From: Ignavibacteriales bacterium
Lineage (GTDB): Bacteria; Bacteroidota; Ignavibacteria; Ignavibacteriales; Melioribacteraceae
Direction: 5' to 3'
NCBI GenBank assembly: GCA_021740915.1
Contig: JAIOYW010000007.1
Span: forward strand, 124,001-188,000
Length of the DNA stretch: 64,000 nucleotides
The notes beneath the pieces were generated by a model. It was not told where the DNA came from. It ran no database searches and saw only the letters and a program-made list of their open reading frames with translations. Position 1 is the first letter of the stretch; every line of letters begins with the position of its first letter. This document shows, piece after piece, positions 1-64,000 of this stretch. The translations under genes and the position numbers were made by a program.

Positions 1-1
1 A

Positions 2-922
2 ACCAACTCGATCACTACAACTAATTTTATCAATCTTACAGATGCCTTCGGAGCTGAACTTACATTCAAAGCTCAATGGGATATCGAATCAGACTGGGAT
101 TATGCACAGGTACTCATATCTCAGAACGGGCAGACCTGGACTCCATTAGCCGGTTCATACACTGAAGCAGGAACCGGAACTTTTCAGCCGAATGGTGAAC
201 CAGTTTATGACGGCACTCAATCGACATGGATCACAGAGAGTATTGATCTCTCGGATTATGCCGGCAGTATGATAAAATTACGTTTTCAATTAAAAAGTGA
301 TGTCACTATCGCCGGTGACGGATTTTACTTAGATGACGTGAATATTTTAGTCTATTCAGCAGTCCCTGTTGAACTCGTAAATCTGAATTACAGAACCTCC
401 GGCTCCGGTGTGGAATTATCATGGACAACTATAACAGAGACAAATAACAGCGGTTTTGCAGTTGAAAAGCGTACAGGTGAGGATAACTGGCATCAGATCG
501 GCTTTGTTTCCGGTATGGGAACGACTACCGAGCCAACTCGCTATTCCTTCGCCGATAATAATGCCGAAGGTATCAGTCTTCAATACCGGCTGAAGCAGAT
601 CGATTTTAACGGCAGTTTTTCTTATTATGGACCTGTTTTTATTGACCGTTCAGATGAACTGAAATTTCAGCTTGGGCAGAATTATCCTAACCCGTTCAAT
701 CCTTCAACAACAATTTCATTCGAGCTGTCCGAAGGAAGCAATACTTCTCTGATTGTTTACGACATTCTTGGCAATAAGGTTGCAGAGCTTGTCAATGAAT
801 ATGTTGAAGCGGGTTTTCATGAGGTGCTATTCGATGCTGGCAGTCTGAGCAGCGGGATGTACATCTATACGCTGACGTCCGGTCCGCAGTCTGCAAAAAG
901 AAAGCTGTTACTGGTTAAATAA
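2..922 (+). CDS. T9SS-sorted secreted protein, 3' part (cut by window start)
   Basis: The reading frame is open from the first bases of the window, so this is the C-terminal part (about 306 residues) of a longer exported protein. Residues 1-115 look like a beta-sandwich of the kind found at the ends of secreted peptidases (immune inhibitor A or MAM-like: FKAQWDIESDWDY, DGFYLDDVNI). Next comes an FN3-like linker module (VPVELVNLNY to YRLKQIDFNGSFSYYG), a module also seen in the gene at 4197-5126. The last 80 residues form a type IX secretion sorting domain with NYPNPFNPSTTISF and a GMYIYTLTSG ending. The protein is inferred to cross the outer membrane by T9SS and be surface-attached or released. 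The catalytic or binding domain, if there is one, lies upstream of the window, so the specific function is unknown. Confidence 0.85.
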   Translation, partial: TNSITTTNFINLTDAFGAELTFKAQWDIESDWDYAQVLISQNGQTWTPLAGSYTEAGTGTFQPNGEPVYDGTQSTWITESIDLSDYAGSMIKLRFQLKSDVTIAGDGFYLDDVNILVYSAVPVELVNLNYRTSGSGVELSWTTITETNNSGFAVEKRTGEDNWHQIGFVSGMGTTTEPTRYSFADNNAEGISLQYRLKQIDFNGSFSYYGPVFIDRSDELKFQLGQNYPNPFNPSTTISFELSEGSNTSLIVYDILGNKVAELVNEYVEAGFHEVLFDAGSLSSGMYIYTLTSGPQSAKRKLLLVK

Positions 923-955
923 TTCAATTAACAAAGTACTTTTTATGGCTTATTT

Positions 956-2170
956 ATGACGCGGGAGCATCTGGATTTTTTGCTTCTTCCCGGGAATCTT
1001 GAATTTCTCACGGAACTCAGGGCGGATACCGCGAAAGGGCTGAAGGCATTTGAAAAACAAGCTTTCAGTTTAGAGAAATCTCTATTTGAGGAGCAGATCG
1101 ATTGTTTCCGGAAAGCATCGGATAAATTACCGGGACTCTCAAAAATCCTGAAACTTTATGATAAAACTGCATTGGAACAATGTTCCGGTGAACAGGCGGC
1201 TATATATAAAAGTAGTTTGCTGAAAGGCAAACGGTTTATTGATATGACCGGCGGACTTGGTATTGACAGCATATTTTTCAGCCGGAATTTCGAAGAGGTC
1301 TATTATTGCGAAAAGGATCCGGAATTATGCGAGATTTTCAGAATTAACCTTAGCGAAACCGAATTCGACAAAATCAAAATTATAGAAGGCAATAGTCTCG
1401 AGCTTCTTAACGATTTCGCCGACAAATATTTTGATGCCATTTATATTGACCCGTCCCGGAGAAGTGAGGGCAGACGCAGCGTTGATTTGAAATTCCTGGA
1501 GCCTGATCTTGCCGGAAATCTCAATCTGATTCTGCAGAAATCTCACAATATTTTAATAAAATTATCGCCTGCTTTTGATATTCTTGAAGGGATACGGCGA
1601 TTCCCCGGACTCGGAGAATTTATTCTCGTATCTTCTGGCGGAGAATTAAAGGAAGCGCTCCTGCTTATCAGCGACAATGTAAAAAGCCTTGATGAAATTA
1701 AAGTCAGTTCTGTTATACTAAGAAATTCTGATCCGCATACAATATCATTCTCCCGCCCGTATATGAATATGCGTACTCTTCCTTCGGCTGATACTCCGGG
1801 TACATATCTTTACGATGTTGATCCATCAATTTCTAAGGCTGGCAACTATCACCTTCTTGCAGATACCTTTAGTTCGCTCCGAACGCTTCCGGGGAAATAT
1901 CCATTTCTTACGTCCGATACTATTTATGAAAACTTTCCCGGAAGAATTTTCAGGATAATCAGTTCTTTTGGCGTGAATAAGAAAAAAATCAGGACTTTTC
2001 TGAAATCAAAAAAAATTGGAAGGATTAATATTATCAGGAAAAATTTTGATGGAAAAACGGATGAGCTCCGCAAATTCTTTGGTTTGAAGGAAGGCGGGGA
2101 TCATTATCTGATTTTTACAAAGTTGAAGGAAAACGAGGCGGTAACATTTTTTAGCGAAAAGGTTTGCTGA
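956..2170 (+). CDS. class I SAM-dependent methyltransferase with THUMP-like domain
   Basis: A 404-residue cytoplasmic protein. The SAM-binding motif I is FIDMTGGLGIDSIFF near residue 94, followed by an acidic residue after strand 2 (YYCEKD), and the catalytic-site-like DAIYIDPSRR near residue 159. This combination, with a C-terminal region resembling the THUMP-like domain, is typical of a Bacteroidota family of putative RNA methyltransferases. The substrate is not known; the DPSRR motif resembles the DPPY-type motifs of RNA or DNA methylases only loosely. The start ATG has no clear Shine-Dalgarno sequence, and an ATG 11 bases upstream is out of frame and closes at once. The gene follows the T9SS protein by 33 bases and converges on a beta-barrel gene across a shared terminator. 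Confidence 0.8.
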   Translation: MTREHLDFLLLPGNLEFLTELRADTAKGLKAFEKQAFSLEKSLFEEQIDCFRKASDKLPGLSKILKLYDKTALEQCSGEQAAIYKSSLLKGKRFIDMTGGLGIDSIFFSRNFEEVYYCEKDPELCEIFRINLSETEFDKIKIIEGNSLELLNDFADKYFDAIYIDPSRRSEGRRSVDLKFLEPDLAGNLNLILQKSHNILIKLSPAFDILEGIRRFPGLGEFILVSSGGELKEALLLISDNVKSLDEIKVSSVILRNSDPHTISFSRPYMNMRTLPSADTPGTYLYDVDPSISKAGNYHLLADTFSSLRTLPGKYPFLTSDTIYENFPGRIFRIISSFGVNKKKIRTFLKSKKIGRINIIRKNFDGKTDELRKFFGLKEGGDHYLIFTKLKENEAVTFFSEKVC

Positions 2171-2236
2171 ATTACCCGATAATCCTTGGAGTCATGAATT
2201 TCCGGACTCCTGGTATTTGACTGATTTGATAAAAAC

Positions 2237-2274
2237 AAAAAAGGCTTATTCTCAAAAACGAATAAGCCTTTTTC
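2237..2274. terminator. bidirectional Rho-independent terminator
   Basis: A hairpin with arms AAGGCTTATTC and GAATAAGCCTT around an 8-base loop. It is flanked by A-runs on the left and T-runs on the right, so it can end transcripts on both strands. It sits between the convergent methyltransferase and CxxCH beta-barrel genes. A smaller inverted repeat (GGAGTC/GACTCC) lies just before it. Confidence 0.85.
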
Positions 2275-2295
2275 TTTGCAATAGAATTTATCGTA

Positions 2296-3423
2296 TCAAT
2301 ACCAAAAATGAAACTGAAGTACGAATGCGTCATTATCCACAGAAGGGTCTTCCATATTGATTCTGTATTGAGGACGCACTTCCACAAAGGAATAAGGGAA
2401 GAATTCGAATCCAAGGTTCAGACGGGATAATTCATTACCTGAAATATCAGAATCCCTGTCAAGCCTGTCATACCGGACAATTGCTTCGAGTCCAATCATT
2501 ATTCTGTAAGAACCTTCCACCATCATATATGAAGAAGCAATATCTTTGCCAACGTAATTGTCACCAACATTATATTCAGCAAGCAGAGATAACTTATCCC
2601 ATCCGGCACCAAAAAATCCGCCGTAGAAACTCGTTCCGGCATTAACGTAATCAAATCCGCCTGGTGTATCAGGTCTGAAAATTCCTGCTTTGGCATAAGA
2701 GCCGCCGAACATCAGCCCCACACTTCCAACATGAGGCGTGAACTCTGCTCTGGCAGTAAAAGAGGGATCGTGAGCCAGTATCGAATTCATTCTTATTTTT
2801 CCGGCGCTTAGCGTAATATTGGCATAATCCGTAAGGTTCATCCCGAGTTCAATTCCACTTTCAGCATAATATGGAGTGTAGAGCATACCATTTGCTCCTG
2901 TGGCTGACAGAATACCGAAGTCGCCGCCCCTGGTATATGCAGTATGGTCATCACCCCTGATTCCGAATGCCGGGGTAAATGAACCTGCTTTTATATAACT
3001 ATCTCCCGGAAGAATACGGGCTACAGCATAAGCTTCCCAGAATGACGTAATAAAGTCGTATCTGGCAACAACATTAATTTTTTTTGAAAGATCTACATTT
3101 GTGTAGATTGAGCCGGACATCTCCTGAAAATCTGATCTCTTCTTCTCTCCGGAATAAAGATATTGTGTCCTGAAATCGAAACCATAGGAGATATTATCGC
3201 CTATTTTCGGAGACATCGCAAGTTCTTTATCCCGTGGGGAGACCATTCCAACTACATTCTTACCAAAAAACCAGCCGTTTTCATTCCTCATTATCCCGCC
3301 CGTGGGATTCACGTGGCAGTCAATACATCTATCCTGCTGCTGAAGCGCAAACCTTGGGAGTGCATAAAGTTCTCCCAAGGCAAAAAACAACAGCAGAACT
3401 ACGGCAAAATTATTTTTTCTCAT
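2296..3423 (-). CDS. outer-membrane beta-barrel protein with N-terminal CxxCH haem motif
   Basis: 375 residues. A signal peptide (MRKNNFAVVLLLFFALGELYA) is followed within about 12 residues by CIDCHVNPTGG, a c-type haem attachment motif. The rest is rich in alternating aromatic and polar strands with tight turns and ends in FVLQFHFWY, as in outer-membrane barrels. The start is supported by AGGAAA upstream. A single-haem plug on a barrel suggests an electron-conducting or redox-regulated porin, but this is inference; no transport family can be assigned with certainty. The next two genes on the same strand carry the same CxxCHVxPxGG module, which argues for a shared pathway (cytochrome c maturation plus outer-membrane or T9SS delivery). 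Confidence 0.75.
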   Translation of the reverse strand: MRKNNFAVVLLLFFALGELYALPRFALQQQDRCIDCHVNPTGGIMRNENGWFFGKNVVGMVSPRDKELAMSPKIGDNISYGFDFRTQYLYSGEKKRSDFQEMSGSIYTNVDLSKKINVVARYDFITSFWEAYAVARILPGDSYIKAGSFTPAFGIRGDDHTAYTRGGDFGILSATGANGMLYTPYYAESGIELGMNLTDYANITLSAGKIRMNSILAHDPSFTARAEFTPHVGSVGLMFGGSYAKAGIFRPDTPGGFDYVNAGTSFYGGFFGAGWDKLSLLAEYNVGDNYVGKDIASSYMMVEGSYRIMIGLEAIVRYDRLDRDSDISGNELSRLNLGFEFFPYSFVEVRPQYRINMEDPSVDNDAFVLQFHFWY

Positions 3424-3456
3424 AAAAGTTTCCTATTTGTATAAAAACCCGGGGGA

Positions 3457-4143
3457 TTATTTCATCAGGATCATTTCTTTTGCAATGCTTACATTTCCTG
3501 ATGAAAGCCTGTAAATGTAAATACCGGAACTCATTTGTGCTCCGCCGGAATTTCTGCCGTTCCATGAAAACCGATAATTGCCAGCGCTTAATTCTGAGCT
3601 GATGAGATCAACTATTTTCTGACCCTGGATATTATAAATTGACAGTTCGGTAAAGCCGCTTTCCGGGATAGTAAACGAAATATTGGTCTCCGGATTAAAA
3701 GGATTCGGATAATTATTATGGAGTACATACTTATCTGCGGTAATTTCTTCATCACCCAAAGCAGATACATTTGGTTTGCTTGTGGGGTCACCGGGATTTG
3801 TTACGAGAGAAGAATTCCCCGGCTGCGGCTGCCCAATCCTCCATGTCCCGTTAGGATCCTGAAGTTCAACACCGTTGCTGAATCCGTCACCGTCGGAATC
3901 GAGTGCAGCAAGCTGCGCACCCCATACAACATTTCCGGAGGCGCCAGGCGAAGATAAAAATGATGCCCCGACGATATTGCCAAATGCATTTTTTGATCCG
4001 CCCCCTGCCGGACTTACGTGACAGTTGACGCATCCAAAATTATCCCCGTTAGGAATCTGGTTGACTCTGAAACTTCTTGCAACCAGGAATGAAACGGACA
4101 TTGTAAAAAATATAATCATCGGGATAGCAATTCTCTTTGCCAT
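3457..4143 (-). CDS. secreted CxxCH (monohaem) protein with T9SS sorting domain
   Basis: 228 residues. The signal peptide runs to about residue 22, then CVNCHVSPAGGGSKNAFG around residue 40, a calcium-binding-like repeat DSDGDGFSNGVELQDPNGTW around residue 85, and a C-terminal T9SS domain (NYPNPFNPETNISF, SSGIYIYRLSSG). A strong AAGGAG ribosome binding site fixes the start. It is a shortened paralogue of the neighbour at 4197-5126, lacking the FN3-like module between the thrombospondin-3-like repeat and the sorting domain. Known: CxxCH binds haem c covalently when matured in the periplasm. Inferred: a small extracellular or surface cytochrome. No distal Met or second haem motif is evident, so the haem may be high-spin or ligated by an unpredicted residue. 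Confidence 0.75.
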   Translation of the reverse strand: MAKRIAIPMIIFFTMSVSFLVARSFRVNQIPNGDNFGCVNCHVSPAGGGSKNAFGNIVGASFLSSPGASGNVVWGAQLAALDSDGDGFSNGVELQDPNGTWRIGQPQPGNSSLVTNPGDPTSKPNVSALGDEEITADKYVLHNNYPNPFNPETNISFTIPESGFTELSIYNIQGQKIVDLISSELSAGNYRFSWNGRNSGGAQMSSGIYIYRLSSGNVSIAKEMILMK

Positions 4144-4196
4144 GGTTCTCCTTTAATTGTTTAATAATTTTGTGTTAAGTTTTGGAATAATGCTCT

Positions 4197-5126
4197 TTAT
4201 TTAAGAAGCATCATTTTAATACTGCGGATACCTTCACCTGAGGTTAATCTTGCAATATAGATGCCGCTGGTCATGTTTGCAGCCTCAAATTGAATATTAT
4301 GTGACCCTGCTTCCATATTTCCGCTGATAAGAGTCGAAACAAGTTCGCCTGCCGGATTATAAATATCAAGTGATATAAATGAATCATTCTTAAGTGAAAA
4401 TCTGATGTTTGTGGTTGGGTTGAACGGATTCGGATAATTCTGGGCAAGATTGAAATCATTCACGTTAATATTTTCGACAGATTGCGGGCCATAAAATTTA
4501 TATGAACCGTCAAGATCAATTTGTCTCAGTCTGTAAAACAATTTTCCTGCCGGAGGATTTGGATCACTGAAATTGTATGAATTTCTTTCGGAAGTGGTTC
4601 CGGCACCTTTTACAAAACTTAGAATATCCCAATCTGAAAGGTTACTGCTTCTCTGAATTTCAAAACCAAAGTTATTTAGTTCTGTTGCTGTTGACCAGTT
4701 AATAGTTGTTATTCCGTTGATGAGCGAGACAGAAAATGCCGAGAGTTCGACCGGGACAAAACTTTCCGGATCGCCCGGATTTGTAACAAGACTTGAATTG
4801 CCCGGATTTGGATTTCCGGTTGTCCATAATCCATTGGGGTCCTGCAATTCTTCTCCATTTGATACACCATCCCCGTCGGAATCTAAAGATGCAAGTGCGG
4901 GTCCCCATTGTACATGCCCGGCAGCACCCGGAGCGCTGAGATACTGTGCTTCGATAATCGAGCCGAAAGCATTCCTGGCTCCACCTCCAAGTGGGCTGAC
5001 ATGGCAATTTCCGCAGGAGAAATTATCACCATTCGGTATTTCTGAAACTCTGAATGACCGCGCCACGGTGAAGGAGATGGAAAAGAATATTATTGCGGCG
5101 GTTAAAAAAAGTACCTGACTTTTCAT
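4197..5126 (-). CDS. secreted CxxCH (monohaem) protein with FN3-like module and T9SS domain
   Basis: 309 residues, paralogous to the downstream gene. Order: signal peptide (to about 22), CGNCHVSPLGGGARNAFG near 38, DSDGDGVSNGEELQDPNGLW near 80, FN3-like module VPVELSAFSV to YRLRQIDLDGSYKFYG (about 130-225), T9SS sorting domain NYPNPFNPTTNIRF and SGIYIARLTSG. The start follows CGGAGTAATA. It is first in a same-strand run of three CxxCH genes (5126 down to 2296), with gaps of 53 and 33 bases, so co-transcription is likely. Proposed role is an extracellular redox or haem-carrying surface protein; partner and reaction are unknown. The sequence N-terminal to the sorting domain is only about 75 residues between modules, so it is not an enzyme of a recognisable class. 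Confidence 0.75.
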   Translation of the reverse strand: MKSQVLFLTAAIIFFSISFTVARSFRVSEIPNGDNFSCGNCHVSPLGGGARNAFGSIIEAQYLSAPGAAGHVQWGPALASLDSDGDGVSNGEELQDPNGLWTTGNPNPGNSSLVTNPGDPESFVPVELSAFSVSLINGITTINWSTATELNNFGFEIQRSSNLSDWDILSFVKGAGTTSERNSYNFSDPNPPAGKLFYRLRQIDLDGSYKFYGPQSVENINVNDFNLAQNYPNPFNPTTNIRFSLKNDSFISLDIYNPAGELVSTLISGNMEAGSHNIQFEAANMTSGIYIARLTSGEGIRSIKMMLLK

Positions 5127-5421
5127 TATTACTCCGTTTTTGTTTTGTGAATCTGATAATTAAATAACACCTCTTATCCTATTTTACAGTTATTTTTCTT
5201 AAAATGCAAGAAAAATTTAATCTGTTTTTCCGCCGCATAGCTAATTCAACGGATTCAGCTCTGGAAATATTTTTCGGGACTAACGGCAAACCTCTCAGGA
5301 TTAGGCCGTAAACCAATTTCCGGATAATATTTTGCTGTTAATAATACTTTCCAAAATCAATAAATAATCTTTACATTTATATACTTGAATACTCAAAATA
5401 TCGCCGGGAAATCTGTAGAAA

Positions 5422-7005
5422 ATGCTCGAAATCAGGGAAGTACAGGAACTCCAGAGTTATGGCATCAATATTTCTGAACTGGGTTCATATAATGTAAAGC
5501 CAGAGGATATACTTAATCAACTCAGGTTCTTTAAAGCAGGCGCCAGAAATCTTAATCTGTCAGCGCCCTGCACAACAGATGATGGCATAAAAATCATACC
5601 CGAAGACTCATATCGGGAACTCACTGAAATTTTCGAAAAAAATGCTTCTGAAGGACGAGCATCGCTTTTTGTTCCTGCTTCCGGAGCAGCCACCCGAATG
5701 TTTAAAAGAATAAAAAGCATACTCAGCCAGGATATCCCGCCAAATAAATCTTCCCTGGAGAGCTTCGGGAATTCATCTTCTGACGCGGCATACACTCTGC
5801 GATTTATGCAGAATTTAGAAAAGTTTGCATTTTACAAAGAACTGAGTGAATCCCTGAATGCTTCAGGTAAGGATATTAATAAACTTTTGGAAACAGGTGA
5901 TTATGCAAGTATTCTTAATCATATGCTCAGCCGGAACGGTCTCGATTTCGGTGAGATTCCGAAAGGTTTAATCAAATTCCATGATTATGGTGATTACCAG
6001 CGGACAGCTATTGAAGAGCATCTTGTGGAAGCTTCCCTGTATCTGCCTGATAAGTATAACAGGTTAAATGTACATTTTACAATCTCTGAGCAATATAATA
6101 ATCATTTCCTGAAATTAATCGAAGGAGCTAAATCTCACCTCGAGAAAAAAGGATATATTATCGATATTAGCACTTCAATGCAGAAACGTTCAACCGATAC
6201 TATTGCTGTTGACGAAAGGATAAAGGTTTTCAGGGATAATTCCGGCAAATTGGTTTTCAGACCGGCTGGACACGGAGCGCTTTTAGAAAATCTCGATGAC
6301 TTTGGCGGCGAGATAATATTTATCAAAAATATCGATAATGTTGTGCCCGATTCTCTGAAACCGGAAGTTGTGAAATTCAGGAAAATTCTCGGCGGATATC
6401 TTATCATTTTGCAGAAGACAGCCCATGATTACCTCCAGATTCTCGTTAGTCATGACCTCTTCGATTCATATTATAGCGATATTTATAATTTTATCACTAA
6501 AGAATTAATGATAAAATTGCCGGCGGGTTTTAAGAATTTTTCAAAACTTGGCAAGATAAAACATTTTTATAAAGTTCTTAACAGACCGATCCGTGTTTGT
6601 GGAATGGTTAAAAATGTCGGTGATCCTGGCGGCGGTCCATTTTGGGTCAAGGATATTACAGGGCATACCACTGCTCAGATCGTCGAAGCTTCCCAGGTTG
6701 ACCGCAGCTCTCCTTCGCAGGTAAAAAAGTTTAATGCTGCAACCCATTTTAATCCGGTTGATATTGTGTGTGGTGTTAAGGATTTTATGGGCAACCATCA
6801 TGACTTAAAAGAGTTTCGTGATCTTCATGCCGGCTTTATCACGAAGAAAACACATGAAGGCAGGGAGTTGCTCGCAATGGAACTTCCCGGACTATGGAAT
6901 GGTGGAATGGCCTGGTGGAACACCGTTTTTGTTGAGGTGCCTTACATTACATTTAATCCTGTTAAAGAGATAAATGATCTTCTTAAAAAAGAACATCAGA
7001 TTTAA
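5422..7005 (+). CDS. DUF4301 family protein (nucleotidyltransferase-like)
   Basis: 527 residues, the usual length for DUF4301 proteins of Bacteroidota. Near residue 82 is LFVPASGAATRMFKRI, reminiscent of the glycine-rich LxGGxGTRM loop of sugar-nucleotide pyrophosphorylases; near residue 280 is FRPAGHGALLENL, resembling the GHGALI motif of UDP-sugar pyrophosphorylases. This suggests a GT-A-type nucleotidyltransferase fold, but substrate and reaction are not established. No signal peptide, so cytoplasmic. It stands alone, 295 bases from the divergent CxxCH cluster, with no clear Shine-Dalgarno sequence. ATCTTTACATTT, found about 50 bases upstream of this gene, also occurs upstream of the hydrolase at 28516 and may be part of a promoter. 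Confidence 0.75.
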   Translation: MLEIREVQELQSYGINISELGSYNVKPEDILNQLRFFKAGARNLNLSAPCTTDDGIKIIPEDSYRELTEIFEKNASEGRASLFVPASGAATRMFKRIKSILSQDIPPNKSSLESFGNSSSDAAYTLRFMQNLEKFAFYKELSESLNASGKDINKLLETGDYASILNHMLSRNGLDFGEIPKGLIKFHDYGDYQRTAIEEHLVEASLYLPDKYNRLNVHFTISEQYNNHFLKLIEGAKSHLEKKGYIIDISTSMQKRSTDTIAVDERIKVFRDNSGKLVFRPAGHGALLENLDDFGGEIIFIKNIDNVVPDSLKPEVVKFRKILGGYLIILQKTAHDYLQILVSHDLFDSYYSDIYNFITKELMIKLPAGFKNFSKLGKIKHFYKVLNRPIRVCGMVKNVGDPGGGPFWVKDITGHTTAQIVEASQVDRSSPSQVKKFNAATHFNPVDIVCGVKDFMGNHHDLKEFRDLHAGFITKKTHEGRELLAMELPGLWNGGMAWWNTVFVEVPYITFNPVKEINDLLKKEHQI

Positions 7006-7288
7006 AAGCAACCTTATACATAGTGAAAATTGACCGGGATCGCCGTTTCAATCTGGAAGTTATTCGAGTGTATCGCAGCAGGGCTGTTTCATGATCAGTG
7101 TAATTGGCATTTTTCGTTCTGGATTATCACGAGTATTTGCTTTGAAAAGGTGAATTTATTCCTGGATCGTGATTTTTCCTGAAACAGATATTTTTTAGAT
7201 ATTTTATCCAATCACAACTTATCTTTGGTTTTGGTTCTTAATGCCTCAATCGATTCGTCGAATATGATATAAAAATTGGAAGGTTAAG

Positions 7289-8356
7289 ATGAAGTTTTTA
7301 TATATAATCACTTTTTGCCTTATTCTCATAATTAATTATTCCGGCATAAATGCTCAGGCACTTGAAAAGGAATTCAGCAATTATTACCTGAGCCGCGGGC
7401 CTGAAGAGTTTGCCAAATTTGTTGATTCAAAATTGCTCTCCGGAGAGCGGCGTGACCTGGTTAATTTTTCAGCGGGAATGGTGGCTGCCGGAAACAAAAA
7501 CTGGGATCTCGTTCTCAAATATATGCCCGACCTGATGATCGGGACAAGCCTGACTAATACTCTTAAATCCTGGGTTTATTTTTATCTGGGAAATGCATTT
7601 TTTGCTAAACGTGATTATGAAGGCTCAAAGACATTATTAGATGAATCGCTTAAATTAAAAATTAGAAACACCGTAAGACTATCTATTTATTATAAATCAA
7701 TTTTTGGTTTTACCAGGACAGAAGCAAATTACGACACTCTTTATTCCAATTGGGCCAAAATTATCTTCGTGGGCAATTACCACAAGACCGTTAAAGACTC
7801 ATTATTGGCTGTAACGGACTCTTCGCTAAAAAGATTAAGTGATAATTTTGGTCTTCGCTTGAATACAAATGCGGAAATTTTTGTCTGGGAGAATGATTCT
7901 CTCGCTGAATCATGTGACTTAAAAGCTCTTAGTTTCACGATGCCTGAATTCAACATAATACATATGCGTTCGGGCGATGATCTCAGATCACTGATCGCCG
8001 GATTGTATTCTGAAACTCATCTGGAATTTCACACAAAGAATCTTTTTATTACAAACGGTTTACAAACATTATGTCTTGAGATTCTCAGCGGAGATATCAG
8101 GGAAAGCGATACCTTATATTCATTCAAATCAAACATGACATCAGGTGATATTTATGCAATTTGGGAGAAACCAAGATTTTCAGTTCTTAGTCCCGATGAA
8201 ATTAAAACTGCTGGTGAACTGGTTAAGCGTTTATATTTAAAAGACAGACAAAATTTCCAGGGAATTTTTAAGAATAATTCACTGAAGAACTCCAGAAATA
8301 TATTTGACGGTTTTATTGATAATATTATTAACGATATTGCAGCAAAAGCAAGGTGA
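7289..8356 (+). CDS. exported protein of unknown function, helical-repeat N-terminus
   Basis: 355 residues with a clear signal peptide (MKFLYIITFCLILIINYSGINAQA). Residues 50-140 have the pattern of TPR-like helical repeats (GNKNWDLVLKYMPDL, YFYLGNAFFAKRDYEGSKTLLDESL). The region from about 190 to 290 (LNTNAEIFVWEND, NIIHMRSGDDLRSLIAGLYSETHLEF) resembles in outline the periplasmic peptidase-MA family, but the HExxH zinc motif is absent, so peptidase activity is not supported. GGAAGG precedes the start. I do not recognise a specific family. The 283 bases before it contain no gene. Confidence 0.6.
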   Translation: MKFLYIITFCLILIINYSGINAQALEKEFSNYYLSRGPEEFAKFVDSKLLSGERRDLVNFSAGMVAAGNKNWDLVLKYMPDLMIGTSLTNTLKSWVYFYLGNAFFAKRDYEGSKTLLDESLKLKIRNTVRLSIYYKSIFGFTRTEANYDTLYSNWAKIIFVGNYHKTVKDSLLAVTDSSLKRLSDNFGLRLNTNAEIFVWENDSLAESCDLKALSFTMPEFNIIHMRSGDDLRSLIAGLYSETHLEFHTKNLFITNGLQTLCLEILSGDIRESDTLYSFKSNMTSGDIYAIWEKPRFSVLSPDEIKTAGELVKRLYLKDRQNFQGIFKNNSLKNSRNIFDGFIDNIINDIAAKAR

Positions 8357-8387
8357 CTTCCATTGACTAAAACCATATGATCCTGTA

Positions 8388-8498
8388 ATGCAAAATAAGG
8401 CTGACATTGAGATAGTCAGAGTTATTAAACGATTATTAGATGATTTGATTGTAAGAACTCAAGGACATAGTGGAGAATCAGTGTTCATTGCAGATTAA
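8388..8498 (+). CDS. possible 36-codon small ORF
   Basis: An ATG-to-TAA frame of 36 codons (starts MQNKADIEIVRVIKRLLDD) in the 169-base gap before the PfpI gene. The peptide is amphipathic and charged, but there is no Shine-Dalgarno sequence and no recognised homologue. It may be a real small protein, a gene remnant, or chance. Confidence 0.15.
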   Translation: MQNKADIEIVRVIKRLLDDLIVRTQGHSGESVFIAD

Positions 8499-8525
8499 GT
8501 TTTTATAGAAGAGGAGAAATTCACG

Positions 8526-9080
8526 ATGGGAACAAATCCAAAAGGTAAAATTTTGATGTTTGTAGATGATGTCTATGAAGATCTTGAACTATGGTATCCA
8601 AAACTAAGACTGGAGGAGGAGGGTTATGCCGTCCTTATTGCTGGAACTGAAAAGGGTCGTGTTTATAAAGGGAAAAACGGGTACCCTTGCACGTCCGATA
8701 TTGCTATCGCAACAGTATTAAGTGAAGAGTATGATGGCCTTGTGATTCCAGGTGGTTTTGCTCCTGATAAACTCAGGAGGGATCCGGGAGTGCTTTCTCT
8801 TACAAAAGAATTCTGGAATGCAGGAAAACTTGTCGCCCACATCTGTCACGGAGGCTGGATAACAATCTCTGCCGGAATAATGCGTGGAACACAATGCACA
8901 TCGACACCTGGAATAAAAGATGATATTATTAATTCTGGTGCAGAGTGGGTTGATCAGCCAGTCGTTATGTACAAAAACATGATTTCTTCAAGAAGACCAT
9001 CAGATTTGCCATATTTTTGCAGGGCAATGATTAGTTTTCTTGCAAATACAGGAAAAATTACAACAGCCCTAAAAAACTAA
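8526..9080 (+). CDS. DJ-1/PfpI family protein (glutamine-amidotransferase-like)
   Basis: 184 residues. The nucleophile elbow is HICHGGW with Cys near residue 107, preceded by GLVIPGGFAPDKLRRDP, both hallmarks of the PfpI/DJ-1/YhbO type. Members are described as glyoxalases, deglycases, chaperones or intracellular peptidases, and motif reading alone cannot choose between them. A strong GAGGAGAAA ribosome binding site precedes the ATG. It is cytoplasmic and appears monocistronic, just left of the dnaA regulatory region. A second, more divergent PfpI paralogue lies at 51697. Confidence 0.85.
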   Translation: MGTNPKGKILMFVDDVYEDLELWYPKLRLEEEGYAVLIAGTEKGRVYKGKNGYPCTSDIAIATVLSEEYDGLVIPGGFAPDKLRRDPGVLSLTKEFWNAGKLVAHICHGGWITISAGIMRGTQCTSTPGIKDDIINSGAEWVDQPVVMYKNMISSRRPSDLPYFCRAMISFLANTGKITTALKN

Positions 9081-9568
9081 TAACACAGGATATCCGATAA
9101 TAATTGCTTTTAATTTAAGTAGTTAGAAAGATGTTTGTTATAGTTAATTTTTTAACGTATTTATTACTAATTTGAACTATTTATACTTGAAGTATTTTTA
9201 TTTCTTTGTTTCACAAAAACTTATAAAAACCTGTCATTTTTCTTTTGCATAGAATTGCTTCATCATCTAATTTGGTATCGAGTTCAGCACAGAAATAAAT
9301 GTTAACAAAATGTTGATAACTTTTATTTGTGAAACGTTTCACATTAACATTTAGCTTATATAAAAATCCAAACGGGATATCAATTTTGGTGGAAAAATGT
9401 TAAAAATATTCGCAATATATTGTTATTCAATAAGTTATGAAGGTTATCTAATGTTAATAATTTGTTAATAAGTGTTGGTATTTTAAAGTCAATAACTTTT
9501 TTATTAAAACGTAAAAAAAATATTTAATCGTATAAAATGTTAACAACTTATTATTTCAGGTTTGTTTG
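9081..9568. other. candidate oriC and dnaA regulatory region (gene-free, AT-rich)
   Basis: No coding sequence in 488 bases. It holds same-strand 9-mers close to the reverse complement of the DnaA box (TGTGGATAA): TGTTAACAA at 9300, TGTTGATAA at 9311, TGTTAATAA at 9452 and 9463, TGTTAACAA at 9538, plus weaker TGTTAAAAA at 9398 and TGTTGGTAT at 9473. Two pairs start exactly 11 bases apart, about one helical turn. An A/T-only-rich stretch (about 9485-9540) next to dnaA could unwind. A CRP-like palindrome lies at 9328. Together this fits an origin or DnaA autoregulatory region. The lack of dnaN, recF or gyrB beside dnaA is common in this phylum but weakens the origin call. Confidence 0.55.
9328..9343. 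promoter_or_regulatory. perfect 16-bp palindrome TGTGA-N6-TCACA upstream of dnaA
   Basis: TGTGAAACGTTTCACA is a perfect palindrome that matches the CRP-family operator TGTGA-N6-TCACA exactly. Its AAACGTTT centre would also suit a LacI-family repressor. A half site GTTTCACA lies at 9208-9215. It sits 226 bases before the dnaA start codon and between the two pairs of DnaA-box-like repeats. No matching regulator gene is in the window. Confidence 0.5.
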
Positions 9569-10960
9569 ATGTCCGAAATTGCTCATACTTCTAATGCTCT
9601 GGTTGCCTGGAAAGAATGTCTCAATCAGATCAAAGACCATGTCCCTTTTCTTACATACCATACATGGTTTTTGCCAATTAAACCTATTCTTCTTGAAGAA
9701 AGTGTTTTAAAAATCAAAGTGCCAAATCGTTTCTTTATTGAATGGATTGATAGCCATTACAAGCCAATCCTCCAGAAAACTGTAAAGAAAGTTTTAGGTG
9801 ACTCTGGAAGACTTGATTATCAGGTTGATCAGGAACAGGAAAATATTTTTTCTCTTGATGAAGAAACTATCTTACCTAAATCTGCCCCGGTGATAGTGCC
9901 AAAAAAAGAGGAACCAGCCGAAAGGATTCCTTCCTCTTTAAATCCCAGATACACTTTTGATAATTTCATACAAGGCTCGGGAAATGAACTTGCACGTGCC
10001 GGTGCTATTGCAATTGCTGAAAAGCCCGGCGACACTTCATTTAATCCATTGTTTATCTATGGGGGTGTCGGACTTGGAAAAACTCATCTGATTCAGGCTA
10101 TCGGCAATAAAATAATTGCAAATAACCCCAGAGCCAAAGTAGTCTATTTGTCCTCCGATCTTTTTACTGTTGAATTCGTTGAAGCAATACAGTCTAACAA
10201 GGCCAATGAATTTTCCAATTATTATAAAAATGTGGACACCCTTATTCTTGATGATATTCAGTTCCTGGTTGGCAAAGAGAAAACTCAGGATTTGTTTTTC
10301 CATATTTTTAATACTCTGCATCAATCCGGAAAACAAATAATTCTTTCCAGTGATAAAGCACCGAAAGATTTAAAAGGACTAAACGAAAGACTCATTTCAA
10401 GATTCCAGTGGGGACTTACAGCCGATGTCCAGCCTCCCGACTTCGAAACACGAACTGCAATTGTTATGAATAAGGCTGAGAGTTTCGGTATGAGTCTGCC
10501 GAATAATATTCTCGAATATATAGCCCATAACGTTACATCGAATATCCGGGAACTTGAGGGATGCCTTATTAAACTTCTGGCAGCTTCTTCACTCAGTTCA
10601 AGAGAAATTGATTTCGAACTGGTAAAAAAAACTGTAAAAGAAATTTCAACCGGGAGACAGATAAATATCTCGATTGATTACATCACACATATCGTATGCG
10701 AATTTTTCGATGTGGAAGAAAACCGGGTCCGTGAGAAAAACAGAAAAAAAGAGGTTGTGACTGCCCGGCAGGTTGCTATGTACCTTTCAAAAAAAATGAC
10801 CAAGTCCTCACTAAAAACTATCGGTCTTCATTTCGGCGGAAGGGATCATGCCACAGTAATTCACGCTTTCAATACGATTGAACATCAGATAAATGATGAT
10901 CTCATTATGCGGGAAAAAATTGAGAATATCAGGAATAAAATTGAGTTAAGTGTAATCTAA
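9569..10960 (+). CDS. dnaA: chromosomal replication initiator protein DnaA
   Basis: 463 residues from the ATG at 9569; the in-frame TTG three bases earlier is a less likely start. Domain I (WKECLNQIKDHVPFLTYHTWFLPIKPI) binds DnaB or regulators; a linker spans about 85-120; the AAA+ domain III has Walker A GGVGLGKTHL and Walker B LILDDIQFL, with the arginine-finger region LNERLISRF; domain IV ends with the DnaA signature GGRDHATVIHAFNTI that reads DnaA boxes. It initiates replication by opening oriC and also represses its own promoter in many bacteria. It is followed by its own terminator, so it is monocistronic here rather than in a dnaA-dnaN operon. Confidence 0.98.
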   Translation: MSEIAHTSNALVAWKECLNQIKDHVPFLTYHTWFLPIKPILLEESVLKIKVPNRFFIEWIDSHYKPILQKTVKKVLGDSGRLDYQVDQEQENIFSLDEETILPKSAPVIVPKKEEPAERIPSSLNPRYTFDNFIQGSGNELARAGAIAIAEKPGDTSFNPLFIYGGVGLGKTHLIQAIGNKIIANNPRAKVVYLSSDLFTVEFVEAIQSNKANEFSNYYKNVDTLILDDIQFLVGKEKTQDLFFHIFNTLHQSGKQIILSSDKAPKDLKGLNERLISRFQWGLTADVQPPDFETRTAIVMNKAESFGMSLPNNILEYIAHNVTSNIRELEGCLIKLLAASSLSSREIDFELVKKTVKEISTGRQINISIDYITHIVCEFFDVEENRVREKNRKKEVVTARQVAMYLSKKMTKSSLKTIGLHFGGRDHATVIHAFNTIEHQINDDLIMREKIENIRNKIELSVI

Positions 10961-10991
10961 CCCGGTAATTAGAATTGATAAGAATATATAG

Positions 10992-11023
10992 AAGGCTGCT
11001 TTAACGCAGCCTTTTTATTTTTT
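10992..11023 (+). terminator. Rho-independent terminator after dnaA
   Basis: Arms AAGGCTGC and GCAGCCTT close a 6-base loop and run into TTTTTATTTTTT. It lies 31 bases after the dnaA stop codon and separates dnaA from the next gene. Confidence 0.9.
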
Positions 11024-11221
11024 GGCCGATCTGGAATAATATAATAATTTTGGATGTTTATATTCAGGTCAACGAAATGCCTGGAAACTCAATAAAGTTT
11101 TCATTATTCCGTCCGAAATCTCGCAAAACGATTTCCGGATTGAGAAATAATTTCACTCAATCATCAAGTAGCCGATATATTTTATATATTTCCGGTTATA
11201 AAATTTCAACAGGAGGAAAAT

Positions 11222-12733
11222 ATGTCTGAAAACTTGGATACTAAAGAAATTTTAAATATCACAGATAGCTACTCTTCAAAATTTGACTACAGCAAGAAAG
11301 AAACCGTCATTATTTTGGCTGCAGGTCATGGGAAAAGAATCAAATCCCACACTTCAAAGATGCTTCATGAAATCTGGGGTGTACCAACGGTTGAAAGAGT
11401 TTATGATGCCTGCAGAAAAGGACTTGGCGACATTAATATCATTGTAGTAGTCGGAATAAAAGCTAAATCCGTAACGGAAGTTATCGGAAGCAGGAAGAAC
11501 ACATTATTCGCTTACCAGGGCGAGCAGAAAGGAACAGGACACGCTCTTCAGATTGCAATGGAAAAAATTGATCCGGAAAAATATGATGGCACCATCTATG
11601 TACTTCCCGGAGATATGGGTCTTATTGACGATGCGACAATGAAACTTTTCAGGGATGAGTATTCCAAATCGGGCAATGACATGATGGTGCTCACGGGCAT
11701 TTATGAAGGAGATTCATCCGAAAATAGCTATGGTAGAATTGTCCGCGCCAAATCCGCTGACAAATCAGGAAATACTGCTTCTTCTCTTGAAGGACAGGTT
11801 ATCCAGATAATTGAACACAAAGATATATTAAAAATCGAAGACTCACATCCATATGTGTTGCCTTTCAAGGGGAAAGAATTTTCATATTCAAGGCATGAAC
11901 TCATTGAGAATTGTGAATTTAATTCAGGTGTTTATGCATTTGATTATAAAAAACTTGTGCCATTGGCAAAAAATATCGAAAGTAATAATGCGCAGAATGA
12001 GATATATATTACCGACCTGATAGAACTTTTTAACAAAGCAATGTTTAAAGTCGGGGCTGTCAGTCCAAAACAACAATATGTTTTAATGGGCTTCAATAAT
12101 AAATCTGTGCTTAAACAGATGGATCAGCTTGCCAGAAAAATTGCTTATGAGAAGATCAAAGACATTGTGGAAATTGCTGATTCGGACGACTTTTTTATTG
12201 ATGATTTAGTGATTGAAGACATACTGAAGCTGGATCGGGAAGGAAAACCTCTTGATATAAAAATCGGGAAAGGTGTTTACCTTGGAAGGGGCGTGAAGCT
12301 GAATTATAAATCAGAACTCGGTAAAAATGTTTACGTGAGTGGAAATATAGTCATCGGTGAGAATGTATGCATATCTGAGAATGTCCACCTGAGCTGTTTC
12401 AAAGAGCAGGAACTCCGCCTTGGAAATAATGTGAAAATTCTTTCAGGAAATATTATTAAGGGAAATATTGTAATTGGCGAAAATACCGTGATTGAATCCA
12501 GTGTGAATATGACAGGCAGCGATGAATTTCCGCTAAGGATTGGCAAAAATGTCGATGTTAAGGGGACAAGCTACATTTTCGGCTCAATTATTGACGATGA
12601 CATCTCGATAGAACACAGTATAATTGTGAGGAAAAGGGTAGAGAGGCTTGTTAAGAAAAACGGGACAATTCAGAAAATAAAATACTTTCTCCCAATGCCT
12701 GAAGGACTTGATGCGATTGAAAGCATCTCCTGA
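11222..12733 (+). CDS. GlmU-like nucleotidyltransferase with left-handed beta-helix
   Basis: 503 residues. After a 20-residue extension comes VIILAAGHGKRIKSHTSKMLHEIWGVPTVERV (about 29-60), the NTP-binding loop of the GlmU uridylyltransferase domain, then YQGEQKGTGHALQIA and LPGDMGLID (Mg-binding Asp). Residues about 340-470 are hexapeptide repeats (GENVCISENVHLSC, GNIVIGENTVIESSV) forming a left-handed beta-helix. The acetyltransferase signature residues of true GlmU were not seen, so it may make a nucleotide-sugar without the GlcN-1-P acetylation step, or use another sugar phosphate. AGGAGG precedes the start. It is cytoplasmic, monocistronic and bounded by terminators. Its GT-A nucleotidyltransferase domain is secure; the substrate is not. 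Confidence 0.75.
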   Translation: MSENLDTKEILNITDSYSSKFDYSKKETVIILAAGHGKRIKSHTSKMLHEIWGVPTVERVYDACRKGLGDINIIVVVGIKAKSVTEVIGSRKNTLFAYQGEQKGTGHALQIAMEKIDPEKYDGTIYVLPGDMGLIDDATMKLFRDEYSKSGNDMMVLTGIYEGDSSENSYGRIVRAKSADKSGNTASSLEGQVIQIIEHKDILKIEDSHPYVLPFKGKEFSYSRHELIENCEFNSGVYAFDYKKLVPLAKNIESNNAQNEIYITDLIELFNKAMFKVGAVSPKQQYVLMGFNNKSVLKQMDQLARKIAYEKIKDIVEIADSDDFFIDDLVIEDILKLDREGKPLDIKIGKGVYLGRGVKLNYKSELGKNVYVSGNIVIGENVCISENVHLSCFKEQELRLGNNVKILSGNIIKGNIVIGENTVIESSVNMTGSDEFPLRIGKNVDVKGTSYIFGSIIDDDISIEHSIIVRKRVERLVKKNGTIQKIKYFLPMPEGLDAIESIS

Positions 12734-12764
12734 AGAAATTCCGGAAAAACACTCTTGCTATAAT

Positions 12765-12793
12765 AAAAAAGCCCCGCTAAACGGGGCTTTTAC
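12765..12793. terminator. bidirectional terminator between glmU-like gene and rpsT
   Basis: AAAAAAGCCCCG, a 5-base loop and CGGGGCTTTT form a GC-rich stem with A-run and T-run flanks, placed between two convergent genes. Confidence 0.92.
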
Positions 12794-12830
12794 TTATTAT
12801 TCAATTTTATAGGGAGCAGAATTATTTTGC

Positions 12831-13085
12831 TTAAGCCAGATTATTTACATAACGAACCAGAGCAGATTTTTTCCTTGCCGCATTATTTTTATGCAGACGT
12901 CCTTTATTCACATTCTTATCTATGTAAGAAACAGCCTCTTTCAGATCAACCTCAGCTTCGTTCTTAACTTTTGCCGACAAAACCTTTTTAGTAAGTGTCT
13001 TAATTTTAGAAAAAGCAGCTTTGTTTCTTTCGTTTCTTTGTGCACTTATTTTGATTCTTTTCTTAGCTGACTTATGATGAGCCAT
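12831..13085 (-). CDS. rpsT: 30S ribosomal protein S20
   Basis: 84 residues, the normal size. The sequence is very basic and starts MAHHKSAKKRIKISAQRNERNKA, with the conserved C-terminal KGRLHKNNAARKKSALVRYVN. S20 binds 16S rRNA in the body of the small subunit. It is a single-gene unit with a terminator downstream and a strong sigma70-like promoter at 13118-13146. AGGT lies before the start ATG. Confidence 0.97.
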   Translation of the reverse strand: MAHHKSAKKRIKISAQRNERNKAAFSKIKTLTKKVLSAKVKNEAEVDLKEAVSYIDKNVNKGRLHKNNAARKKSALVRYVNNLA

Positions 13086-13117
13086 TAATTTACCTAAAAA
13101 TTTTTACAGAGTGTGGA

Positions 13118-13146
13118 AATATAAAGTATCCGCTTCACAAAGTCAA
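13118..13146 (-). promoter_or_regulatory. sigma70-like promoter of rpsT
   Basis: On the minus strand, TTGACT is separated by exactly 17 bases from TATATT (followed by TC). It ends 33 bases before the rpsT start codon. The same -35/-10 pair and spacing recur before rpsU at 38388-38416. Confidence 0.7.
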
Positions 13147-13215
13147 TTTTTAAAGTTAAATTTGTAGTCCCGGTTATTAATATCAAAAACTTTAATTAAT
13201 CAGAAAAATAAATTC

Positions 13216-13854
13216 ATGTTAAAAATAAATGAAATATACCTATCAATACAGGGAGAAAGTTCCTGGGCCGGGCTTCCCTGCGTTTTTATAAGATTAACTT
13301 ACTGTAACCTTCGCTGCACATACTGTGATACTGAGTATGCATTCTACGAAGGATATGATTCGCAGATTGATGAAATAATCGAAACAGTCAAAAAATATAG
13401 ATGTCCCCTTGTTGAAGTGACAGGAGGCGAACCCCTCGTGCAGAAAGAATCATTAAAACTTATGGAACAATTATGTGATGAGGGATTTGAGGTTTTGCTT
13501 GAGACAGGTGGAAGTCTTCCAATTGATGAAGTGGATGAACGGGTAAACATTATTTTGGATATGAAATGTCCGACAAGCGGAATGATTAAAAAGAACCTGT
13601 ATCAAAACCTTGATTTATTGAAAAAAACTGATGAGGTGAAATTTGTCATTGGAAGCAGAGAGGATTATGATTGGGCAAAAAACTTAATAAATGAATTTAA
13701 TCTGACACAGAAATGTTCAATACTTTTTTCGGTTGTTTTTGGCAAATTAAAACCAATTGAACTGACTGAATGGATAATTAGTGACAATTTAAGAGTGAGG
13801 TTTCAGCTTCAGATGCATAAATATATCTGGGACCCAGCCAAGAAAGGTGTATGA
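13216..13854 (+). CDS. queE: 7-carboxy-7-deazaguanine synthase (radical SAM)
   Basis: 212 residues. The radical SAM cluster is C30-x3-C34-x2-C37 (YCNLRCTYCD), with the family N-terminus INEIYLSIQGES and the SAM-binding GGEP motif (VEVTGGEPLV, about 75). It converts 6-carboxy-tetrahydropterin to 7-carboxy-7-deazaguanine in the pathway to preQ0 and queuosine. It overlaps queD by 4 bases (ATGA), so the two are translationally coupled. queC and queF are not in the window. Divergent from rpsT across 130 bases. Confidence 0.93.
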   Translation: MLKINEIYLSIQGESSWAGLPCVFIRLTYCNLRCTYCDTEYAFYEGYDSQIDEIIETVKKYRCPLVEVTGGEPLVQKESLKLMEQLCDEGFEVLLETGGSLPIDEVDERVNIILDMKCPTSGMIKKNLYQNLDLLKKTDEVKFVIGSREDYDWAKNLINEFNLTQKCSILFSVVFGKLKPIELTEWIISDNLRVRFQLQMHKYIWDPAKKGV

Positions 13855-14273
13855 TGAAAATCGCAAAAGAATTCAGATGGGAAATGGGACACAGGCTCTC
13901 ATTTCATGATGGAAAATGTATTAATCTTCATGGTCATTCATATAAGGCATTGATCGAAATCGAAGGGGATAAAGACAATAACGGAATGGTTCTCGATTAT
14001 TACGAATTGAAAAAATGGGTGAAGCCGGTAATTGAAGAATTGGATCATGCCTTTATGGTTTATGAACAGGATCAGCAATTGGTAAGAATACTCAAAGAGA
14101 TAAATTCTAAACATGTTATTGTAGATTTTGAATCAACCGCTGAAAATATTTCAGAGTATCTCTTGAACAGGATTCTTCAGAATAAGGCTGAGTATAACAT
14201 ACGGAAAGTTAAGGTCCGTGTTTACGAGACAGAAAACACTTATGCTGAGACCGAATATGTGCGTTTTTCCTAA
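13851..14273 (+). CDS. queD: 6-carboxy-tetrahydropterin synthase (QueD/PTPS family)
   Basis: 140 residues. Zinc ligands H14, H27 and H29 (GHRLSFHDGKCINLHGHSY) and catalytic Cys23 are present, as is LDHAFM around 64-69 and the C-terminal VRVYETENTYAEY-type substrate region. It turns dihydroneopterin triphosphate into 6-carboxy-tetrahydropterin, the substrate of the QueE enzyme encoded just upstream; the order QueD then QueE in the pathway explains the coupled pair. The start is the first ATG of ATGATG, overlapping the queE stop. Its stop codon overlaps the convergent sirtuin gene by 4 bases. Confidence 0.93.
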   Translation: MMKIAKEFRWEMGHRLSFHDGKCINLHGHSYKALIEIEGDKDNNGMVLDYYELKKWVKPVIEELDHAFMVYEQDQQLVRILKEINSKHVIVDFESTAENISEYLLNRILQNKAEYNIRKVKVRVYETENTYAETEYVRFS

Positions 14274-15022
14274 TTCCTTCTTTCATCCATGATGGCTTTA
14301 AGTAAATCAGGCAGTATTTCTCCGGATTTCCCAAAATACGACTGATCTACCTGGTCAGATATTTCGGTGCTGGCAATATTGATCTCAACAAGAAAGGCTC
14401 CTGAGGATTTCGCTGTTATTGGAATATACGCGGCTGGATAGACAACTGAAGATGTCCCGACAATAAAGCAAATGTCACATAAATCCGCTGCATTCTCAGA
14501 AATTCTGAAAACATCCTGAGGAAGCATCTCACCAAACCATACCACATCCGGTCTAATAAGCCCGCCGCATTCAGAACATTTGGGAACACTATCAATAAAA
14601 GCTAATGAGGGGTCATCATATCTTTTCTTGCATTGGATACAGTAATTTTTCTCAATATTTCCATGCAATTCATACACTACTTTTGAGCCGGCTCTCCGGT
14701 GCAGATTATCTACATTCTGGGTGACTACAGTCACTTCATTAAAAACTTTCTCAAACTCACGGATGGCGATATGTCCTGCATTCGGTTGGGATTCATGAAT
14801 AATACTGCGCCGGTGCTGATACCAGTTCCAGACCATATCGGGGTTTTTGAGGAAAGCGTTAAAATTAGCGAGCTCTTCGGGTTTGAGTTTATTCCATATC
14901 CCATCCTTACCGCGGAAGGTAGGGATACCACTTTCAGCTGAAATTCCGGCTCCGGTAAAAAAAAGTATTTTTGAAGCGTTTTTTACTTTTTCCCGGAACC
15001 GGTCTGTCAGAGAAATATCCAT
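14270..15022 (-). CDS. cobB: NAD-dependent protein deacylase, sirtuin (CobB type)
   Basis: 250 residues. NAD-binding GAGISAESGIPTFRG (24-38), QNVDNLH (102-108), catalytic His120 in ELHGN, and zinc ligands C128-x2-C131 and C149-x2-C152 are all intact; FGEMLP and GTSSVVYPAA follow as in CobB. It removes acyl groups from lysines using NAD, often on acyl-CoA synthetases. It starts 2 bases after the stop of the upstream TPR gene with AAGGA in that gene's end, so the two form an operon. The symbol follows the family; deacetylase versus desuccinylase preference is not clear from reading. Confidence 0.92.
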   Translation of the reverse strand: MDISLTDRFREKVKNASKILFFTGAGISAESGIPTFRGKDGIWNKLKPEELANFNAFLKNPDMVWNWYQHRRSIIHESQPNAGHIAIREFEKVFNEVTVVTQNVDNLHRRAGSKVVYELHGNIEKNYCIQCKKRYDDPSLAFIDSVPKCSECGGLIRPDVVWFGEMLPQDVFRISENAADLCDICFIVGTSSVVYPAAYIPITAKSSGAFLVEINIASTEISDQVDQSYFGKSGEILPDLLKAIMDERRN

Positions 15023-15024
15023 TA

Positions 15025-15798
15025 CTATTTATCCTTGATTTCCTTTAGCATTTTCATTGCTTCTTCAATTCTTTGATGATCATCCTCATCAAGTACCGGA
15101 CATTCGAGGGCTTTTTCAAGTTTTTTTCTTGCATCTTTATATTCATCTTCACGAATTAAAGCATGTGCATGATCGACATAGATCATCATAAGTTTTGGGT
15201 GGAGAGATTCTGCCTTTTTAAAATTATCGAGAGCAATATCAATATCCGCCCAGCCAAGTCCTAACACAGAACGGGCGGGTTTCCATTTTTCACTTATCTT
15301 GGCATGTGTACGGGCATAAACATAATGAGCGATACCCTGCATTTCGTTACCGCCATTATTCAGGCTTATGGCTTTTTCGCAATCAGCTTTTACTTGATTT
15401 ACTACATCTGCAACTGAAAACACTCCTTTAAAAAGGGCAATTTTTCCGTTCGCAATTGCTCTCCGAAGATACGGCACAGATTTATCAGGAGCTAATTTTA
15501 CTGATTCATTAGCATAATCAAGTGCTTTTTTATATACACCTTCCTGTTTTTCCTTCTCGGCAGATGTCGCTTCAGGCATATGTTCAGCTATATCGACATA
15601 AGCTCTGCTGATCCTCCATTTAACTTCCCAGTTGTCGGGGAATGATTTATCGGCTTTCTGATAAGCTGCGAGAGCTGCTGAATTATTGAATTCTTTTACA
15701 GCACGATCCCCTTCGGCAATCAGACCTGCAAGATCCTGAGCTAAGCTGGAAACTACAGCAAATACAAAAACTGTGAATAGCAGATAGAATTTTCTCAT
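15025..15798 (-). CDS. exported TPR-repeat protein
   Basis: 257 residues with signal peptide MRKFYLLFTVFVFAVVSSLAQ. Helical repeats run through the mature part: VKEFNNSAALAAYQKADKSFPDNWEVKWRISRAY, YKKALDYANESVKLAPDKSVPYLRRAIA, LDNFKKAESLHPKLMMIYVDHAHALI. The overall outline (AHYVYARTHAKISEKWKPARSVLG) recalls the RMDN-like TPR family. Probably a periplasmic or outer-membrane-associated scaffold. It is the first gene of a two-gene operon with the cytoplasmic sirtuin; a functional link between the two is not evident. Confidence 0.7.
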   Translation of the reverse strand: MRKFYLLFTVFVFAVVSSLAQDLAGLIAEGDRAVKEFNNSAALAAYQKADKSFPDNWEVKWRISRAYVDIAEHMPEATSAEKEKQEGVYKKALDYANESVKLAPDKSVPYLRRAIANGKIALFKGVFSVADVVNQVKADCEKAISLNNGGNEMQGIAHYVYARTHAKISEKWKPARSVLGLGWADIDIALDNFKKAESLHPKLMMIYVDHAHALIREDEYKDARKKLEKALECPVLDEDDHQRIEEAMKMLKEIKDK

Positions 15799-15920
15799 TG
15801 TAAACCCGGTTGTTATTAATTCCGAAATGCATACTTTTTTGATTCCGCGGTTCCAAAAAAGCGAAATCAGGGATTCAATATAATTAAAAACAATGTTTAT
15901 AAGTATATTATTTTTATCGT

Positions 15921-16493
15921 TTACTCATCCAATATCATCGGTTCTATGATTTTTACAACATCAGTTGATGGCAGCTGGACTGAGACACTCCTGTTAAGCA
16001 TCTCAACATTAATAGCGATCATTTTGCCTGAAGATTTGGTATCGTAAACAACGGCTTCCACTCCTTCAAAAGCACCGGAAATAACCTTGACCCTTGAACC
16101 AACAATTATTTCCTCACTAACATGCACACCTTTCCCCCTGCTTAGCAGTCGATGGAGATCCATAAGCTGCTTCTGCGGGATTGTTGCAGGTCGCCCCGCA
16201 TGCATTACTGACCATGAAACTCCATCGGCTGTAAGTGCTTCGGTTCTTTCTTTTGGTGTTGCCTTAATGAAAATATAGCCCCTGAATGCCGGCTCCGTGA
16301 TTTTTTTCTTCCTGTCACTCCAGACTTTAATCTTATCTATTGTTGGCAGGTAGCACATTATTTCCAAAACATGCAAATTAAATGCAGCCTTAAATTCATG
16401 TTTAGGCTTTGTATAAAGCACATACCATTTTCTATCAGCGTCATCAAGAAAAATATTTTCCGATAATGGCTGAGTATCATATTTTGTTGCCAT
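15921..16493 (-). CDS. NusG-family transcription antiterminator (UpxY/RfaH-like paralogue)
   Basis: 190 residues. The NGN domain begins KWYVLYTKPKHEFKAAFNL and includes the conserved FRGYIFIKA; a KOW domain follows (GSRVKVISGAFEGVEAVVYD, about 125-150). The main NusG is normally beside rplK, so this stand-alone copy is a specialised paralogue of the UpxY, LoaP or RfaH kind, which promotes elongation through long capsule or exopolysaccharide operons. No such operon is adjacent, so the target is unknown. AGGAAA precedes the start, and TATATTTG at 16520-16527 on the minus strand may be its -10 element. Confidence 0.8.
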   Translation of the reverse strand: MATKYDTQPLSENIFLDDADRKWYVLYTKPKHEFKAAFNLHVLEIMCYLPTIDKIKVWSDRKKKITEPAFRGYIFIKATPKERTEALTADGVSWSVMHAGRPATIPQKQLMDLHRLLSRGKGVHVSEEIIVGSRVKVISGAFEGVEAVVYDTKSSGKMIAINVEMLNRSVSVQLPSTDVVKIIEPMILDE

Positions 16494-16571
16494 TTTCCTG
16501 AACTTTTATTTCATCAGGACAAATATATGGATAACAAAATAAAACTCAGAAAAAGAAGATTGAAGCAGGGA

Positions 16572-16603
16572 TAAAGAAAAGGGAAGCCCGCAGCTTCCCT
16601 TCA
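16572..16603 (-). terminator. terminator of the ECF sigma/TonB operon
   Basis: On the minus strand AAGGGAAGC, a 5-base loop, GCTTCCCTT and TTCTTT. It follows the TonB-domain gene by 13 bases and separates it from the NusG paralogue. Confidence 0.85.
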
Positions 16604-16614
16604 ATTTTGTGGGA

Positions 16615-17025
16615 TTACTTTTCCGAATCTTTTTTCTCTTTAGCGAGCTTAAACATAATTGGAACACTTATTTCAACTTTCACTTTTTTTCCTCTCTGCT
16701 CACCCGGGGTGAATTTGGTTTTTTTGACAGCTTCGATGGCAGCCTGATCTAATAGTTCATGAGCTCCTTTAATAATAGCAATGGAGTCCACTTCCCCCTT
16801 TTCATTGATTTTCACTCTCAGAAAAACCTTGCCTTCGATCCCCTTTTCTTTCGCTTCAGCAGGATAAATAACATTTGAAGCTAATGCCTGCATTCCACCA
16901 ATAATTTCCGGCATTTTTTCGACGGCAACGAAATACACCGGCTCACCATCTTTCTTTTTTGTTTTTTCATCCTGTGCGGCGAGGCAAATTGTCAATACCA
17001 GGATTAAATAAATTACTCTTTTCAT
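16615..17025 (-). CDS. exported TonB C-terminal domain protein
   Basis: 136 residues: signal peptide MKRVIYLILVLTICLAAQ, a short charged linker, then a TonB C-terminal domain (IIGGMQALASNVIYPAEAKEKGIEGKVFLRVKINEKGEVD, ending KKTKFTPGEQRGKKVKVEISVPIMFKL). There is no proline-rich spacer or inner-membrane anchor, so it cannot act as a classical TonB energiser; such detached domains are common in Bacteroidota with unclear role. Its GAGGTGAT ribosome binding site overlaps the end of the anti-sigma gene, and it is third in the sigma/anti-sigma operon, suggesting an envelope function under that sigma factor. Confidence 0.8.
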   Translation of the reverse strand: MKRVIYLILVLTICLAAQDEKTKKKDGEPVYFVAVEKMPEIIGGMQALASNVIYPAEAKEKGIEGKVFLRVKINEKGEVDSIAIIKGAHELLDQAAIEAVKKTKFTPGEQRGKKVKVEISVPIMFKLAKEKKDSEK

Positions 17026-17034
17026 TTTATCACC

Positions 17035-17502
17035 TCATAGATTTGAATTAGTTGTTTTTTTAATGTTTTGATCCGAATAAACATCGGCAGGAGGAAGACT
17101 ATTTAACACAAGCTGAATAAGCCGCTCCTGTGAAGCTAATTTTTGCGAAGTATGATCAAGCCGGGACTGATAATTAGAATTAACGATGAACAGATATGAA
17201 CTGAGAGCCATCAATATGATGATCGCCGCAGCTCTGAACCATGTTTTGAAATTCCCGAAAGAAATACTTTGTGGATTTTTCTGCTCCCTTTGAGCAACTT
17301 TTTCTAAAATTGTGGAATCAAGATGTTCGGGAAATTCCTCAACAGAATTGCGTGTTGCTATGGAAAGCATACTAAGTCCCTTGAAATATGACCTGTGTTT
17401 TTCCGACTCAGATAAAATCGCAAAAAGCAGTGCTTCAGATTTTTTATCGAGTTCGTCATCTAAAAACATTTGTACCATTTCTTTAATTCTATTCTCATCC
17501 AT
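17035..17502 (-). CDS. putative membrane anti-sigma factor
   Basis: 155 residues. The first 85 residues are cytoplasmic and charged (MDENRIKEMVQMFLDDELDKKSEALLFAILSES), followed by one membrane segment (AAAIIILMALSSYLFIV, about 95-112) and a short periplasmic tail. It lacks the zinc-binding HxxxCxxC of ZAS-type anti-sigmas. Position 12 bases after an ECF sigma gene, with AAGGAG before the ATG, is the main evidence for an anti-sigma role; sequence alone would not prove it. Confidence 0.6.
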   Translation of the reverse strand: MDENRIKEMVQMFLDDELDKKSEALLFAILSESEKHRSYFKGLSMLSIATRNSVEEFPEHLDSTILEKVAQREQKNPQSISFGNFKTWFRAAAIIILMALSSYLFIVNSNYQSRLDHTSQKLASQERLIQLVLNSLPPADVYSDQNIKKTTNSNL

Positions 17503-17514
17503 CTTATTTCTCCT

Positions 17515-18027
17515 TCAGATAACTGCCTTCAGCCGTTCTATTAATTTTTGTCTGCTTTTGTATAATCTTGATTTCACAAGATTCTCTTCAATATTCAACA
17601 ACACTGAAATTTCCCGGTAACTTAATCCGGCATATTCCTTTAAAATGAACACTTCTTTCTGTTCCTGAGGCAGTTTTGATAATTCTCCGGAAAGCAGTTC
17701 ACTAAATTCCCTCATTTCTAATAGTCTGACACTATCATGAGTATCAGAGTCAGAGATGCTGGAATCATCCAGATCCGGCACCCTGATAATGTTCCTATTT
17801 TTTCTGAAATAGTCGTAAACCTCATTTCTGGCTACCCGAATAAGCCAATAATTAAAATCCTGCTGATTATTAATTGTGTTGAGATTTTCATAGAATTTTA
17901 GAAAAACATTCTGAACAATGTCCTCAGCCAGAAACCTGTCTGCCGTCATTTTGACGACATAATTAAACACTTTGGTCTTGTGCTTGTTGTATATTACCGT
18001 AAATCTTAAAAAATTATTTTCTGACAT
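17515..18027 (-). CDS. ECF-type RNA polymerase sigma factor
   Basis: 170 residues. Region 2 (FNYVVKMTADRFLAEDIVQNVFLKFYENL) and region 4 (LPQEQKEVFILKEYAGLSYREISVLLNIEENLVKSRLYKSRQKL) are both complete. I place the start at the second ATG (18027) because GAGGA lies 8 bases upstream of it; an ATG five codons earlier has no such signal. It heads an operon with a membrane anti-sigma and a TonB-domain protein. A GGCAAC-N17-CGTC pair upstream could be its own ECF-type promoter, implying autoregulation. Confidence 0.9.
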   Translation of the reverse strand: MSENNFLRFTVIYNKHKTKVFNYVVKMTADRFLAEDIVQNVFLKFYENLNTINNQQDFNYWLIRVARNEVYDYFRKNRNIIRVPDLDDSSISDSDTHDSVRLLEMREFSELLSGELSKLPQEQKEVFILKEYAGLSYREISVLLNIEENLVKSRLYKSRQKLIERLKAVI

Positions 18028-18048
18028 TTTATTTTTCCTCATTCAAAA

Positions 18049-18075
18049 GACGGATAAGTGAAGGGAAAAGTTGCC
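18049..18075 (-). promoter_or_regulatory. candidate ECF-type promoter, autoregulatory
   Basis: On the minus strand GGCAAC is followed after 17 bases by CGTC, the AAC/CGTC arrangement common to ECF promoters, ending 21 bases before the sigma factor start codon. Only one copy was found, so this is suggestive. Confidence 0.35.
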
Positions 18076-18147
18076 ATTCAAATTAATTTTTATTCACGTA
18101 TTTTTCGTCTGTTAATTTCTTGTTGGTATAATTAATTATGTACGGTT

Positions 18148-18909
18148 ATGGAAACTTATAAAGAGTTTAAGGGTTTTGCCAAGCTGCTTGCGGATAAAAG
18201 TAGCAAGATAATCAGTCAGTATTTTCGTTCTGGTATAGGTGTTGAAGTTAAAAAAGATCAATCGCCGGTAACTATTGCGGACAAAAAAGCAGAAGAAGTA
18301 ATGCGCGAATTGATTATGAATCATTATCCTGAACATGGTATTATCGGAGAAGAATTTGGACGACATAATGAATCATCAGATTTTGTATGGATTCTTGACC
18401 CTATTGACGGGACAAAAAGCTTTATAAGCGGAGCTCAGACCTTTGGCACGCTCATCGGGCTTACCTATAAAGGCTTGCCAGTTCTTGGAGTAATCAATCA
18501 GCCTATTCTAAAAGAATTTATGATTGGTGATAATAACCTAACGTTACTCAATGATTCAAAGGTAGAAATCCGCGAATGTTTAAACCCGGAAGATGCGCTG
18601 CTGCTGACAACCGATCATCTGCAGGTCCTGCATTATCATCATGCTGAAAAATATGAGTCGTTCATTCGAAGGGTGAAATTGTACAGAAACTGGGGCGACT
18701 GTTACGGCTACCATCTTCTCGCAGCCGGATTTGCTGATATTATGATCGACCCGATAATGAATATCTGGGATATGACTGCTTTAATTCCGGTTGTCAGAGG
18801 CGCCGGCGGAGTTATCACCGATTATCAGGGGAATGAACCGCTTTTAGGAAACAGTATAGTTGCAGCAAACCCCCGTTTACATCCAATTGTGATAACGGCT
18901 CTCAACTGA
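18148..18909 (+). CDS. inositol-monophosphatase family protein, histidinol-phosphatase (HisN) type
   Basis: 253 residues. Metal-binding motifs are GEEFG (about 72), DPIDGTKSFISG (about 85-96) and the second WDMTALIPVVRGAGG (about 210). The DGTKSF variant with an aromatic-rich MANWGDCYGYHLLA-like region (RNWGDCYGYHLLAAG) favours the histidinol-phosphatase HisN branch over SuhB or CysQ, but no his genes are near. A TATAAT lies about 20 bases upstream of the start. It is divergent from the ECF operon and runs into a convergent small gene 6 bases beyond its stop. Confidence 0.78.
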   Translation: METYKEFKGFAKLLADKSSKIISQYFRSGIGVEVKKDQSPVTIADKKAEEVMRELIMNHYPEHGIIGEEFGRHNESSDFVWILDPIDGTKSFISGAQTFGTLIGLTYKGLPVLGVINQPILKEFMIGDNNLTLLNDSKVEIRECLNPEDALLLTTDHLQVLHYHHAEKYESFIRRVKLYRNWGDCYGYHLLAAGFADIMIDPIMNIWDMTALIPVVRGAGGVITDYQGNEPLLGNSIVAANPRLHPIVITALN

Positions 18910-18915
18910 AAATTA

Positions 18916-19245
18916 TTAATCCGACAAGGATTTTTTAATATGTCCTCTGGCAATCAGACTATCGTAAGAACGGTAAACAGTGAGCCGCGTTTCAATACTC
19001 TCGTAAATTCCGGTTGACGTTATCTTAACACCCATTACCTCTTTCGAAATTTTAACTGAGGCAACAAGTTTATCTTTATCAATAAGATCTCTGTCTAAAG
19101 TTTGTTTGGAATCAGGGATATTTGAATAAGCCCAGAAAAGTCCTTTCTTTGCGTTCGTATAAGAGAGATCGAGTTTTTGCTCAAATTCTATCTGAGCGAT
19201 AGTGGTGATGAATGGGACAAGAAATAGAAGGATCATTTTTTGCAT
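18916..19245 (-). CDS. small exported protein of unknown function
   Basis: 109 residues with a signal peptide (MQKMILLFLVPFITTIAQ) and a soluble remainder of mixed beta character (KLVASVKISKEVMGVKITSTGIYESIETRLTVYRSYDSL). AGGATTAA supports the start. No family recognised, no cysteines, no lipobox. The end of the gene is only 6 bases from the convergent phosphatase stop. Confidence 0.55.
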   Translation of the reverse strand: MQKMILLFLVPFITTIAQIEFEQKLDLSYTNAKKGLFWAYSNIPDSKQTLDRDLIDKDKLVASVKISKEVMGVKITSTGIYESIETRLTVYRSYDSLIARGHIKKSLSD

Positions 19246-19386
19246 GTTAATCCTGCTGTATTATTAATTGATTATTAAATCTCCCCGATAATGCCCGGGT
19301 TGATGCTGTTTTTTATCACTTCAACTTAAGGTGAATGTTCATTTTGTTTAGGGTTTTTGTTAAAATATCTCGACAGCTCCTAATAA

Positions 19387-21228
19387 TTATTTGAGGTAAA
19401 GCATAGCCTTGACCACATAATTATCACCAACCTTAAGCCGGTAGAAGTAAGGTCCGCTTGCAAGTCTCGATTTCTCCGCGTTAAAAACATACTCATGAAC
19501 TCCGGGAGCAAGAAATCCCTTGAAAAGCTCTGTAATTATTTCTCCGGATACATTAAAAATATCAAGAGTCACATCTGTACTTTCAGATAATTCGAAACGA
19601 ATTCTCGTTTCAGGATTGAATGGGTTCGGGTAATTCTGGAATAATTGGTAAGTGGCAGGAATTATGCTTTCTTCTGTGTCCAGATTCGTGGGTAACCCTG
19701 AATAGACTATTCTGAAAGCATCCCCGATAACGCTACCTGTATTGTTGCCTTCTAAAGTGACGGAGATTTCAGAGGTTTCCTGAAAAGATATCTCAGTCAG
19801 AAAATTCCACTGGGCACCGCTTATTTTTTGATTTTTCTCAAGGACTTTCTCCTCTCCCCCGTATGATAAAATAATCCGTGTATTATATGAGTTCGAGTCA
19901 GAGGCAGGCCACCAGCCATAGATGTCATATTTACCGGGAGGGACATCTTCTTTTCTGTATGTAATAGATGAATTCTGGCTGAGTGAAGTATAATTCTCTC
20001 CAAAAAAATCCAGCCCGGCATCAGAATTATGATAGATTCCGGAAATAATTGCGCTGTTATTATCCAGCAGCATACGGCGAGGATGAGAAATCTCGAGAAA
20101 CTCGGCTATCGAATAAACTGTCCGCTCACCAATAAATTTAAGATTTTCGTTTGAAACCCACTCGTCATTTGAGTATTGATCATAAGGTGTTTCATAAGTG
20201 AGCGCCACTACCTGATCGCCATAATTATTCCAGAGCCACCCTTCGGGATAGATTGACTTCAATGAAGACTCATTAACATCTTCCTTCGCAAAATAGGGGT
20301 TGTCACTTGTATTAAGGTTTGTAAACTGATATTGACGGCGGTAAAAATAATTGCTGGTGGAAGCGGCAGTATGGACATAAAATGTACAGGAGGAACTTGC
20401 AATTGAATGGAGATTCAGAAATATACTGAAAACCTTTTCCGAATTCAGTTGTGCCATCCGGATTTTCATCAATTTCACCTCAGTACTGGTCTGATCATCA
20501 GGTTTACTCCAGTTTGATTCAAGATCGACACCTGAAAAATTTGTTCGTGATCTTCCGAAAAACACTCCTTCCGGATTATAGGTCGGAATCAGATAAAACT
20601 TGATACGTTGCAGGTAATAATCAATTAATGAATCCCCGCTTAACAGAGTCTCAACAATACCTTCCCAATGATATGAGGATGGAGTTTCCCCCGGATGCGT
20701 CCTGGCGTGTATCCAAACAGCATACTTTTCAGAATCCGGAACTGTTGTATCTGTAACTTTCATACAATAAATCGGAAAGTTTTGATCTGTTTGTCCAATA
20801 GTATCATAGCTGCAAAATGGATTCAGCGCCCATTCATCAAGTTTTTCCTTTATATACGAAATATTGTACGGAATATAATATGCCACAAAAACAGTATCCT
20901 GCTCAAATGTTTTCATAAACAGATTCATCGAGGGGGATTCCTGAGAAGTAAAACGGACAAAATCCCTGTTGTTATAGGAATAGAGAGGACGGTGCACATC
21001 AGAATTCTCAACCCTGACACTGATAAATCTACCCCACACACCCGAAATTCTGAAATAAAACCACCGCCCGCCAATATCTTCCCTTGTCCTGACCACATAA
21101 TTAACAGAATCTGTGGTTGTGACGGATGCAATATTTCCGCTTTCAAAATCAGCATCGAATGTGATAGACTGACTGAATGAATTAATAGTAAAGAAAAACA
21201 CCAGGGTAATGAAAACGATTATTTTCAT
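19387..21228 (-). CDS. T9SS-secreted M14 zinc carboxypeptidase with golvesin-like domain
   Basis: 613 residues. Signal peptide, an N-terminal beta-rich domain as in cytosolic-carboxypeptidase-like M14 enzymes (about 20-140), then the catalytic domain: zinc ligands in HPGE (about 179-182), the third ligand in NLHSIASSS (about 272), and the catalytic Glu in LTYETPYD (about 344). Residues 400-510 resemble the golvesin/xanthan-lyase C-terminal module (PPGKYDIYGWWPAS, GDAFRIVYSG). The end is a T9SS sorting domain (NYPNPFNPETRIRF, SGPYFYRLKVG). Predicted to trim C-terminal residues of extracellular peptides or peptidoglycan. A long CRP-like palindrome lies upstream, shared with the divergent small gene. 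Confidence 0.88.
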   Translation of the reverse strand: MKIIVFITLVFFFTINSFSQSITFDADFESGNIASVTTTDSVNYVVRTREDIGGRWFYFRISGVWGRFISVRVENSDVHRPLYSYNNRDFVRFTSQESPSMNLFMKTFEQDTVFVAYYIPYNISYIKEKLDEWALNPFCSYDTIGQTDQNFPIYCMKVTDTTVPDSEKYAVWIHARTHPGETPSSYHWEGIVETLLSGDSLIDYYLQRIKFYLIPTYNPEGVFFGRSRTNFSGVDLESNWSKPDDQTSTEVKLMKIRMAQLNSEKVFSIFLNLHSIASSSCTFYVHTAASTSNYFYRRQYQFTNLNTSDNPYFAKEDVNESSLKSIYPEGWLWNNYGDQVVALTYETPYDQYSNDEWVSNENLKFIGERTVYSIAEFLEISHPRRMLLDNNSAIISGIYHNSDAGLDFFGENYTSLSQNSSITYRKEDVPPGKYDIYGWWPASDSNSYNTRIILSYGGEEKVLEKNQKISGAQWNFLTEISFQETSEISVTLEGNNTGSVIGDAFRIVYSGLPTNLDTEESIIPATYQLFQNYPNPFNPETRIRFELSESTDVTLDIFNVSGEIITELFKGFLAPGVHEYVFNAEKSRLASGPYFYRLKVGDNYVVKAMLYLK

Positions 21229-21271
21229 GATGCGTCTTATCCTTTGTGGAATTAAGAGATTCCGCAGAAAA

Positions 21272-21305
21272 TATTCTTTTTGTGAACATCGTCACAAAAA
21301 GAATA
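21272..21305. promoter_or_regulatory. 34-bp palindrome containing TGTGA-N6-TCACA in a divergent promoter region
   Basis: Perfect 14-base arms, TATTCTTTTTGTGA and TCACAAAAAGAATA, around ACATCG. The core TGTGA-N6-TCACA (21281-21296) is an exact CRP-family operator. As it lies between divergent genes (M14 carboxypeptidase and an 80-residue membrane protein), it is not a terminator; an operator serving both sides is more likely. Confidence 0.55.
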
Positions 21306-21358
21306 ATAAAAAATTATTAGTATTGTTTAAAGTAAAAAATATCATTTAGAACTCAGCA

Positions 21359-21601
21359 ATGAAACCAATAAGTGAAAACATCCAGAAATTTGTATTCTCT
21401 CCATTTTATGCAGGACTATATGGCTTTGCTGCTTTATTTACAATTATTATGGGAATCAGACTGTTTGAAAATCTCATGGTCTCGACATCTTTCCTTATAG
21501 CTGATCTGCCAGACCTTAAAACTTCTATGATCGGGTTTGGAGTATTATTCTTATATCAGCTCGGTAAAAATATTTTCAAAGAAATGAAGGTTAAGGATTA
21601 A
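21359..21601 (+). CDS. small membrane protein of unknown function
   Basis: 80 residues with two membrane segments (FYAGLYGFAALFTIIMGIRLF and TSMIGFGVLFLYQLGKNIF), both termini likely cytoplasmic. No family recognised. It is divergent from the M14 gene across the CRP-like palindrome. Its TAA stop is interlocked with the prfA stop on the other strand (they share two bases). No strong ribosome binding site is seen. Confidence 0.5.
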   Translation: MKPISENIQKFVFSPFYAGLYGFAALFTIIMGIRLFENLMVSTSFLIADLPDLKTSMIGFGVLFLYQLGKNIFKEMKVKD

Positions 21602-22665
21602 GCTTTCATTTTTTCAGTAATATCAGCAATTTTAAGTTTTTCAATAAGTTCGTTCAGATCCCCTTCCATAATATTTGAGAGATTGTACAAAGTAAGTCCG
21701 ATCCGATGATCTGTAACGCGATTCTGTGGATAATTATACGTTCTTATTTTATCGCTTCTATCACCCGATTTAACCATTGTCTTACGTTGTGCAGCTATCT
21801 GATCATTCATTTCGCGCTGTTTGATATCATATAACCGTGCCTTCAGCACTTTCATGGCTTTCTGGCGGTTTTTTAGCTGTGATCTCTCATCCTGACACTG
21901 TACAACAATTCCTGTAGGAATGTGAATTATTCTGATTGCCGTTTCAACTTTATTTACGTTCTGCCCCCCGGCGCCGCCACTTCTGAAAACATCGATTCGA
22001 AGATCATTCTGATCAATATCAACCTGAACATCTTCAACTTCAGGCATAACAACCACAGAGGCTGCCGAGGTATGTATCCTGCCGCTGGCTTCAGTCGCAG
22101 GCACTCGCTGCACCCTATGCACTCCGCTCTCGAACTTGAGGTCACCAAAAACACTTTTACCTGAAAGACTAAAAACTACCTCCTTCAAACCGCCGGCACC
22201 CGATTCATTCATGTCAATATATTCCAGTTTCCAACCCCTGACTTCAGAATATCTTGAATACATTCGAAGAAGATCGGCAGCAAAAATCCCAGCCTCATCC
22301 CCGCCTGTTCCAGCCCTGATCTCCACGATTACATCTTTTTCATCGTTTGGATCTTTTGGTATGAGAAGGACTTTTATTTCTTCCTCCATAGATTCTTTTT
22401 TAGCCCTTAATTCATCCATCTCTTCTGATGCAATTTCAACAAGTTCTTTATCATCGGAATTAGCTAAAATTTCTCTATTCTCTTTCACCTGGTCAGTGAT
22501 CTTCTTATACCTGATGTATGCTTCAACGATCTCCGCGAGTTCACTTCTTTCCCTGCTGAGCCTGATTAATTTTTCCTGGTCCGATAAAATCGAAGGGTCA
22601 GAAAGTTCGCTTTCAATCTTATCGTATTTGTCTTTTATCCCTTCAAGTCTCTCAACTAATTCCAT
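21598..22665 (-). CDS. prfA: peptide chain release factor 1
   Basis: 355 residues, normal length. The PxT codon-recognition motif of RF1 is present (VQRVPATEASGRIHTS, PAT), and the peptidyl-hydrolysis GGQ is in FRSGGAGGQNVNKVETA. It terminates at UAA and UAG. GAGGAA precedes the ATG. prfA is normally followed or preceded by prmC (the methylase of the GGQ glutamine); here the upstream neighbour is a glycosyltransferase and no prmC is in the window. Confidence 0.97.
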   Translation of the reverse strand: MELVERLEGIKDKYDKIESELSDPSILSDQEKLIRLSRERSELAEIVEAYIRYKKITDQVKENREILANSDDKELVEIASEEMDELRAKKESMEEEIKVLLIPKDPNDEKDVIVEIRAGTGGDEAGIFAADLLRMYSRYSEVRGWKLEYIDMNESGAGGLKEVVFSLSGKSVFGDLKFESGVHRVQRVPATEASGRIHTSAASVVVMPEVEDVQVDIDQNDLRIDVFRSGGAGGQNVNKVETAIRIIHIPTGIVVQCQDERSQLKNRQKAMKVLKARLYDIKQREMNDQIAAQRKTMVKSGDRSDKIRTYNYPQNRVTDHRIGLTLYNLSNIMEGDLNELIEKLKIADITEKMKA

Positions 22666-22718
22666 AATTCCTCATATTAATAGATCAAAATTAACGAAAA
22701 ATTTCGTCCTAATGTCGA

Positions 22719-23999
22719 TCAATCATTCTGTGAAACATCATTAAACAGTTTATTTTCCAAACATTTGATAATATCATGAGCCGATTTAATATCCCCAAGC
22801 GGATGCTTTTTAAAATCATTTTGACGATCAGTTAGCGATAAAAATTCGCTTAGTGCTAAGTTGAATTTCAACGAAGGATATTGGGAAGCCCTCAGATAAT
22901 GAACAAATTTAAGTGTCTTAAAGCCGTCAAACCATCTCATTTTTTGGAGGTTAAGTGAAGATTCGGTTTTTGAATTCTTAATGATATTCTGTAACGATTC
23001 AATTAGTTTGATCTGGTCAAAAAAATCAGCGAGATTTGGTTCGACAGCCAGAATCGAATCACGGATTTCATAAGGATTGGCATCAATCTTCATGAATATT
23101 TCGAGCCATTGTTTCAGAAGAATAAATATCCGGGGATCATAGAGTGAAGTATCAATTGCGTTGTTTACAAAATACTTCTGCATCGTCCTGCCAGTTCCGA
23201 AGGGAACGCGGTCAGAAACCCTAGCCGATGGATAAACATAACAATTTATTCGATGGGTCTGATAATTTTTTCTCAATTTCTCCATAAAATAGAAATCTTC
23301 CGCTGCCTTTCTTTTATTCATTCCTTCAGTTTTTATGTAAGCATCCGCAGTACACATCATTGTTGAGCCGATCGTATGCTGAGCATAGGGAGAACCGGCA
23401 TAAAGCAGTCCGCATACATAATATCTCAGATAAATCTCGTACATCATTATCGAATCATTATGAAATTTGTCCCAGGGCATAGTATGTGAAAATTCTGCAT
23501 ATGCCGTTTCCACTCCCTCTAAATTAAATTTCCAAAATATTTTTTCAAGATAATTTTCTGAAATAAGACAATCTGCATCGAGACAAATAATTATTTTTCG
23601 GCCATTTAAAAAGGGTAAAACTGCATCCATCCCAATTTTCCTTGCCAGCCCGACACCCGCGTTTTTATCTTCCAGTTCGCAGCCGGGTGAAAAAGCATCA
23701 ATAAATCCAATATTCGGAAATTCATTTTTTTCAATTATAGAAATAATATGTCCCAGGTAGTCTGAATTGTTTTTTCGTATTTTTTCATCCGCAGATACGC
23801 TGTTGTTAATTACGAACAAAAACAATGTTTCCTTGGAAAACTCATGGTCATTTTTCTGCAATGAACCAATAAGTTCTCCGGGGTGAACAGTTTCATTAAA
23901 AACTGGTATTATTACTGCTGCTTTAAACAACTTTGCAGGATGGGGTGAAATAGTATAATTTCCGTAACGGTACTTATTCAGATACTTTTCGATTGACAT
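22719..23999 (-). CDS. glycosyltransferase family 2-like protein
   Basis: 426 residues. The GT-A fold start is KAAVIIPVFNETVHPGELIGSL (about 26-48) and the nucleotide-sugar metal motif is IICLDADC (about 140). Additional motifs are KIGMDAVLPF and AEDFYFMEKLRKNY (ED acid pair). The rest is helical, with no membrane helices, so it is a soluble or peripheral transferase. Donor and acceptor are unknown. It sits 11 bases downstream of miaA in a same-strand run (kinase, miaA, transferase, prfA), probably co-transcribed. Confidence 0.75.
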   Translation of the reverse strand: MSIEKYLNKYRYGNYTISPHPAKLFKAAVIIPVFNETVHPGELIGSLQKNDHEFSKETLFLFVINNSVSADEKIRKNNSDYLGHIISIIEKNEFPNIGFIDAFSPGCELEDKNAGVGLARKIGMDAVLPFLNGRKIIICLDADCLISENYLEKIFWKFNLEGVETAYAEFSHTMPWDKFHNDSIMMYEIYLRYYVCGLLYAGSPYAQHTIGSTMMCTADAYIKTEGMNKRKAAEDFYFMEKLRKNYQTHRINCYVYPSARVSDRVPFGTGRTMQKYFVNNAIDTSLYDPRIFILLKQWLEIFMKIDANPYEIRDSILAVEPNLADFFDQIKLIESLQNIIKNSKTESSLNLQKMRWFDGFKTLKFVHYLRASQYPSLKFNLALSEFLSLTDRQNDFKKHPLGDIKSAHDIIKCLENKLFNDVSQND

Positions 24000-24010
24000 A
24001 AATAGCTAGC

Positions 24011-24928
24011 TCAGACCCTTTTGAATCCTGCTGATGCCACAATCTCGGCAGCAATGTCAATATTGCCATTGCTGACTGCATGGACAGAATATCCCTCTTT
24101 TTCTATTTTTCTAACCCAGGTTCGCTGCTTTTTTGCGAACTCAGTTATTGCGCTTCTGAGTTTTTGATACATATCATTATAATTCAATTCGTTCAGAAGA
24201 TACATTGATAAGAATTTATATTCAAGTCCAAGAAAACGCAACTTTTCGTGGGAAATACCGGAAGCTATGAGTTCCTCAGCCTCCTGTATCATCCCTGATT
24301 TCAGCCTTTCCTTAAGCCGACTGTCAATCTTATTTTTTATTATATCGTTGGGGTATGAGGGACAGAGAATAAGGGGATTTATTTGAATTGGTTTTAATTC
24401 AATTCCAATTTTTTCTGACTCAAGCACAAGAATTTTTCTGATTATTCTTGTTTTTTTCTGTGTATCAGTCGTGTTGTGCAAAGCATTAGATAATGAATAA
24501 AGAATTTCCAGCAATTGCCCTTCAGACATTTTTTCCAATTCCTGGGATCTGCCCGCAGAATAAATTAATTCCGGCAGACTGTAACGGGCAAGGAGTGCGT
24601 GAAGATAAAGAAAAGTCCCTCCGACAATAAACGGGACTTTATCTCTTTTTACGATATCATTAAAAACTTTATTAAAATCTGAGATATAATGGTATAAATC
24701 ATACTCAATTGAAAGATCAGCGACATCTATAAGATGATGAGGGATTAGTTGACCATTCACAAAATAATCATCATAGTCCTTCCCGACCCCAAGGTTTAAT
24801 TCCTTGTAAACCTGTCTTGAATCAACTGATATGATTTCTCCATTGAAGCTGCTTGAAAGAATTGAGGCAAATCTGGTTTTCCCCGTTGCAGTTGGGCCTA
24901 AAACCATGACGCAATTATTTATATTCAT
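24011..24928 (-). CDS. miaA: tRNA dimethylallyltransferase MiaA
   Basis: 305 residues. P-loop GPTATGKT at 11-18, then FNGEIISVDSRQVYKELNLGVGKD (substrate motif), PHHLIDV and IVGGTFLYLHALL. It transfers a dimethylallyl group to A37 of tRNAs reading UNN codons. Starts 9 bases after the histidine kinase gene, so the two are likely co-transcribed. The usual ETRQ-type DXXR and C-terminal AKRQRTW (here AKKQRTWVRK) elements are conserved. Confidence 0.96.
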   Translation of the reverse strand: MNINNCVMVLGPTATGKTRFASILSSSFNGEIISVDSRQVYKELNLGVGKDYDDYFVNGQLIPHHLIDVADLSIEYDLYHYISDFNKVFNDIVKRDKVPFIVGGTFLYLHALLARYSLPELIYSAGRSQELEKMSEGQLLEILYSLSNALHNTTDTQKKTRIIRKILVLESEKIGIELKPIQINPLILCPSYPNDIIKNKIDSRLKERLKSGMIQEAEELIASGISHEKLRFLGLEYKFLSMYLLNELNYNDMYQKLRSAITEFAKKQRTWVRKIEKEGYSVHAVSNGNIDIAAEIVASAGFKRV

Positions 24929-24937
24929 TTGGAGGCG

Positions 24938-26899
24938 CTAAATAAAAACAGGAAGGGTTATTGTAATCTTCGATCCTTTTGTATCGGTATTCCTGTAATT
25001 AATATCCCCGCCATGCGCATTAATGATGTTTTTCGCAATCGCGAGACCTAATCCCGGATGGTTTTCCTTGTTATAGGAGAAGAAGGGTTCGAAAATTCGT
25101 TCCCTGTAAATTTCCGGAATGCATTGCCCTTCATCCGCAACTACAATCTCACAAGTCCTTCCAAAACTGTACGTCATCAATTTAATAAGACCACCTGAGG
25201 GCATAGCTTCCATAGCATTATTGATAAGAAGATCCAGGACGTCAAACATTTTTGAGACATCCGCTCTTATCAGAGGGTCTTCTTTCGAATAATTTGCCAT
25301 GAGCGAATATTTTTTTGCCATCAAATGCAATTCATTTTTCTCAATATATTCACGGACAATGCTGTTCAAATTTTTATCGCTTTGTCTGAGATTCAATTTA
25401 TCAAAGGAAAAATCCCGGAGTTTCTGAATATTGGAGTGAACCTCATTGGTCATTTCGATGATGCCTTTGATCGATTTTTTAACTTCGTCAGGCAAGAATT
25501 TTTCCCGCTCGAGTATATTCTCGGCATATCTTTGAGAAATCAGCACTTGTTTTTTTACGTAAACATCCAGTAATCTGGACAATTTCGTGACATTGGAACG
25601 TCTCTCGCCTGCAAGTAGAGCATCGTTTGTCCTTGCTGATTCAAATGCCGAAATAATAAAACCGGAAAGATATTCCAGAATTTTGACATCATCCGATGAA
25701 AACCTGCCGGATTTTTTATTGAAAGCCTGAATAACAAGCTTAACATTTCCGTTTGAATCAAAATACGGAGCTGAAACCATATTTTGGAATTTTACCGGAT
25801 CGAGAGTATCATCCTTCTTGACAAACTCCGGAGAATCTCCAGGATTAATAAAAACCGGTTCTTTTTTCCTTGCAGACCACCCTGCAACTCCCTGCCCGAG
25901 CGGCAATTCGAAATCGGTGATCTCACCAGCGGTCTCAATTTTTGTAAATAAAGTTGACCTCACAGGATCAAAAATGAAAAGCTTACTGTACTCACTATCT
26001 GTTGCTGCTGAAGTTATGTTCTCGATTTCCCTGAATAGGGAAATTTCGTCTTTCTGATTAAAGATTTTAATAAGGTATTTAGTCAGTTGTTCTCTGCTGA
26101 TAACTTCTGCGCTTTGTTTTTCAGCAGGAACCGACTGGATGGAAGCGGAAATTTCATGGCTGGGACTGACGGATACGTCAATTCTGTTAATTTCCTCTTT
26201 ACTGCGAGATGTGACCTCATCCAAATCTGGTTTTTGAACTTCGGAAATTTCTTTCCCGACAATTTCTGTTTCTTCAGATTCAGAATTATTTTTAAGCAAA
26301 GAATCCAGAAAGTCCTCTTCTTTATCCGCAGGCTCATTCTCAGAATTTAGTTCTGCTAAAGAATCTGTCTCAATCAATTCCGGTATATCGGGCGTCTTTT
26401 CATTACCCCGCGATGGCATTACTGATTCGGACTCTCCCGGTTCAGAATCTCCGCTTAAATTATCCGGAATCTCTGTTAAAACTAGCTCTATGGGATTATC
26501 AACTGTATCAGATTCAGACGGTACGAACTTCTGATAAAAATTCAGGTCGTGCGATAAAATTGTATTAATATCATCAAGTTCAAATTCGATAGCGTATGTG
26601 TCGCCGGCAGCAATGGCAGTTTCATTTCTTTCAGTGCCCATCAGACAATCTTCAAAACCAAAATGATCGTTGAGCAGGACTTGAATTGATTCATTACCTG
26701 AGGCTGCTTTTCTGATAATCTGCACATTTCCTTTCAAGAGGATGAAACCAGCAAAGGCGTTGTCGCCATTTTTATAAAGGATTTCCCCTTCTCTGAAAGC
26801 AGCTAGTTTACCGAAACCCTTGTCGGGATTCAATACAGAAAATTCTATATCTTTGAATATGCTGATATTTTTTAATACTGTTAAGAGTTGTTCTCTCAT
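24938..26899 (-). CDS. sensor histidine kinase with cNMP-binding and GAF domains
   Basis: 653 residues, cytoplasmic. Residues 1-120 form a cyclic-nucleotide-binding-like domain (FREGEILYKNGDNAFAGFILLKGNVQII). About 130-275 is an acidic, low-complexity linker rich in Glu, Ser and Pro. About 285-430 is a GAF domain (LGQGVAGWSARKKEPVFI). About 540-653 is the ATPase: N box LLINNAMEAM, G1 VADEGQC, F box FEPFFSYNKENHPGLGLAIAK. The helical pair before it has no textbook HExxN phospho-acceptor; His in MTNEVHSNIQKLRDF is a candidate. No response regulator is next to it. Divergent from the AlkA gene across 22 bases. Confidence 0.82.
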   Translation of the reverse strand: MREQLLTVLKNISIFKDIEFSVLNPDKGFGKLAAFREGEILYKNGDNAFAGFILLKGNVQIIRKAASGNESIQVLLNDHFGFEDCLMGTERNETAIAAGDTYAIEFELDDINTILSHDLNFYQKFVPSESDTVDNPIELVLTEIPDNLSGDSEPGESESVMPSRGNEKTPDIPELIETDSLAELNSENEPADKEEDFLDSLLKNNSESEETEIVGKEISEVQKPDLDEVTSRSKEEINRIDVSVSPSHEISASIQSVPAEKQSAEVISREQLTKYLIKIFNQKDEISLFREIENITSAATDSEYSKLFIFDPVRSTLFTKIETAGEITDFELPLGQGVAGWSARKKEPVFINPGDSPEFVKKDDTLDPVKFQNMVSAPYFDSNGNVKLVIQAFNKKSGRFSSDDVKILEYLSGFIISAFESARTNDALLAGERRSNVTKLSRLLDVYVKKQVLISQRYAENILEREKFLPDEVKKSIKGIIEMTNEVHSNIQKLRDFSFDKLNLRQSDKNLNSIVREYIEKNELHLMAKKYSLMANYSKEDPLIRADVSKMFDVLDLLINNAMEAMPSGGLIKLMTYSFGRTCEIVVADEGQCIPEIYRERIFEPFFSYNKENHPGLGLAIAKNIINAHGGDINYRNTDTKGSKITITLPVFI

Positions 26900-26921
26900 A
26901 AAAATATTTTACTTTGATTGA

Positions 26922-27515
26922 ATGTATCAAGCCATAAGGCATCTTTCAAAAAATGATAAAATCCTGAAAGGAATAATCAGCAGATATCCTTTGACAAGAA
27001 CTGCTTCAACAGATGATTTACTTGAGTCTCTGATAAAAATAATTATCGATCAGCAACTCTCAGTAGCATCAGCACAGGCGATTGCGAATCGATTCTTCAA
27101 CCAGTTTCCGGATCCTTCGCCAGAAAAAATACTCGATGCCGGGACTGAGGTCTTAAGAGAATCGGGTCTTAGCCGGGCAAAAACCACCTGTATTCAGGAT
27201 CTTTGTAAAAAAATAATTTACAAGGAATTAAATATAAATGGTTTAAGTCAAAAAAGCGACTTTGAAATAAAATCTGAACTTATGCAGATCCGGGGAATTG
27301 GAGAATGGACGGCTGATGTTTTTTTACTTTTTGGTCTGAATCGACCGGATATTCTTCCTGCAGGCGACCTTGCACTCAGGAAAGCTGTTATGAATAATTA
27401 CAAAATGAAAAGAATGCCCGATAGAGAGGAAGTCAAAATTCTGGCTCAGAAAAACGGCTGGTCGCCTTATAGGTCTTATGCTTCATTATCGCTTTGGAAT
27501 AGTTTAAAGAATTAA
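26922..27515 (+). CDS. DNA-3-methyladenine glycosylase (AlkA/HhH-GPD type)
   Basis: 197 residues. The helix-hairpin-helix and GPD motif is MQIRGIGEWTADVFLLFGLNRPDILPAGDLALRKAV, with catalytic Asp near 149. It removes alkylated bases in base-excision repair. It lacks the N-terminal TATA-like domain of E. coli AlkA, like the shorter MAG-type enzymes. It is followed 12 bases later by an ECF sigma gene, so a shared transcript is possible and could tie repair to the sigma factor's signal. Confidence 0.88.
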   Translation: MYQAIRHLSKNDKILKGIISRYPLTRTASTDDLLESLIKIIIDQQLSVASAQAIANRFFNQFPDPSPEKILDAGTEVLRESGLSRAKTTCIQDLCKKIIYKELNINGLSQKSDFEIKSELMQIRGIGEWTADVFLLFGLNRPDILPAGDLALRKAVMNNYKMKRMPDREEVKILAQKNGWSPYRSYASLSLWNSLKN

Positions 27516-27526
27516 CTGGAATCCTA

Positions 27527-28111
27527 ATGATAAATTTTTCATCTAATCTTTCAGAAACCGAATTGATTGAGCTGGCAAAATCCGGCGACCGCAAAGCATT
27601 ATCTCTGCTGGTGCGGATGCATGAAAAAACAGTTTTCAATTTTGCTTTTAAAATATGCCGCGACCGCGACCGTGCTGAGAATACGATGCAGGAAACATTT
27701 ATGAGCCTCGTTAAATCAATAGGTCAGTTCAGCGGTAATTCAAAATTATCAACCTGGTTATATACTGTTGTTTCTAATCATTGCCTTATGATGGCAAGAT
27801 CGAACAGAAAATACAGCGAAACAAGTTCGTATGACGACGATGAAGTTTATATTGACGAAAAAAGTGTGGTTGACTGGGATGTTTCTCCAGAAAAAATCAC
27901 TGAGAATAATGAATTAAAGAGGATACTCGACGAAGCAATTCAGAAACTTGATCCCGAATATAGAATCGTATTTACACTGCGGGATGTCGAGGGTCTTTCG
28001 ACTGAAGAAACCGGAAAAATTACTGGTCTTTCAGTTCCGGCTGTTAAATCCCGTTTACACAGAGCAAGAGCATTTTTAAGGAGAGAATTGAATGGAAAAC
28101 TCGCAAGTTAA
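27527..28111 (+). CDS. ECF-type RNA polymerase sigma factor (RpoE-like)
   Basis: 194 residues. Region 2: VRMHEKTVFNFAFKICRDRDRAENTMQETFMSLVKSI with the core-binding and -10-reading segment; region 4: LDPEYRIVFTLRDVEGLSTEETGKITGLSVPAVKSRLHRARAFLRREL. The gene for a small zinc anti-sigma overlaps its end by 20 bases, a classic coupled pair. This is one of three ECF modules in the window and the only one with a ZAS-type partner. Confidence 0.93.
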   Translation: MINFSSNLSETELIELAKSGDRKALSLLVRMHEKTVFNFAFKICRDRDRAENTMQETFMSLVKSIGQFSGNSKLSTWLYTVVSNHCLMMARSNRKYSETSSYDDDEVYIDEKSVVDWDVSPEKITENNELKRILDEAIQKLDPEYRIVFTLRDVEGLSTEETGKITGLSVPAVKSRLHRARAFLRRELNGKLAS

Positions 28112-28343
28112 AGTAACATGCTCCGAAGTTGTCCGCCACATATGCGACAACCTCGGAGAACAGTTGAATTCGCCGAAATGTCTTGCTATAAAAGAGCATA
28201 TAGCTGAATGTCCGGACTGTTCAAAGTATCTGAATTCTGTAGAAAAAACAATTGATCTTTACAGGCAGTATAATTTTGAAGTGACCGATGATGTTCATTC
28301 CCGCCTTCTTGATAAATTAGGACTTGGAGAGAAAGAAGACTGA
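28092..28343 (+). CDS. zinc-binding anti-sigma factor (ZAS type), soluble
   Basis: 83 residues. HIAECPDC fits the HxxxCxxC zinc signature of anti-sigma factors, preceded by Cys residues at the helix start (VTCSEVVRHICDNL). No membrane segment, so it is probably a soluble, redox- or metal-responsive regulator like the RsrA class. A strong AAGGAGAG ribosome binding site inside the sigma gene drives it, and the 20-base overlap keeps sigma and anti-sigma output matched. Confidence 0.8.
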   Translation: MENSQVKVTCSEVVRHICDNLGEQLNSPKCLAIKEHIAECPDCSKYLNSVEKTIDLYRQYNFEVTDDVHSRLLDKLGLGEKED

Positions 28344-28515
28344 AATTTGAACTGATTATTTTAATATCAAATTTTCAGTGCCGACAATTATAAGCCGCCA
28401 TAAAATCACCCCGGATATCCATAAAGAACATTTAATTAAAATATCCCCTTTCCCGAAAAGGTATTATCTTTACATTTGACTTTTCGAAAGTAAAACCTCT
28501 TTCAGAGATAACCTG

Positions 28516-29310
28516 ATGATCAAATTTGTAATAATCACAGCCGCTTCATTATTCGGCTTGTACATCTTTATGCTCGCACTGCTTTATCTGCTGCAGGAAA
28601 AGCTCTTGTTTTCCCCCGTAAAACTGCCGGAAGATTATAAATTTTCATTTACCTATACTTATACTGAAACTTGGTTCAAAACCGAAAATAATGGGAGAAT
28701 AAATGCTCTTTATTTCCGCAAGCCCGATCCGAAAGGAATTGTTATCTACCATCACGGCAATGCTGGTAATTTACAGGGCTGGGCTAATATTGCTGAAAAC
28801 TTCCTGCAGTATAATTATGACGTTTTTATATATGACTACCGTCAATTCGGAAAATCCACAGGTTATTTCAACGAAGAGAACCTGTTAAATGATGCTTTGA
28901 TTTTGAGCAATAAGGTCGCTGAAGAATATAAAGGAAAGAAGATAATCGTCTACGGACGTTCTCTCGGTTCAGCCATGGCTCTATATGCATCCAAAACAGT
29001 GAACCCGGATCTAATAATATTAGAAACACCATTTTATGATCTTCCGGACGTTGCACTTGCACATTACCCTTTAGTGCCTGTATTCCTGTTGCGATATAAT
29101 TTACCCAATCATAAGTATTTAGCCTTTTCGAAATGCCCTGTGATTATTTTTCATGGTGATAAGGATGATCTTGTCCCTTTGAGTTCAGCCAAAAAGCTGG
29201 CGGAAGTTGACAAACTACGAACAGAATTTCACGTTATTCCTTCCGGGAAACATAATGGCCTTCGACACTCTGAAATTTATAAATCTGTACTTGACAAAAT
29301 CTTGAGATGA
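28516..29310 (+). CDS. alpha/beta hydrolase, membrane-anchored (BEM46-like)
   Basis: 264 residues. One N-terminal membrane segment (FVIITAASLFGLYIFMLALLYLL), then the hydrolase core: oxyanion motif YHHGNAGN, nucleophile elbow GRSLGSAM (Ser about 155), acid HGDKDDLVP and catalytic His in GKHNGL. It belongs to the BEM46/YfhR-like group of serine hydrolases; the substrate is unknown. It overlaps the next gene by 4 bases (ATGA). ATTATCTTTACATTTGACT 30-50 bases upstream may hold the promoter. Confidence 0.82.
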   Translation: MIKFVIITAASLFGLYIFMLALLYLLQEKLLFSPVKLPEDYKFSFTYTYTETWFKTENNGRINALYFRKPDPKGIVIYHHGNAGNLQGWANIAENFLQYNYDVFIYDYRQFGKSTGYFNEENLLNDALILSNKVAEEYKGKKIIVYGRSLGSAMALYASKTVNPDLIILETPFYDLPDVALAHYPLVPVFLLRYNLPNHKYLAFSKCPVIIFHGDKDDLVPLSSAKKLAEVDKLRTEFHVIPSGKHNGLRHSEIYKSVLDKILR

Positions 29311-29696
29311 AATACTTTAGAGCGATCCTGATACTTAATTCAATTTTTATTTTCGTTAACTGTGGTCAGATTTGGAAAACATATACTGCTGACTCTGAAA
29401 AAATTCTTTTCAATCTTGAACAGTTTAATAATGAAGGTCTTTTGGGCACGAGTCATCTGGAGCTCAGATCCATGGACTATGAATTCTGCATACCTGATCT
29501 GCCCGAATGCCGTGATGAAGTCAAACAGATCGATACAACATTACAGTTCTTTACTGATAGCCCTGGACGATCCGGCTGCGGAAAAGGAACCATACTTTGT
29601 ATCGGCAACACTCACCGACCTGATTTCAGGGAATCCCTTTTAGCTCTCGCAGCACTTCCATATATCACTGAAATAAAAGAGGTTTTTTATGAATGA
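29307..29696 (+). CDS. small putative lipoprotein
   Basis: 129 residues. The N-terminus MKYFRAILILNSIFIFVNCGQ resembles a lipoprotein signal with Cys19 as the acylation site, although VNC is a loose lipobox. The mature part has four further Cys (EFCIPDLPEC, SGCGKGTILC), possibly disulfides in the periplasm. Coupled to the hydrolase gene by an ATGA overlap. Function not recognised. Confidence 0.55.
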   Translation: MKYFRAILILNSIFIFVNCGQIWKTYTADSEKILFNLEQFNNEGLLGTSHLELRSMDYEFCIPDLPECRDEVKQIDTTLQFFTDSPGRSGCGKGTILCIGNTHRPDFRESLLALAALPYITEIKEVFYE

Positions 29697-30036
29697 GAAC
29701 CTCGAATGGAAAGATTACCATATCTAATCTTTATTCAGAACCACAAATTTTGATCTGTCAGTTTTGATTACTCAAGAACATTTTTTACCTGTTTTTTAAT
29801 AAATTATCTCCTATCTGCATCCGTTTACATTTATTGAAAAAACGGGGACTTTAGTTTAACTTAACACTGACCCGGAGTTTTATGCTTTCAATTTTGGTTA
29901 ATTTTTCAAGTACTTTGCCTGTCATGTATCCTTAAAATTCATTCTCTTATGATATTATTTCATATTATGTCGATGCAACTATTCGCCTCTGAAAGAGTCT
30001 AAATGACTATTGGAGTTGATTGGGGCAGGTTGGTTA
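29697..30036. other. intergenic stretch, no gene seen
   Basis: About 340 bases of AT-rich sequence with stops in all frames beyond short lengths. No hairpin-plus-T-run terminator, no RNA gene fold and no clear promoter could be identified. It should contain the end of the hydrolase operon and the promoter of the DUF5916 gene. Confidence 0.5.
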
Positions 30037-32673
30037 ATGCAAATAATATTAGTAGTATTTGTCTGGCTGATTGGGTCGGCAGTGGCGGCGGAGATTCGAA
30101 AACCTGAATCACAAAGTGCTATTCCGCTAAAAAGTGAAATAATATTCGACGGGATCATCAGTGAAACTGTGTATTCAGAGCAATATTTCGGGAATTTCAC
30201 TCAAAGAGAACCGAATGAAGGCAAACCGGCAACAGAAAATACCTTCGCATGGGTGCTTTACGACAAAGATTATATTTATATCAGTGCAAAACTGAAAGAT
30301 AGTGAACCGGATAAAATTGACAGAAGCATCGCCCGGCGTGATAGTTGGGTGGAAAGCGACTGGTTTGTGTTTTATGTTGATCCTTATAATGATAATAAAA
30401 CCGGCTACTTTTTTGCTACAAACCCGGGCGGCTCCATGCTGGACGGTGTGCTCTATAATGATTCCTGGGATGATAACACCTGGGATGGTATATGGGAATC
30501 AAAATGCAGGGTTACTGATGAAGGCTGGGAAACAGAGATCAGGATACCAATAAATCAACTTCGCTTCAGAGAATCGGAGAATATGGTTTGGGGAGTGAAT
30601 TTTGAGCGCAGAATAAAGAGAAAAAATGAAAGCGCCTATTTTGTGATGGTACCCAAAAAGGAAAGTGGTTTTGTTTCACATTTTGCTAAAATGGACGGAC
30701 TTACAGGAATCAAACCTTCTGCGAGGTTTGAGGCGCTGCCGTATATTGTTCAGAAAGCACAGTACCTTCAGCATGATAGTAACGATCCTTTTTATTCAGG
30801 AAATCAGTATCGAACAACCTTTGGAGGTGATTTTAAGATCGGATTGAACAGCAGCGTTAATCTTGATCTAAGCATCAACCCTGATTTTGGTCAGGTTGAA
30901 GTTGACCCTGCAGTTCTTAATCTTTCTGCATTCGAAACTTACTACGAGGAAAAAAGACCATTTTTTGTTGAAGGTGCAAGCATACTGCAATTCGGATTCG
31001 GAGGGTCCAACAATTTCTGGGGTTTTAATTTTGGCATCCCGAACTTCTTTTATTCCCGTAGGATTGGAAGACAGCCGCAGGGTTCAGTTGATACAGAGGG
31101 TTACGTTGATCAACCGACAGAAACTCGAATCCTCGGAGCCGCCAAAATCACTGGAAAAATCAATGACTCCTGGTCACTTGGAGCTCTTAGTTCAGTGACA
31201 GAAAGAACTTACGCTGAAGTTTCGGAACCCTCGGGGTTACGCCATTCTCAGGAAATTGAGCCTCTGACTCATTATGGTGTTTTCAGAACCAAAAGAGAGT
31301 TCGGAGATGGAAATAGTTCAGTCGGCTTTCTGTTGACTACAGTTAACCGCAATCTCAGAACTGAGGAACTTTCGAATTCTCTCAGCAAACAGGCTTATGT
31401 TTTTGGTGTTGACGGATGGACATTTCTCGATAATGAAAAAACATATGTGATCACGGGAGTTGCAGCCGGTTCTTACGTATCAGGCACTTCAGAATATATG
31501 AAAGAACTTCAGCAAAGACCCTACCGTTATTTTCAGCGACCGGATGCCGGCAAATACAGAATTGACAGCACAATAACTGATTTAAGCGGTTGGTTTTCGC
31601 GGATTATGCTTAATAAACAGAAAGGTAATTTTTATGTTAACGCCGCAATTGGTGCAATATCCCCCGGGTTTGAATACAATGACCTTGGACTACAGGGGAT
31701 GGGCAACAGAATTAACGGGCATCTTGTATTAGGGTACCGCTGGTTCGAACCCGATAGCACTTTCCGAAGTAAAAGCATTTACCTTTCTCATTTCCGGAAT
31801 TTCAATTTTGAGGGAAATGCAATTTCTAATGGAGCAATGCTGACTTCAAATTTTCAATTTCTGAATTATTATGGGATGAGTTTCCAGGCTTTTCTCGATT
31901 TCCCATATTACAGTCCCACATTCACAAGGGGCGGGCCGATCATGAAGAGGCCTGAAGGCTATTATTTATCTGTCTCCGGTTATTCCGATAACAGAAAACC
32001 ACTTGTCGCATACCTATCTTATAATTATTCCAGTGATAGAATGGGTTCGTACGGAAACAGCATATCATTCGACACAGAATGGCATCCCGCAACTAATATC
32101 AGTGTTACACTAGGACCATCAATCAGCCGGGAGATTGAAAAGACACAATGGGTTACTGCAATTGATGACTCCGGATTTGAACCGACTTTCGGTAAAAGAT
32201 ATATTTTCGGGGAATTGTCACAAACCTATATTTCGGCAACTCTGAGAATAAATTACGCCTTTTCACCTTCGATGAGTCTTCAGGCATATTTACAGCCTTT
32301 TTTTGCAGTAGGAAACTACAGCAAATTTAAACAATTCAGAACTCCTTCAACGATGGATTTTATGGATTTTGGTAAATCGGGATCAACTATCAGCTTCAAC
32401 AAAGAAAATGATCAATATAATATTAGAAGTGCGGAGGGCAGTGAATTCAGTTTTAGTAATCCGGATTTCAATTTCAAATCCTTCAGGGCCAATTTAATAT
32501 TCCGCTGGGAAGTTCAGAGCGGTTCCGTTCTCTACCTTGTGTGGACGCATAGTCGTGCAAATTTTGATCATCCTGGCGATTACAAATTTGGAAGAGATTT
32601 CAGCAATCTTTTTTCTGCTGCCCCTGATAATATTTTTCTTGCCAAATTTTCCTACTGGTTCAATATGTTTTAG
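30037..32673 (+). CDS. DUF5916 outer-membrane protein with CBM9-like domain
   Basis: 878 residues from the ATG at 30037; TTG codons up to 27 bases earlier would add a poor N-terminus, and an in-frame stop lies at 30004. Signal peptide MQIILVVFVWLIGSAVAA. Residues about 30-210 resemble a carbohydrate-binding family 9-like sandwich (FDGIISETVY, WVESDWFVFYVDPYNDNKTGYFF, WDGIWESKCRVTDEGWETEIRIP). The rest is the DUF5916 barrel (SSVNLDLSINPDFGQVEVDPAVLNLSAFETYYEEKRPFFVEGA is the characteristic block) ending in an aromatic strand. Likely binds or passes a glycan or peptide ligand at the outer membrane. No neighbouring peptidase or SusCD pair; monocistronic. Confidence 0.85.
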   Translation: MQIILVVFVWLIGSAVAAEIRKPESQSAIPLKSEIIFDGIISETVYSEQYFGNFTQREPNEGKPATENTFAWVLYDKDYIYISAKLKDSEPDKIDRSIARRDSWVESDWFVFYVDPYNDNKTGYFFATNPGGSMLDGVLYNDSWDDNTWDGIWESKCRVTDEGWETEIRIPINQLRFRESENMVWGVNFERRIKRKNESAYFVMVPKKESGFVSHFAKMDGLTGIKPSARFEALPYIVQKAQYLQHDSNDPFYSGNQYRTTFGGDFKIGLNSSVNLDLSINPDFGQVEVDPAVLNLSAFETYYEEKRPFFVEGASILQFGFGGSNNFWGFNFGIPNFFYSRRIGRQPQGSVDTEGYVDQPTETRILGAAKITGKINDSWSLGALSSVTERTYAEVSEPSGLRHSQEIEPLTHYGVFRTKREFGDGNSSVGFLLTTVNRNLRTEELSNSLSKQAYVFGVDGWTFLDNEKTYVITGVAAGSYVSGTSEYMKELQQRPYRYFQRPDAGKYRIDSTITDLSGWFSRIMLNKQKGNFYVNAAIGAISPGFEYNDLGLQGMGNRINGHLVLGYRWFEPDSTFRSKSIYLSHFRNFNFEGNAISNGAMLTSNFQFLNYYGMSFQAFLDFPYYSPTFTRGGPIMKRPEGYYLSVSGYSDNRKPLVAYLSYNYSSDRMGSYGNSISFDTEWHPATNISVTLGPSISREIEKTQWVTAIDDSGFEPTFGKRYIFGELSQTYISATLRINYAFSPSMSLQAYLQPFFAVGNYSKFKQFRTPSTMDFMDFGKSGSTISFNKENDQYNIRSAEGSEFSFSNPDFNFKSFRANLIFRWEVQSGSVLYLVWTHSRANFDHPGDYKFGRDFSNLFSAAPDNIFLAKFSYWFNMF

Positions 32674-32684
32674 TCCTTCTCTCG

Positions 32685-32744
32685 TCCCATATTCACCTTA
32701 TTGGTTATATTTGGGGGGAATAAAATCATCAGGTGAATATGGGA
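32685..32744 (+). promoter_or_regulatory. long inverted repeat masking the start of the zinc-ribbon gene
   Basis: Perfect 14-base arms TCCCATATTCACCT (32685-32698) and AGGTGAATATGGGA (32731-32744) separated by 32 bases. The right arm contains both the AGGTGA ribosome binding site and the ATG at 32739. In RNA the stem would hide both, so translation would need the structure to open. No T-run follows, so it is not a standard terminator. Confidence 0.55.
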
Positions 32745-32972
32745 GATTTTGAAAAGGAGAGAATTGAAAAGGTGTGGAAATGTACTGAGAACGGAGACAT
32801 AAGCAATTGTCCGATCAGGCATCATTGCACATATTCTGGATTTGGTTGGTTCTTATATTCTATGGGAGTTAGCGCACAGCCAGTCAAAATCGACTTCAAG
32901 TGCGATAAATGCGGTGCGATTATCGAATCCACAACCGACAAAGCAATAATGAAAAAATTTGTCGGCAGATAA
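32739..32972 (+). CDS. small zinc-ribbon-like protein
   Basis: 77 residues from the ATG at 32739 (an in-frame GTG two codons upstream is possible). Four to five cysteines: WKCTENGDISNCPIRHHC and KIDFKCDKCGAIIES, the last a CxxC zinc knuckle. No family recognised beyond zinc ribbon. Its start lies inside the right arm of a 14-bp inverted repeat, suggesting translational control. It is convergent with the large T9SS repeat protein, 7 bases from its end. Confidence 0.6.
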   Translation: MGDFEKERIEKVWKCTENGDISNCPIRHHCTYSGFGWFLYSMGVSAQPVKIDFKCDKCGAIIESTTDKAIMKKFVGR

Positions 32973-32979
32973 TTAAAAT

Positions 32980-35409
32980 CTACCTAAGGAGCACCATTTT
33001 CTTAATGTCACTGAAATTCCGGACATTTGCTCCTGAAATATCAAGCCGATAGAAATATATTCCAGTACTGAGATTCGAAGCATCGAAATTAACACTGTAT
33101 GACCCTGCTGGCTGATGAGTCTGAACAAGGTCTGCAACAATATTCCCCAGGACATCGTAAACCTTAAGATTAACGCTATACAGAGTGTGAATGCCCTTCT
33201 CATTAACAGGCACAGCATAACTTATCTTTGTTACAGGATTGAAAGGATTCGGATAATTCTGACTTAGGCGATATTCCAAAGGAGCATCGGTATCACTGTC
33301 TTCTTTTATAGAAGTAATGAGACTGATAAGTGTCAGATTAATTACTTTTGTTGAAGCACCCCCATCACCCATTGATAAGTCATGTGTAAATGTCTGATAA
33401 TTCACTTTTGTAGCAATAAGTGTATAATTCTGCATTTCTAATCCCGAAAGCGCATAATTCCCTGAAGCGTCTGTCATTGCAGATCGGATCACACTCCCTG
33501 AGATATCTTTTACTGCCACCATAACCCCGGAGACAGGAATTCCAGACTGATCGGTTATTTTCCCGCTTAAAAGGCCAGCCCCATTTGCAAATATTTCTTC
33601 CCCTAAGTATGCGTCTATGCCCGAAATATTCCCCAGCAAAAAAACCGGGGTTGCATTTTCCCATTCAAGTGCCTGATTATAAAATTGCGGGATATGCCCG
33701 GCCGAATAAAAAAGCACATAATAGAATCCTTCCGGTAAACCTGCTACAAGATAATTCCCGCTGGAATCACTAACTGCATAACCAAAACGGTTAATGTCGG
33801 AACCAAAAACTGCAATGAATGAACCAGAAAGATGGTTCCCGAGATGGTCGTAAACTGTTCCGGAAATTCCATTATTGGTCTGTTGCACGACTGAGAGGCT
33901 GAAATCAATTCCTGAAATAACAGAATCCTGCCCTGCAAAAACCATGATTGGGTCTGCAAGAAAAAAGGCCGGTTTATTATTCCAATACTCTTCCTGATAT
34001 CCGGGATGAACGGCAGCAGCTCTAAATTCGCTCATTGGAGCGGCTACATTTTCGACGAGCAGAGTATAATCGCCGTTGATATTTGTGTTTGTCTGATAAA
34101 CTACTGTGAGCATACTCGAAAGATTGACATATGTTACAGTCGCACCTTCAATCGGAGCGCCTTCATCATCAGTAACTTTGCCGGTAAATAAAACATCCAT
34201 GGCAGTTCCCTGAATATCAGGAAGACCGAAATCAATACCTGTGATCGTTGAATTTTCGAGGACTGAGATAACCGCTGCATCACCGATATTAACTACATTA
34301 TCGAAATATTCTCTGTAGTTATACGGGCCGCCATTGTTAAAATATCCGTATTCTGCAGAGACCAGATAGTCCCCCGGCAATACTGAAAGCTCAAAACTTC
34401 CATCGGGACCAGTCAGAAATGAAGTAAAAAAACCTGGCTGATTAACGGGAATACAGCCAATCAAGATTTCGGATAATGGCTCACCAGTGTCATCGGAAAT
34501 TACTGTTCCCTGAATTCGCCCATAATCAGGAATAAACTCAGGCTGAAGAATGATCTCTTTATATATACTGTCGCCATTCGCTATAATTTCTTCAGGAACT
34601 GTGGGTAAATATCCCGGCGCTGAAGCTTCAATGTAATAATTCCCGGCAGGTACATTGCTGAAAATGAAAAAGCCTGAGGCATCAGAATTCACTGAAATAG
34701 CCATACCTGAATTCGAGAGAGTGACACCTGCATACGGCACATACATTGCTCCGTTTGGACCGGGACTCTCTGAAAGTGTTCTTCCAAAAATTTCTGTACT
34801 TCCAAAAGAATAAGGAAATAAATGAACAAAATAGTTTTGTATCTGTGATGACTGAGTTATTGTCAGCATTTGATTTGAGTAATAGGAATCGTACCCTGGC
34901 GCATCTACTCTGATCGAATATGTCCCGGGAGAAATATCTGTGAATAAAAACTTTCCATCCGGACCGGTAACTTCAGTTAATATGAAGCCGCTGTTAATCC
35001 CCATGAGATTTATAAATGCGCCGGGAATCGGAAGACCTGATAATGTGTCAAAAACAGCACCGGAGAAAAGATTCTGATATGTAATATTGCCGGAGAGAAC
35101 AAAACTAAGTGTTAAAGGTTCACCAACAAATATGGGGCCCTGATTAATGCTCTGAAATCCGGGAGCACTGACATGAAAGAAATAATTTCCGGATTGCTGA
35201 ACTGTCAATGAAAACTCGCCTGCTGAATTGGTTAATGTCATTTGAGGGTTGACTAAAGAGTCTGCTGGCAGTGCTACAATCGTCGCGCCGGCAATTAAAA
35301 TGCCGGAATCTGATATTACAGTTCCATTAACCTGCACCCCCGAAACCATCTGGCCATATCCGGCTAATACTAATGCCAGATAAACAACAGCGAAACATAA
35401 CTTTTTCAT
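32980..35409 (-). CDS. large T9SS-sorted surface protein with carboxypeptidase-regulatory-like repeats
   Basis: 809 residues. Signal peptide (MKKLCFAVVYLALVLAGYGQ), then a chain of about seven carboxypeptidase-regulatory-like (transthyretin-type) domains, each with a G-x-V..G.PI.GA.V start and a G.Y.....PG....-type end (GTVISDSGILIAGATIVA, GAVFDTLSGLPIPGAFINL, GTVISDDTGEPLSEILI, GKVTDDEGAPIEGATVTY, GTVYDHLGNHLSGSFIAV, GKITDQSGIPVSGVMVAV). It ends in a T9SS domain (NYPNPFNPVTKISY, STGIYFYRLDISG). Probably an elongated adhesive or structural stalk; no enzyme domain. Confidence 0.85.
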   Translation of the reverse strand: MKKLCFAVVYLALVLAGYGQMVSGVQVNGTVISDSGILIAGATIVALPADSLVNPQMTLTNSAGEFSLTVQQSGNYFFHVSAPGFQSINQGPIFVGEPLTLSFVLSGNITYQNLFSGAVFDTLSGLPIPGAFINLMGINSGFILTEVTGPDGKFLFTDISPGTYSIRVDAPGYDSYYSNQMLTITQSSQIQNYFVHLFPYSFGSTEIFGRTLSESPGPNGAMYVPYAGVTLSNSGMAISVNSDASGFFIFSNVPAGNYYIEASAPGYLPTVPEEIIANGDSIYKEIILQPEFIPDYGRIQGTVISDDTGEPLSEILIGCIPVNQPGFFTSFLTGPDGSFELSVLPGDYLVSAEYGYFNNGGPYNYREYFDNVVNIGDAAVISVLENSTITGIDFGLPDIQGTAMDVLFTGKVTDDEGAPIEGATVTYVNLSSMLTVVYQTNTNINGDYTLLVENVAAPMSEFRAAAVHPGYQEEYWNNKPAFFLADPIMVFAGQDSVISGIDFSLSVVQQTNNGISGTVYDHLGNHLSGSFIAVFGSDINRFGYAVSDSSGNYLVAGLPEGFYYVLFYSAGHIPQFYNQALEWENATPVFLLGNISGIDAYLGEEIFANGAGLLSGKITDQSGIPVSGVMVAVKDISGSVIRSAMTDASGNYALSGLEMQNYTLIATKVNYQTFTHDLSMGDGGASTKVINLTLISLITSIKEDSDTDAPLEYRLSQNYPNPFNPVTKISYAVPVNEKGIHTLYSVNLKVYDVLGNIVADLVQTHQPAGSYSVNFDASNLSTGIYFYRLDISGANVRNFSDIKKMVLLR

Positions 35410-35625
35410 TTTAGCTCCTCGGATTACAATCGGTAACTCTATTGATATCGGAATGGGGAAATTATTTTGGAATCGATAATAACTTAAACAAAAATCGAAA
35501 CGAATTCAAGGGATATTACAAAGTACTCTATTGAGAAGATATTGAAATATTCCGGATTTATAAACAATTTTCATCAATTAAACTATTAAGAAAGAATTTG
35601 CTCCGGCACCGGTAAATATGATTTT

Positions 35626-37038
35626 TCAGTAATTCAAACCAACGACCTCAACCATCTGATCCTGAAGATTCCGGTGAAAATTGGCACCTTTAGATTTGAA
35701 CTCCATCAGAATGGATATTATTAAATCTTCTCCGCTGGAAGTTGTGAGATATCCGGAAAGGCTGCTTACTCCATTCAGTGTTCCTGTTTTCCCTCTGAAT
35801 TTACCCTTTAACGCAGGCTGATTTATTCTATCTTCGAGTGTGCCGTCAATCCCGGAAACTGATAAGGAATTTGTAAACGCTTCTGCGGCCTCGGCATCAA
35901 AATACATATTTTCAAGAACACCGCAAATGGCTGCTGCTGTTACCTCGTTGAACCGGGAGATTCCACTGCCGTCAACAACAGCGGTACCGTTATTCCAGAT
36001 TCCTTTTTCTTCAAGAAAATTAAGTACCGCCTGCGTTGCATAGAATGAATTTCCTTCTTTGCTGCTGAACTCGGCACCTGTCAGTTTAAAAAGACATTCA
36101 GCCTTAAAGTTATCGCTACGTTTATTTATCACTGCAATCATTTTCTCAAGCGGTGTATCAAATGAATTTAGTTCGATCACTCCTTGTGGTGTAATACCGG
36201 TGGTGGGTTCACCGGTAATTGATATCCCTCTTTCTTTCAACTTATCCAACAAAATATATGCAGCATAAAGCGGTGGATTTTCAGCGAAGGCTCTAAGAAA
36301 ATATGGTGTGCGGCGTTTCCTTATACTTCCCGTAAGATTTATAGTAATATCATTCCCATTGAATACCACCTTTATTCTGGGAGTCTTTCTTGCACTTACG
36401 ATTTTCACTTTATTATTCAGCGTTATCCTCGAAGATTTGGGAAATAGCTCTACATCCGGCGCCTCTCCGACCGATTTGTTGGAATTAAATTTGACGACTA
36501 TGCTGTTATTTTCCAGTATCATTGCAGAAACCGGGGGCAGAACAACATTCGCTTTTTCCTTTTCTATCCAGTCGTCTCGTCTGTATAATTTATCAAAATA
36601 TGAATCGTCAGCGATAATGTCCCCTTTAATTTCTTTAACACCTGCCTCTGCCAGCCTGATTACCATCGAGTCAAGATCTTCAGACTTAAAGAACGGATTG
36701 CCAAATCCTTTAAGATACAGGTCACCATTAATAACCCCATCATTGAGGTATGCATCAGCAGAATACAATTTAGTTGATACAAGAAAATCTTTACCAAGAT
36801 AATTCACCGCAGCAGCTGTGGTGAATATTTTTGTATTTGAAGCCGGAATCATAGCCACACGGCTGTTTTTTTCGTATAACGTATCGAGGGTATTAGGATT
36901 ATAGATCAGGATCGAATACTTTGTTGATATAGGAAGTTTCCCCAGGAGATCATTAAGCTTATCCTGATATGAGAACTCGCCAGGAGTTGCTCCAATAAAT
37001 AAAAACAGCAGAAAGAATGCGAATATTTTTTTGATCAT
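35626..37038 (-). CDS. dacB: D-alanyl-D-alanine carboxypeptidase/endopeptidase, PBP4 (S13 family)
   Basis: 470 residues with a signal peptide. Penicillin-binding motifs: SxxK is SNTK (Ser67, Lys70), the SxN-equivalent is SGISRFN near 358, and KTG is KTGTLNG near 416. The long insert between the first two motifs is typical of class C PBP4. It acts in the periplasm, trimming D-Ala or cutting cross-links in peptidoglycan. Divergent from the LOG gene across 105 bases. The 216 bases beyond its 3' end hold the promoter of the T9SS repeat protein. Confidence 0.93.
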   Translation of the reverse strand: MIKKIFAFFLLFLFIGATPGEFSYQDKLNDLLGKLPISTKYSILIYNPNTLDTLYEKNSRVAMIPASNTKIFTTAAAVNYLGKDFLVSTKLYSADAYLNDGVINGDLYLKGFGNPFFKSEDLDSMVIRLAEAGVKEIKGDIIADDSYFDKLYRRDDWIEKEKANVVLPPVSAMILENNSIVVKFNSNKSVGEAPDVELFPKSSRITLNNKVKIVSARKTPRIKVVFNGNDITINLTGSIRKRRTPYFLRAFAENPPLYAAYILLDKLKERGISITGEPTTGITPQGVIELNSFDTPLEKMIAVINKRSDNFKAECLFKLTGAEFSSKEGNSFYATQAVLNFLEEKGIWNNGTAVVDGSGISRFNEVTAAAICGVLENMYFDAEAAEAFTNSLSVSGIDGTLEDRINQPALKGKFRGKTGTLNGVSSLSGYLTTSSGEDLIISILMEFKSKGANFHRNLQDQMVEVVGLNY

Positions 37039-37143
37039 TTGATAATTATATTAGGAAAGACTATTTATTCGTAAAAAAATCTTGTAAATATAAAAACAAT
37101 TGTGGAAATTTAACCCCTTTGTTTTTTAAAACTGGAGCAATTA

Positions 37144-37965
37144 ATGCAAAAGCCGGAAAAAGCCTACAAAAATATTGATTTTCTTACTTCACCCGAAGGA
37201 AGAACTGTTAGGATTTTATCAGAATTCTACGAACCAAAAGCAAGATTTGAAAAGTATCATATCATGGATACTGTTGTTTTTTTCGGTTCAGCCAGGATTT
37301 CTGACGCTGAAAGCGCAAAGCAAAAATATGAGGCTGCAGTAAAAAAATATGATTCTGCCGATCCGGAAGGTGCAAAACAGATTAAAAACGCTGCAACAAT
37401 GCTCACAATGTCCAAATATTATGAAGATGCAGTTGAATTATCAAAAAAACTGACTGAATGGTCGCTCGCATTAAAATCTGATAAAAAACGATTTATCATA
37501 TGCTCGGGCGGAGGTCCTGGGATAATGGAAGCCGCAAACAAAGGCGCACACCTGGCAGGGGGACATTCCATCGGGCTGAATATTAGTATCCCATTCGAGC
37601 AATTTGTCAATCCTTACGTCGATCCTGAATATGCTTTTGAATTTCATTATTTCTTTATGCGTAAGTTTTGGTTTATGTATCTGGCTAAAGCACTCGTGGT
37701 TTTCCCAGGAGGCTTCGGGACACTCGATGAACTTATGGAACTTCTTACACTCCAGCAGACAGGTAAGATTAAAAAGCCCTTAAAAATTATCATATTCGAT
37801 AAGAAATACTGGGCAAAAGTTATTAATCTTGAAGCAATGGTGGATATGGGCACGATCTCGGAGTCTGATCTTGATCTTTTTGATTTTTGTGATACTGTTG
37901 ACGATGCCTTTAATAAAATGACTGCTCATTTTACTGAGCATTATATTAACAAAGGCAAGGGATAA
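37144..37965 (+). CDS. LOG family protein (nucleoside 5'-monophosphate phosphoribohydrolase-like)
   Basis: 273 residues. FFGSARI near the start, CSGGGPGIMEAANKGAHLAGG (about 120) and the LOG signature PGGFGTLDELMELLTLQQ (about 190-206) are intact. LOG proteins release the base from cytokinin or AMP-like nucleotides; in bacteria they are often annotated TIGR00730 Rossmann proteins. The N-terminal 45 residues are extra relative to short LOGs. GGAG precedes the ATG. Monocistronic, ended by a strong bidirectional terminator. Confidence 0.88.
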   Translation: MQKPEKAYKNIDFLTSPEGRTVRILSEFYEPKARFEKYHIMDTVVFFGSARISDAESAKQKYEAAVKKYDSADPEGAKQIKNAATMLTMSKYYEDAVELSKKLTEWSLALKSDKKRFIICSGGGPGIMEAANKGAHLAGGHSIGLNISIPFEQFVNPYVDPEYAFEFHYFFMRKFWFMYLAKALVVFPGGFGTLDELMELLTLQQTGKIKKPLKIIIFDKKYWAKVINLEAMVDMGTISESDLDLFDFCDTVDDAFNKMTAHFTEHYINKGKG

Positions 37966-38108
37966 TAGAGAGTTCTCTGTTACTTGCCGTGACAGGTTCA
38001 CTGCTCTGATTGCCCCTGAACATTGACCTCAGATGGTTATGTTTGCACTCAGTTCAGCAAATATGATATTAGAATGAAAGAATTTATAAGATCAACCTGA
38101 TTTAAAAC

Positions 38109-38136
38109 GAAAAAATCCCCTTCCGGGGATTTTTTC
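38109..38136. terminator. bidirectional terminator between LOG gene and rpsU
   Basis: AAAAATCCCC, TTCC loop, GGGGATTTTT forms a 10-bp stem with flanking A and T runs, between convergent genes. Confidence 0.92.
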
Positions 38137-38158
38137 ATTGGTTAAAACATACTAAAAA

Positions 38159-38353
38159 CTAATTATCTCTATTGTTTTCGCGATGAGAACGTCTTTGAGC
38201 CTTGATTTTTTCCATCCTTTTTTCGACGGAAGGCTTGACGAAAAATGTTCTCTTTTTAAATTCTTTTAAAACACCTGAACGTTCGTATTTTTTCTTGAAC
38301 CTTCTTAGAGCTTTATCAATATTTTCGTTTTCCTGTACGATTATTCCAACCAA
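38159..38353 (-). CDS. rpsU: 30S ribosomal protein S21
   Basis: 64 residues, MVGIIVQENENIDKALRRFKKKYERSG with a basic C-terminus, standard for S21. The start codon is TTG, fixed by an excellent AAGGTGGTGA ribosome binding site 5 bases upstream and by the conserved N-terminus. S21 helps the small subunit engage the Shine-Dalgarno region; many relatives of this phylum barely use such sequences. A sigma70-like promoter lies at 38388-38416 and a terminator just downstream. Confidence 0.96.
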   Translation of the reverse strand: MVGIIVQENENIDKALRRFKKKYERSGVLKEFKKRTFFVKPSVEKRMEKIKAQRRSHRENNRDN

Positions 38354-38387
38354 TTAAATCACCACCTTAAAAATTATTTAGTTTTTA

Positions 38388-38416
38388 AATATATTGAATA
38401 AACAGGTTGATGTCAA
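38388..38416 (-). promoter_or_regulatory. sigma70-like promoter of rpsU
   Basis: On the minus strand TTGACA, 17 bases, TATATT (followed by T). The -35 is a perfect consensus. The layout matches the rpsT promoter exactly in spacing and -10 sequence. Confidence 0.75.
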
Positions 38417-38431
38417 ATTATCCGGGGGTTC

Positions 38432-39289
38432 CTACAAAGATGCGGATATAAATTCACTTGGTAATTCTTCTTTATCAAAATTTGCAAACAGCATAAATAT
38501 TTTGTCATTATTCTGCCAGATATATGAGCAGTTTTCACCATCGGTCACTTTCAAATAACTATGCCCGGCCAGATAGTCAATTAAATCCCGTGAAAGGTTG
38601 AGTTCATTTTTATTGCTGCATGATACATTTTCTGCCTGAAAAAGATATATTATCTGATTACCGCCACCTGAATAAACATTATGTGCATACTTTCTTCCAC
38701 TGCATTCAGAAACCACAGAACCGGAGAGTTTCCATAAGTGTGGAGTTGGCAGATCTGGTAAATATTCGACACCGGAATCATGCAGAAATTTTTTATTCTC
38801 TTCAATATCCGAACTCGAAAGCTGAGGCAAAAGTTTACCTGCAATTATTGATGAAAAATTTGCTGATGCCTGAACATACATATTGTTTTCACCGGATTGC
38901 AGTTTTATGAGGTCAGATGCCTGATCTGAAAATGTATCTGAATATAGATATGCAAAACCTAACACTAATAAAACTGTTGCAAAAGCGATCACCGGATGAT
39001 TGGAAAAAGCACCGAAGTAGCCGGACGAAAATAAATTATATTTTTTCCTGGTCCGCGTTTCATTTTTAAGCGTTGACGTAATTTTTTGCATCAAAACTGT
39101 TGGACAAGTCCCGGAGGCAAACCTTTCTCTCATAAGAGATTTAATTCCGGTCTGTATCTCATACTCCAAACCGATTTCCTCATCATTCCGGATCAGTTCG
39201 AAGAGTACCTTTTCCCGGCTTTTATCTCTGATTTCTTTATCTGCTAAAGCTGTGATATCTTCAAGTATATCTTTATTCATATCTTCCAT
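38432..39289 (-). CDS. putative membrane anti-sigma factor with large periplasmic domain
   Basis: 285 residues. A cytoplasmic head of about 95 residues (DKEIRDKSREKVLFELIRNDEEIGLEYEIQTGIKSLMRERF), one membrane segment (VIAFATVLLVLGFAYLYS, about 108-125) and a periplasmic part of about 155 residues with four Cys. No ZAS zinc motif. Its place 12 bases after the ECF sigma gene is the main evidence for the role. The periplasmic part (HLWKLSGSVVSECSGRKYAHNVYSGGGNQIIYLFQ) may be the sensor. Confidence 0.65.
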   Translation of the reverse strand: MEDMNKDILEDITALADKEIRDKSREKVLFELIRNDEEIGLEYEIQTGIKSLMRERFASGTCPTVLMQKITSTLKNETRTRKKYNLFSSGYFGAFSNHPVIAFATVLLVLGFAYLYSDTFSDQASDLIKLQSGENNMYVQASANFSSIIAGKLLPQLSSSDIEENKKFLHDSGVEYLPDLPTPHLWKLSGSVVSECSGRKYAHNVYSGGGNQIIYLFQAENVSCSNKNELNLSRDLIDYLAGHSYLKVTDGENCSYIWQNNDKIFMLFANFDKEELPSEFISASL

Positions 39290-39301
39290 TACTAAATACT
39301 A

Positions 39302-39904
39302 TTACTGGGACGATTCTTTATTAATAAATCCCCTTTCACCTGCATATTTGTATAGTTTTGAATACAACATTTTTCTTGCTCTGTGAAGCCTCGATCGGAC
39401 TGTGCCAACAGGACAATCAACGAAATCAGCAATTTCCTCATAGGTAAATCCCTCAATATCGCTCAGGATAATTACCGTCCTGAAATCTTCAGGCAATGAT
39501 GAAAGTGCCGATGATATCTCATCATCCAGAAGATTGCTGAAATCATCCTGAACCACATGAGAACCTTTAATATCGGATGCTTTAATATTCTCATAAAAAT
39601 TCTGGACATCTTCATAATCAACTTTATCCGGTTCTTTAACATTTTTACGGTAATCGTTGATAAATGAATTCTTCAATATCCTAAACAACCAAGCTTTACA
39701 ATTAGTGCCTTTTTCAAATTTCTCAAAAAATCTGAAAGCCTTGAGATAAGTATCCTGCACAAGATCATCTGCCGTATCGGGATCACCTGTCATCTTGAGA
39801 GCAAAATTATAAATCGCATCCATATGGGGAATAGCTTCTACTTCAAACTCTTTGTAAAGTTGTTGAAGTGCTTTATCATCCCTTTGTGATTCGACTGTAA
39901 ACAT
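39302..39904 (-). CDS. ECF-type RNA polymerase sigma factor
   Basis: 200 residues. Region 2: MDAIYNFALKMTGDPDTADDLVQDTYLKAFRFFEKFEKGTNCKAWLFRILKNSFINDYRK; region 4: LPEDFRTVIILSDIEGFTYEEIADFVDCPVGTVRSRLHRARKML. Typical of the RpoE-like group. It follows the M14 carboxypeptidase gene by 7 bases and precedes the anti-sigma by 12, so the three form one transcription unit led by a peptidase, a less usual order. Confidence 0.93.
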   Translation of the reverse strand: MFTVESQRDDKALQQLYKEFEVEAIPHMDAIYNFALKMTGDPDTADDLVQDTYLKAFRFFEKFEKGTNCKAWLFRILKNSFINDYRKNVKEPDKVDYEDVQNFYENIKASDIKGSHVVQDDFSNLLDDEISSALSSLPEDFRTVIILSDIEGFTYEEIADFVDCPVGTVRSRLHRARKMLYSKLYKYAGERGFINKESSQ

Positions 39905-39911
39905 AAAATGT

Positions 39912-41369
39912 CTATTTAGTAACGAAAATATTATTTTTTAGGTTCACATCACCCATTAAAGGATTAAATAAGAACCCGTTTATAACTACAAACCTTGTTT
40001 TGCCATTCGAAGTAATAATAAAATTTGCAGGTAATCCAGTCCGTATTTCCGGAATAAACCCGATGCCTGAAGCAACAGGGACAATCGGAAACTCAGGATA
40101 GTCCGGAATGCCAGATATATCCAGGACATTAGCAAAAAGGATTCCATTCTGCAGAGCCTCAGAATAATTCAAACGGAAATATTCATCCGCTCCGGCGATT
40201 TCTTCCGGTAAAAATCTTCCGGGTTCCAGATAACAGTTTTCACAGCTTAGTTCCTGATGACCATAATACTTGCCAAGATCACCTATATCCTCAATAATCC
40301 CCTTGAAAAATATTCTCCCGGAGGCAGTATCGGGTACCCGTTCGAAATTTATACCAATATCAATTTTATAATTTTCTTTTTCAAATTTAGTATTTATTTT
40401 GGTTAAAAGCAGATCGAAGAGCAGGCGTTTGTTTTCAGGAATCTCATCATACGGCTGATAATCTTTATTATGAAAAGTCCCTTCAGCGATAACACCAAAA
40501 GCTTTTAATAAGGAAATAAAATTCAATTTCCTGAGATACTGTTTGTCTTCATCGCCCGTCCACCCCCCGGATTCGATTAGAATTGTTGAGGTTCCCCATT
40601 TCGAAAAATTATCTCCAAATGCCCTCTCCTCAAACTCATCATCATATCTGGCAACATGTCCGGGAATATATTTTTGCAATTCTTCATTAATCGAACAGAT
40701 AACAGCCATAGCATTCCCGCGGACAGTATTTATTTGCCTCTCTGAGTTATAAGCTGGCGCTAAAAAAGCTAATGCAGTCGTTCGATTTGTTTTTCCAGCG
40801 GTGTTATTAGGACTCTGATCGTGTAAATTAAAGCCGAAATCAGGTTTTATTTTTCTGTGAATTTCTTTTAGTATTCTTGATTCGGGAGCCTGGAGTCTGA
40901 GGGCATCTCTATTAATATCAATATCCTGGGCATTCCTCCTGCGAAACAATCTTGCACCATCGGGATTTAGCATGGGTATAAAGATGATTGTACTCCTTTC
41001 CGCAAGAAATCTCCGGAAATCGTTGTATTTATCATTTGTGACCAGAAAATTCATTATATCTGCAATTGCCATAGTGGCAGTTGGTTCATCCCCATGCATC
41101 TGCGACCAGGCAAGTATTTTGACCGGTCCGTTGCCGTATGTATAACTTCTTATTTCACGGCCTTGGAAAGATTTCCCGATTTGCTCCATTCTGAAGAACT
41201 GCGAATTATTATATGCGTCTAAAACATATAAGAGTTCATGCTGATTGAACCATCTTTTCGTAATTTTCTTTTCATAATAATTGCCGTAATCTTCGTAAAG
41301 ATTTGAAATTTCTGAAGTCTGCGCCATTGTTATTGAGAAAGTGATAAAAAAAATAATTAATGTTTTCAT
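39912..41369 (-). CDS. M14 family zinc carboxypeptidase, exported
   Basis: 485 residues with signal peptide MKTLIIFFITFSITMAQ. Zinc ligands H and E in QMHGDEPTATMA (about 92-95), substrate-binding NPDGARLFRRRNAQDIDINRD, third zinc ligand in FNLHDQSP (about 170), and catalytic Glu in ILIESGGW (about 265). The N-terminal FRMEQIGKSFQGREIRSYTYGNGPVKIL is typical of bacterial M14. A C-terminal region of about 190 residues has no catalytic motif. It lacks a T9SS tail, so it likely works in the periplasm, perhaps on peptidoglycan peptides. It heads the operon with the ECF sigma and anti-sigma. Confidence 0.88.
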   Translation of the reverse strand: MKTLIIFFITFSITMAQTSEISNLYEDYGNYYEKKITKRWFNQHELLYVLDAYNNSQFFRMEQIGKSFQGREIRSYTYGNGPVKILAWSQMHGDEPTATMAIADIMNFLVTNDKYNDFRRFLAERSTIIFIPMLNPDGARLFRRRNAQDIDINRDALRLQAPESRILKEIHRKIKPDFGFNLHDQSPNNTAGKTNRTTALAFLAPAYNSERQINTVRGNAMAVICSINEELQKYIPGHVARYDDEFEERAFGDNFSKWGTSTILIESGGWTGDEDKQYLRKLNFISLLKAFGVIAEGTFHNKDYQPYDEIPENKRLLFDLLLTKINTKFEKENYKIDIGINFERVPDTASGRIFFKGIIEDIGDLGKYYGHQELSCENCYLEPGRFLPEEIAGADEYFRLNYSEALQNGILFANVLDISGIPDYPEFPIVPVASGIGFIPEIRTGLPANFIITSNGKTRFVVINGFLFNPLMGDVNLKNNIFVTK

Positions 41370-41438
41370 TTTACTTCTTGATATTTCATATTTGTAAATT
41401 ATGCATTTAAAATGTAAAATAAATGGAGAAATAACGAA

Positions 41439-41981
41439 TTGAGTACAAATACATTAAAAATAGGTTCAATATTGCCGGAGTTTAATCTTAGGGCGACTGA
41501 TGATAACCATTATTCATCAGAATCATTTCCGGATAAAAAGGCAGTTCTGGTTTTATTTTCATGTAACCACTGCCCTTATGTAAGAGCCTATGAAAAAAGG
41601 ATTATTGAATTAGCCGATAAATATAAAGGTGAACTTATTATTCTTGCAATCAATTCTAATGATGCCGGTGCTTATCCTGAAGACTCATTTGAAAAAATGA
41701 AAGAAAGGGCAAAAGAACAGAATTTCAACTTCATATATTGTCGTGACGAAGATCAGACTGTGGCTAAAAAATTTGATGCAACACATACACCGGAATTTTT
41801 CCTGTTCAATGAGAAAAGAGTTCTCGTTTATCATGGGAAAATGGATGATAACTGGCAGGATGCTCTCAGTGTAAAAACACGCTATCTCGAAACCGCATTA
41901 ATTGAATTGCTAAGAGGGGAAACAGTCTCAGCACCGGAAACCTATTCTATTGGATGCACAATTAAATGGAAAAATAAATGA
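41439..41981 (+). CDS. thioredoxin-like/peroxiredoxin family protein
   Basis: 180 residues. The redox motif is SCNHCPYVRAYEKR (CxxC near residue 45), and the layout LPEFNLRATDDNHYSSESFPDKKAVLVLFSCNHC is that of the AhpC/TSA-type thioredoxin family common in Bacteroidota. No signal peptide, so cytoplasmic. The start codon is TTG: an in-frame stop lies 24 bases upstream, no in-frame ATG follows for over 80 codons, and GGAG lies 10 bases before. Overlaps the next gene by 4 bases (ATGA). Confidence 0.82.
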   Translation: MSTNTLKIGSILPEFNLRATDDNHYSSESFPDKKAVLVLFSCNHCPYVRAYEKRIIELADKYKGELIILAINSNDAGAYPEDSFEKMKERAKEQNFNFIYCRDEDQTVAKKFDATHTPEFFLFNEKRVLVYHGKMDDNWQDALSVKTRYLETALIELLRGETVSAPETYSIGCTIKWKNK

Positions 41982-42670
41982 AACAATTACAGCAATTTTT
42001 TTTAGTCATATTTATTACAGTATTGAGTTTACAGGCACAGGGTGTATCAGTTAATCTGCTTGCAGCTTCGCCGCAAGGTGAATTCAGGAAAAATGTGGAC
42101 CGGTTAGGATACGGGATACAGCTTGATGCAACATTCTTTTCTCCGGATAAAGTTAGGCCTGTCGCCTTCGGTATCAATATTAATTACCTTGTTTATGGCG
42201 AAGAAAATGAATCGAGACCATTATCTCTGACAATACCGGATGTCCGCGTTGATGTAAGCAGAAAAAACAGTATGCTGAATTTTCAATTATTAACGAGGCT
42301 CTCTCCTTTCAGTGGGACAGTAAGACCATATCTGGACGTATTTGGAGGAGGAGCTTATATCTACACATCAACTTCTGTCGATAGCGAAGTTGATGACAGG
42401 GATGTTTTCGAGTCGAATAATTTCGATGATTTTGCCTGGACATATGGTTACGGCGCAGGGTTACTTTTCCGGGTCGCAGAAAACCTGGGGGATGTTCGCA
42501 GGTTATTTGTAGATCTCAGGGTTAGATCAAACTATTCGAGCGAAGCTGAATATCTTAAAGAAGGAGCGGTAATTATCAATTCTGCTAACGGAAACGTAAG
42601 TTATAATGTTTCAACATCAAAGCTTGATTATCTCAGTTTTCATATTGGGGTCTATGCTGCATTAAACTAA
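41978..42670 (+). CDS. outer-membrane beta-barrel protein
   Basis: 230 residues with a signal peptide (MKQLQQFFLVIFITVLSLQAQ). Repeated amphipathic strands with turns (RLGYGIQLDATFFSPDKVRPVAFGININYLVYG, PFSGTVRPYLDVFGGGAYIYTSTS) and a final LDYLSFHIGVYAALN suit an 8- to 10-stranded OmpA/OmpX-like barrel. Translationally coupled to the thioredoxin-like gene. No ligand can be suggested. Confidence 0.7.
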   Translation: MKQLQQFFLVIFITVLSLQAQGVSVNLLAASPQGEFRKNVDRLGYGIQLDATFFSPDKVRPVAFGININYLVYGEENESRPLSLTIPDVRVDVSRKNSMLNFQLLTRLSPFSGTVRPYLDVFGGGAYIYTSTSVDSEVDDRDVFESNNFDDFAWTYGYGAGLLFRVAENLGDVRRLFVDLRVRSNYSSEAEYLKEGAVIINSANGNVSYNVSTSKLDYLSFHIGVYAALN

Positions 42671-42688
42671 TTGAAGAAGTTGCAAATT

Positions 42689-42715
42689 GCAGGGGTTTCA
42701 CGATGAAACCCCTGC
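42689..42715. terminator. GC-rich hairpin between convergent genes
   Basis: Perfect 12-base arms GCAGGGGTTTCA and TGAAACCCCTGC around CGA, between the barrel gene and the STAS gene. A T-run is lacking on both sides, so it may be an incomplete terminator or an RNA-end stabiliser. Confidence 0.5.
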
Positions 42716-42731
42716 GATAAAATCTCATTGC

Positions 42732-43061
42732 TCAGGCTTTTAATGCCTCATCAAGTGAATCATATATTTTAAATAACGGCAGAAAACCAGCTATTTCAAA
42801 AACTTCCATAATATGACTTTTAAGATTACACAAACTAATTTTACCGCTTTTTGTTTTTATTTTTTTTGCCCCGAGCAAAAGGACACGCAACCCGGAACTG
42901 CTGATATAATCTAACTGACTGAAGTTCAGCAGAATGTTTGTTTCGCCTTCATCGATAAGAGATAAAAATTTTTCTTCGAAAGCATTAGAAGTGCTGGCAT
43001 CAAGCCGGCCGGCGAGGCTTAATATATAATGGCTATCCTGTCTTTCTTCAGAAACGTTCAT
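42732..43061 (-). CDS. STAS-domain anti-anti-sigma factor (SpoIIAA/RsbV-like)
   Basis: 109 residues. FSQLDYISSSGLRVLLLGAKKI contains the conserved phospho-acceptor Ser region (DxISSSGLR) of anti-sigma antagonists. In the partner-switch model it binds its anti-sigma kinase unless phosphorylated. The kinase-like gene lies 19 bases upstream on the same strand. AAGGGAAAAA precedes the ATG. No matching sigma-B-like factor is in the window; such pairs may control other targets. Confidence 0.88.
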   Translation of the reverse strand: MNVSEERQDSHYILSLAGRLDASTSNAFEEKFLSLIDEGETNILLNFSQLDYISSSGLRVLLLGAKKIKTKSGKISLCNLKSHIMEVFEIAGFLPLFKIYDSLDEALKA

Positions 43062-43080
43062 GTTTTTCCCTTTAGTTAAA

Positions 43081-43491
43081 TTATTTTTTTTTCTTTAAAG
43101 TTAATATATTAAAATTATTTTCTCTTCTGTAGCTTATATGATCGATTTTTTTTCGTACAAAATATATCCCAAGTCCCCCAATCGGTTTATCCTCAAGAAG
43201 AATACTCGTATCGGGATCAGGATTTTCAAGCGGGTTAAATGCAATACCATCATCTTTGATGTTTGTGATAAGAAACATATCATCCTCTTCCAGACACACT
43301 TCGATAATATGTTCTCTATTATCAGTAAAACCATAATTGATGATATTCGTAACCAACTCGTCAATTGCAAGATTAATGTCATAAATGAGAGATTCCGGGA
43401 AATTTCTCATTTGCGCCAGTTGTGTCAGCGCTTCAGAAATCCTCTGCAATTCATTAAGATCATTTTTAATATTTAAATTAATACAGTACAC
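43081..43491 (-). CDS. anti-sigma regulatory factor, RsbW-like ATP-binding kinase
   Basis: 136 residues. The HATPase fold shows the N box INLAIDELVTNIINYGF, G1 NIKDDGIAFNPL and G2 PIGGLGIYFVRKKIDHISY. This is the short kinase that phosphorylates a STAS partner, encoded next door. The start is probably GTG at 43491 (no ATG upstream in frame before a stop, and no clear ribosome binding site), so the exact N-terminus is uncertain. Divergent from the cupin gene across 28 bases. Confidence 0.85.
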   Translation of the reverse strand: MYCINLNIKNDLNELQRISEALTQLAQMRNFPESLIYDINLAIDELVTNIINYGFTDNREHIIEVCLEEDDMFLITNIKDDGIAFNPLENPDPDTSILLEDKPIGGLGIYFVRKKIDHISYRRENNFNILTLKKKK

Positions 43492-43519
43492 TTTTTGTCA
43501 AACAAATTCTCCTAAAGCT

Positions 43520-43852
43520 ATGAAAAAAGTACCAGAAATTAAAAATTTATTTCATAATATTCCCGATAAATTACCCGAAGAGTTGATTGAAATAATCTTT
43601 CAAAAGGAAAATTTAAAAATTGAGAGAATTGTATCAAAAGGACACTTTTCCCCTCCGGGCTTCTGGTATGAGCAGAATGAACATGAATTTGTTCTGCTGT
43701 GTGAAGGAGAAGCATCAATCGAATTTGAAAAGGGGGAAACCGTTCACTTAACTAAAGGCGATTATTGTTTAATTCCGGCTATGGTCAGGCACCGGGTCAA
43801 TCACACTTCAGAGAAAGAAAATTGTGTGTGGTTCGCTATATTCTTTATATGA
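43520..43852 (+). CDS. cupin-domain protein
   Basis: 110 residues from ATG 43520. FWYEQNEHEFVLLCEGEASIEFE and GDYCLIPAMVRHRVNHTS give the two cupin motifs with His/Glu metal ligands (H in NEHEF and H in VRHRV). Small single-domain cupins of this kind (phosphoribosylaminoimidazole-like or pectin-degradation KdgF-like) bind a metal; the reaction is unknown. The start is placed here rather than at upstream in-frame codons because those would overlap the divergent RsbW gene. Followed by a shared terminator. Confidence 0.8.
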   Translation: MKKVPEIKNLFHNIPDKLPEELIEIIFQKENLKIERIVSKGHFSPPGFWYEQNEHEFVLLCEGEASIEFEKGETVHLTKGDYCLIPAMVRHRVNHTSEKENCVWFAIFFI

Positions 43853-43908
43853 TTCACAGCTATATACTGGTAAATTATTTTTCCGGAAGCATTTATGCTG
43901 CTTCAATA

Positions 43909-43947
43909 AAAAAAGTTCTTTCACTATAAGTAAAAGAACTTCTTTTC
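43909..43947. terminator. bidirectional terminator
   Basis: AAAAAAGTTCTTT and AAAGAACTTCTTTT form a stem with A- and T-rich flanks between the convergent cupin and Zn-ribbon genes. Confidence 0.7.
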
Positions 43948-43963
43948 ATTGAAAAACAAATCA

Positions 43964-44695
43964 TTAATAACTGTCTTTAACCTCTTTTGAGATTTCCGGA
44001 GAAACCAGCAGCCTTCCGCATGATTCGCAATTATAGAGGCGTTTGTTTTGTCTGATTTCCAACTGACGCTGTGGCGGCACAACGTTAAAGCAGCCGGTAC
44101 AGGCAGAACGGTCAATAGTAACAATTGCTTTACCATTGCATGCTTTTCTCACCCGCATATATTGATTGTAATCGCCCTGTTTCAGTATAGAAACAACCTG
44201 CGATCTTTTATCAGTTAGTTTTGCTTCCTCTCTCTCATTTGCTTCGATAATCTTTTTAAGTTCAGATTCTTTAATGTCTAATTCTTCCTGAAATGTACTC
44301 AATTGCGGTTCAACATCTGCAACTTCTGCTTTCAGTCTTTCAATTAATAAATCAAGAGCTTTGTTTTCATTTTCCAGTCTGACAATTTCTTCCTCAGCCT
44401 TGTCAATTGATTTTGTCAGAGCATCGTATTCCCGGTTGTTCCTCACCTGATAAAGTTGTGATTTGAACTTGACCAGATCGGCTTTGTGCCTCTCAATCTC
44501 GTCTTCATTAAAAATCATCTTCTTTCTTGATTCATCTTTCTCAACCTGCCTCTGTTCGACGAGATTCCTGATGCTGTCTATCTGATTTTTCAGATCATAA
44601 ACCGCAGCCGGAAGATCGCCTCTCATCTCTTCCAACTGATCGAGTTCATCATCGATCATCTGCAGCCGGTACAACGTTGAAAGTCTGTTTATCAC
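43964..44695 (-). CDS. coiled-coil protein with C4-type zinc ribbon (COG1579-like)
   Basis: 243 residues. Residues 1-175 are a long heptad-rich coiled coil; the C-terminal ribbon is CTGCFNVVPPQRQLEIRQNKRLYNCESCG (two CxxC knuckles). This domain order is that of COG1579 (CT398-type) proteins, thought to bind nucleic acid or secretion partners. The start codon is GTG at 44695; GGAG in the end of the Nif3 gene (whose stop is 3 bases upstream) makes it coupled. Nif3 plus COG1579 adjacency is common in bacteria. Confidence 0.85.
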   Translation of the reverse strand: MINRLSTLYRLQMIDDELDQLEEMRGDLPAAVYDLKNQIDSIRNLVEQRQVEKDESRKKMIFNEDEIERHKADLVKFKSQLYQVRNNREYDALTKSIDKAEEEIVRLENENKALDLLIERLKAEVADVEPQLSTFQEELDIKESELKKIIEANEREEAKLTDKRSQVVSILKQGDYNQYMRVRKACNGKAIVTIDRSACTGCFNVVPPQRQLEIRQNKRLYNCESCGRLLVSPEISKEVKDSY

Positions 44696-44698
44696 TTT

Positions 44699-45817
44699 TT
44701 ATCTCCAGTAATTATTATAAAACTTGATTGGATTTGTATTCATCTTTGTAATGAAAATATCAATTTTCTCTTTTACTATAATTTTCTTGACTAAATTCAG
44801 TAAAGTTTCCATTGCAGGAAATTCTGTTTCATAATGCCCTGCATCGATGAGCAATATTTTGTTTTCAGCATCTTGGAATGTATGGTACTTAATATCAGCT
44901 GTAATGAATGCATCGGCTCCGGCTGAGATTGCGGTGTGAAGCAGATCTGCCCCGCTCCCTCCACAAACTGCAACAGTTTCAATAGTATCATTTTCCCCGC
45001 CTGTGTATCGGATATTGCTTATTTTCAAGACATCACAAACATGTTTCAGAAATTTATCCGTTTTAAAACCCTCTCCCAATTTCCCGATTAAGCCTGCTCC
45101 AAAATTCTGGTTGGTGTTTTTCAGCGGATATACGTCATAGGCAGGCTCTTCATATGGATGAGCAGCAACCATCGCATTTATTGCTTTAGTAAGGTTCCAA
45201 CTGTCGCAAACAACCTCGATCTTTACTTCTGCGACGGTTTCATATCTGCCAGCTTCGCCGATCACAGGTGTAGTTCCCTCAGAACCCCTGAACGATCCCG
45301 TTCCCCCTGAGCTGAAACTACATTCAGAATATCCGCCAATAACACCAGCTCCGGAATCGAACAATACGCGGGCAATTGTATCAGCAGCTTTTGCCGGGAC
45401 AAAAACCACGATCTTAAAAAGTCCTGCTTCAATCGGGGCAAGATACCTGATATCCTTAAGTTCCAGAAGGTCAGCCAGTTTATGGTTGACTCCATTTAAA
45501 GAAAAATCGAAATTTGTGTGTGCTGAAAAAAGTGTGATATCATTTTTGATAAGGTCTCTGATAAGGTCTGATCTGTAGTCTTTTCCAAACTTTAGCTTTT
45601 TGATGCTGTGAAAAAGCAGCGGATGATGAGTGATTATGAGGTTAGAATCTGTTTCTATGGCTTCGCGGATAACTTCTTTTGATATATCCAGGCTTATGAG
45701 GACATTTTTGATTATCTGCTCCTCCGATCCGACCTGAATTCCCGGGTTATCTGAACTCCAGGCTGCACCCGGCGGGTAAACATTTTCAATATTTCGTACC
45801 AGTTCTTTTATCTTCAT
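44699..45817 (-). CDS. Nif3-like dinuclear metal centre protein (YbgI/YqfO family)
   Basis: 372 residues from the ATG at 45817. Motifs: GIQVG, TDSNLIITHHPLLFHSIKKL (metal His pair), AHTNFDFSLNGVNHKLADLL, the central PII-like insert of YqfO proteins (about 120-235, AHPYEEPAYDVYPL), and ITADIKYHTFQDA with DAGHYETE (second metal site). An ATG 36 bases upstream would add MHHQKTGCIFFY, but that stretch is the 5' arm and loop of a terminator hairpin, so I reject it. Nif3 proteins have been linked to GTP cyclohydrolase-like activity, but the role is not fixed. Confidence 0.9.
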   Translation of the reverse strand: MKIKELVRNIENVYPPGAAWSSDNPGIQVGSEEQIIKNVLISLDISKEVIREAIETDSNLIITHHPLLFHSIKKLKFGKDYRSDLIRDLIKNDITLFSAHTNFDFSLNGVNHKLADLLELKDIRYLAPIEAGLFKIVVFVPAKAADTIARVLFDSGAGVIGGYSECSFSSGGTGSFRGSEGTTPVIGEAGRYETVAEVKIEVVCDSWNLTKAINAMVAAHPYEEPAYDVYPLKNTNQNFGAGLIGKLGEGFKTDKFLKHVCDVLKISNIRYTGGENDTIETVAVCGGSGADLLHTAISAGADAFITADIKYHTFQDAENKILLIDAGHYETEFPAMETLLNLVKKIIVKEKIDIFITKMNTNPIKFYNNYWR

Positions 45818-45819
45818 AT

Positions 45820-45853
45820 AAAAAAAAATGCACCCCGTTTTTTGGTGGTGCAT
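45820..45853 (-). terminator. terminator directly before the Nif3 start codon (possible attenuator)
   Basis: On the minus strand ATGCACC, a 12-base loop with internal CC/GG, GGTGCAT, then eight T. The T-run ends 3 bases before the Nif3 ATG. As a promoter candidate lies 90 bases further upstream, it sits in the leader of the Nif3 transcript, an attenuator-like position. Confidence 0.7.
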
Positions 45854-45939
45854 CTTAATTTTTCTTTTAGTCTAAACTAAAAAAAAGAAATTCTTTATAT
45901 CTCTGTGCGTAAATGTAGTTATTCATAAATTTAAGTAAT

Positions 45940-45970
45940 CAAATATACCGAAAAAATCGAGATTTTCAAT
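45940..45970 (-). promoter_or_regulatory. candidate promoter of the Nif3/Zn-ribbon operon
   Basis: On the minus strand TTGAAA, 16 bases, TATATT followed by TG. The -10 matches those of rpsT and rpsU, and TATATTTG also fits the Bacteroidota TAnnTTTG box. Transcripts would carry a leader of about 110 bases that includes the terminator. Confidence 0.45.
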
Positions 45971-46006
45971 CCATATAAATTCCGGGTTCAATAATTTTTC
46001 TTGTTC

Positions 46007-46504
46007 TTAATTCAATCTAATAATCCTTCGATTACCAATAAACCGGCTCATTATTTCCAGTCCGTTTGTATGAAGATGTTGTCCTCCGTGACTTGCACAA
46101 ATATTTTCGGCAACAAAAACATTCTGACCAGCCTCAAAAAGTTCAACTGCATTCTTCAAAACGCATATTTCAGTATCAACTCCGCATAATATTACAGAAT
46201 CAATATTATTCCGTTCGATAAAATTCAGAAGAACAGGCATCGGGATTGTGTAGGAATTTTTTTCGATAACAATGGACCGACCGGATGGACAAAAAGCAAA
46301 CCCCGTTTCATCGGTTCCCTCGTAAAATTTCGTCCACCCCATAAGTTTGGAATGTGGCGAGAGAGGAGTGTTAATAAATTTTGTCGCCACAACGAATTCA
46401 AAACTTTCTGCCACAGATTCAATCTGCGGAGGCAGATGCTTAGTGAACTCATTGATAAAGCCATTCTGCAAATCAATAATAAGCAGACAAGCCGACTTCT
46501 TCAA
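46007..46504 (-). CDS. isochorismatase-family cysteine hydrolase
   Basis: 165 residues. Catalytic triad Asp in LLIIDLQNGF (about 11), Lys in IEKNSYTIP (about 81) and Cys in GVDTEICVLKNAVELF (about 113). This superfamily includes nicotinamidases, ureidoglycolate and isochorismate hydrolases; substrate not resolved. The start codon is TTG, one base after the stop of the small upstream gene; no in-frame ATG exists until mid-protein, and CAGGAAA lies 9 bases before. So translation is likely coupled. Last gene in the oxidoreductase operon. Confidence 0.85.
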   Translation of the reverse strand: MKKSACLLIIDLQNGFINEFTKHLPPQIESVAESFEFVVATKFINTPLSPHSKLMGWTKFYEGTDETGFAFCPSGRSIVIEKNSYTIPMPVLLNFIERNNIDSVILCGVDTEICVLKNAVELFEAGQNVFVAENICASHGGQHLHTNGLEIMSRFIGNRRIIRLN

Positions 46505-46505
46505 T

Positions 46506-46652
46506 TCAGTGTTTCCTGACCATCCTGAGCATTTTAATGTTAATCACAAGAAAACGAATAAACTGCCAGATCAGATTAACTCTGATATGTTTTGTGAATT
46601 TGGTTGGAACAGGCGGATAATATGTCTGTTCGAAAGGTGTTCTTGTATCCAT
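46506..46652 (-). CDS. 48-residue basic protein of the oxidoreductase operon
   Basis: A short frame of 48 codons, MDTRTPFEQTYYPPVPTK then a basic amphipathic segment (VNLIWQFIRFLVINIKMLR). A near-perfect GAGGAGAGAAA lies just before the ATG, and the gap to the oxidoreductase stop is 10 bases, so it is a real gene rather than a shadow. It may be a small subunit or membrane-tethering peptide for the oxidoreductase, which itself has no membrane segment. I do not know a name for it. Confidence 0.7.
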   Translation of the reverse strand: MDTRTPFEQTYYPPVPTKFTKHIRVNLIWQFIRFLVINIKMLRMVRKH

Positions 46653-46662
46653 TTTCTCTCCT

Positions 46663-48120
46663 CTATTCAGGCACGATGCGCCACATTGGATTGGCTTTCG
46701 CTTTGTAAATAAATGCATAATGTAAAAGGTGTTTTATCCAGTGCCCGGCTAATCCAATTTCTCCGGTAGTGTAGTTAAGCGACCTGCCGGTATCCGGATA
46801 TTTATTAAAATCGGGAACTATCGGATAAACGGTCATCGAAACTGCCGAGCCGTTGAACGGGCTAGCTCCGGCAGAAGCAATACATGCCGCCCCCATTTTC
46901 GCCATTGAAGCTTTTCTTGTGGGAGTTTCACTTCTTCCATTCATCATATCAAGAATACTGTATACAACTTCACGCGCCATCACCCCTGAAGGCATTCCCG
47001 TTCTGGGCGGAGTCGGAAATATTGGTGTTCCGGATGGACTCTTCGCGGGTTTGGATATTGAATGAGGCGGAGCAAAAGCAATTCCGACAGCAAACATATT
47101 CTTATATATCGGGCTCTGATATGTTGAAGGCCAATCTTCCGGACTCCATTTACTAAATTCTTTTGCTTCATAATTACCATCTACAATCATAAATCCATTA
47201 GGAGCAAAAACTTTCGAGGTAATATCTTCGGAATTCCTGCCGAATGCTTTAAGTCCGACCCCGGAAAATGGCGGAAGCAGCATCGAAAAGTCGAATTTAA
47301 CAGATTTTTCCTCACCTTCAATTGTTTCGTAAAAAGCCTCGCCCTTATCAACTTTTTTCAAATGCGCCCGTGTAATCCACTTTATTCCTCTCTCGGTATA
47401 GAGTGATTCGGTAAAAATTCTTGAATGGGTTATATATCCACCTTTTTTAATATGCATACCCCCCATACCAAAATCGCCTAGCTCCTGTTCATTGCTTATC
47501 CAGATAATCTGAGCCTGGTTTCTAACCCCTTCCCTTCTGAGAACGTGCTCAAGATTGAATATATACTCAAACGCGGCCCCCTGACATGTACACATCCCAT
47601 GTCCGGTTCCAACAAGAAACGTCTGTTTCTCTCCTTTTTTCATCATTTCAATCCGCTGTTTCAACTGTTCCCAGGTGTGAGCAGCGTGATCATAAGTACA
47701 CACAGAAAGACTGTTTGCCGCAGGGCCAAGTCCTTCGGTGGCTTCGAACTTTAATTTTGGACCCGTAGCATTCAAAAGGTAATCGAAATTTACTTTCTCT
47801 TCCGTACCCTTTTTCTCAGGTGAAGTGTTCTCGGCAATTATATAAGGCTGCGATGAAGATTCATCTCCTTCGGGGTGCACTGATACAGCCTTTGCCTGGA
47901 CAAAATTTATTCCCAGTTTTTTATAAACATCCTTAATGTTAAAAGTGACTTGTTCGGGAGTCATAACTCCCACACCCACCCAAATATTAGAGGGGATCCA
48001 ATTCCATTTTGAATTTGGAGAAACAACTGTGAGGGTATGCTTTTTACCCATTTTGTTATAAGCATGAAGTGCCGCTGTGTGACCGGCAATGCCAGCTCCG
48101 AGTATTACCAGTTTAGCCAT
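46663..48120 (-). CDS. FAD-dependent oxidoreductase, sulfide:quinone oxidoreductase-like
   Basis: 485 residues. FAD-binding GAGIAGHTAALHAYNKMG at 8-25, the second nucleotide-binding region, and Cys-containing redox motif GMCTCQGAAFEY (about 180). VVSPNSKWNWIPSNIWVGVGVMTPEQV matches the start of SQR/flavocytochrome c sulfide dehydrogenase-like proteins. SQR passes electrons from sulfide to quinone at the membrane face. Other FAD disulfide reductases remain possible, as the catalytic Cys pattern is not textbook. It leads the operon with a 48-residue protein and an isochorismatase-like hydrolase. GGGGAAC precedes the ATG. Confidence 0.78.
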   Translation of the reverse strand: MAKLVILGAGIAGHTAALHAYNKMGKKHTLTVVSPNSKWNWIPSNIWVGVGVMTPEQVTFNIKDVYKKLGINFVQAKAVSVHPEGDESSSQPYIIAENTSPEKKGTEEKVNFDYLLNATGPKLKFEATEGLGPAANSLSVCTYDHAAHTWEQLKQRIEMMKKGEKQTFLVGTGHGMCTCQGAAFEYIFNLEHVLRREGVRNQAQIIWISNEQELGDFGMGGMHIKKGGYITHSRIFTESLYTERGIKWITRAHLKKVDKGEAFYETIEGEEKSVKFDFSMLLPPFSGVGLKAFGRNSEDITSKVFAPNGFMIVDGNYEAKEFSKWSPEDWPSTYQSPIYKNMFAVGIAFAPPHSISKPAKSPSGTPIFPTPPRTGMPSGVMAREVVYSILDMMNGRSETPTRKASMAKMGAACIASAGASPFNGSAVSMTVYPIVPDFNKYPDTGRSLNYTTGEIGLAGHWIKHLLHYAFIYKAKANPMWRIVPE

Positions 48121-48173
48121 AAGTTCCCCGGTTAATTTATTGTAATATTATTTTGTGTTTATCTGTTTTACTT

Positions 48174-48668
48174 TTATTCCTTATCAGAACTTCCGGATCT
48201 TACTTTAATAACCGTCTTTTTAACTTCCATACCTTTCCTGCAGGCAATTCCTGGAAGATGGACTTCTCCGGGATAAATAACGATACAAGATCTGCCCTCA
48301 ATTAAAAATTCACCTGATTCTTTTACGCTGTAAAGTCCAAAATCATTTTCATAACTGTATTCCTGAACAACCCGGGAATTCTTCATTTCAGCTATCCTGA
48401 TATTTTCCTTTCCTTCAAAAACGAAGTGAATATCAATATTTCTAACATGTGCTTCAAAATTTCTGTTTTCGGCATCCGATGTGACATAAACCTGATTAAT
48501 TGCAAATACGCGGTCATCATCAATAAAAACTTTGTTAGTTTCTCCTGCTCTAAGATTATCGAAATCCTTATTTCCGAGCTGACTTAAATACCTTAAACCT
48601 TCAATAAGCGATTCGTCAAGACTACCGCTCTCTTTAATTATCTCATCGATATTCAGAAATAGTGCCAT
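48174..48668 (-). CDS. YhcH/YjgK/YiaL family protein
   Basis: 164 residues. EAHVRNIDIHFVFEGKENIRI and PGEVHLPGIACRKGMEVKKTVIKV carry the conserved Glu, His and Lys residues of this cupin-like family, named for E. coli members near sugar-acid and sialic acid catabolism genes; some are anomerases. No sugar catabolic operon is adjacent. It lies 53 bases upstream of the oxidoreductase gene on the same strand, and may share its transcript. Confidence 0.85.
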   Translation of the reverse strand: MALFLNIDEIIKESGSLDESLIEGLRYLSQLGNKDFDNLRAGETNKVFIDDDRVFAINQVYVTSDAENRNFEAHVRNIDIHFVFEGKENIRIAEMKNSRVVQEYSYENDFGLYSVKESGEFLIEGRSCIVIYPGEVHLPGIACRKGMEVKKTVIKVRSGSSDKE

Positions 48669-48732
48669 TTAAGTATAATTGATTGTTTCCAAATAGTTAA
48701 AATATTTCAAATTTTTACACGGTATTGATTTT

Positions 48733-49248
48733 TCATTTTTCAACAATAATATCTTTTCTGTTCCTGAAATTATTCCATGATGAAAATGATTTTCTCATAA
48801 AAATTTCATCGTATCCATCCTTCACGTAATTACAAAGCCGTCCGACTATTTCAAATCCTTTTCGAGAATAGAGATTGATTGCCCCAGAATTGAATTCAGA
48901 GACACAAATAAACACATTTGGACTAATATCTGAGATTCTATTCACTGCAAAATCAAGTAAACGGGATCCCAAACCCAGATTCTGATAAGCCTCCAGAACT
49001 CCAAGTTGGCGGATATAACCCTTGAATGCTCCCTTGAGTTCAAGTAAAATAAAACCTGCGAGCTGAGAATCAGAATAGATTCCCCATAATTCTGTGAAAG
49101 GGTCTGTTAGTGCTTGCCGGAGTGTAGTTTTATCTAAATCGAGGGTGATCCATGGATCATTTGTTGCCATATACTGAACACAGAGTTCCAGTTCAGCATT
49201 TCCCGTAATTAAAGCTATGTGGAGACGGTTTGATAATTCTTCTCCCAT
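48733..49248 (-). CDS. GNAT-family N-acetyltransferase
   Basis: 171 residues. The acetyl-CoA motif is IRQLGVLEAYQNLGLGSRLLDFAVN (Q/RxxGxG/A), followed by FICVSEFNSGAINLYSRKGFEIVGRLCNYV, standard GNAT strands and helices. The acceptor is unknown. Starts 7 bases after the stop of the membrane protein gene, with GCGGAGA upstream, and is likely co-transcribed with it. Confidence 0.85.
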   Translation of the reverse strand: MGEELSNRLHIALITGNAELELCVQYMATNDPWITLDLDKTTLRQALTDPFTELWGIYSDSQLAGFILLELKGAFKGYIRQLGVLEAYQNLGLGSRLLDFAVNRISDISPNVFICVSEFNSGAINLYSRKGFEIVGRLCNYVKDGYDEIFMRKSFSSWNNFRNRKDIIVEK

Positions 49249-49257
49249 TCTCCGCTT

Positions 49258-49686
49258 CTATTCTAATTCAGTTTTTTCGGTTTTCAGAATTTTGTATTGA
49301 TTAACCGATAACGGTACAAAAGGGATTATCGCACCTACTAAAGTTGCAAGGATATCTTTCATATTAACAACGGTTCTCGGGTGGATTTCTGTTAAAGAAA
49401 CCGGGAAAATCTGGTAAAGAATCAACAGCACAACGAGTGTAATTGAGATTGATATCTGGACAAATAGCCCGGCACGATAAAGAAAAACAAAAAATGCTGA
49501 AATAACACCGGCAGGAAAAGCCAGATTTGAAAGATAGTTAAACACGGATGCATTTTGAAGATGTCCGCCAGAAACCAACGCCTGGAAAATTTCATTCAGC
49601 ACGAAAAGCATAATAAAAAATCCTGCAAACCAGATTAACTGATCCCGGCTTTTCTTGTCAATATATCTTTTGAATTCTTTCGACAT
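49258..49686 (-). CDS. small integral membrane protein of unknown function
   Basis: 142 residues with four hydrophobic segments (about 18-34 IWFAGFFIMLFVLNEIF, 51-66, 75-90 and 109-125). No conserved motif or family recognised. A charged N-terminus (MSKEFKRYIDKKSRDQ) suggests the N-terminus is cytoplasmic. Paired with the GNAT gene. Confidence 0.55.
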   Translation of the reverse strand: MSKEFKRYIDKKSRDQLIWFAGFFIMLFVLNEIFQALVSGGHLQNASVFNYLSNLAFPAGVISAFFVFLYRAGLFVQISISITLVVLLILYQIFPVSLTEIHPRTVVNMKDILATLVGAIIPFVPLSVNQYKILKTEKTELE

Positions 49687-49775
49687 CCTTATAATCCGAA
49701 TTTCTCTGTATTTAACAAAAATAGTAATAATATTCCAATTATCTAACTAAAAATTAAGAATAAAATAAATTGTGG

Positions 49776-51689
49776 CTATGGTTCCACCCATTTACCATCT
49801 TCCGAGATAATACCAATAAGTTCATCGACGGCAATCCTATCACTGATATTTTTTTTTACAATCTCTTTTCCTCTGTATAATGTTATTCTACCGGGACCTG
49901 AACCAACATAACCATAGTCAGCATCTGCCATTTCGCCCGGGCCATTTACAATACAGCCCATAACTGCAATTTTCAGCCCCTTAAGGTGCTGTGTACGATT
50001 TCGAACTTTAGCTGTTACTTCAACAAGGTCGAACAGTGTTCTGCCGCATGACGGACATGCAATATACTCAGTTTTGGAAATTCTGACTCTTGCAGCCTGG
50101 AGAATTGTGAATGCGATATTAAGGATTTCTGCTAATGAATTGCCGGAACTCACAGGCATAATCCCATCTCCAAACCCGTCCATTAATAAGCTGCCAAAAT
50201 CGGCTGCTGAGGCGAGAAGAAATTTCCTCTTATCCTCGTATTTTAAACTTAGTATCACCGGCAATTTTACTCCGGTATTATTCAGAATGTAAAAAGCCCT
50301 GCGGGCTTCATAGATATTCCGGATTTCGAGCAGGATCAGGAATTTTTGCTGTTTTAATATTTCGAAATTCAGGTTTTCGAGACAATGGAGATTACATCTG
50401 ACTATATTCAGAACTGGTGATCGCCCTGGGATAGTTATTAATTCTTCAGGAATGAACAGCGGAATATACTGCATTGAAAGACCGTTGTCTGCCCAGTATG
50501 CCGCATCAACTGCAATTTTAAGCAATCCCGGTGGAGAAAAGTCAGGTGACATTTTCCCGGTATATATAATATCTGCCGCCATTTCATTCGAATTCCATTT
50601 ATCATCAGCAGAATTGTAACTAAATCCGCAGTTCATTAAATCTGTATGGGAAATTTCGTCCCGGCTGCTGAGATCAAGCATAACTAATGGCGGATTAACT
50701 CCTCCGATATTTGAAACGATTTCACTAATCCTTCTCTGATAGCCAAATGGGTTGATAAAAACAGGCAAAGCCGGTATATGTTCAATATTGCTGTACTCAG
50801 TGGCTCTTTCAACAATTTCTATTGCAACAGGCGCTTCGTTGACAGAATCTTCAGTCAATGAAACCCGGACTGTATCACCGATCCCGTCAACAAGGAGTGA
50901 GCCTATCCCTGAGGAAGACTTTATCCTGCCGTCAATGCCGTCCCCGGCTTCGGTTACGCCTAAATGAAGCGGATAATCCATCCCTTCATCAAGCATTTTC
51001 GCTATAAGCAGTCTGTAAGCATAAACCATTACCTGCGGATTGCTTGATTTCATCGAAAGAACAATCTCGTGAAAATCATTTTCTCTGCAAATCCTTACAA
51101 ACTCAAGTGCTGACTCAACCATTCCAGCCGGACTATCGCCATAACGGCTCATAATCCTGTCGGATAGTGAACCATGATTTGTTCCGATTCGCATCGCTGT
51201 GCCGTATTCTTTGCATATTTTAATAAGCGGGACAACCTTCTTTCTTATCCGGTCAATCTCCTGTTCATACTGGAGATCAGAATATTCAATGATCTTAAAC
51301 GCCTTTTTATCTGCATAATTGCCGGGATTTATTCTTACCTTTTCAACAATTCTTGCGGCTATTTCTGCTGCATTGGGAGTGAAGTGGATATCTGCAACCA
51401 AAGGTTTTGTATATCCCTTCATAACTAGCATTTTTTTTATATTTCTGAGGTTCTCAGCTTCCTTTATGCTGGGAGCAGTAATCCTGACATAGTCACAACC
51501 GGAATCAAAAAGCTCGATACTTTGGTTAACGGTAGCACTCGTATTCATTGTGTCAGTTGTCGTCATCGACTGAATCCTTATCGGATTATCGCCGCCGAGC
51601 GGGATTTCCCCTATCATAACTTCCCTTGTTCTGAAACGTTTATATGCTGCCCAGTTTTTAATAAAATCGATGTTTTCTGTGTAAGCCAT
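49776..51689 (-). CDS. ispG: 4-hydroxy-3-methylbut-2-enyl diphosphate synthase, long form (IspG/GcpE)
   Basis: 637 residues, versus about 370 for the short form. N-terminal TIM barrel (GGDNPIRIQSMTTTDTMNT, YVRITAPSIKEAENL), then an insert of about 250 residues seen in Bacteroidota, Chlamydia and plants, then the iron-sulfur domain: ACPSCGRTLFDL (about 541-551) and MGCIVNGPGEMADADYG (about 576). It makes HMBPP in the MEP isoprenoid pathway. Starts 7 bases after the PfpI gene stop and is last of three same-strand genes. Confidence 0.96.
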   Translation of the reverse strand: MAYTENIDFIKNWAAYKRFRTREVMIGEIPLGGDNPIRIQSMTTTDTMNTSATVNQSIELFDSGCDYVRITAPSIKEAENLRNIKKMLVMKGYTKPLVADIHFTPNAAEIAARIVEKVRINPGNYADKKAFKIIEYSDLQYEQEIDRIRKKVVPLIKICKEYGTAMRIGTNHGSLSDRIMSRYGDSPAGMVESALEFVRICRENDFHEIVLSMKSSNPQVMVYAYRLLIAKMLDEGMDYPLHLGVTEAGDGIDGRIKSSSGIGSLLVDGIGDTVRVSLTEDSVNEAPVAIEIVERATEYSNIEHIPALPVFINPFGYQRRISEIVSNIGGVNPPLVMLDLSSRDEISHTDLMNCGFSYNSADDKWNSNEMAADIIYTGKMSPDFSPPGLLKIAVDAAYWADNGLSMQYIPLFIPEELITIPGRSPVLNIVRCNLHCLENLNFEILKQQKFLILLEIRNIYEARRAFYILNNTGVKLPVILSLKYEDKRKFLLASAADFGSLLMDGFGDGIMPVSSGNSLAEILNIAFTILQAARVRISKTEYIACPSCGRTLFDLVEVTAKVRNRTQHLKGLKIAVMGCIVNGPGEMADADYGYVGSGPGRITLYRGKEIVKKNISDRIAVDELIGIISEDGKWVEP

Positions 51690-51696
51690 CTCTCGT

Positions 51697-52245
51697 CTAT
51701 CTATTAATCAATGAAATAAGAATCCGCAGAAATTCCCGTGCATTATGGGCTGCGGATGCCGTTAGAATATTTTGATCAAGAACAACTTCTTCTTCCCTTA
51801 ACACCACATTATATTTCTGAAGTTCTACTCGATATTTCGGATGGCAAGCTGCCGACCTGCCCGTTAATATACCTGCAGATCCCAGAATGACAGGAGCCGC
51901 ACAAATTGCGGCAATGGTTTTTTTCTGTGTGTTGAAATCCTTCAGTGCTCTGATTAAAAGTAAATTTGAAAAATATTTGGACACACCGGGTCCGCCAATA
52001 AGCACCATTGAAGTAAAATTCGCAGCCTTAATATTTTGGAGTGGTATTTCAGGCTTCACTCTGGATCCGTTTTCCGCGATGCATAACCCTCCTGTATCTG
52101 AAGTAATAAATATTGCTATGCCCTCTCTCTTAAGTCCTTCGGAGATTATTGAATATTCGAGTGGGTCAAAAGCTTCGGCCGGAAGGAATATAAGGCACGA
52201 CCGATCACTTATCTTTTTCCGTATGTCCGTTGTGGAAAATATCAT
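51697..52245 (-). CDS. DJ-1/PfpI family protein
   Basis: 182 residues. The nucleophile elbow is AAICAAPVILGSAGIL (Cys about 115) and the acid region is SCLIFLPAEAFDPLEY and VLIGGPGVSKYF. It is closer to the ThiJ/DJ-1 chaperone-like branch than the paralogue at 8526, which has the ICHGG elbow. Function unresolved. Overlaps the GH13 gene by 4 bases (ATGA), so coupled. Confidence 0.82.
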   Translation of the reverse strand: MIFSTTDIRKKISDRSCLIFLPAEAFDPLEYSIISEGLKREGIAIFITSDTGGLCIAENGSRVKPEIPLQNIKAANFTSMVLIGGPGVSKYFSNLLLIRALKDFNTQKKTIAAICAAPVILGSAGILTGRSAACHPKYRVELQKYNVVLREEEVVLDQNILTASAAHNAREFLRILISLINR

Positions 52246-53597
52246 TTCGTATCCGTAGTGAACACGTAGTAACCATTCTCAGGAATCATGATCATTTTAT
52301 CTTTACTCAGCTCCCAATAACTATCGGTGAATATTTCTTTGTAATTGCCATCGGCTTCAGATGATCCGAGGTTGAACTGTTTTTCTGAATCTGAAAAATT
52401 CAGCATGACGAGAAGCCTTTCAGAATTAGTTTCCCTCATGAAAACAAACACTTCATCATTAAAACCGGTATCCAATAACTTGATCGAAGAAGCAGATGGT
52501 CTGTTTTTAAGTGCAGTATGTTCAGTTTTAAGCTGGCAAAGTTTTTTATAAAGCGAAACATACTTATATCCCGCCCAGTTTATTGTATCCTTATCGAAAA
52601 AGCGCAGACTTTTTTCAGAGCCGGATTCCTGCCCGGAATATATAAGAGGCATTCCATTTACCGTGAAAGTAAGCACGGTGAAAGCCTCAAAGTTTTTCCC
52701 TAACCTTTCGAATGCTGTTTTGTGCCATGAATTTTCATCATGATTGGAAGTGAAGGTCATACGCAAAGCATGGTCCGGATAGTTTTTTGTTTCATCTGAA
52801 AAATGTTGCCTGAGTGCGTCATTATTCGTTTTGCCCCGGGCTATATTATTCATGATATCCTTAAGCTGCCAGTTATAGGTCATATCGAAGGCTTTCTCAT
52901 GAAGTTCAGGTTCCGATGCCTCGGCAAGCATAAAAACAGGTTTGATTGAAAATAGTCTTTCCCGGGTTTTCTGCCAGAAATCCAATGGGACCATCGCTGC
53001 AACGTCACATCTGAAACCATCCAGATCGAACTCTTTTATCCAGAATTCCATTGCCTGAATCATTTTTTCCCTGAGTTCGAGGTTCTCGTAATTAAGATCG
53101 ATAACATCAGACCAGTCCGCGACTGGCGGGATAAAATTTCCGAGACTGTCTTTAGTATAATATGAAGGATTTGACTTAGTCCATTCATGATCCCACGCAG
53201 TATGATTTGCCACCCAGTCGAGAATAACATACATCCCCAAATCGTGGGCAGCTTTAACAACCTCCCTGAAATCAGTTTCGCTCCCGAATTCAGGATTAAT
53301 CGCCGTATAATCCTTTATTGAATAATAACTTCCAAGTGTACCTTTTCTATTAATTTCTCCGATTGGCTGAAGAGGCATAAACCAGAGTATTTTTACGCCC
53401 ATATTGCTCAGCCGCGGCAGATGTTTCTTAAAAGCGTTAAATGTTCCCTCAGGGGTGAATTGTCTGATATTCACCTCGTAAATAGTCGCATTTCTGCTCC
53501 ATTCCACAGTTTCAGTCTGCTTTTCAGTTGAACAGGATATGAAAGCAAATAGAAAAAGAAGACCAGAGATACTCAGTGCAAAACGGATTATCTTCAT
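52242..53597 (-). CDS. GH13 alpha-amylase family lipoprotein
   Basis: 451 residues. The signal ends at a lipobox (FAFISC), so it is membrane-anchored. GH13 motifs: YVILDWVANHTAWDHE (region I), LDGFRCDVAAM (nucleophile Asp, about 197), FMLAEASEPE (acid/base Glu, about 221), FTSNHDENSW (about 283). It should cleave or transfer alpha-glucans at the periplasmic or outer surface. First gene of the GH13-PfpI-ispG run. No SusCD partners are near. Confidence 0.88.
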   Translation of the reverse strand: MKIIRFALSISGLLFLFAFISCSTEKQTETVEWSRNATIYEVNIRQFTPEGTFNAFKKHLPRLSNMGVKILWFMPLQPIGEINRKGTLGSYYSIKDYTAINPEFGSETDFREVVKAAHDLGMYVILDWVANHTAWDHEWTKSNPSYYTKDSLGNFIPPVADWSDVIDLNYENLELREKMIQAMEFWIKEFDLDGFRCDVAAMVPLDFWQKTRERLFSIKPVFMLAEASEPELHEKAFDMTYNWQLKDIMNNIARGKTNNDALRQHFSDETKNYPDHALRMTFTSNHDENSWHKTAFERLGKNFEAFTVLTFTVNGMPLIYSGQESGSEKSLRFFDKDTINWAGYKYVSLYKKLCQLKTEHTALKNRPSASSIKLLDTGFNDEVFVFMRETNSERLLVMLNFSDSEKQFNLGSSEADGNYKEIFTDSYWELSKDKMIMIPENGYYVFTTDTK

Positions 53598-53677
53598 AAT
53601 TCTTATTGATGTTTGTTTTTGTTAATGTGTAAATTTACTTATAAAACTAAAACTTTTTTAATTTTTAGCAGATCGTT

Positions 53678-54805
53678 ATGAAAAGAATATTTGCAGAACC
53701 GGGTGTTAAATTTTCAATCTCAATTGTCGGATTGTTTTTCACGGCAGTTATTCTCAGGGAATTACAGCAAATATTTATTCCTTTGATACTTGCGTATTTC
53801 TTATACTATGCATTTGAGCCGATGAATGTATATCTGAGAAAAAAACGCTTTCCGGCATGGTCAACAATGATAATTGACCTTTTTCTAATGTCAATGGTTT
53901 TTTATCTTGCGATAAGGTTTTTCTACAGTTCATTTCTCAATTTTTCCTCACAAATAATAGTATTCGAAGATAAACTTAATTCGCTGATTATGGAGACAGC
54001 GGCAGGTTTCGGGCTTAATGAACCGCCTTTTTCAAATTTTTCCATTTCAGATTTACTATCCGAGATGGATTTCGGGGGCATTGCATCCGGATTCTTTACA
54101 TCAACTTTATCATTTATTTCAGCGCTTTTTTTCGTGGTTCTCTTTTTTATCTTTGTCAACAGCGGACATGAAAAATTTTTATCAGTGATAAAATCAAAAC
54201 TTCTGGCCAGAAGGATAGAACAATCGTCAAAAAAGAAGAAAGATCAGGATGCGACAACCGATGAAAGCTATTCTGCGCAAGACCAGAACAAATTAAAAGC
54301 CGAAAGGGAAAATATGATCGAATCGGCAATTAAAGATATCAGTTCGCAGATTCAGAGATATATCATAATGAAATTCTTCATAAGTTTGTTAACTGGTATG
54401 GTAACTGGTTTCACGCTCTGGCTGTTTAATGTGGAATTTTTTATTGTTTGGGGGGTGATGGCTTTTATCCTGAATTTTATTCCCAATATCGGTTCTGTCA
54501 TTGCTGTTTTGCTCCCGACACTAATGGCTGTAGTTCAGTTTGAGTCTTTCGGTTTTGCGCTCGTCGTTGGTGCAATTCTGCTCATTGAGCAGAACTTAAT
54601 AGGGAATATTCTTGAACCGAAGATTTTGGGCGCAAAACTCGGACTGAACCCCTTGATGGTGTTACTTTCATTATTGATCTGGGGGTATTTGTGGGGCATC
54701 GTTGGTATGTTCCTTTCTGTACCACTCACAGCAATATTAAAAATAATATTTGATAATAACGATAGTAAGGATCTTAGATTTATCGGGAAATTGATGGAGA
54801 ATTGA
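53678..54805 (+). CDS. AI-2E family transporter (YdiK/PerM-type)
   Basis: 375 residues with about eight membrane segments. Conserved elements are IFIPLILAYFLYYAFEPMNVYLRKK near the start and, toward the end, FIPNIGSVIAVLLPTLMA and LEPKILGAKLGLNPLMVLLSLLIWGYLWGIVGMFLSVPLTAILK. Family members include AI-2 exporters, Na/H antiporters and lipid-related permeases; the substrate is unknown. A charged loop (about 185-225, KKKKDQDATTDES) is an unusual insertion. Divergent from GH13; the intergenic GTAAATTTAC repeat may be part of both promoters. Confidence 0.87.
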   Translation: MKRIFAEPGVKFSISIVGLFFTAVILRELQQIFIPLILAYFLYYAFEPMNVYLRKKRFPAWSTMIIDLFLMSMVFYLAIRFFYSSFLNFSSQIIVFEDKLNSLIMETAAGFGLNEPPFSNFSISDLLSEMDFGGIASGFFTSTLSFISALFFVVLFFIFVNSGHEKFLSVIKSKLLARRIEQSSKKKKDQDATTDESYSAQDQNKLKAERENMIESAIKDISSQIQRYIIMKFFISLLTGMVTGFTLWLFNVEFFIVWGVMAFILNFIPNIGSVIAVLLPTLMAVVQFESFGFALVVGAILLIEQNLIGNILEPKILGAKLGLNPLMVLLSLLIWGYLWGIVGMFLSVPLTAILKIIFDNNDSKDLRFIGKLMEN

Positions 54806-54901
54806 CACAATTTCCCCTTCCTGGATTAAATTTTAATACTTCAGATTCCTTAACTAATCAAATATGCGAAGAATCATTCAAACTGCTTCTTTCCGAAGAT
54901 C

Positions 54902-55951
54902 TTAAAATTTTTTCTTATACACTGCAATTGTACCCGGGTTGAGTCCCGTATCAAAAGATCCTGTCTTTTTCCCATTCAGATCAAATTTGATTATTTCACC
55001 ATTCTGAATAAAGTCTTTGGGATTTCCGGCAAGAATTAATTTTTCTACTGGGTCATAGGCTAACGCATAGATAATTCCATATATCGGGTTTACAGTTGAA
55101 GCAGAAATAATAGCTTCTGTTTCTATTGACATATTATCAGGCTCTATTCTGAAAACGCCAAGAGAATTAGTTACCAGCAGGTGACTGTCTGTAAAGCATG
55201 CTTCTCCGGGATTCCCATCTATTAGAACCGAATCGACAGATACAAGAGTCGATGTATTTATTTTATAAACACCTCCTTTTCCGATTCCGTCATAAACTCC
55301 GGTACAGACTGCATAGATGTACCCATCGTTTCTGTTTACAAGGACTCTGGGATTAAATCCTATCTGAATATCACTGATCTTATTTCCATTTAATGTGTCG
55401 AAAACGCTTAAAGTATTCGAGGCGCCAAATCCTGAATTTGCGACAAATATTTTTCCTGCTGACTGTGTTATTCCTTCAGGATAAGCGCCTGTTTCGGCTG
55501 ACCACACGATGCTTTTATTTATAAGATCGAGTTTATGAACTTTGTTGCTAAGCAGACTTGTAACAAAACCTGTTTTCGAAGAGGTTACGACCAGTTCTCT
55601 TGGACTTCCCCCCGGCCCCATATCTATTATGCCTTTGCTCTTATATGTATTCAGATCAACGATTTCAATTTTATTTGAGTTGTCAACAGCGATATAAGCA
55701 GTTGAGCCGAACACATCTAAATCATTTGCGGTATCACCCAGAGGATTGCCGGAATTGGCTCCGGAAAAAACATTGTTTGTTGCCAGACCGGTGTTAACAT
55801 CATAAAAAGTGATTGAGGAATTATTCTGACCATATACACCTTCATTGACAACTATGTAACCAAATTCAGGTATAACGAGTGGAGGAGTTTCCACGGGAGT
55901 CTCACAGGAAACAATGACGAATACGAAAGATAAAAGTATTAATTTTTTCAT
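54902..55951 (-). CDS. BtuG-like lipoprotein beta-propeller (YncE/DUF5074 type)
   Basis: 349 residues. Lipoprotein signal MKKLILLSFVFVIVSC. Seven-bladed propeller repeats of about 40 residues (NDLDVFGSTAYIAVDNSNKIEIVDLNTYK, SPRELVVTSSKTGFVTSLLSNKVHKLDLIN, YPEGITQSAGKIFVANSGFGASNTLSVFDTLNGN, NPRVLVNRNDGYIYAVCTG). Known: in Bacteroides the surface lipoprotein BtuG, a propeller of this class, captures cobalamin for BtuB. Here the gene overlaps the TonB receptor gene by 4 bases and shares its cobalamin riboswitch, so a BtuG role is well supported by context, not by shared residues. Confidence 0.75.
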   Translation of the reverse strand: MKKLILLSFVFVIVSCETPVETPPLVIPEFGYIVVNEGVYGQNNSSITFYDVNTGLATNNVFSGANSGNPLGDTANDLDVFGSTAYIAVDNSNKIEIVDLNTYKSKGIIDMGPGGSPRELVVTSSKTGFVTSLLSNKVHKLDLINKSIVWSAETGAYPEGITQSAGKIFVANSGFGASNTLSVFDTLNGNKISDIQIGFNPRVLVNRNDGYIYAVCTGVYDGIGKGGVYKINTSTLVSVDSVLIDGNPGEACFTDSHLLVTNSLGVFRIEPDNMSIETEAIISASTVNPIYGIIYALAYDPVEKLILAGNPKDFIQNGEIIKFDLNGKKTGSFDTGLNPGTIAVYKKKF

Positions 55952-58086
55952 ATAAGATTCAGATTAAGTGTAAATGAATAATTTCGCAGAGGCATAGGGT
56001 ATGATTGAATCACAAAATACTGTGCGTTTAAAAGATTATAAACAGTCAGGCTTGCTGATGCATTGCTGGAAAGAAGCGGGAAATTTATCCCGGCAGAGAA
56101 ATCTGTAACCAGGTAACCCTTTAGTTTATTATGAGAATCGTTATCTGCCGTATAGTAACGGCTTCCGGCATACATAAGATCGAGAATGGTGAATATACGT
56201 CCGAAAATAAGTTCTGCATTAAGACTTACTTTATGCGAAGGTGTGTAGATGAGCCTTTTATTATAAGCATTGTCATTATCGTTCCCTGTTTTATTAATTG
56301 CATTCAGCCATGTATAATTCGCACCAAGTCTCAGTGTCCCGGGGAAGGGAGATGATGAGGCAGAAACCTCTAATCCATATGAACGCACAGTCCTGATGTT
56401 TCTCGGCACCTGAATAATTGCCCTGAAAGGAGTCCATACAATCAAACCATCACCCAGAATATTGAAATAGCTGATCTCCAGATCATATGATGAAGTCCTA
56501 GCCGAGATACCTGCTTCAAATGTTTTAAACTGTTCACGGGTCAGACCGGTATGGTTAAAAAGACTCGCATAATAAATTTCATTAAAGGTAGGGAATCTGT
56601 TATCGATAGAATAAGTAGTATAAAACCTGAAGGGGGACAAATATCGGGGACTATAACTTAACCCCGCAGAAACACCGTTTACTGATGTTTTTTCCGGGAA
56701 ATCAGCATATTCAGTCTCAAAAATTAGTCCGGCATTTATGCCGCCATCAGTCTCTTTTTCGAAAATGTGCTCAAAAACGGCATTTATAAAAAAACCTCCC
56801 GATAATCTGTCAATACTATCACTTCTATAGGCGCTGAATATTTCTCCTGAAGAGTTCAGTTCAGCTTTCGCCAGATTAAGACCGGCACTTAATTTTGTAC
56901 CCTCCAAACCAAATTCGAGTTTATTCTGTATTCTGAGATCTGAAGTTGAGGTCTTTTTCTCTCCGCTGCCTGATATCATTCTTCTGTCGGGATCAGCAAG
57001 AAAAAGTTTACTCCCGGACGCTGAGAATGAGAATGAATTAATAAGCCCGGAATCGAAATAATGATAATTATTAAGGATAAGCATCCGTGTTTCAGAACCG
57101 GAGCGTGTTTTACTCCAATCGTAATTATTTGAAACAACGAAACCCGGGAGACCATTTATTTTATCTGAATATTTAAGATATATTCTCGTGAGATTCGATT
57201 CATATGATTTTCCTGCAGATATTGAAAATTGCTTTTTATTAAGGAAAGCGTTTTCACGTGTGCGGGTCTGACCATCAAAAAAATAAGAATATCGGTTTGG
57301 GGAATTGACATTCTCAGCATTTATCTCAAGGAAATAGCTCCCCATGTTTTTCCTCAGAGAGAGAGCACTCGAAAAAAGCTGGTCTGAATCAGCTTTCAGG
57401 CTTATTCTGGTATGTGATGGAGTATCCCAGAGTCCGGATGTCATTTTTATCCTGCCCCCTGCTCCGGCAAAACCATCCTCAGGGCTGATCCCGTGCTGCA
57501 TTTCAAGAATATCAATCATATTTGCCGAATGGTCAGAAAGATCGGCTAATCCGGTAGCGGCATCATTTATATTAATCTCATTAAAAAGTACTTCAGTGTT
57601 TTCGCTGCTAAGTCCCCTGAATGAAATTGTTTTTAACGAGCCTGAACCGCCGTATTCTTTAATGTATGTCCCGGAGAACCTATTTATCACAGTGGAAATA
57701 TCGCGCGTAACAGATCTGATCTTATCATCAATAAGCACTCTCCCTGAACTTCCGAAAAGATTTCCTGGTTGAACCGCAGTCACTGTGATAAGAGGTATAT
57801 TTAATGATAGCGGCTGCAATCGAACAATATAGATTCCGGCGCTTTTTAAATGAATCTGTCTGGAATGGTAAGATGTGTGGCTGACAATAATATCAGTTGG
57901 GAAAGTTGGAACCTGGAATTCTGCCACCCCTTCTGAATTAGTAAAAAATCTACCCTGCGGGAAAAGAATTTCCGCGTTAACCAGATTGGAACTCGTCGAA
58001 GAATCAATAACGGAAACAGTTATCTGCGCCTGGAGCCCAGAAGCCAGAAAAAATATTAAAACGGCAAATCTCAGAAAATTATTCAT
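55948..58086 (-). CDS. btuB: TonB-dependent receptor, probable corrinoid (BtuB-type) transporter
   Basis: 712 residues. Signal peptide MNNFLRFAVLIFFLASGLQAQ; a carboxypeptidase-regulatory-like domain (20-100); plug domain (about 110-215, TVTAVQPGNLFGSSGRVLIDD, FRGLSSENTEVLFNEI, GISPEDGFAGAGGRIKM); then a 22-stranded barrel ending YSFTLNLNLI. The substrate is assigned from the cobalamin riboswitch just upstream. The start ATG has only GGAAA one base away, and an in-frame stop lies five codons upstream; it overlaps the stop of a 19-codon leader ORF (ATGA), so translation is probably coupled to it. btuCDF were not seen. Confidence 0.88.
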   Translation of the reverse strand: MNNFLRFAVLIFFLASGLQAQITVSVIDSSTSSNLVNAEILFPQGRFFTNSEGVAEFQVPTFPTDIIVSHTSYHSRQIHLKSAGIYIVRLQPLSLNIPLITVTAVQPGNLFGSSGRVLIDDKIRSVTRDISTVINRFSGTYIKEYGGSGSLKTISFRGLSSENTEVLFNEININDAATGLADLSDHSANMIDILEMQHGISPEDGFAGAGGRIKMTSGLWDTPSHTRISLKADSDQLFSSALSLRKNMGSYFLEINAENVNSPNRYSYFFDGQTRTRENAFLNKKQFSISAGKSYESNLTRIYLKYSDKINGLPGFVVSNNYDWSKTRSGSETRMLILNNYHYFDSGLINSFSFSASGSKLFLADPDRRMISGSGEKKTSTSDLRIQNKLEFGLEGTKLSAGLNLAKAELNSSGEIFSAYRSDSIDRLSGGFFINAVFEHIFEKETDGGINAGLIFETEYADFPEKTSVNGVSAGLSYSPRYLSPFRFYTTYSIDNRFPTFNEIYYASLFNHTGLTREQFKTFEAGISARTSSYDLEISYFNILGDGLIVWTPFRAIIQVPRNIRTVRSYGLEVSASSSPFPGTLRLGANYTWLNAINKTGNDNDNAYNKRLIYTPSHKVSLNAELIFGRIFTILDLMYAGSRYYTADNDSHNKLKGYLVTDFSAGINFPLLSSNASASLTVYNLLNAQYFVIQSYPMPLRNYSFTLNLNLI

Positions 58087-58142
58087 TTTCCGAAAAGATT
58101 ATAGCCGGTAAAGTCGTGTTGTCTGAAAGGGTATAGTGACAT
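58083..58142 (-). CDS. 19-residue leader peptide between cobalamin riboswitch and btuB
   Basis: ATG at 58142, peptide MSLYPFRQHDFTGYNLFGK, stop TGA interlocked with the btuB ATG (ATGA). Its ribosome binding site GGGAGAGG (58150-58157) is exactly 7 bases upstream and sits in the 3' arm of the riboswitch's output hairpin (58148-58166). The peptide is not B12-related by sequence. It looks like a coupling device: when the hairpin opens, ribosomes load here and deliver to btuB, which has no good site of its own. Confidence 0.55.
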   Translation of the reverse strand: MSLYPFRQHDFTGYNLFGK

Positions 58143-58147
58143 TAAAC

Positions 58148-58335
58148 AACCTCTCCCGCGAGGGTTAATAATTCAGAAATTAGCGGCAGGTCTCCTGGCT
58201 TCAGACATCTATATGCGCCTTCCCATCCCCGTGTAAACGGGGCAGTGGCATAAGCATAAGACCATTGGTCTGATACAGTTGCGGGGCAGCTCCGGATTTT
58301 AACCGGATTCCCTATTCTCCCTTTCGGGCACCGTT
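58148..58335 (-). promoter_or_regulatory. cobalamin (B12) riboswitch with ribosome-binding-site hairpin
   Basis: Read on the minus strand, the class hallmarks appear in order: GGTGCC (58332-58327), GGGAATCCGG followed by CCGGAGCTGCCCCGCAACTG, GCCACTG, GGGAAGGCGC, and GCCAGGAGACCTGCC (58199-58185). The output domain is a stem-loop at 58148-58166 (AACCCTC, GCGG loop, GAGAGGTT with one bulged A) that includes the GGGAGAGG site, so B12 binding is expected to block translation initiation. No terminator T-run follows. It controls the leader ORF, btuB and btuG-like genes. Confidence 0.93.
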
Positions 58336-58481
58336 AATTTTATAAAAAGAACTAATGAAAGATAAGGGTTTTAAATCATCTTGAGCAAGAAAAACAAAAT
58401 TCTCATTTTAAATAAAGACCATTAAGGCATTGTGGGATTATAAACGATTAATTAACAACATCCTGGTTTATATATTTCCTT

Positions 58482-59852
58482 TCAATCAAAAAAATAAGAA
58501 TTGATCAGATTAAGTCTTTTATCAGCTTTGAATGACCTGCGGATATCCTGTTTAAGCAGTCTTCCGTCAGAATCGAGGTAGTTAATTATGACATCATACT
58601 CACCTGGAGGCAATTCAGTTTCTGCCGCAAACGAATAAGCCGGAAGCGTTATCCATGACCGGAGATCAGCATTCTCACTGATATCGGAAAGAATATTTGC
58701 AGCCGTCCCGGCAAGAAAACCAAGCAGATCGTTTGAATTTTTCTTTACTGCCTGCCCGATCTTCCCGGCGGCAATCCCTTTTAACACAGATCTGCTGACA
58801 GATTTGAAAAATGTAATGCTTTTTGATGACTCAAAAGTTCTTCGGGCTACATTAGCAATATTCTCCACTAATTCGGCTCTCAGCGTATCAACTCCCGGAA
58901 TTTCAATCTCAATATCATGCACCAGTGTGCCTTCTTCCCTTAGTTCAGGGAATTCGAATTTGAAATTCCAGCCATATCTGGCAAAAGGAAAAAATATCGG
59001 TTCCACCCAGTAACCGGAGGGATCGGAAACAGTCACAAATCCGTCGAATGTCGTAATTCTTGCTCCCACAGGAACCTTACGGGGAGATTGCCCGGCAAAG
59101 ATCAGAAAATTAATTCTGTTCCCGTTGTCAAAAGAAGCATTTTTAATAAAATCCGGAGAAGGAAAATCATAAATATCCGGATAGGTTTTCCTTGCCTGAT
59201 CAAAACTTTCAAGAGATATGCGAGCCTTATCCTGCTCACGGTCGGCCCTGAATATTAGAAAACTAAGATAATTAGCAAGGGCGTTATTGTAGTAATCGAT
59301 ATCCCTCATGATTATAGACGCGTCTGTAGAATCAGCCGAATTCAGAGCATCAATATAATTTTCATTTCGGATATCGAGTTCTTTGAGTTTATCGTTGACG
59401 CTTCTTATCTCGACATAGGCTTCATCAAATTTATTCAGGTTAAGATAATTCAACGCTTTGAAAACACTTATATACAGATTTTCATAAACCTCACCTGAAT
59501 AGTCGAGTGCATTATCATTCAAAAGAAGAGAGGTCGCTCCCTTGGAAATGCTTTTTGTGTATGCATCTTCAATAATCCTTTCAGCAGACTCAAACTCTTC
59601 AAGGCTTTTTTCATAGTCGCCTGCATACTGAAAAACCATTGCTCTTTCAAGTTTCAGAAGAAGTAAATCTTTATCTGCGAAACTCTCAGTGAATTTTTCG
59701 GAATTAACAAGGATTACTGCTTCTTCTTTTTGACCCGCTGCAAGATCATGCAGCAGCGGGTCATAATAATCAGTATTCGTCCGGATTGAGGCACAGCCAG
59801 TCAAAACGGTTATTAAAACAGCGGTAAACGCCGCTTTCTTAATTGAGAACAT
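58482..59852 (-). CDS. COG3014-family lipoprotein with TPR-like repeats
   Basis: 456 residues. Lipobox LTGC at about 17-20, then LHDLAAGQKEEAVILVNSEKF and YAGDYEKSLEEFESAERIIEDAY (TPR-like). The middle and C-terminal parts (NGNRINFLIFAGQSPRKVPVGARITTF, SWITLPAYSFAAETELPPGEYDVIINYL) match the layout of COG3014 proteins, often encoded beside LpoB-like lipoproteins, as here. It is likely an outer-membrane or periplasmic lipoprotein of the cell-wall synthesis machinery. Second gene of the pair, 14 bases after the LpoB-like gene. The riboswitch starts about 150 bases past its 3' end. Confidence 0.72.
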   Translation of the reverse strand: MFSIKKAAFTAVLITVLTGCASIRTNTDYYDPLLHDLAAGQKEEAVILVNSEKFTESFADKDLLLLKLERAMVFQYAGDYEKSLEEFESAERIIEDAYTKSISKGATSLLLNDNALDYSGEVYENLYISVFKALNYLNLNKFDEAYVEIRSVNDKLKELDIRNENYIDALNSADSTDASIIMRDIDYYNNALANYLSFLIFRADREQDKARISLESFDQARKTYPDIYDFPSPDFIKNASFDNGNRINFLIFAGQSPRKVPVGARITTFDGFVTVSDPSGYWVEPIFFPFARYGWNFKFEFPELREEGTLVHDIEIEIPGVDTLRAELVENIANVARRTFESSKSITFFKSVSRSVLKGIAAGKIGQAVKKNSNDLLGFLAGTAANILSDISENADLRSWITLPAYSFAAETELPPGEYDVIINYLDSDGRLLKQDIRRSFKADKRLNLINSYFFD

Positions 59853-59866
59853 TTTATTTTCCGTTT

Positions 59867-60472
59867 TTACGGTTTATAGCTGTCTCTTTCTATGAATTTT
59901 TTAATTTTCTTATTACCCAGCCATACTTTCATATTCGTTTCAATGTCGATTAACTGAAGATCAACCTGGTATAAAATAACTTTTTTTCCATCTTCAAAAT
60001 CAGCAACTGAGTTGATATCGCCGGCTAAAAGAAAATCAGCTCCAATTTCCTTATAGAACTGCTTAAATGTCTCTTTGGATGCAAAATCATTCTGATCTTT
60101 CCTTTCTTCCCGGACGTCATCCCTTTCCTCTTTTGCAGCCACAAAGGATACCTTACCGGAATTCAACAGTTCGCGTTCAATATCGTTTGTAAAAATCTCG
60201 ACTTCAATCTGCTCGCTGCTTTTATTACGGACTTTTCCGACAATAACTACTGGTTTTTTACCCTTTTCTGTCATAAAATCTGTGAGCCAGGGTCTTTTCA
60301 GAGCATCTGTGACCATTTCCTCTGCCGTAAGCCTTGCGTCAGTATCGTTCCATCTTCCGCTCAGGTCAATAACTTCCGAGGTGTCAATCCTTTTAACCTC
60401 TTTGGAAGCACCGCAAGCAGCCAGAAGAACAGCTAAAAAAACCAATGTAAATGAACTGATAATTTTTTTCAT
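59867..60472 (-). CDS. penicillin-binding protein activator, LpoB-like lipoprotein
   Basis: 201 residues from ATG 60472, chosen over in-frame Met codons up to 60 bases upstream because AAGGAGAT lies 6 bases before it and a lipoprotein signal (MKKIISSFTLVFLAVLLAAC) starts here. The mature part has LSGRWNDTDARLTAEEMVTDAL, KPVVIVGKVRNKSSEQIEVEIFTNDIERELLNSGKVSFVAAKEERDD and GADFLLAGDINSVADFEDGKKVILYQVDLQLIDIETNMKVWLG, the LpoB fold. LpoB activates the bifunctional synthase PBP1b from the outer membrane. First of a two-gene unit. Confidence 0.85.
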   Translation of the reverse strand: MKKIISSFTLVFLAVLLAACGASKEVKRIDTSEVIDLSGRWNDTDARLTAEEMVTDALKRPWLTDFMTEKGKKPVVIVGKVRNKSSEQIEVEIFTNDIERELLNSGKVSFVAAKEERDDVREERKDQNDFASKETFKQFYKEIGADFLLAGDINSVADFEDGKKVILYQVDLQLIDIETNMKVWLGNKKIKKFIERDSYKP

Positions 60473-60656
60473 ATGAATATCTCCTTGAATTTTACCTGTT
60501 TGTTCCAAAATCATGCCAGCACCCGAAAACAATTAAAATGCTGCCATTTATGTGAATTACAAAATTATCGTGAATAAAATAATGAACATCACCGTATTAT
60601 ACTTTAGACAATATTTATTGTTTCTTGTAAAATTTTTCTCAAGAATTTCCCGATTT

Positions 60657-61409
60657 TTATTTCACAACACTGATCTCCTGCGAACCAAGAACCATTCCGC
60701 CGGGTTTTATAACTGTAATAACAAAATCGCCGGGTTGGGAAATAAAGATGCGCATATTTGTGAATTTCCATCCGGGTTTTATTCTGAAACGATTAATTTC
60801 GGGCGACCTGCGGGATCCCTTTTTGCTGTTGATTTGAATGTGGAGTTCATCCGCATTTAAGGAAAGAGGTGATTCAATCCGCACAAAAAGCCTTATTACC
60901 TCACCTGCCATCCGGTATGCCGAAACATTCCTTCCGGCATCTCCATTCACAGCAAACGGTGAAATTTTCATTTTGTATCCGGCCGCCCCGGAAAATGAAG
61001 CTATCTCATCTATATATGACTTTGTATCCGGCACTATTACGAAAATCTTTTCTGCTATAATACTGTGATCAATTTTAGAAAATTCTGCCCGGAATGTCCC
61101 CGTTTCCTTAAAATCGTACCTGTGGATTATATACCTGCTTCCGGTCTTGATAATCTTGGCATCGTAAGGCTTCATATTATCATCTTTTTTCTTATCAAGA
61201 AAAAAGAATATTTTACCTGATTCAAATTTTTCATCAGTTTTTAAGAAAAACAGAAGCCCTTTTTTTGCGGAATTGAGTTCCCAGACAGTATTCGGGGATT
61301 CAGAAATACCTGAGTCGGTACTATGAATAAGTATCTCACTTGTCTGCGGTTTAATGGTTGCAGCAAATATTAAAATATAAAAAATGAATAGTAGCTCTTT
61401 ATCCGGCAT
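60657..61409 (-). CDS. exported protein of unknown function
   Basis: 250 residues with a likely signal peptide (MPDKELLFIFYILIFAATIKPQ). The rest is beta-rich (KKGLLFFLKTDEKFESGKIFFFLDKKKDD, GTFRAEFSKID) with a Gly/Pro-rich C-terminus, in outline two immunoglobulin-like sandwiches. No family recognised, no lipobox. Its end lies 185 bases from the LpoB-like gene on the same strand, and it starts 27 bases after trkA. Confidence 0.5.
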   Translation of the reverse strand: MPDKELLFIFYILIFAATIKPQTSEILIHSTDSGISESPNTVWELNSAKKGLLFFLKTDEKFESGKIFFFLDKKKDDNMKPYDAKIIKTGSRYIIHRYDFKETGTFRAEFSKIDHSIIAEKIFVIVPDTKSYIDEIASFSGAAGYKMKISPFAVNGDAGRNVSAYRMAGEVIRLFVRIESPLSLNADELHIQINSKKGSRRSPEINRFRIKPGWKFTNMRIFISQPGDFVITVIKPGGMVLGSQEISVVK

Positions 61410-61436
61410 TTACGCCCGTAAAATTTTGTAATCTCC

Positions 61437-62777
61437 TTATATAAAGAATTTTTCCACCTTTGCTATTTCTCCCGGTAAAGTGAAAACAACTACTTTATCG
61501 TCAGCCTGTAAAAGTGTGTCGCCAACGACAATTTTACCTACTTCTCCCCGAATATAGCCTCCGATAATAGAATTTTTAGGGAATCCTAAATTCCTGACAG
61601 GTTTCTTTGTTACGATTGAACCTTCGTGAGCAATGAATTCAAGAACTTCTGCATCCACTCCCTGTAACGAAGCGATAGAAAGCACATTTGCCCTTCTGAT
61701 AAACTGAGATATGCTATTAGCAGCTATTAATTTTTTGTTTATCAGGGCATCGAGACCAATTGTCTGTGTAAGTGCAATATAATCGACATTATCGACAAGT
61801 GCTATTGTTTTCGGCACTTTCAGATGCTTTGCCATAAGGCACGAAATAATATTTGTTTCTGCATCCTCAGTCAGTGAGATAAATGCATCCATGTCAATGA
61901 TGCCCTCCTGAGCGAGCAGATCGAGATTTTTACCGTCACTGTTAATGATAAGGGTATTATCGAGGTATTCTGTGAGTTCTCCGGAAAGCCGTTTATCTGG
62001 TTCGAGAAGTTTGACATTCATTTTATGTTCGAGCATCTGTGCGGTTTTTCTGCCAATTTTCCCGCCGCCGAGTATCATCACATTTCTGAAAGGATGTTGA
62101 TCCTTACCTGTTGCACGAATGATTTCTTCGATACCGCCTGGAACCGAGATGACAAATATCTGGTCATTCGGCAGCAGAATATCATTGCCGGTAGGGATTA
62201 AAGTCCTGACTCCCCTGTGAATAGCGACTATCCGGAAATCAAATCCTTTGTACTGTTCTGAAAGTTCACGCATTGTTCTTCTTAAGATTGTCGAGTTCCT
62301 GTCAAGCCGCAGTCCAAGAAGTACTATTTTCCCGCCTTCGAATTCAAGGACATCGGTAGCAGTCGCCCGCTCAATAAGTTTAACAATTTCGAGCGCGACA
62401 GATTCTTCAGGATATATAAGGAAATCGACACCAAGACTTTTAAACAATTCAGTATATTCAGGTAAAACGTATTCTGAATTTCCCACACGTGCAATTGTTT
62501 TTTTTGCACCAAGCTTTTTTGCAAGCATACAGGTATTAAGATTCACACTTTGAAGAGAGGTCACTGCTACAACAAGATCCGCATCCTCAACGCCCACTTC
62601 TTTTAATACCTTTATCGAAGTGGAAGATCCGGTTACTGAAACGATATCAACCGAGGAGGAGAGTTTCTGAAATTTCGATTCATCAACATCCATTATCTGA
62701 ATATCATGATTGTCGATTGAAAGCTGTTTTGCAAGGTGAATACCTACTTCACCGGCACCTGCTATAATAATTTTCAT
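61437..62777 (-). CDS. trkA: Trk potassium uptake regulator TrkA
   Basis: 446 residues, normal length. Two RCK units: NAD-binding GAGEVGIHLAKQL at 7-19 and GGGKIGRKTAQML near 236, each followed by a TrkA-C domain (LGLRLDRNSTILRRTMREL and NLGFPKNSIIGGYIRGEVGKIVVGDTLL). It gates TrkH/TrkG in response to nucleotides. No trkH in the window. Divergent from the DUF72 gene across 174 bases without other features. Confidence 0.95.
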   Translation of the reverse strand: MKIIIAGAGEVGIHLAKQLSIDNHDIQIMDVDESKFQKLSSSVDIVSVTGSSTSIKVLKEVGVEDADLVVAVTSLQSVNLNTCMLAKKLGAKKTIARVGNSEYVLPEYTELFKSLGVDFLIYPEESVALEIVKLIERATATDVLEFEGGKIVLLGLRLDRNSTILRRTMRELSEQYKGFDFRIVAIHRGVRTLIPTGNDILLPNDQIFVISVPGGIEEIIRATGKDQHPFRNVMILGGGKIGRKTAQMLEHKMNVKLLEPDKRLSGELTEYLDNTLIINSDGKNLDLLAQEGIIDMDAFISLTEDAETNIISCLMAKHLKVPKTIALVDNVDYIALTQTIGLDALINKKLIAANSISQFIRRANVLSIASLQGVDAEVLEFIAHEGSIVTKKPVRNLGFPKNSIIGGYIRGEVGKIVVGDTLLQADDKVVVFTLPGEIAKVEKFFI

Positions 62778-62951
62778 AAAATCCGTAAACTTTGTACCTA
62801 AACTTAACTTATCCTGCCTTTTTTTTCAATTTGCATGGGAATTCATTCCAGATTGTTGATATATGGTTCAAACCTTAAATCTTATTGCATATTATTAACA
62901 TCCTTTGTTAAGTTTAAAACAATTCAGGAATTATTTATGGTGGAGTAGTCA

Positions 62952-63803
62952 ATGTCGAAATTACGGACTGGAACATGCAGCTGGAAATATGAGTCCTGGA
63001 AAGGACTGGTATATAGCGAAAACAGCGAAAATATGCTGGCAGAATACTCAACCCATTACGACACTGTGGAAATAGATCAGTGGTTCTGGTCATTATGGAA
63101 AACCGGCGTGATACTGCCAAAAAAACAAGTTGTCCGGGAATACGCAGCATCTGTGCCTCCGGACTTCAAATTTTCAATAAAAATGCCAAATAGCATCAGC
63201 CTAACCCACTATTACAAAAACCAGTTCAAGGATTCGCCTCCGAACAAGTTTTTCCTTTCATCCGAACTTACTTTTGAATTTTTCGAATCAATTAAGGATA
63301 TGGGTAATCTGCTAGGACCGCTTATGCTTCAATTTGAATACCTTAATAAACAGAAAATTTCAGGGCAAACCGAATTTATGGCCATGCTAATGGATTACCG
63401 AGAAAAACTGCCTGATGAAATTCTTTGGGCGATTGAAATCAGAAACCCGAATTTTCTTAACCGGGAATTTTTCAATTTTCTCAATGAGCACAAAATCTGT
63501 TATGTTTTTTCACATGGTTATTACATGCCGGATATCGCTAAAGTATATGAAAAATTTGGTGACCTTATCAGCGGCACTGCCATAATAAGGCTTCTTGGAC
63601 CCGACCGGGGAGCTATTGAAGAAAAAGCAGGAGGTAACTGGAATAAAGTGATCGAGCCAAAAGATGATGAGATAAGTAAAATTGTGGAAATTATTAACGA
63701 TATGCTTTCAAAGGAAACTGATGTTTATCTTAACGTAAATAATCATTTTGAAGGTTCAGCACCGCTGACAATACAGAAATTCCAAAAATTATTGGATCTG
63801 TGA
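62952..63803 (+). CDS. DUF72 domain-containing protein
   Basis: 283 residues. The family start TGTCSWKYESWKGLVY with TVEIDQWFW and the TIM-barrel signature FKFSIKMPNSISL, LGPLMLQFE, WAIEIRNPNFLNREFFNFL are standard for DUF72 (COG1801). No residues prove an activity; a metal or nucleic-acid role has been suggested for relatives. GGAG precedes the ATG. Confidence 0.85.
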   Translation: MSKLRTGTCSWKYESWKGLVYSENSENMLAEYSTHYDTVEIDQWFWSLWKTGVILPKKQVVREYAASVPPDFKFSIKMPNSISLTHYYKNQFKDSPPNKFFLSSELTFEFFESIKDMGNLLGPLMLQFEYLNKQKISGQTEFMAMLMDYREKLPDEILWAIEIRNPNFLNREFFNFLNEHKICYVFSHGYYMPDIAKVYEKFGDLISGTAIIRLLGPDRGAIEEKAGGNWNKVIEPKDDEISKIVEIINDMLSKETDVYLNVNNHFEGSAPLTIQKFQKLLDL

Positions 63804-63910
63804 CAATTTCCTTAAAATTTTTGATTTCAGAGTAATATTTCGAAGAGGTTATTTAGTTCAGGTAAAATAATTCAACTTAAATAAAGTTTTGAAATCGAAT
63901 TTTGAAGCAA

Positions 63911-64000
63911 CTAATAAATTGTCATTATCTCGTCAATGTTCTTCTTTTTTATATCCGGCACTGTACAGTTTTCAGCCGGATATCCGCAGACCAAAAGGAG
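63911..64000 (-). CDS. nitroreductase-family protein, C-terminal 29 residues (cut by window end)
   Basis: An open frame enters from the right edge and ends at TAG (63913-63911). The peptide includes LLLVCGYPAENCTVPDIKKK, which resembles the GYP(A/D)xxxxVPxIxRK end of flavin nitroreductases. Only this tail is visible, so the call is tentative. The 107 bases between it and the convergent DUF72 gene hold no clear terminator. Confidence 0.45.
   Translation of the reverse strand, partial: LLLVCGYPAENCTVPDIKKKNIDEIMTIY

Follow-up and report, generated by a model that had tools for sequence, protein, structure and literature searches.

Which start codon does a riboswitch control when the Shine-Dalgarno (SD)-like sequence in its output hairpin belongs to an open reading frame (ORF) of only 19 codons? 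This question is raised by a locus in a 64,000-nucleotide stretch of Ignavibacteriales DNA (the window), in which a cobalamin riboswitch is followed by such a leader and then by a btuB-like gene. An earlier note on this DNA, made from the sequence, had proposed that B12 acts on btuB solely through translational coupling from the leader. The features of the locus are as follows.

58168-58350, minus strand: cobalamin riboswitch aptamer RF00174 (cmscan 107.6 bits, E 5.4e-26, model positions 1-189 of 189)
58281-58285, minus strand: aptamer CCCGC, presumed L5-L13 kissing partner, from its complementarity to the P13 loop
58148-58166, minus strand: P13 output hairpin, AACCCUC-gcgg-GAG-a-GGUU (-6.7 kcal/mol alone, -8.3 kcal/mol with flanks)
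58150-58157, minus strand: SD-like GGGAGAGG in the 3' half of P13, 7 nt upstream of ATG 58142 (from the sequence)
58083-58142, minus strand: 19-codon leader ORF MSLYPFRQHDFTGYNLFGK (conceptual translation), stop TGA at 58085-58083
58083-58086, minus strand: ATGA in which the leader stop overlaps the btuB start (from the sequence)
58069-58095, minus strand: predicted hairpin over the btuB start codon (-10.1 kcal/mol; 5' arm 58095-58085, loop 58084-58080, 3' arm 58079-58069)
55948-58086, minus strand: btuB-like TonB-dependent receptor, 712 aa (PF07715 Plug, E 2.4e-6)
58127-58098, minus strand: promoter-like TTCAGA-18-TATAAT just upstream of btuB (10 of 12 positions)

The riboswitch output hairpin precedes a leader ORF that overlaps btuB

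The covariance model matches both the aptamer core and the B12 box of the window riboswitch, at 107.6 bits against a gathering cut-off of 31.5 bits for RF00174, and this aptamer is its sole match in the 4.35 Mb genome. The aptamer CCCGC (58285-58281), which we take to be the L5 region of the riboswitch family, is complementary to GCGGG of P13 (58159-58155) as read from the sequence, and an L5-L13 kissing contact between CCCGC and the P13 loop is presumed. No terminator-like site was found on either strand between 57900 and 58600. The best NCBIfam match of the receptor is TIGR01779 (TonB-B12), with 69.6 bits against a cut-off of 599.7. Thus, btuB is a best-match name, for which the best family match and the riboswitch are the grounds.

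The arrangement described in the earlier note was borne out in its parts. The P13 hairpin holds the SD site (58157-58150) 7 nt before an ATG at 58142, which starts the leader and not btuB, and the 19-residue ORF ends in a TGA lying on the btuB ATG (58086). The btuB frame is shut by a stop five codons upstream; because its reading frame differs, the leader is ruled out as an N-terminal extension of BtuB. The btuB gene has almost no ribosome binding site of its own (longest SD match before it, 3 nt). Note that a weak SD is ordinary in this genome, since only 104 of 255 first-ATG starts (41%; taken from 432 kb of the genome, window included) have an SD match of at least 4 nt, against 47 of 255 (18%) in the control.

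Dinucleotide shuffles of the 62-nt spacer produced the strict layout, an ATG in range together with ATGA, in 0.4% of cases. With any near stop allowed, the proportion rose to 2.2% for an ATG and to 7.6% for any start codon. As the window is one among 107 comparable loci, its layout is not significant alone and, taken by itself, could be accidental.

The btuB start is predicted to be masked whatever the state of P13

The earlier note had overlooked the predicted hairpin over the btuB start codon, which is added by the present analysis. The btuB start window (-15 to +22) is the lowest in folding energy of the 255 sampled start windows (median -2.2), and the stability of the hairpin was reached by 7 of 2000 dinucleotide shuffles. 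In a 120-nt context the opening energy of the btuB start ranks 27th of 255, indicating that the effect of the hairpin is local. The 5' arm coincides with the end of the leader ORF, so that a ribosome terminating at the ATGA would have to open the predicted hairpin.

In the folding model, the btuB start is unpaired to 0.34 whether P13 is left free, opened or forced. This equal masking favours control via the leader and disfavours direct control by P13. Imposing the footprint of a terminating ribosome raises the value to 1.0, which is an imposed condition and no prediction. The leader SD is unpaired to 0.25 with P13 free; opening the P13 5' arm lowers this value to 0.18, and forcing P13 raises it to 0.38. 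Its exposure therefore runs the wrong way round, being highest with P13 forced and lowest with P13 opened. Across these P13 states the model yields no open (ON, B12-free) state exposing the leader SD, because a second helix with ACGACUUU covers it when P13 is opened, and opening the leader start costs 13.6 kcal/mol. This lack of an open state weakens the argument for leader control.

Riboswitches of the family and order mostly carry a second hairpin

RF00174 was detected in 56 of 58 genomes in a sample of relatives and in 73 of 79 genomes of the family, with the window's genome counted in both. We compared 111 riboswitch loci, four of which were dropped for want of a recognisable B12 box or P13. 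In the other 107 a P13-like hairpin was assigned by a pattern, which is misplaced in at least three of them (L097, L061 and L042). At 59 of the 107 loci (e.g. L002, L012, L037), a second hairpin of the form GAAGTTAC...GGAGTAACTTC-ATG (also AAGGAGTAACTTC-ATG) lies over the gene's own SD. Its 5' arm together with the preceding bases (most commonly CCCACGAAG, 25 of 59) is complementary to CTTCGCGGG of P13, with one weak position. From this complementarity, the second hairpin appears to be a sequestor/antisequestor switch that is widespread in the family and order and has the gene as its direct target. The hairpin arms are nearly invariant; most changes are one-sided (G-U), and at a single pair 3 of the 59 loci have A-T in place of G-C. 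In the pairing between P13 and the downstream segment, only 17 of the 59 loci have a standard pair at one position, and 45 have one at another. Given so little covariation, the putative switch rests on conserved complementarity.

The window resembles these loci in its riboswitch, a homologous P13, a TonB-receptor-like target and a start region masked by a hairpin. However, in the relatives it is the gene's own SD that the second hairpin covers, and no leader ORF is needed; both arms of that hairpin (GRAGTTAY...GGAGTAAC) are lacking in the window. A rival explanation is that the leader is fortuitous and that, much as in the relatives, B12 controls the btuB start hairpin directly by alternative pairing. 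One candidate partner, UUUCUGAA (58179-58172, in the interval between aptamer and P13), can pair with UUCGGAAA (58094-58087) to the exclusion of the start hairpin. This explanation is unlikely but deserves serious consideration: besides the 59 loci with P13 and a second hairpin complementary to it, the opening energy of the btuB start (12.1 kcal/mol) is near the median of the relatives (12.3 kcal/mol, n=56), and the candidate pairing amounts to -7.5 kcal/mol. On the other hand, at -7.5 kcal/mol that pairing falls short of the start hairpin (-10.1 kcal/mol), the arms of the relatives are missing, the modelled accessibility of the btuB start is unchanged by P13, and the start hairpin holds no SD to hide.

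Two further variations were noticed among the loci. In L013, L102 and L103, which have the window's receptor type, a stretch before the start could pair either with a complementary segment lying between aptamer and P13 (e.g. GTCAAATTAAT) or nearer the start, which would make a different three-part switch. L050, L031, L044, L045 and L047 have a different P13 (GCTTTCGGG...AAGC). The genes after the first four presumably encode ATP-cone ribonucleotide reductases, judging from their starts, and that after L047 presumably MetE.

The leader is known from the genome of the window only

No second genome of the window's genus was present among those searched, and no close BtuB relative was found in the genome contig set; the nearest BtuB homologues are ~30% identical to the window receptor. 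Among receptors whose gene directly follows a riboswitch, the closest are those of G018, G026, G027, G065, G066 and G078 (~30% identity), to which we added G081, from the genus of G065 and with nearly the same leader region. None of these seven relatives, which have the same receptor type and belong to other genera, has a start codon in range behind P13. On the sequences compared, the leader is known from the window's genome only. In G018, G065 and G081, P13 contains GGGAGAGG without an ATG following, and the SD-like arm is therefore partly just P13.

This recurrence of GGGAGAGG also bears on the possibility that P13 and its SD-like arm are structural only and the leader is noise. In that case btuB would be expressed at a low level and mostly without control, or its mRNA would start at an internal promoter and be nearly leaderless. 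As noted above, weak SDs are widespread in the genome, and the promoter-like site before btuB agrees at 10 of 12 positions. However, the stretch contains three promoter-like sites against 1.4 +/- 1.1 in shuffles, which is near chance (and the group's own promoter type may differ), and an intact aptamer would be left without a target. We therefore regard this possibility as distinctly improbable. That the aptamer acts on transcription, by termination or Rho, and not on translation is hardly credible: untranslated leaders can expose mRNA to Rho, but the region from 57900 to 58600 holds no terminator-like site on either strand. For metE, Rho exposure of this kind is proposed (PMC11260477).

An ATG 4-11 nt behind P13 is present at 28 of the 107 family and order loci, and in only 4 of these 28 does the frame end 25 nt or less from the main start, suggesting that the ATG there is commonly accidental. 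In the window alone does the stop fall on the start codon. The frame ends before the start by 5 nt in G036, 15 nt in L125 and 25 nt in G039, and six frames overrun the start by at least 44 nt. In G049 only 2 nt separate the arm from the ATG, and the stop lies 11 nt past the start. Across the phylum, the P13-SD-ATG pattern gave 28 matches in 27 of 395 genomes, among which only the window has a longer leader joined by ATGA to a long ORF behind a P13 hairpin. Three other matches were rejected as leader cases: L166 has a 2-codon frame with ATGA, which we take to be a second start; in L173 the overlap is -4, with no P13-like hairpin apparent before its 102-codon frame; and L175, whose 27-codon frame ends 5 nt before the gene, also carries a sequestor-like GGAGTAACTTC.

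Four genomes of one genus (L105, L104, L040 and L127) share an 18-codon frame reaching from P13 to the btuB SD, with its stop 13 nt before the ATG. The ATG of this frame is only 2 nt behind GAGG.

Leader ORFs recur behind cobalamin riboswitches of Rhodobacterales

We scanned one genome per species from 84,980 species for a B12 box, a P13-type GGAGAGG and an ATG. Of the 114 loci obtained, 15 have a short ORF that abuts or overlaps a long one. This set includes L198, L207, L269 and L270, which were placed by pattern alone, and L203, L241 and L247, in which the short ORF looks like a real small gene, presumably CbtB. The remaining loci comprise 39 without the B12-box letters, 16 with a long ORF directly, 21 with a short ORF and no long ORF near, 18 with a short ORF and the next ORF 11-60 nt away, and five that run off the end. 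In a different set of 15 loci picked for inspection, all matched RF00174. At nine loci from Alphaproteobacteria (seven Rhodobacterales-like and two from Rhizobiales), the leader runs into a gene for a periplasmic binding protein, whose family was assigned as PF01497 at L254; four more genomes encode the protein at 58-80% identity. At one Atribacteria locus (L225) the leader spans 23 codons and has the ATGA.

Ten Rhizobium-type loci (L192, L194, L217, L232, L233, L238, L243, L248, L249 and L261) have a similar ORF of 26-27 codons after P13, MMVFDV.R.RGPA.F.S..., which ends ~100-130 nt before the next likely gene in the five viewed.

A second sampling of Rhodobacterales was made by the downstream protein and not by the pattern. 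Of 52 loci taken, 15 were not kept, having no riboswitch or main start by our rules (L361, L363 and L366 solely because the P13-arm pattern failed, the B12 box being present), and two were duplicates, leaving 35 distinct riboswitch loci. RF00174 was detected in 15 of the 19 protein-sampled loci scanned; L346-L373 were recognised by B12-box letters, not Rfam. Main starts were set by a motif rule that agrees with the annotated start in 8 of 9 annotated records; the record of the R. capsulatus locus L337 places it 60 nt further in, and the main starts of L351 and L370 are doubtful.

A leader ATG lies 3-11 nt behind the P13 arm in 33 of the 35 loci, and in 26 of these 33 its frame ends no more than 25 nt from the main start, compared with 4 of 28 by the same rule in the family and order of the window. 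Without L303-L307, which are biased because their genomes were first found by the P13-ATG pattern (L306 is from Rhizobiales), the counts are 28 of 30 and 22 of 28. In a non-redundant set of 27, the near stop is found in 21 against 13.5 +/- 2.1 in shuffles, and the leader is open up to the main start in 26 against 18.0 +/- 2.3. Note that the reduction from 33 to 27 removed only sequences of equal length at least 85% identical, and relatedness thus still inflates z. A control in the other frames (near stop in 1 of 33 and 4 of 33) was set aside as biased by ATGA starts and the main frame, and the shuffles were therefore relied on instead.

The leader-bearing Rhodobacterales loci include L337 (Rhodobacter capsulatus SB1003 pRCB133, with a 50-codon leader), L338-L345, L308, L312, L348-L359 and L364. 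Their leaders have 36-52 codons in 26 of 33 cases, with the ATG 6 nt behind P13 in 22 of 33 and a P13 SD that is often GGGGAGG, and they usually overlap the main start (-19, -16, -11, -4, -1). The eight leaders that end at -19 are 50-52 codons long and differ in their peptides, indicating that length changes kept the frame. The leader is absent from the gene lists of nine annotated plasmid records, the gene table being incomplete. The SD of the main gene (often CCGGAGAC) is often predicted to be paired, its partner being an upstream arm within the leader. The RNAalifold consensus was limited to a short stem with weak alignment-wide covariation, and the per-sequence fold z-scores were negative in 19 of 27 and positive in 8 of 27, so the main-start hairpin in Rhodobacterales is suggestive only.

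The Rhodobacterales loci thus resemble the window in having a P13 with an SD, an ATG behind it and a leader that usually overlaps the main start. They differ in phylum, in their target (Peripla_BP_2; PF01497 at L254) and in their leader peptides, and the parallel is inexact because the main genes there mostly have their own SD, whereas the window btuB does not. This set is the stronger evidence that riboswitch-leader-gene relays are selected.

Proposed control of btuB through the leader

We consider B12 control of btuB by translational coupling from the leader to be the best explanation of the locus; it is unproven, and our confidence in it is modest. The direct target of the riboswitch is probably the initiation site of the leader ORF, and the element would be a cobalamin OFF switch aimed at a throw-away leader. 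With B12 bound, the L5-L13 contact would hold P13 and the leader SD would be hidden. When B12 is absent, ribosomes would initiate at ATG 58142, translate the 19 codons and unwind the hairpin masking the btuB start codon. Upon termination at the ATGA, the same or a new ribosome would start btuB. In this scheme we infer all three of the response of P13 to B12, the translation of the leader and the dependence of btuB on it.

Several points argue for this mechanism: the full-length aptamer, an SD in P13 well spaced from the ATG, a layout found in 0.4% of shuffles, the predicted location of the btuB start in the most stable local window with accessibility independent of P13, and the absence from the window of both the relatives' second hairpin and a terminator-like site in 57900-58600. 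By analogy, the reporter-proven precedent of M. tuberculosis ppe2 (PMC11260477) and the parallel in Rhodobacterales point the same way. Against it stand the seven relatives with the same receptor type and no start codon in range behind P13, the folding model (no ON state, 13.6 kcal/mol for opening the leader, rank 27 of 255 for the btuB start), the lack of a second genome of the genus among those searched, and the different plan of 59 of 107 riboswitches in the family and order. The earlier proposal that btuB may be controlled solely through the leader thus stands in part: it gains from a strong predicted start hairpin that is insensitive to P13 and that a leader ribosome would unwind, and loses from the relatives and from the absence in folding of a B12-free exposure of the leader SD.

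The earlier note had taken the layout to be undescribed for cobalamin riboswitches. In the B12 riboswitch of M. tuberculosis ppe2, however, the same layout is reported: according to Kipkorir et al. (2024, PMC11260477), the SD of a short out-of-frame upstream ORF (uPPE2) lies in the L13 hairpin, ppe2 itself lacks an evident SD, and reporter evidence indicates that ppe2 expression depends on translation of this ORF, mainly by termination-reinitiation at AUGA. The window likewise has the SD of an upstream ORF within the L13 hairpin with a start codon just behind, an AUGA overlap and a main gene without a clear SD. It differs in that its aptamer match covers the whole of the RF00174 model, while the ppe2 aptamer is proposed to belong to class IIb as a variant lacking the P8-P12 extension (PMC11260477). 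Further differences from ppe2 are the phylum, the TonB receptor target, a leader of only 19 codons and the predicted hairpin over the main start. The window layout is therefore a variant of the known coupled-uORF kind of B12 riboswitch, and not a new kind.

A review of translational coupling sets out models of RNA unfolding and reinitiation and gives -4 as by far the commonest spacing (PMC12548453). It shares with the window a hairpin at the downstream start that is opened by upstream translation; the word "riboswitch" is absent from its main text (PMC12548453). Among the titles and abstracts of the literature matches listed, there was no other B12 riboswitch with a coupled upstream ORF, and none for Rhodobacterales.

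Tentatively, and with somewhat more doubt than belief, we raise the wider reading of a recurrent, unannotated platform in which the P13 of a B12 riboswitch covers the SD belonging to a disposable leader and translation of the leader opens a second hairpin at the main start. Such a platform would have arisen independently in the lineage of the window, in Rhodobacterales, in one Atribacteria genome and in mycobacteria, with selection on the frame and the stop position and not on the peptide. If this is true, some B12 riboswitches directly target a tiny unannotated ORF and not the adjoining gene, and reporter fusions and automatic target assignment can therefore miss the target. The Rhodobacterales set brings in the genetically tractable Rhodobacter capsulatus for the relay from riboswitch to leader to gene, and suggests that the M. 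tuberculosis case may be no oddity.
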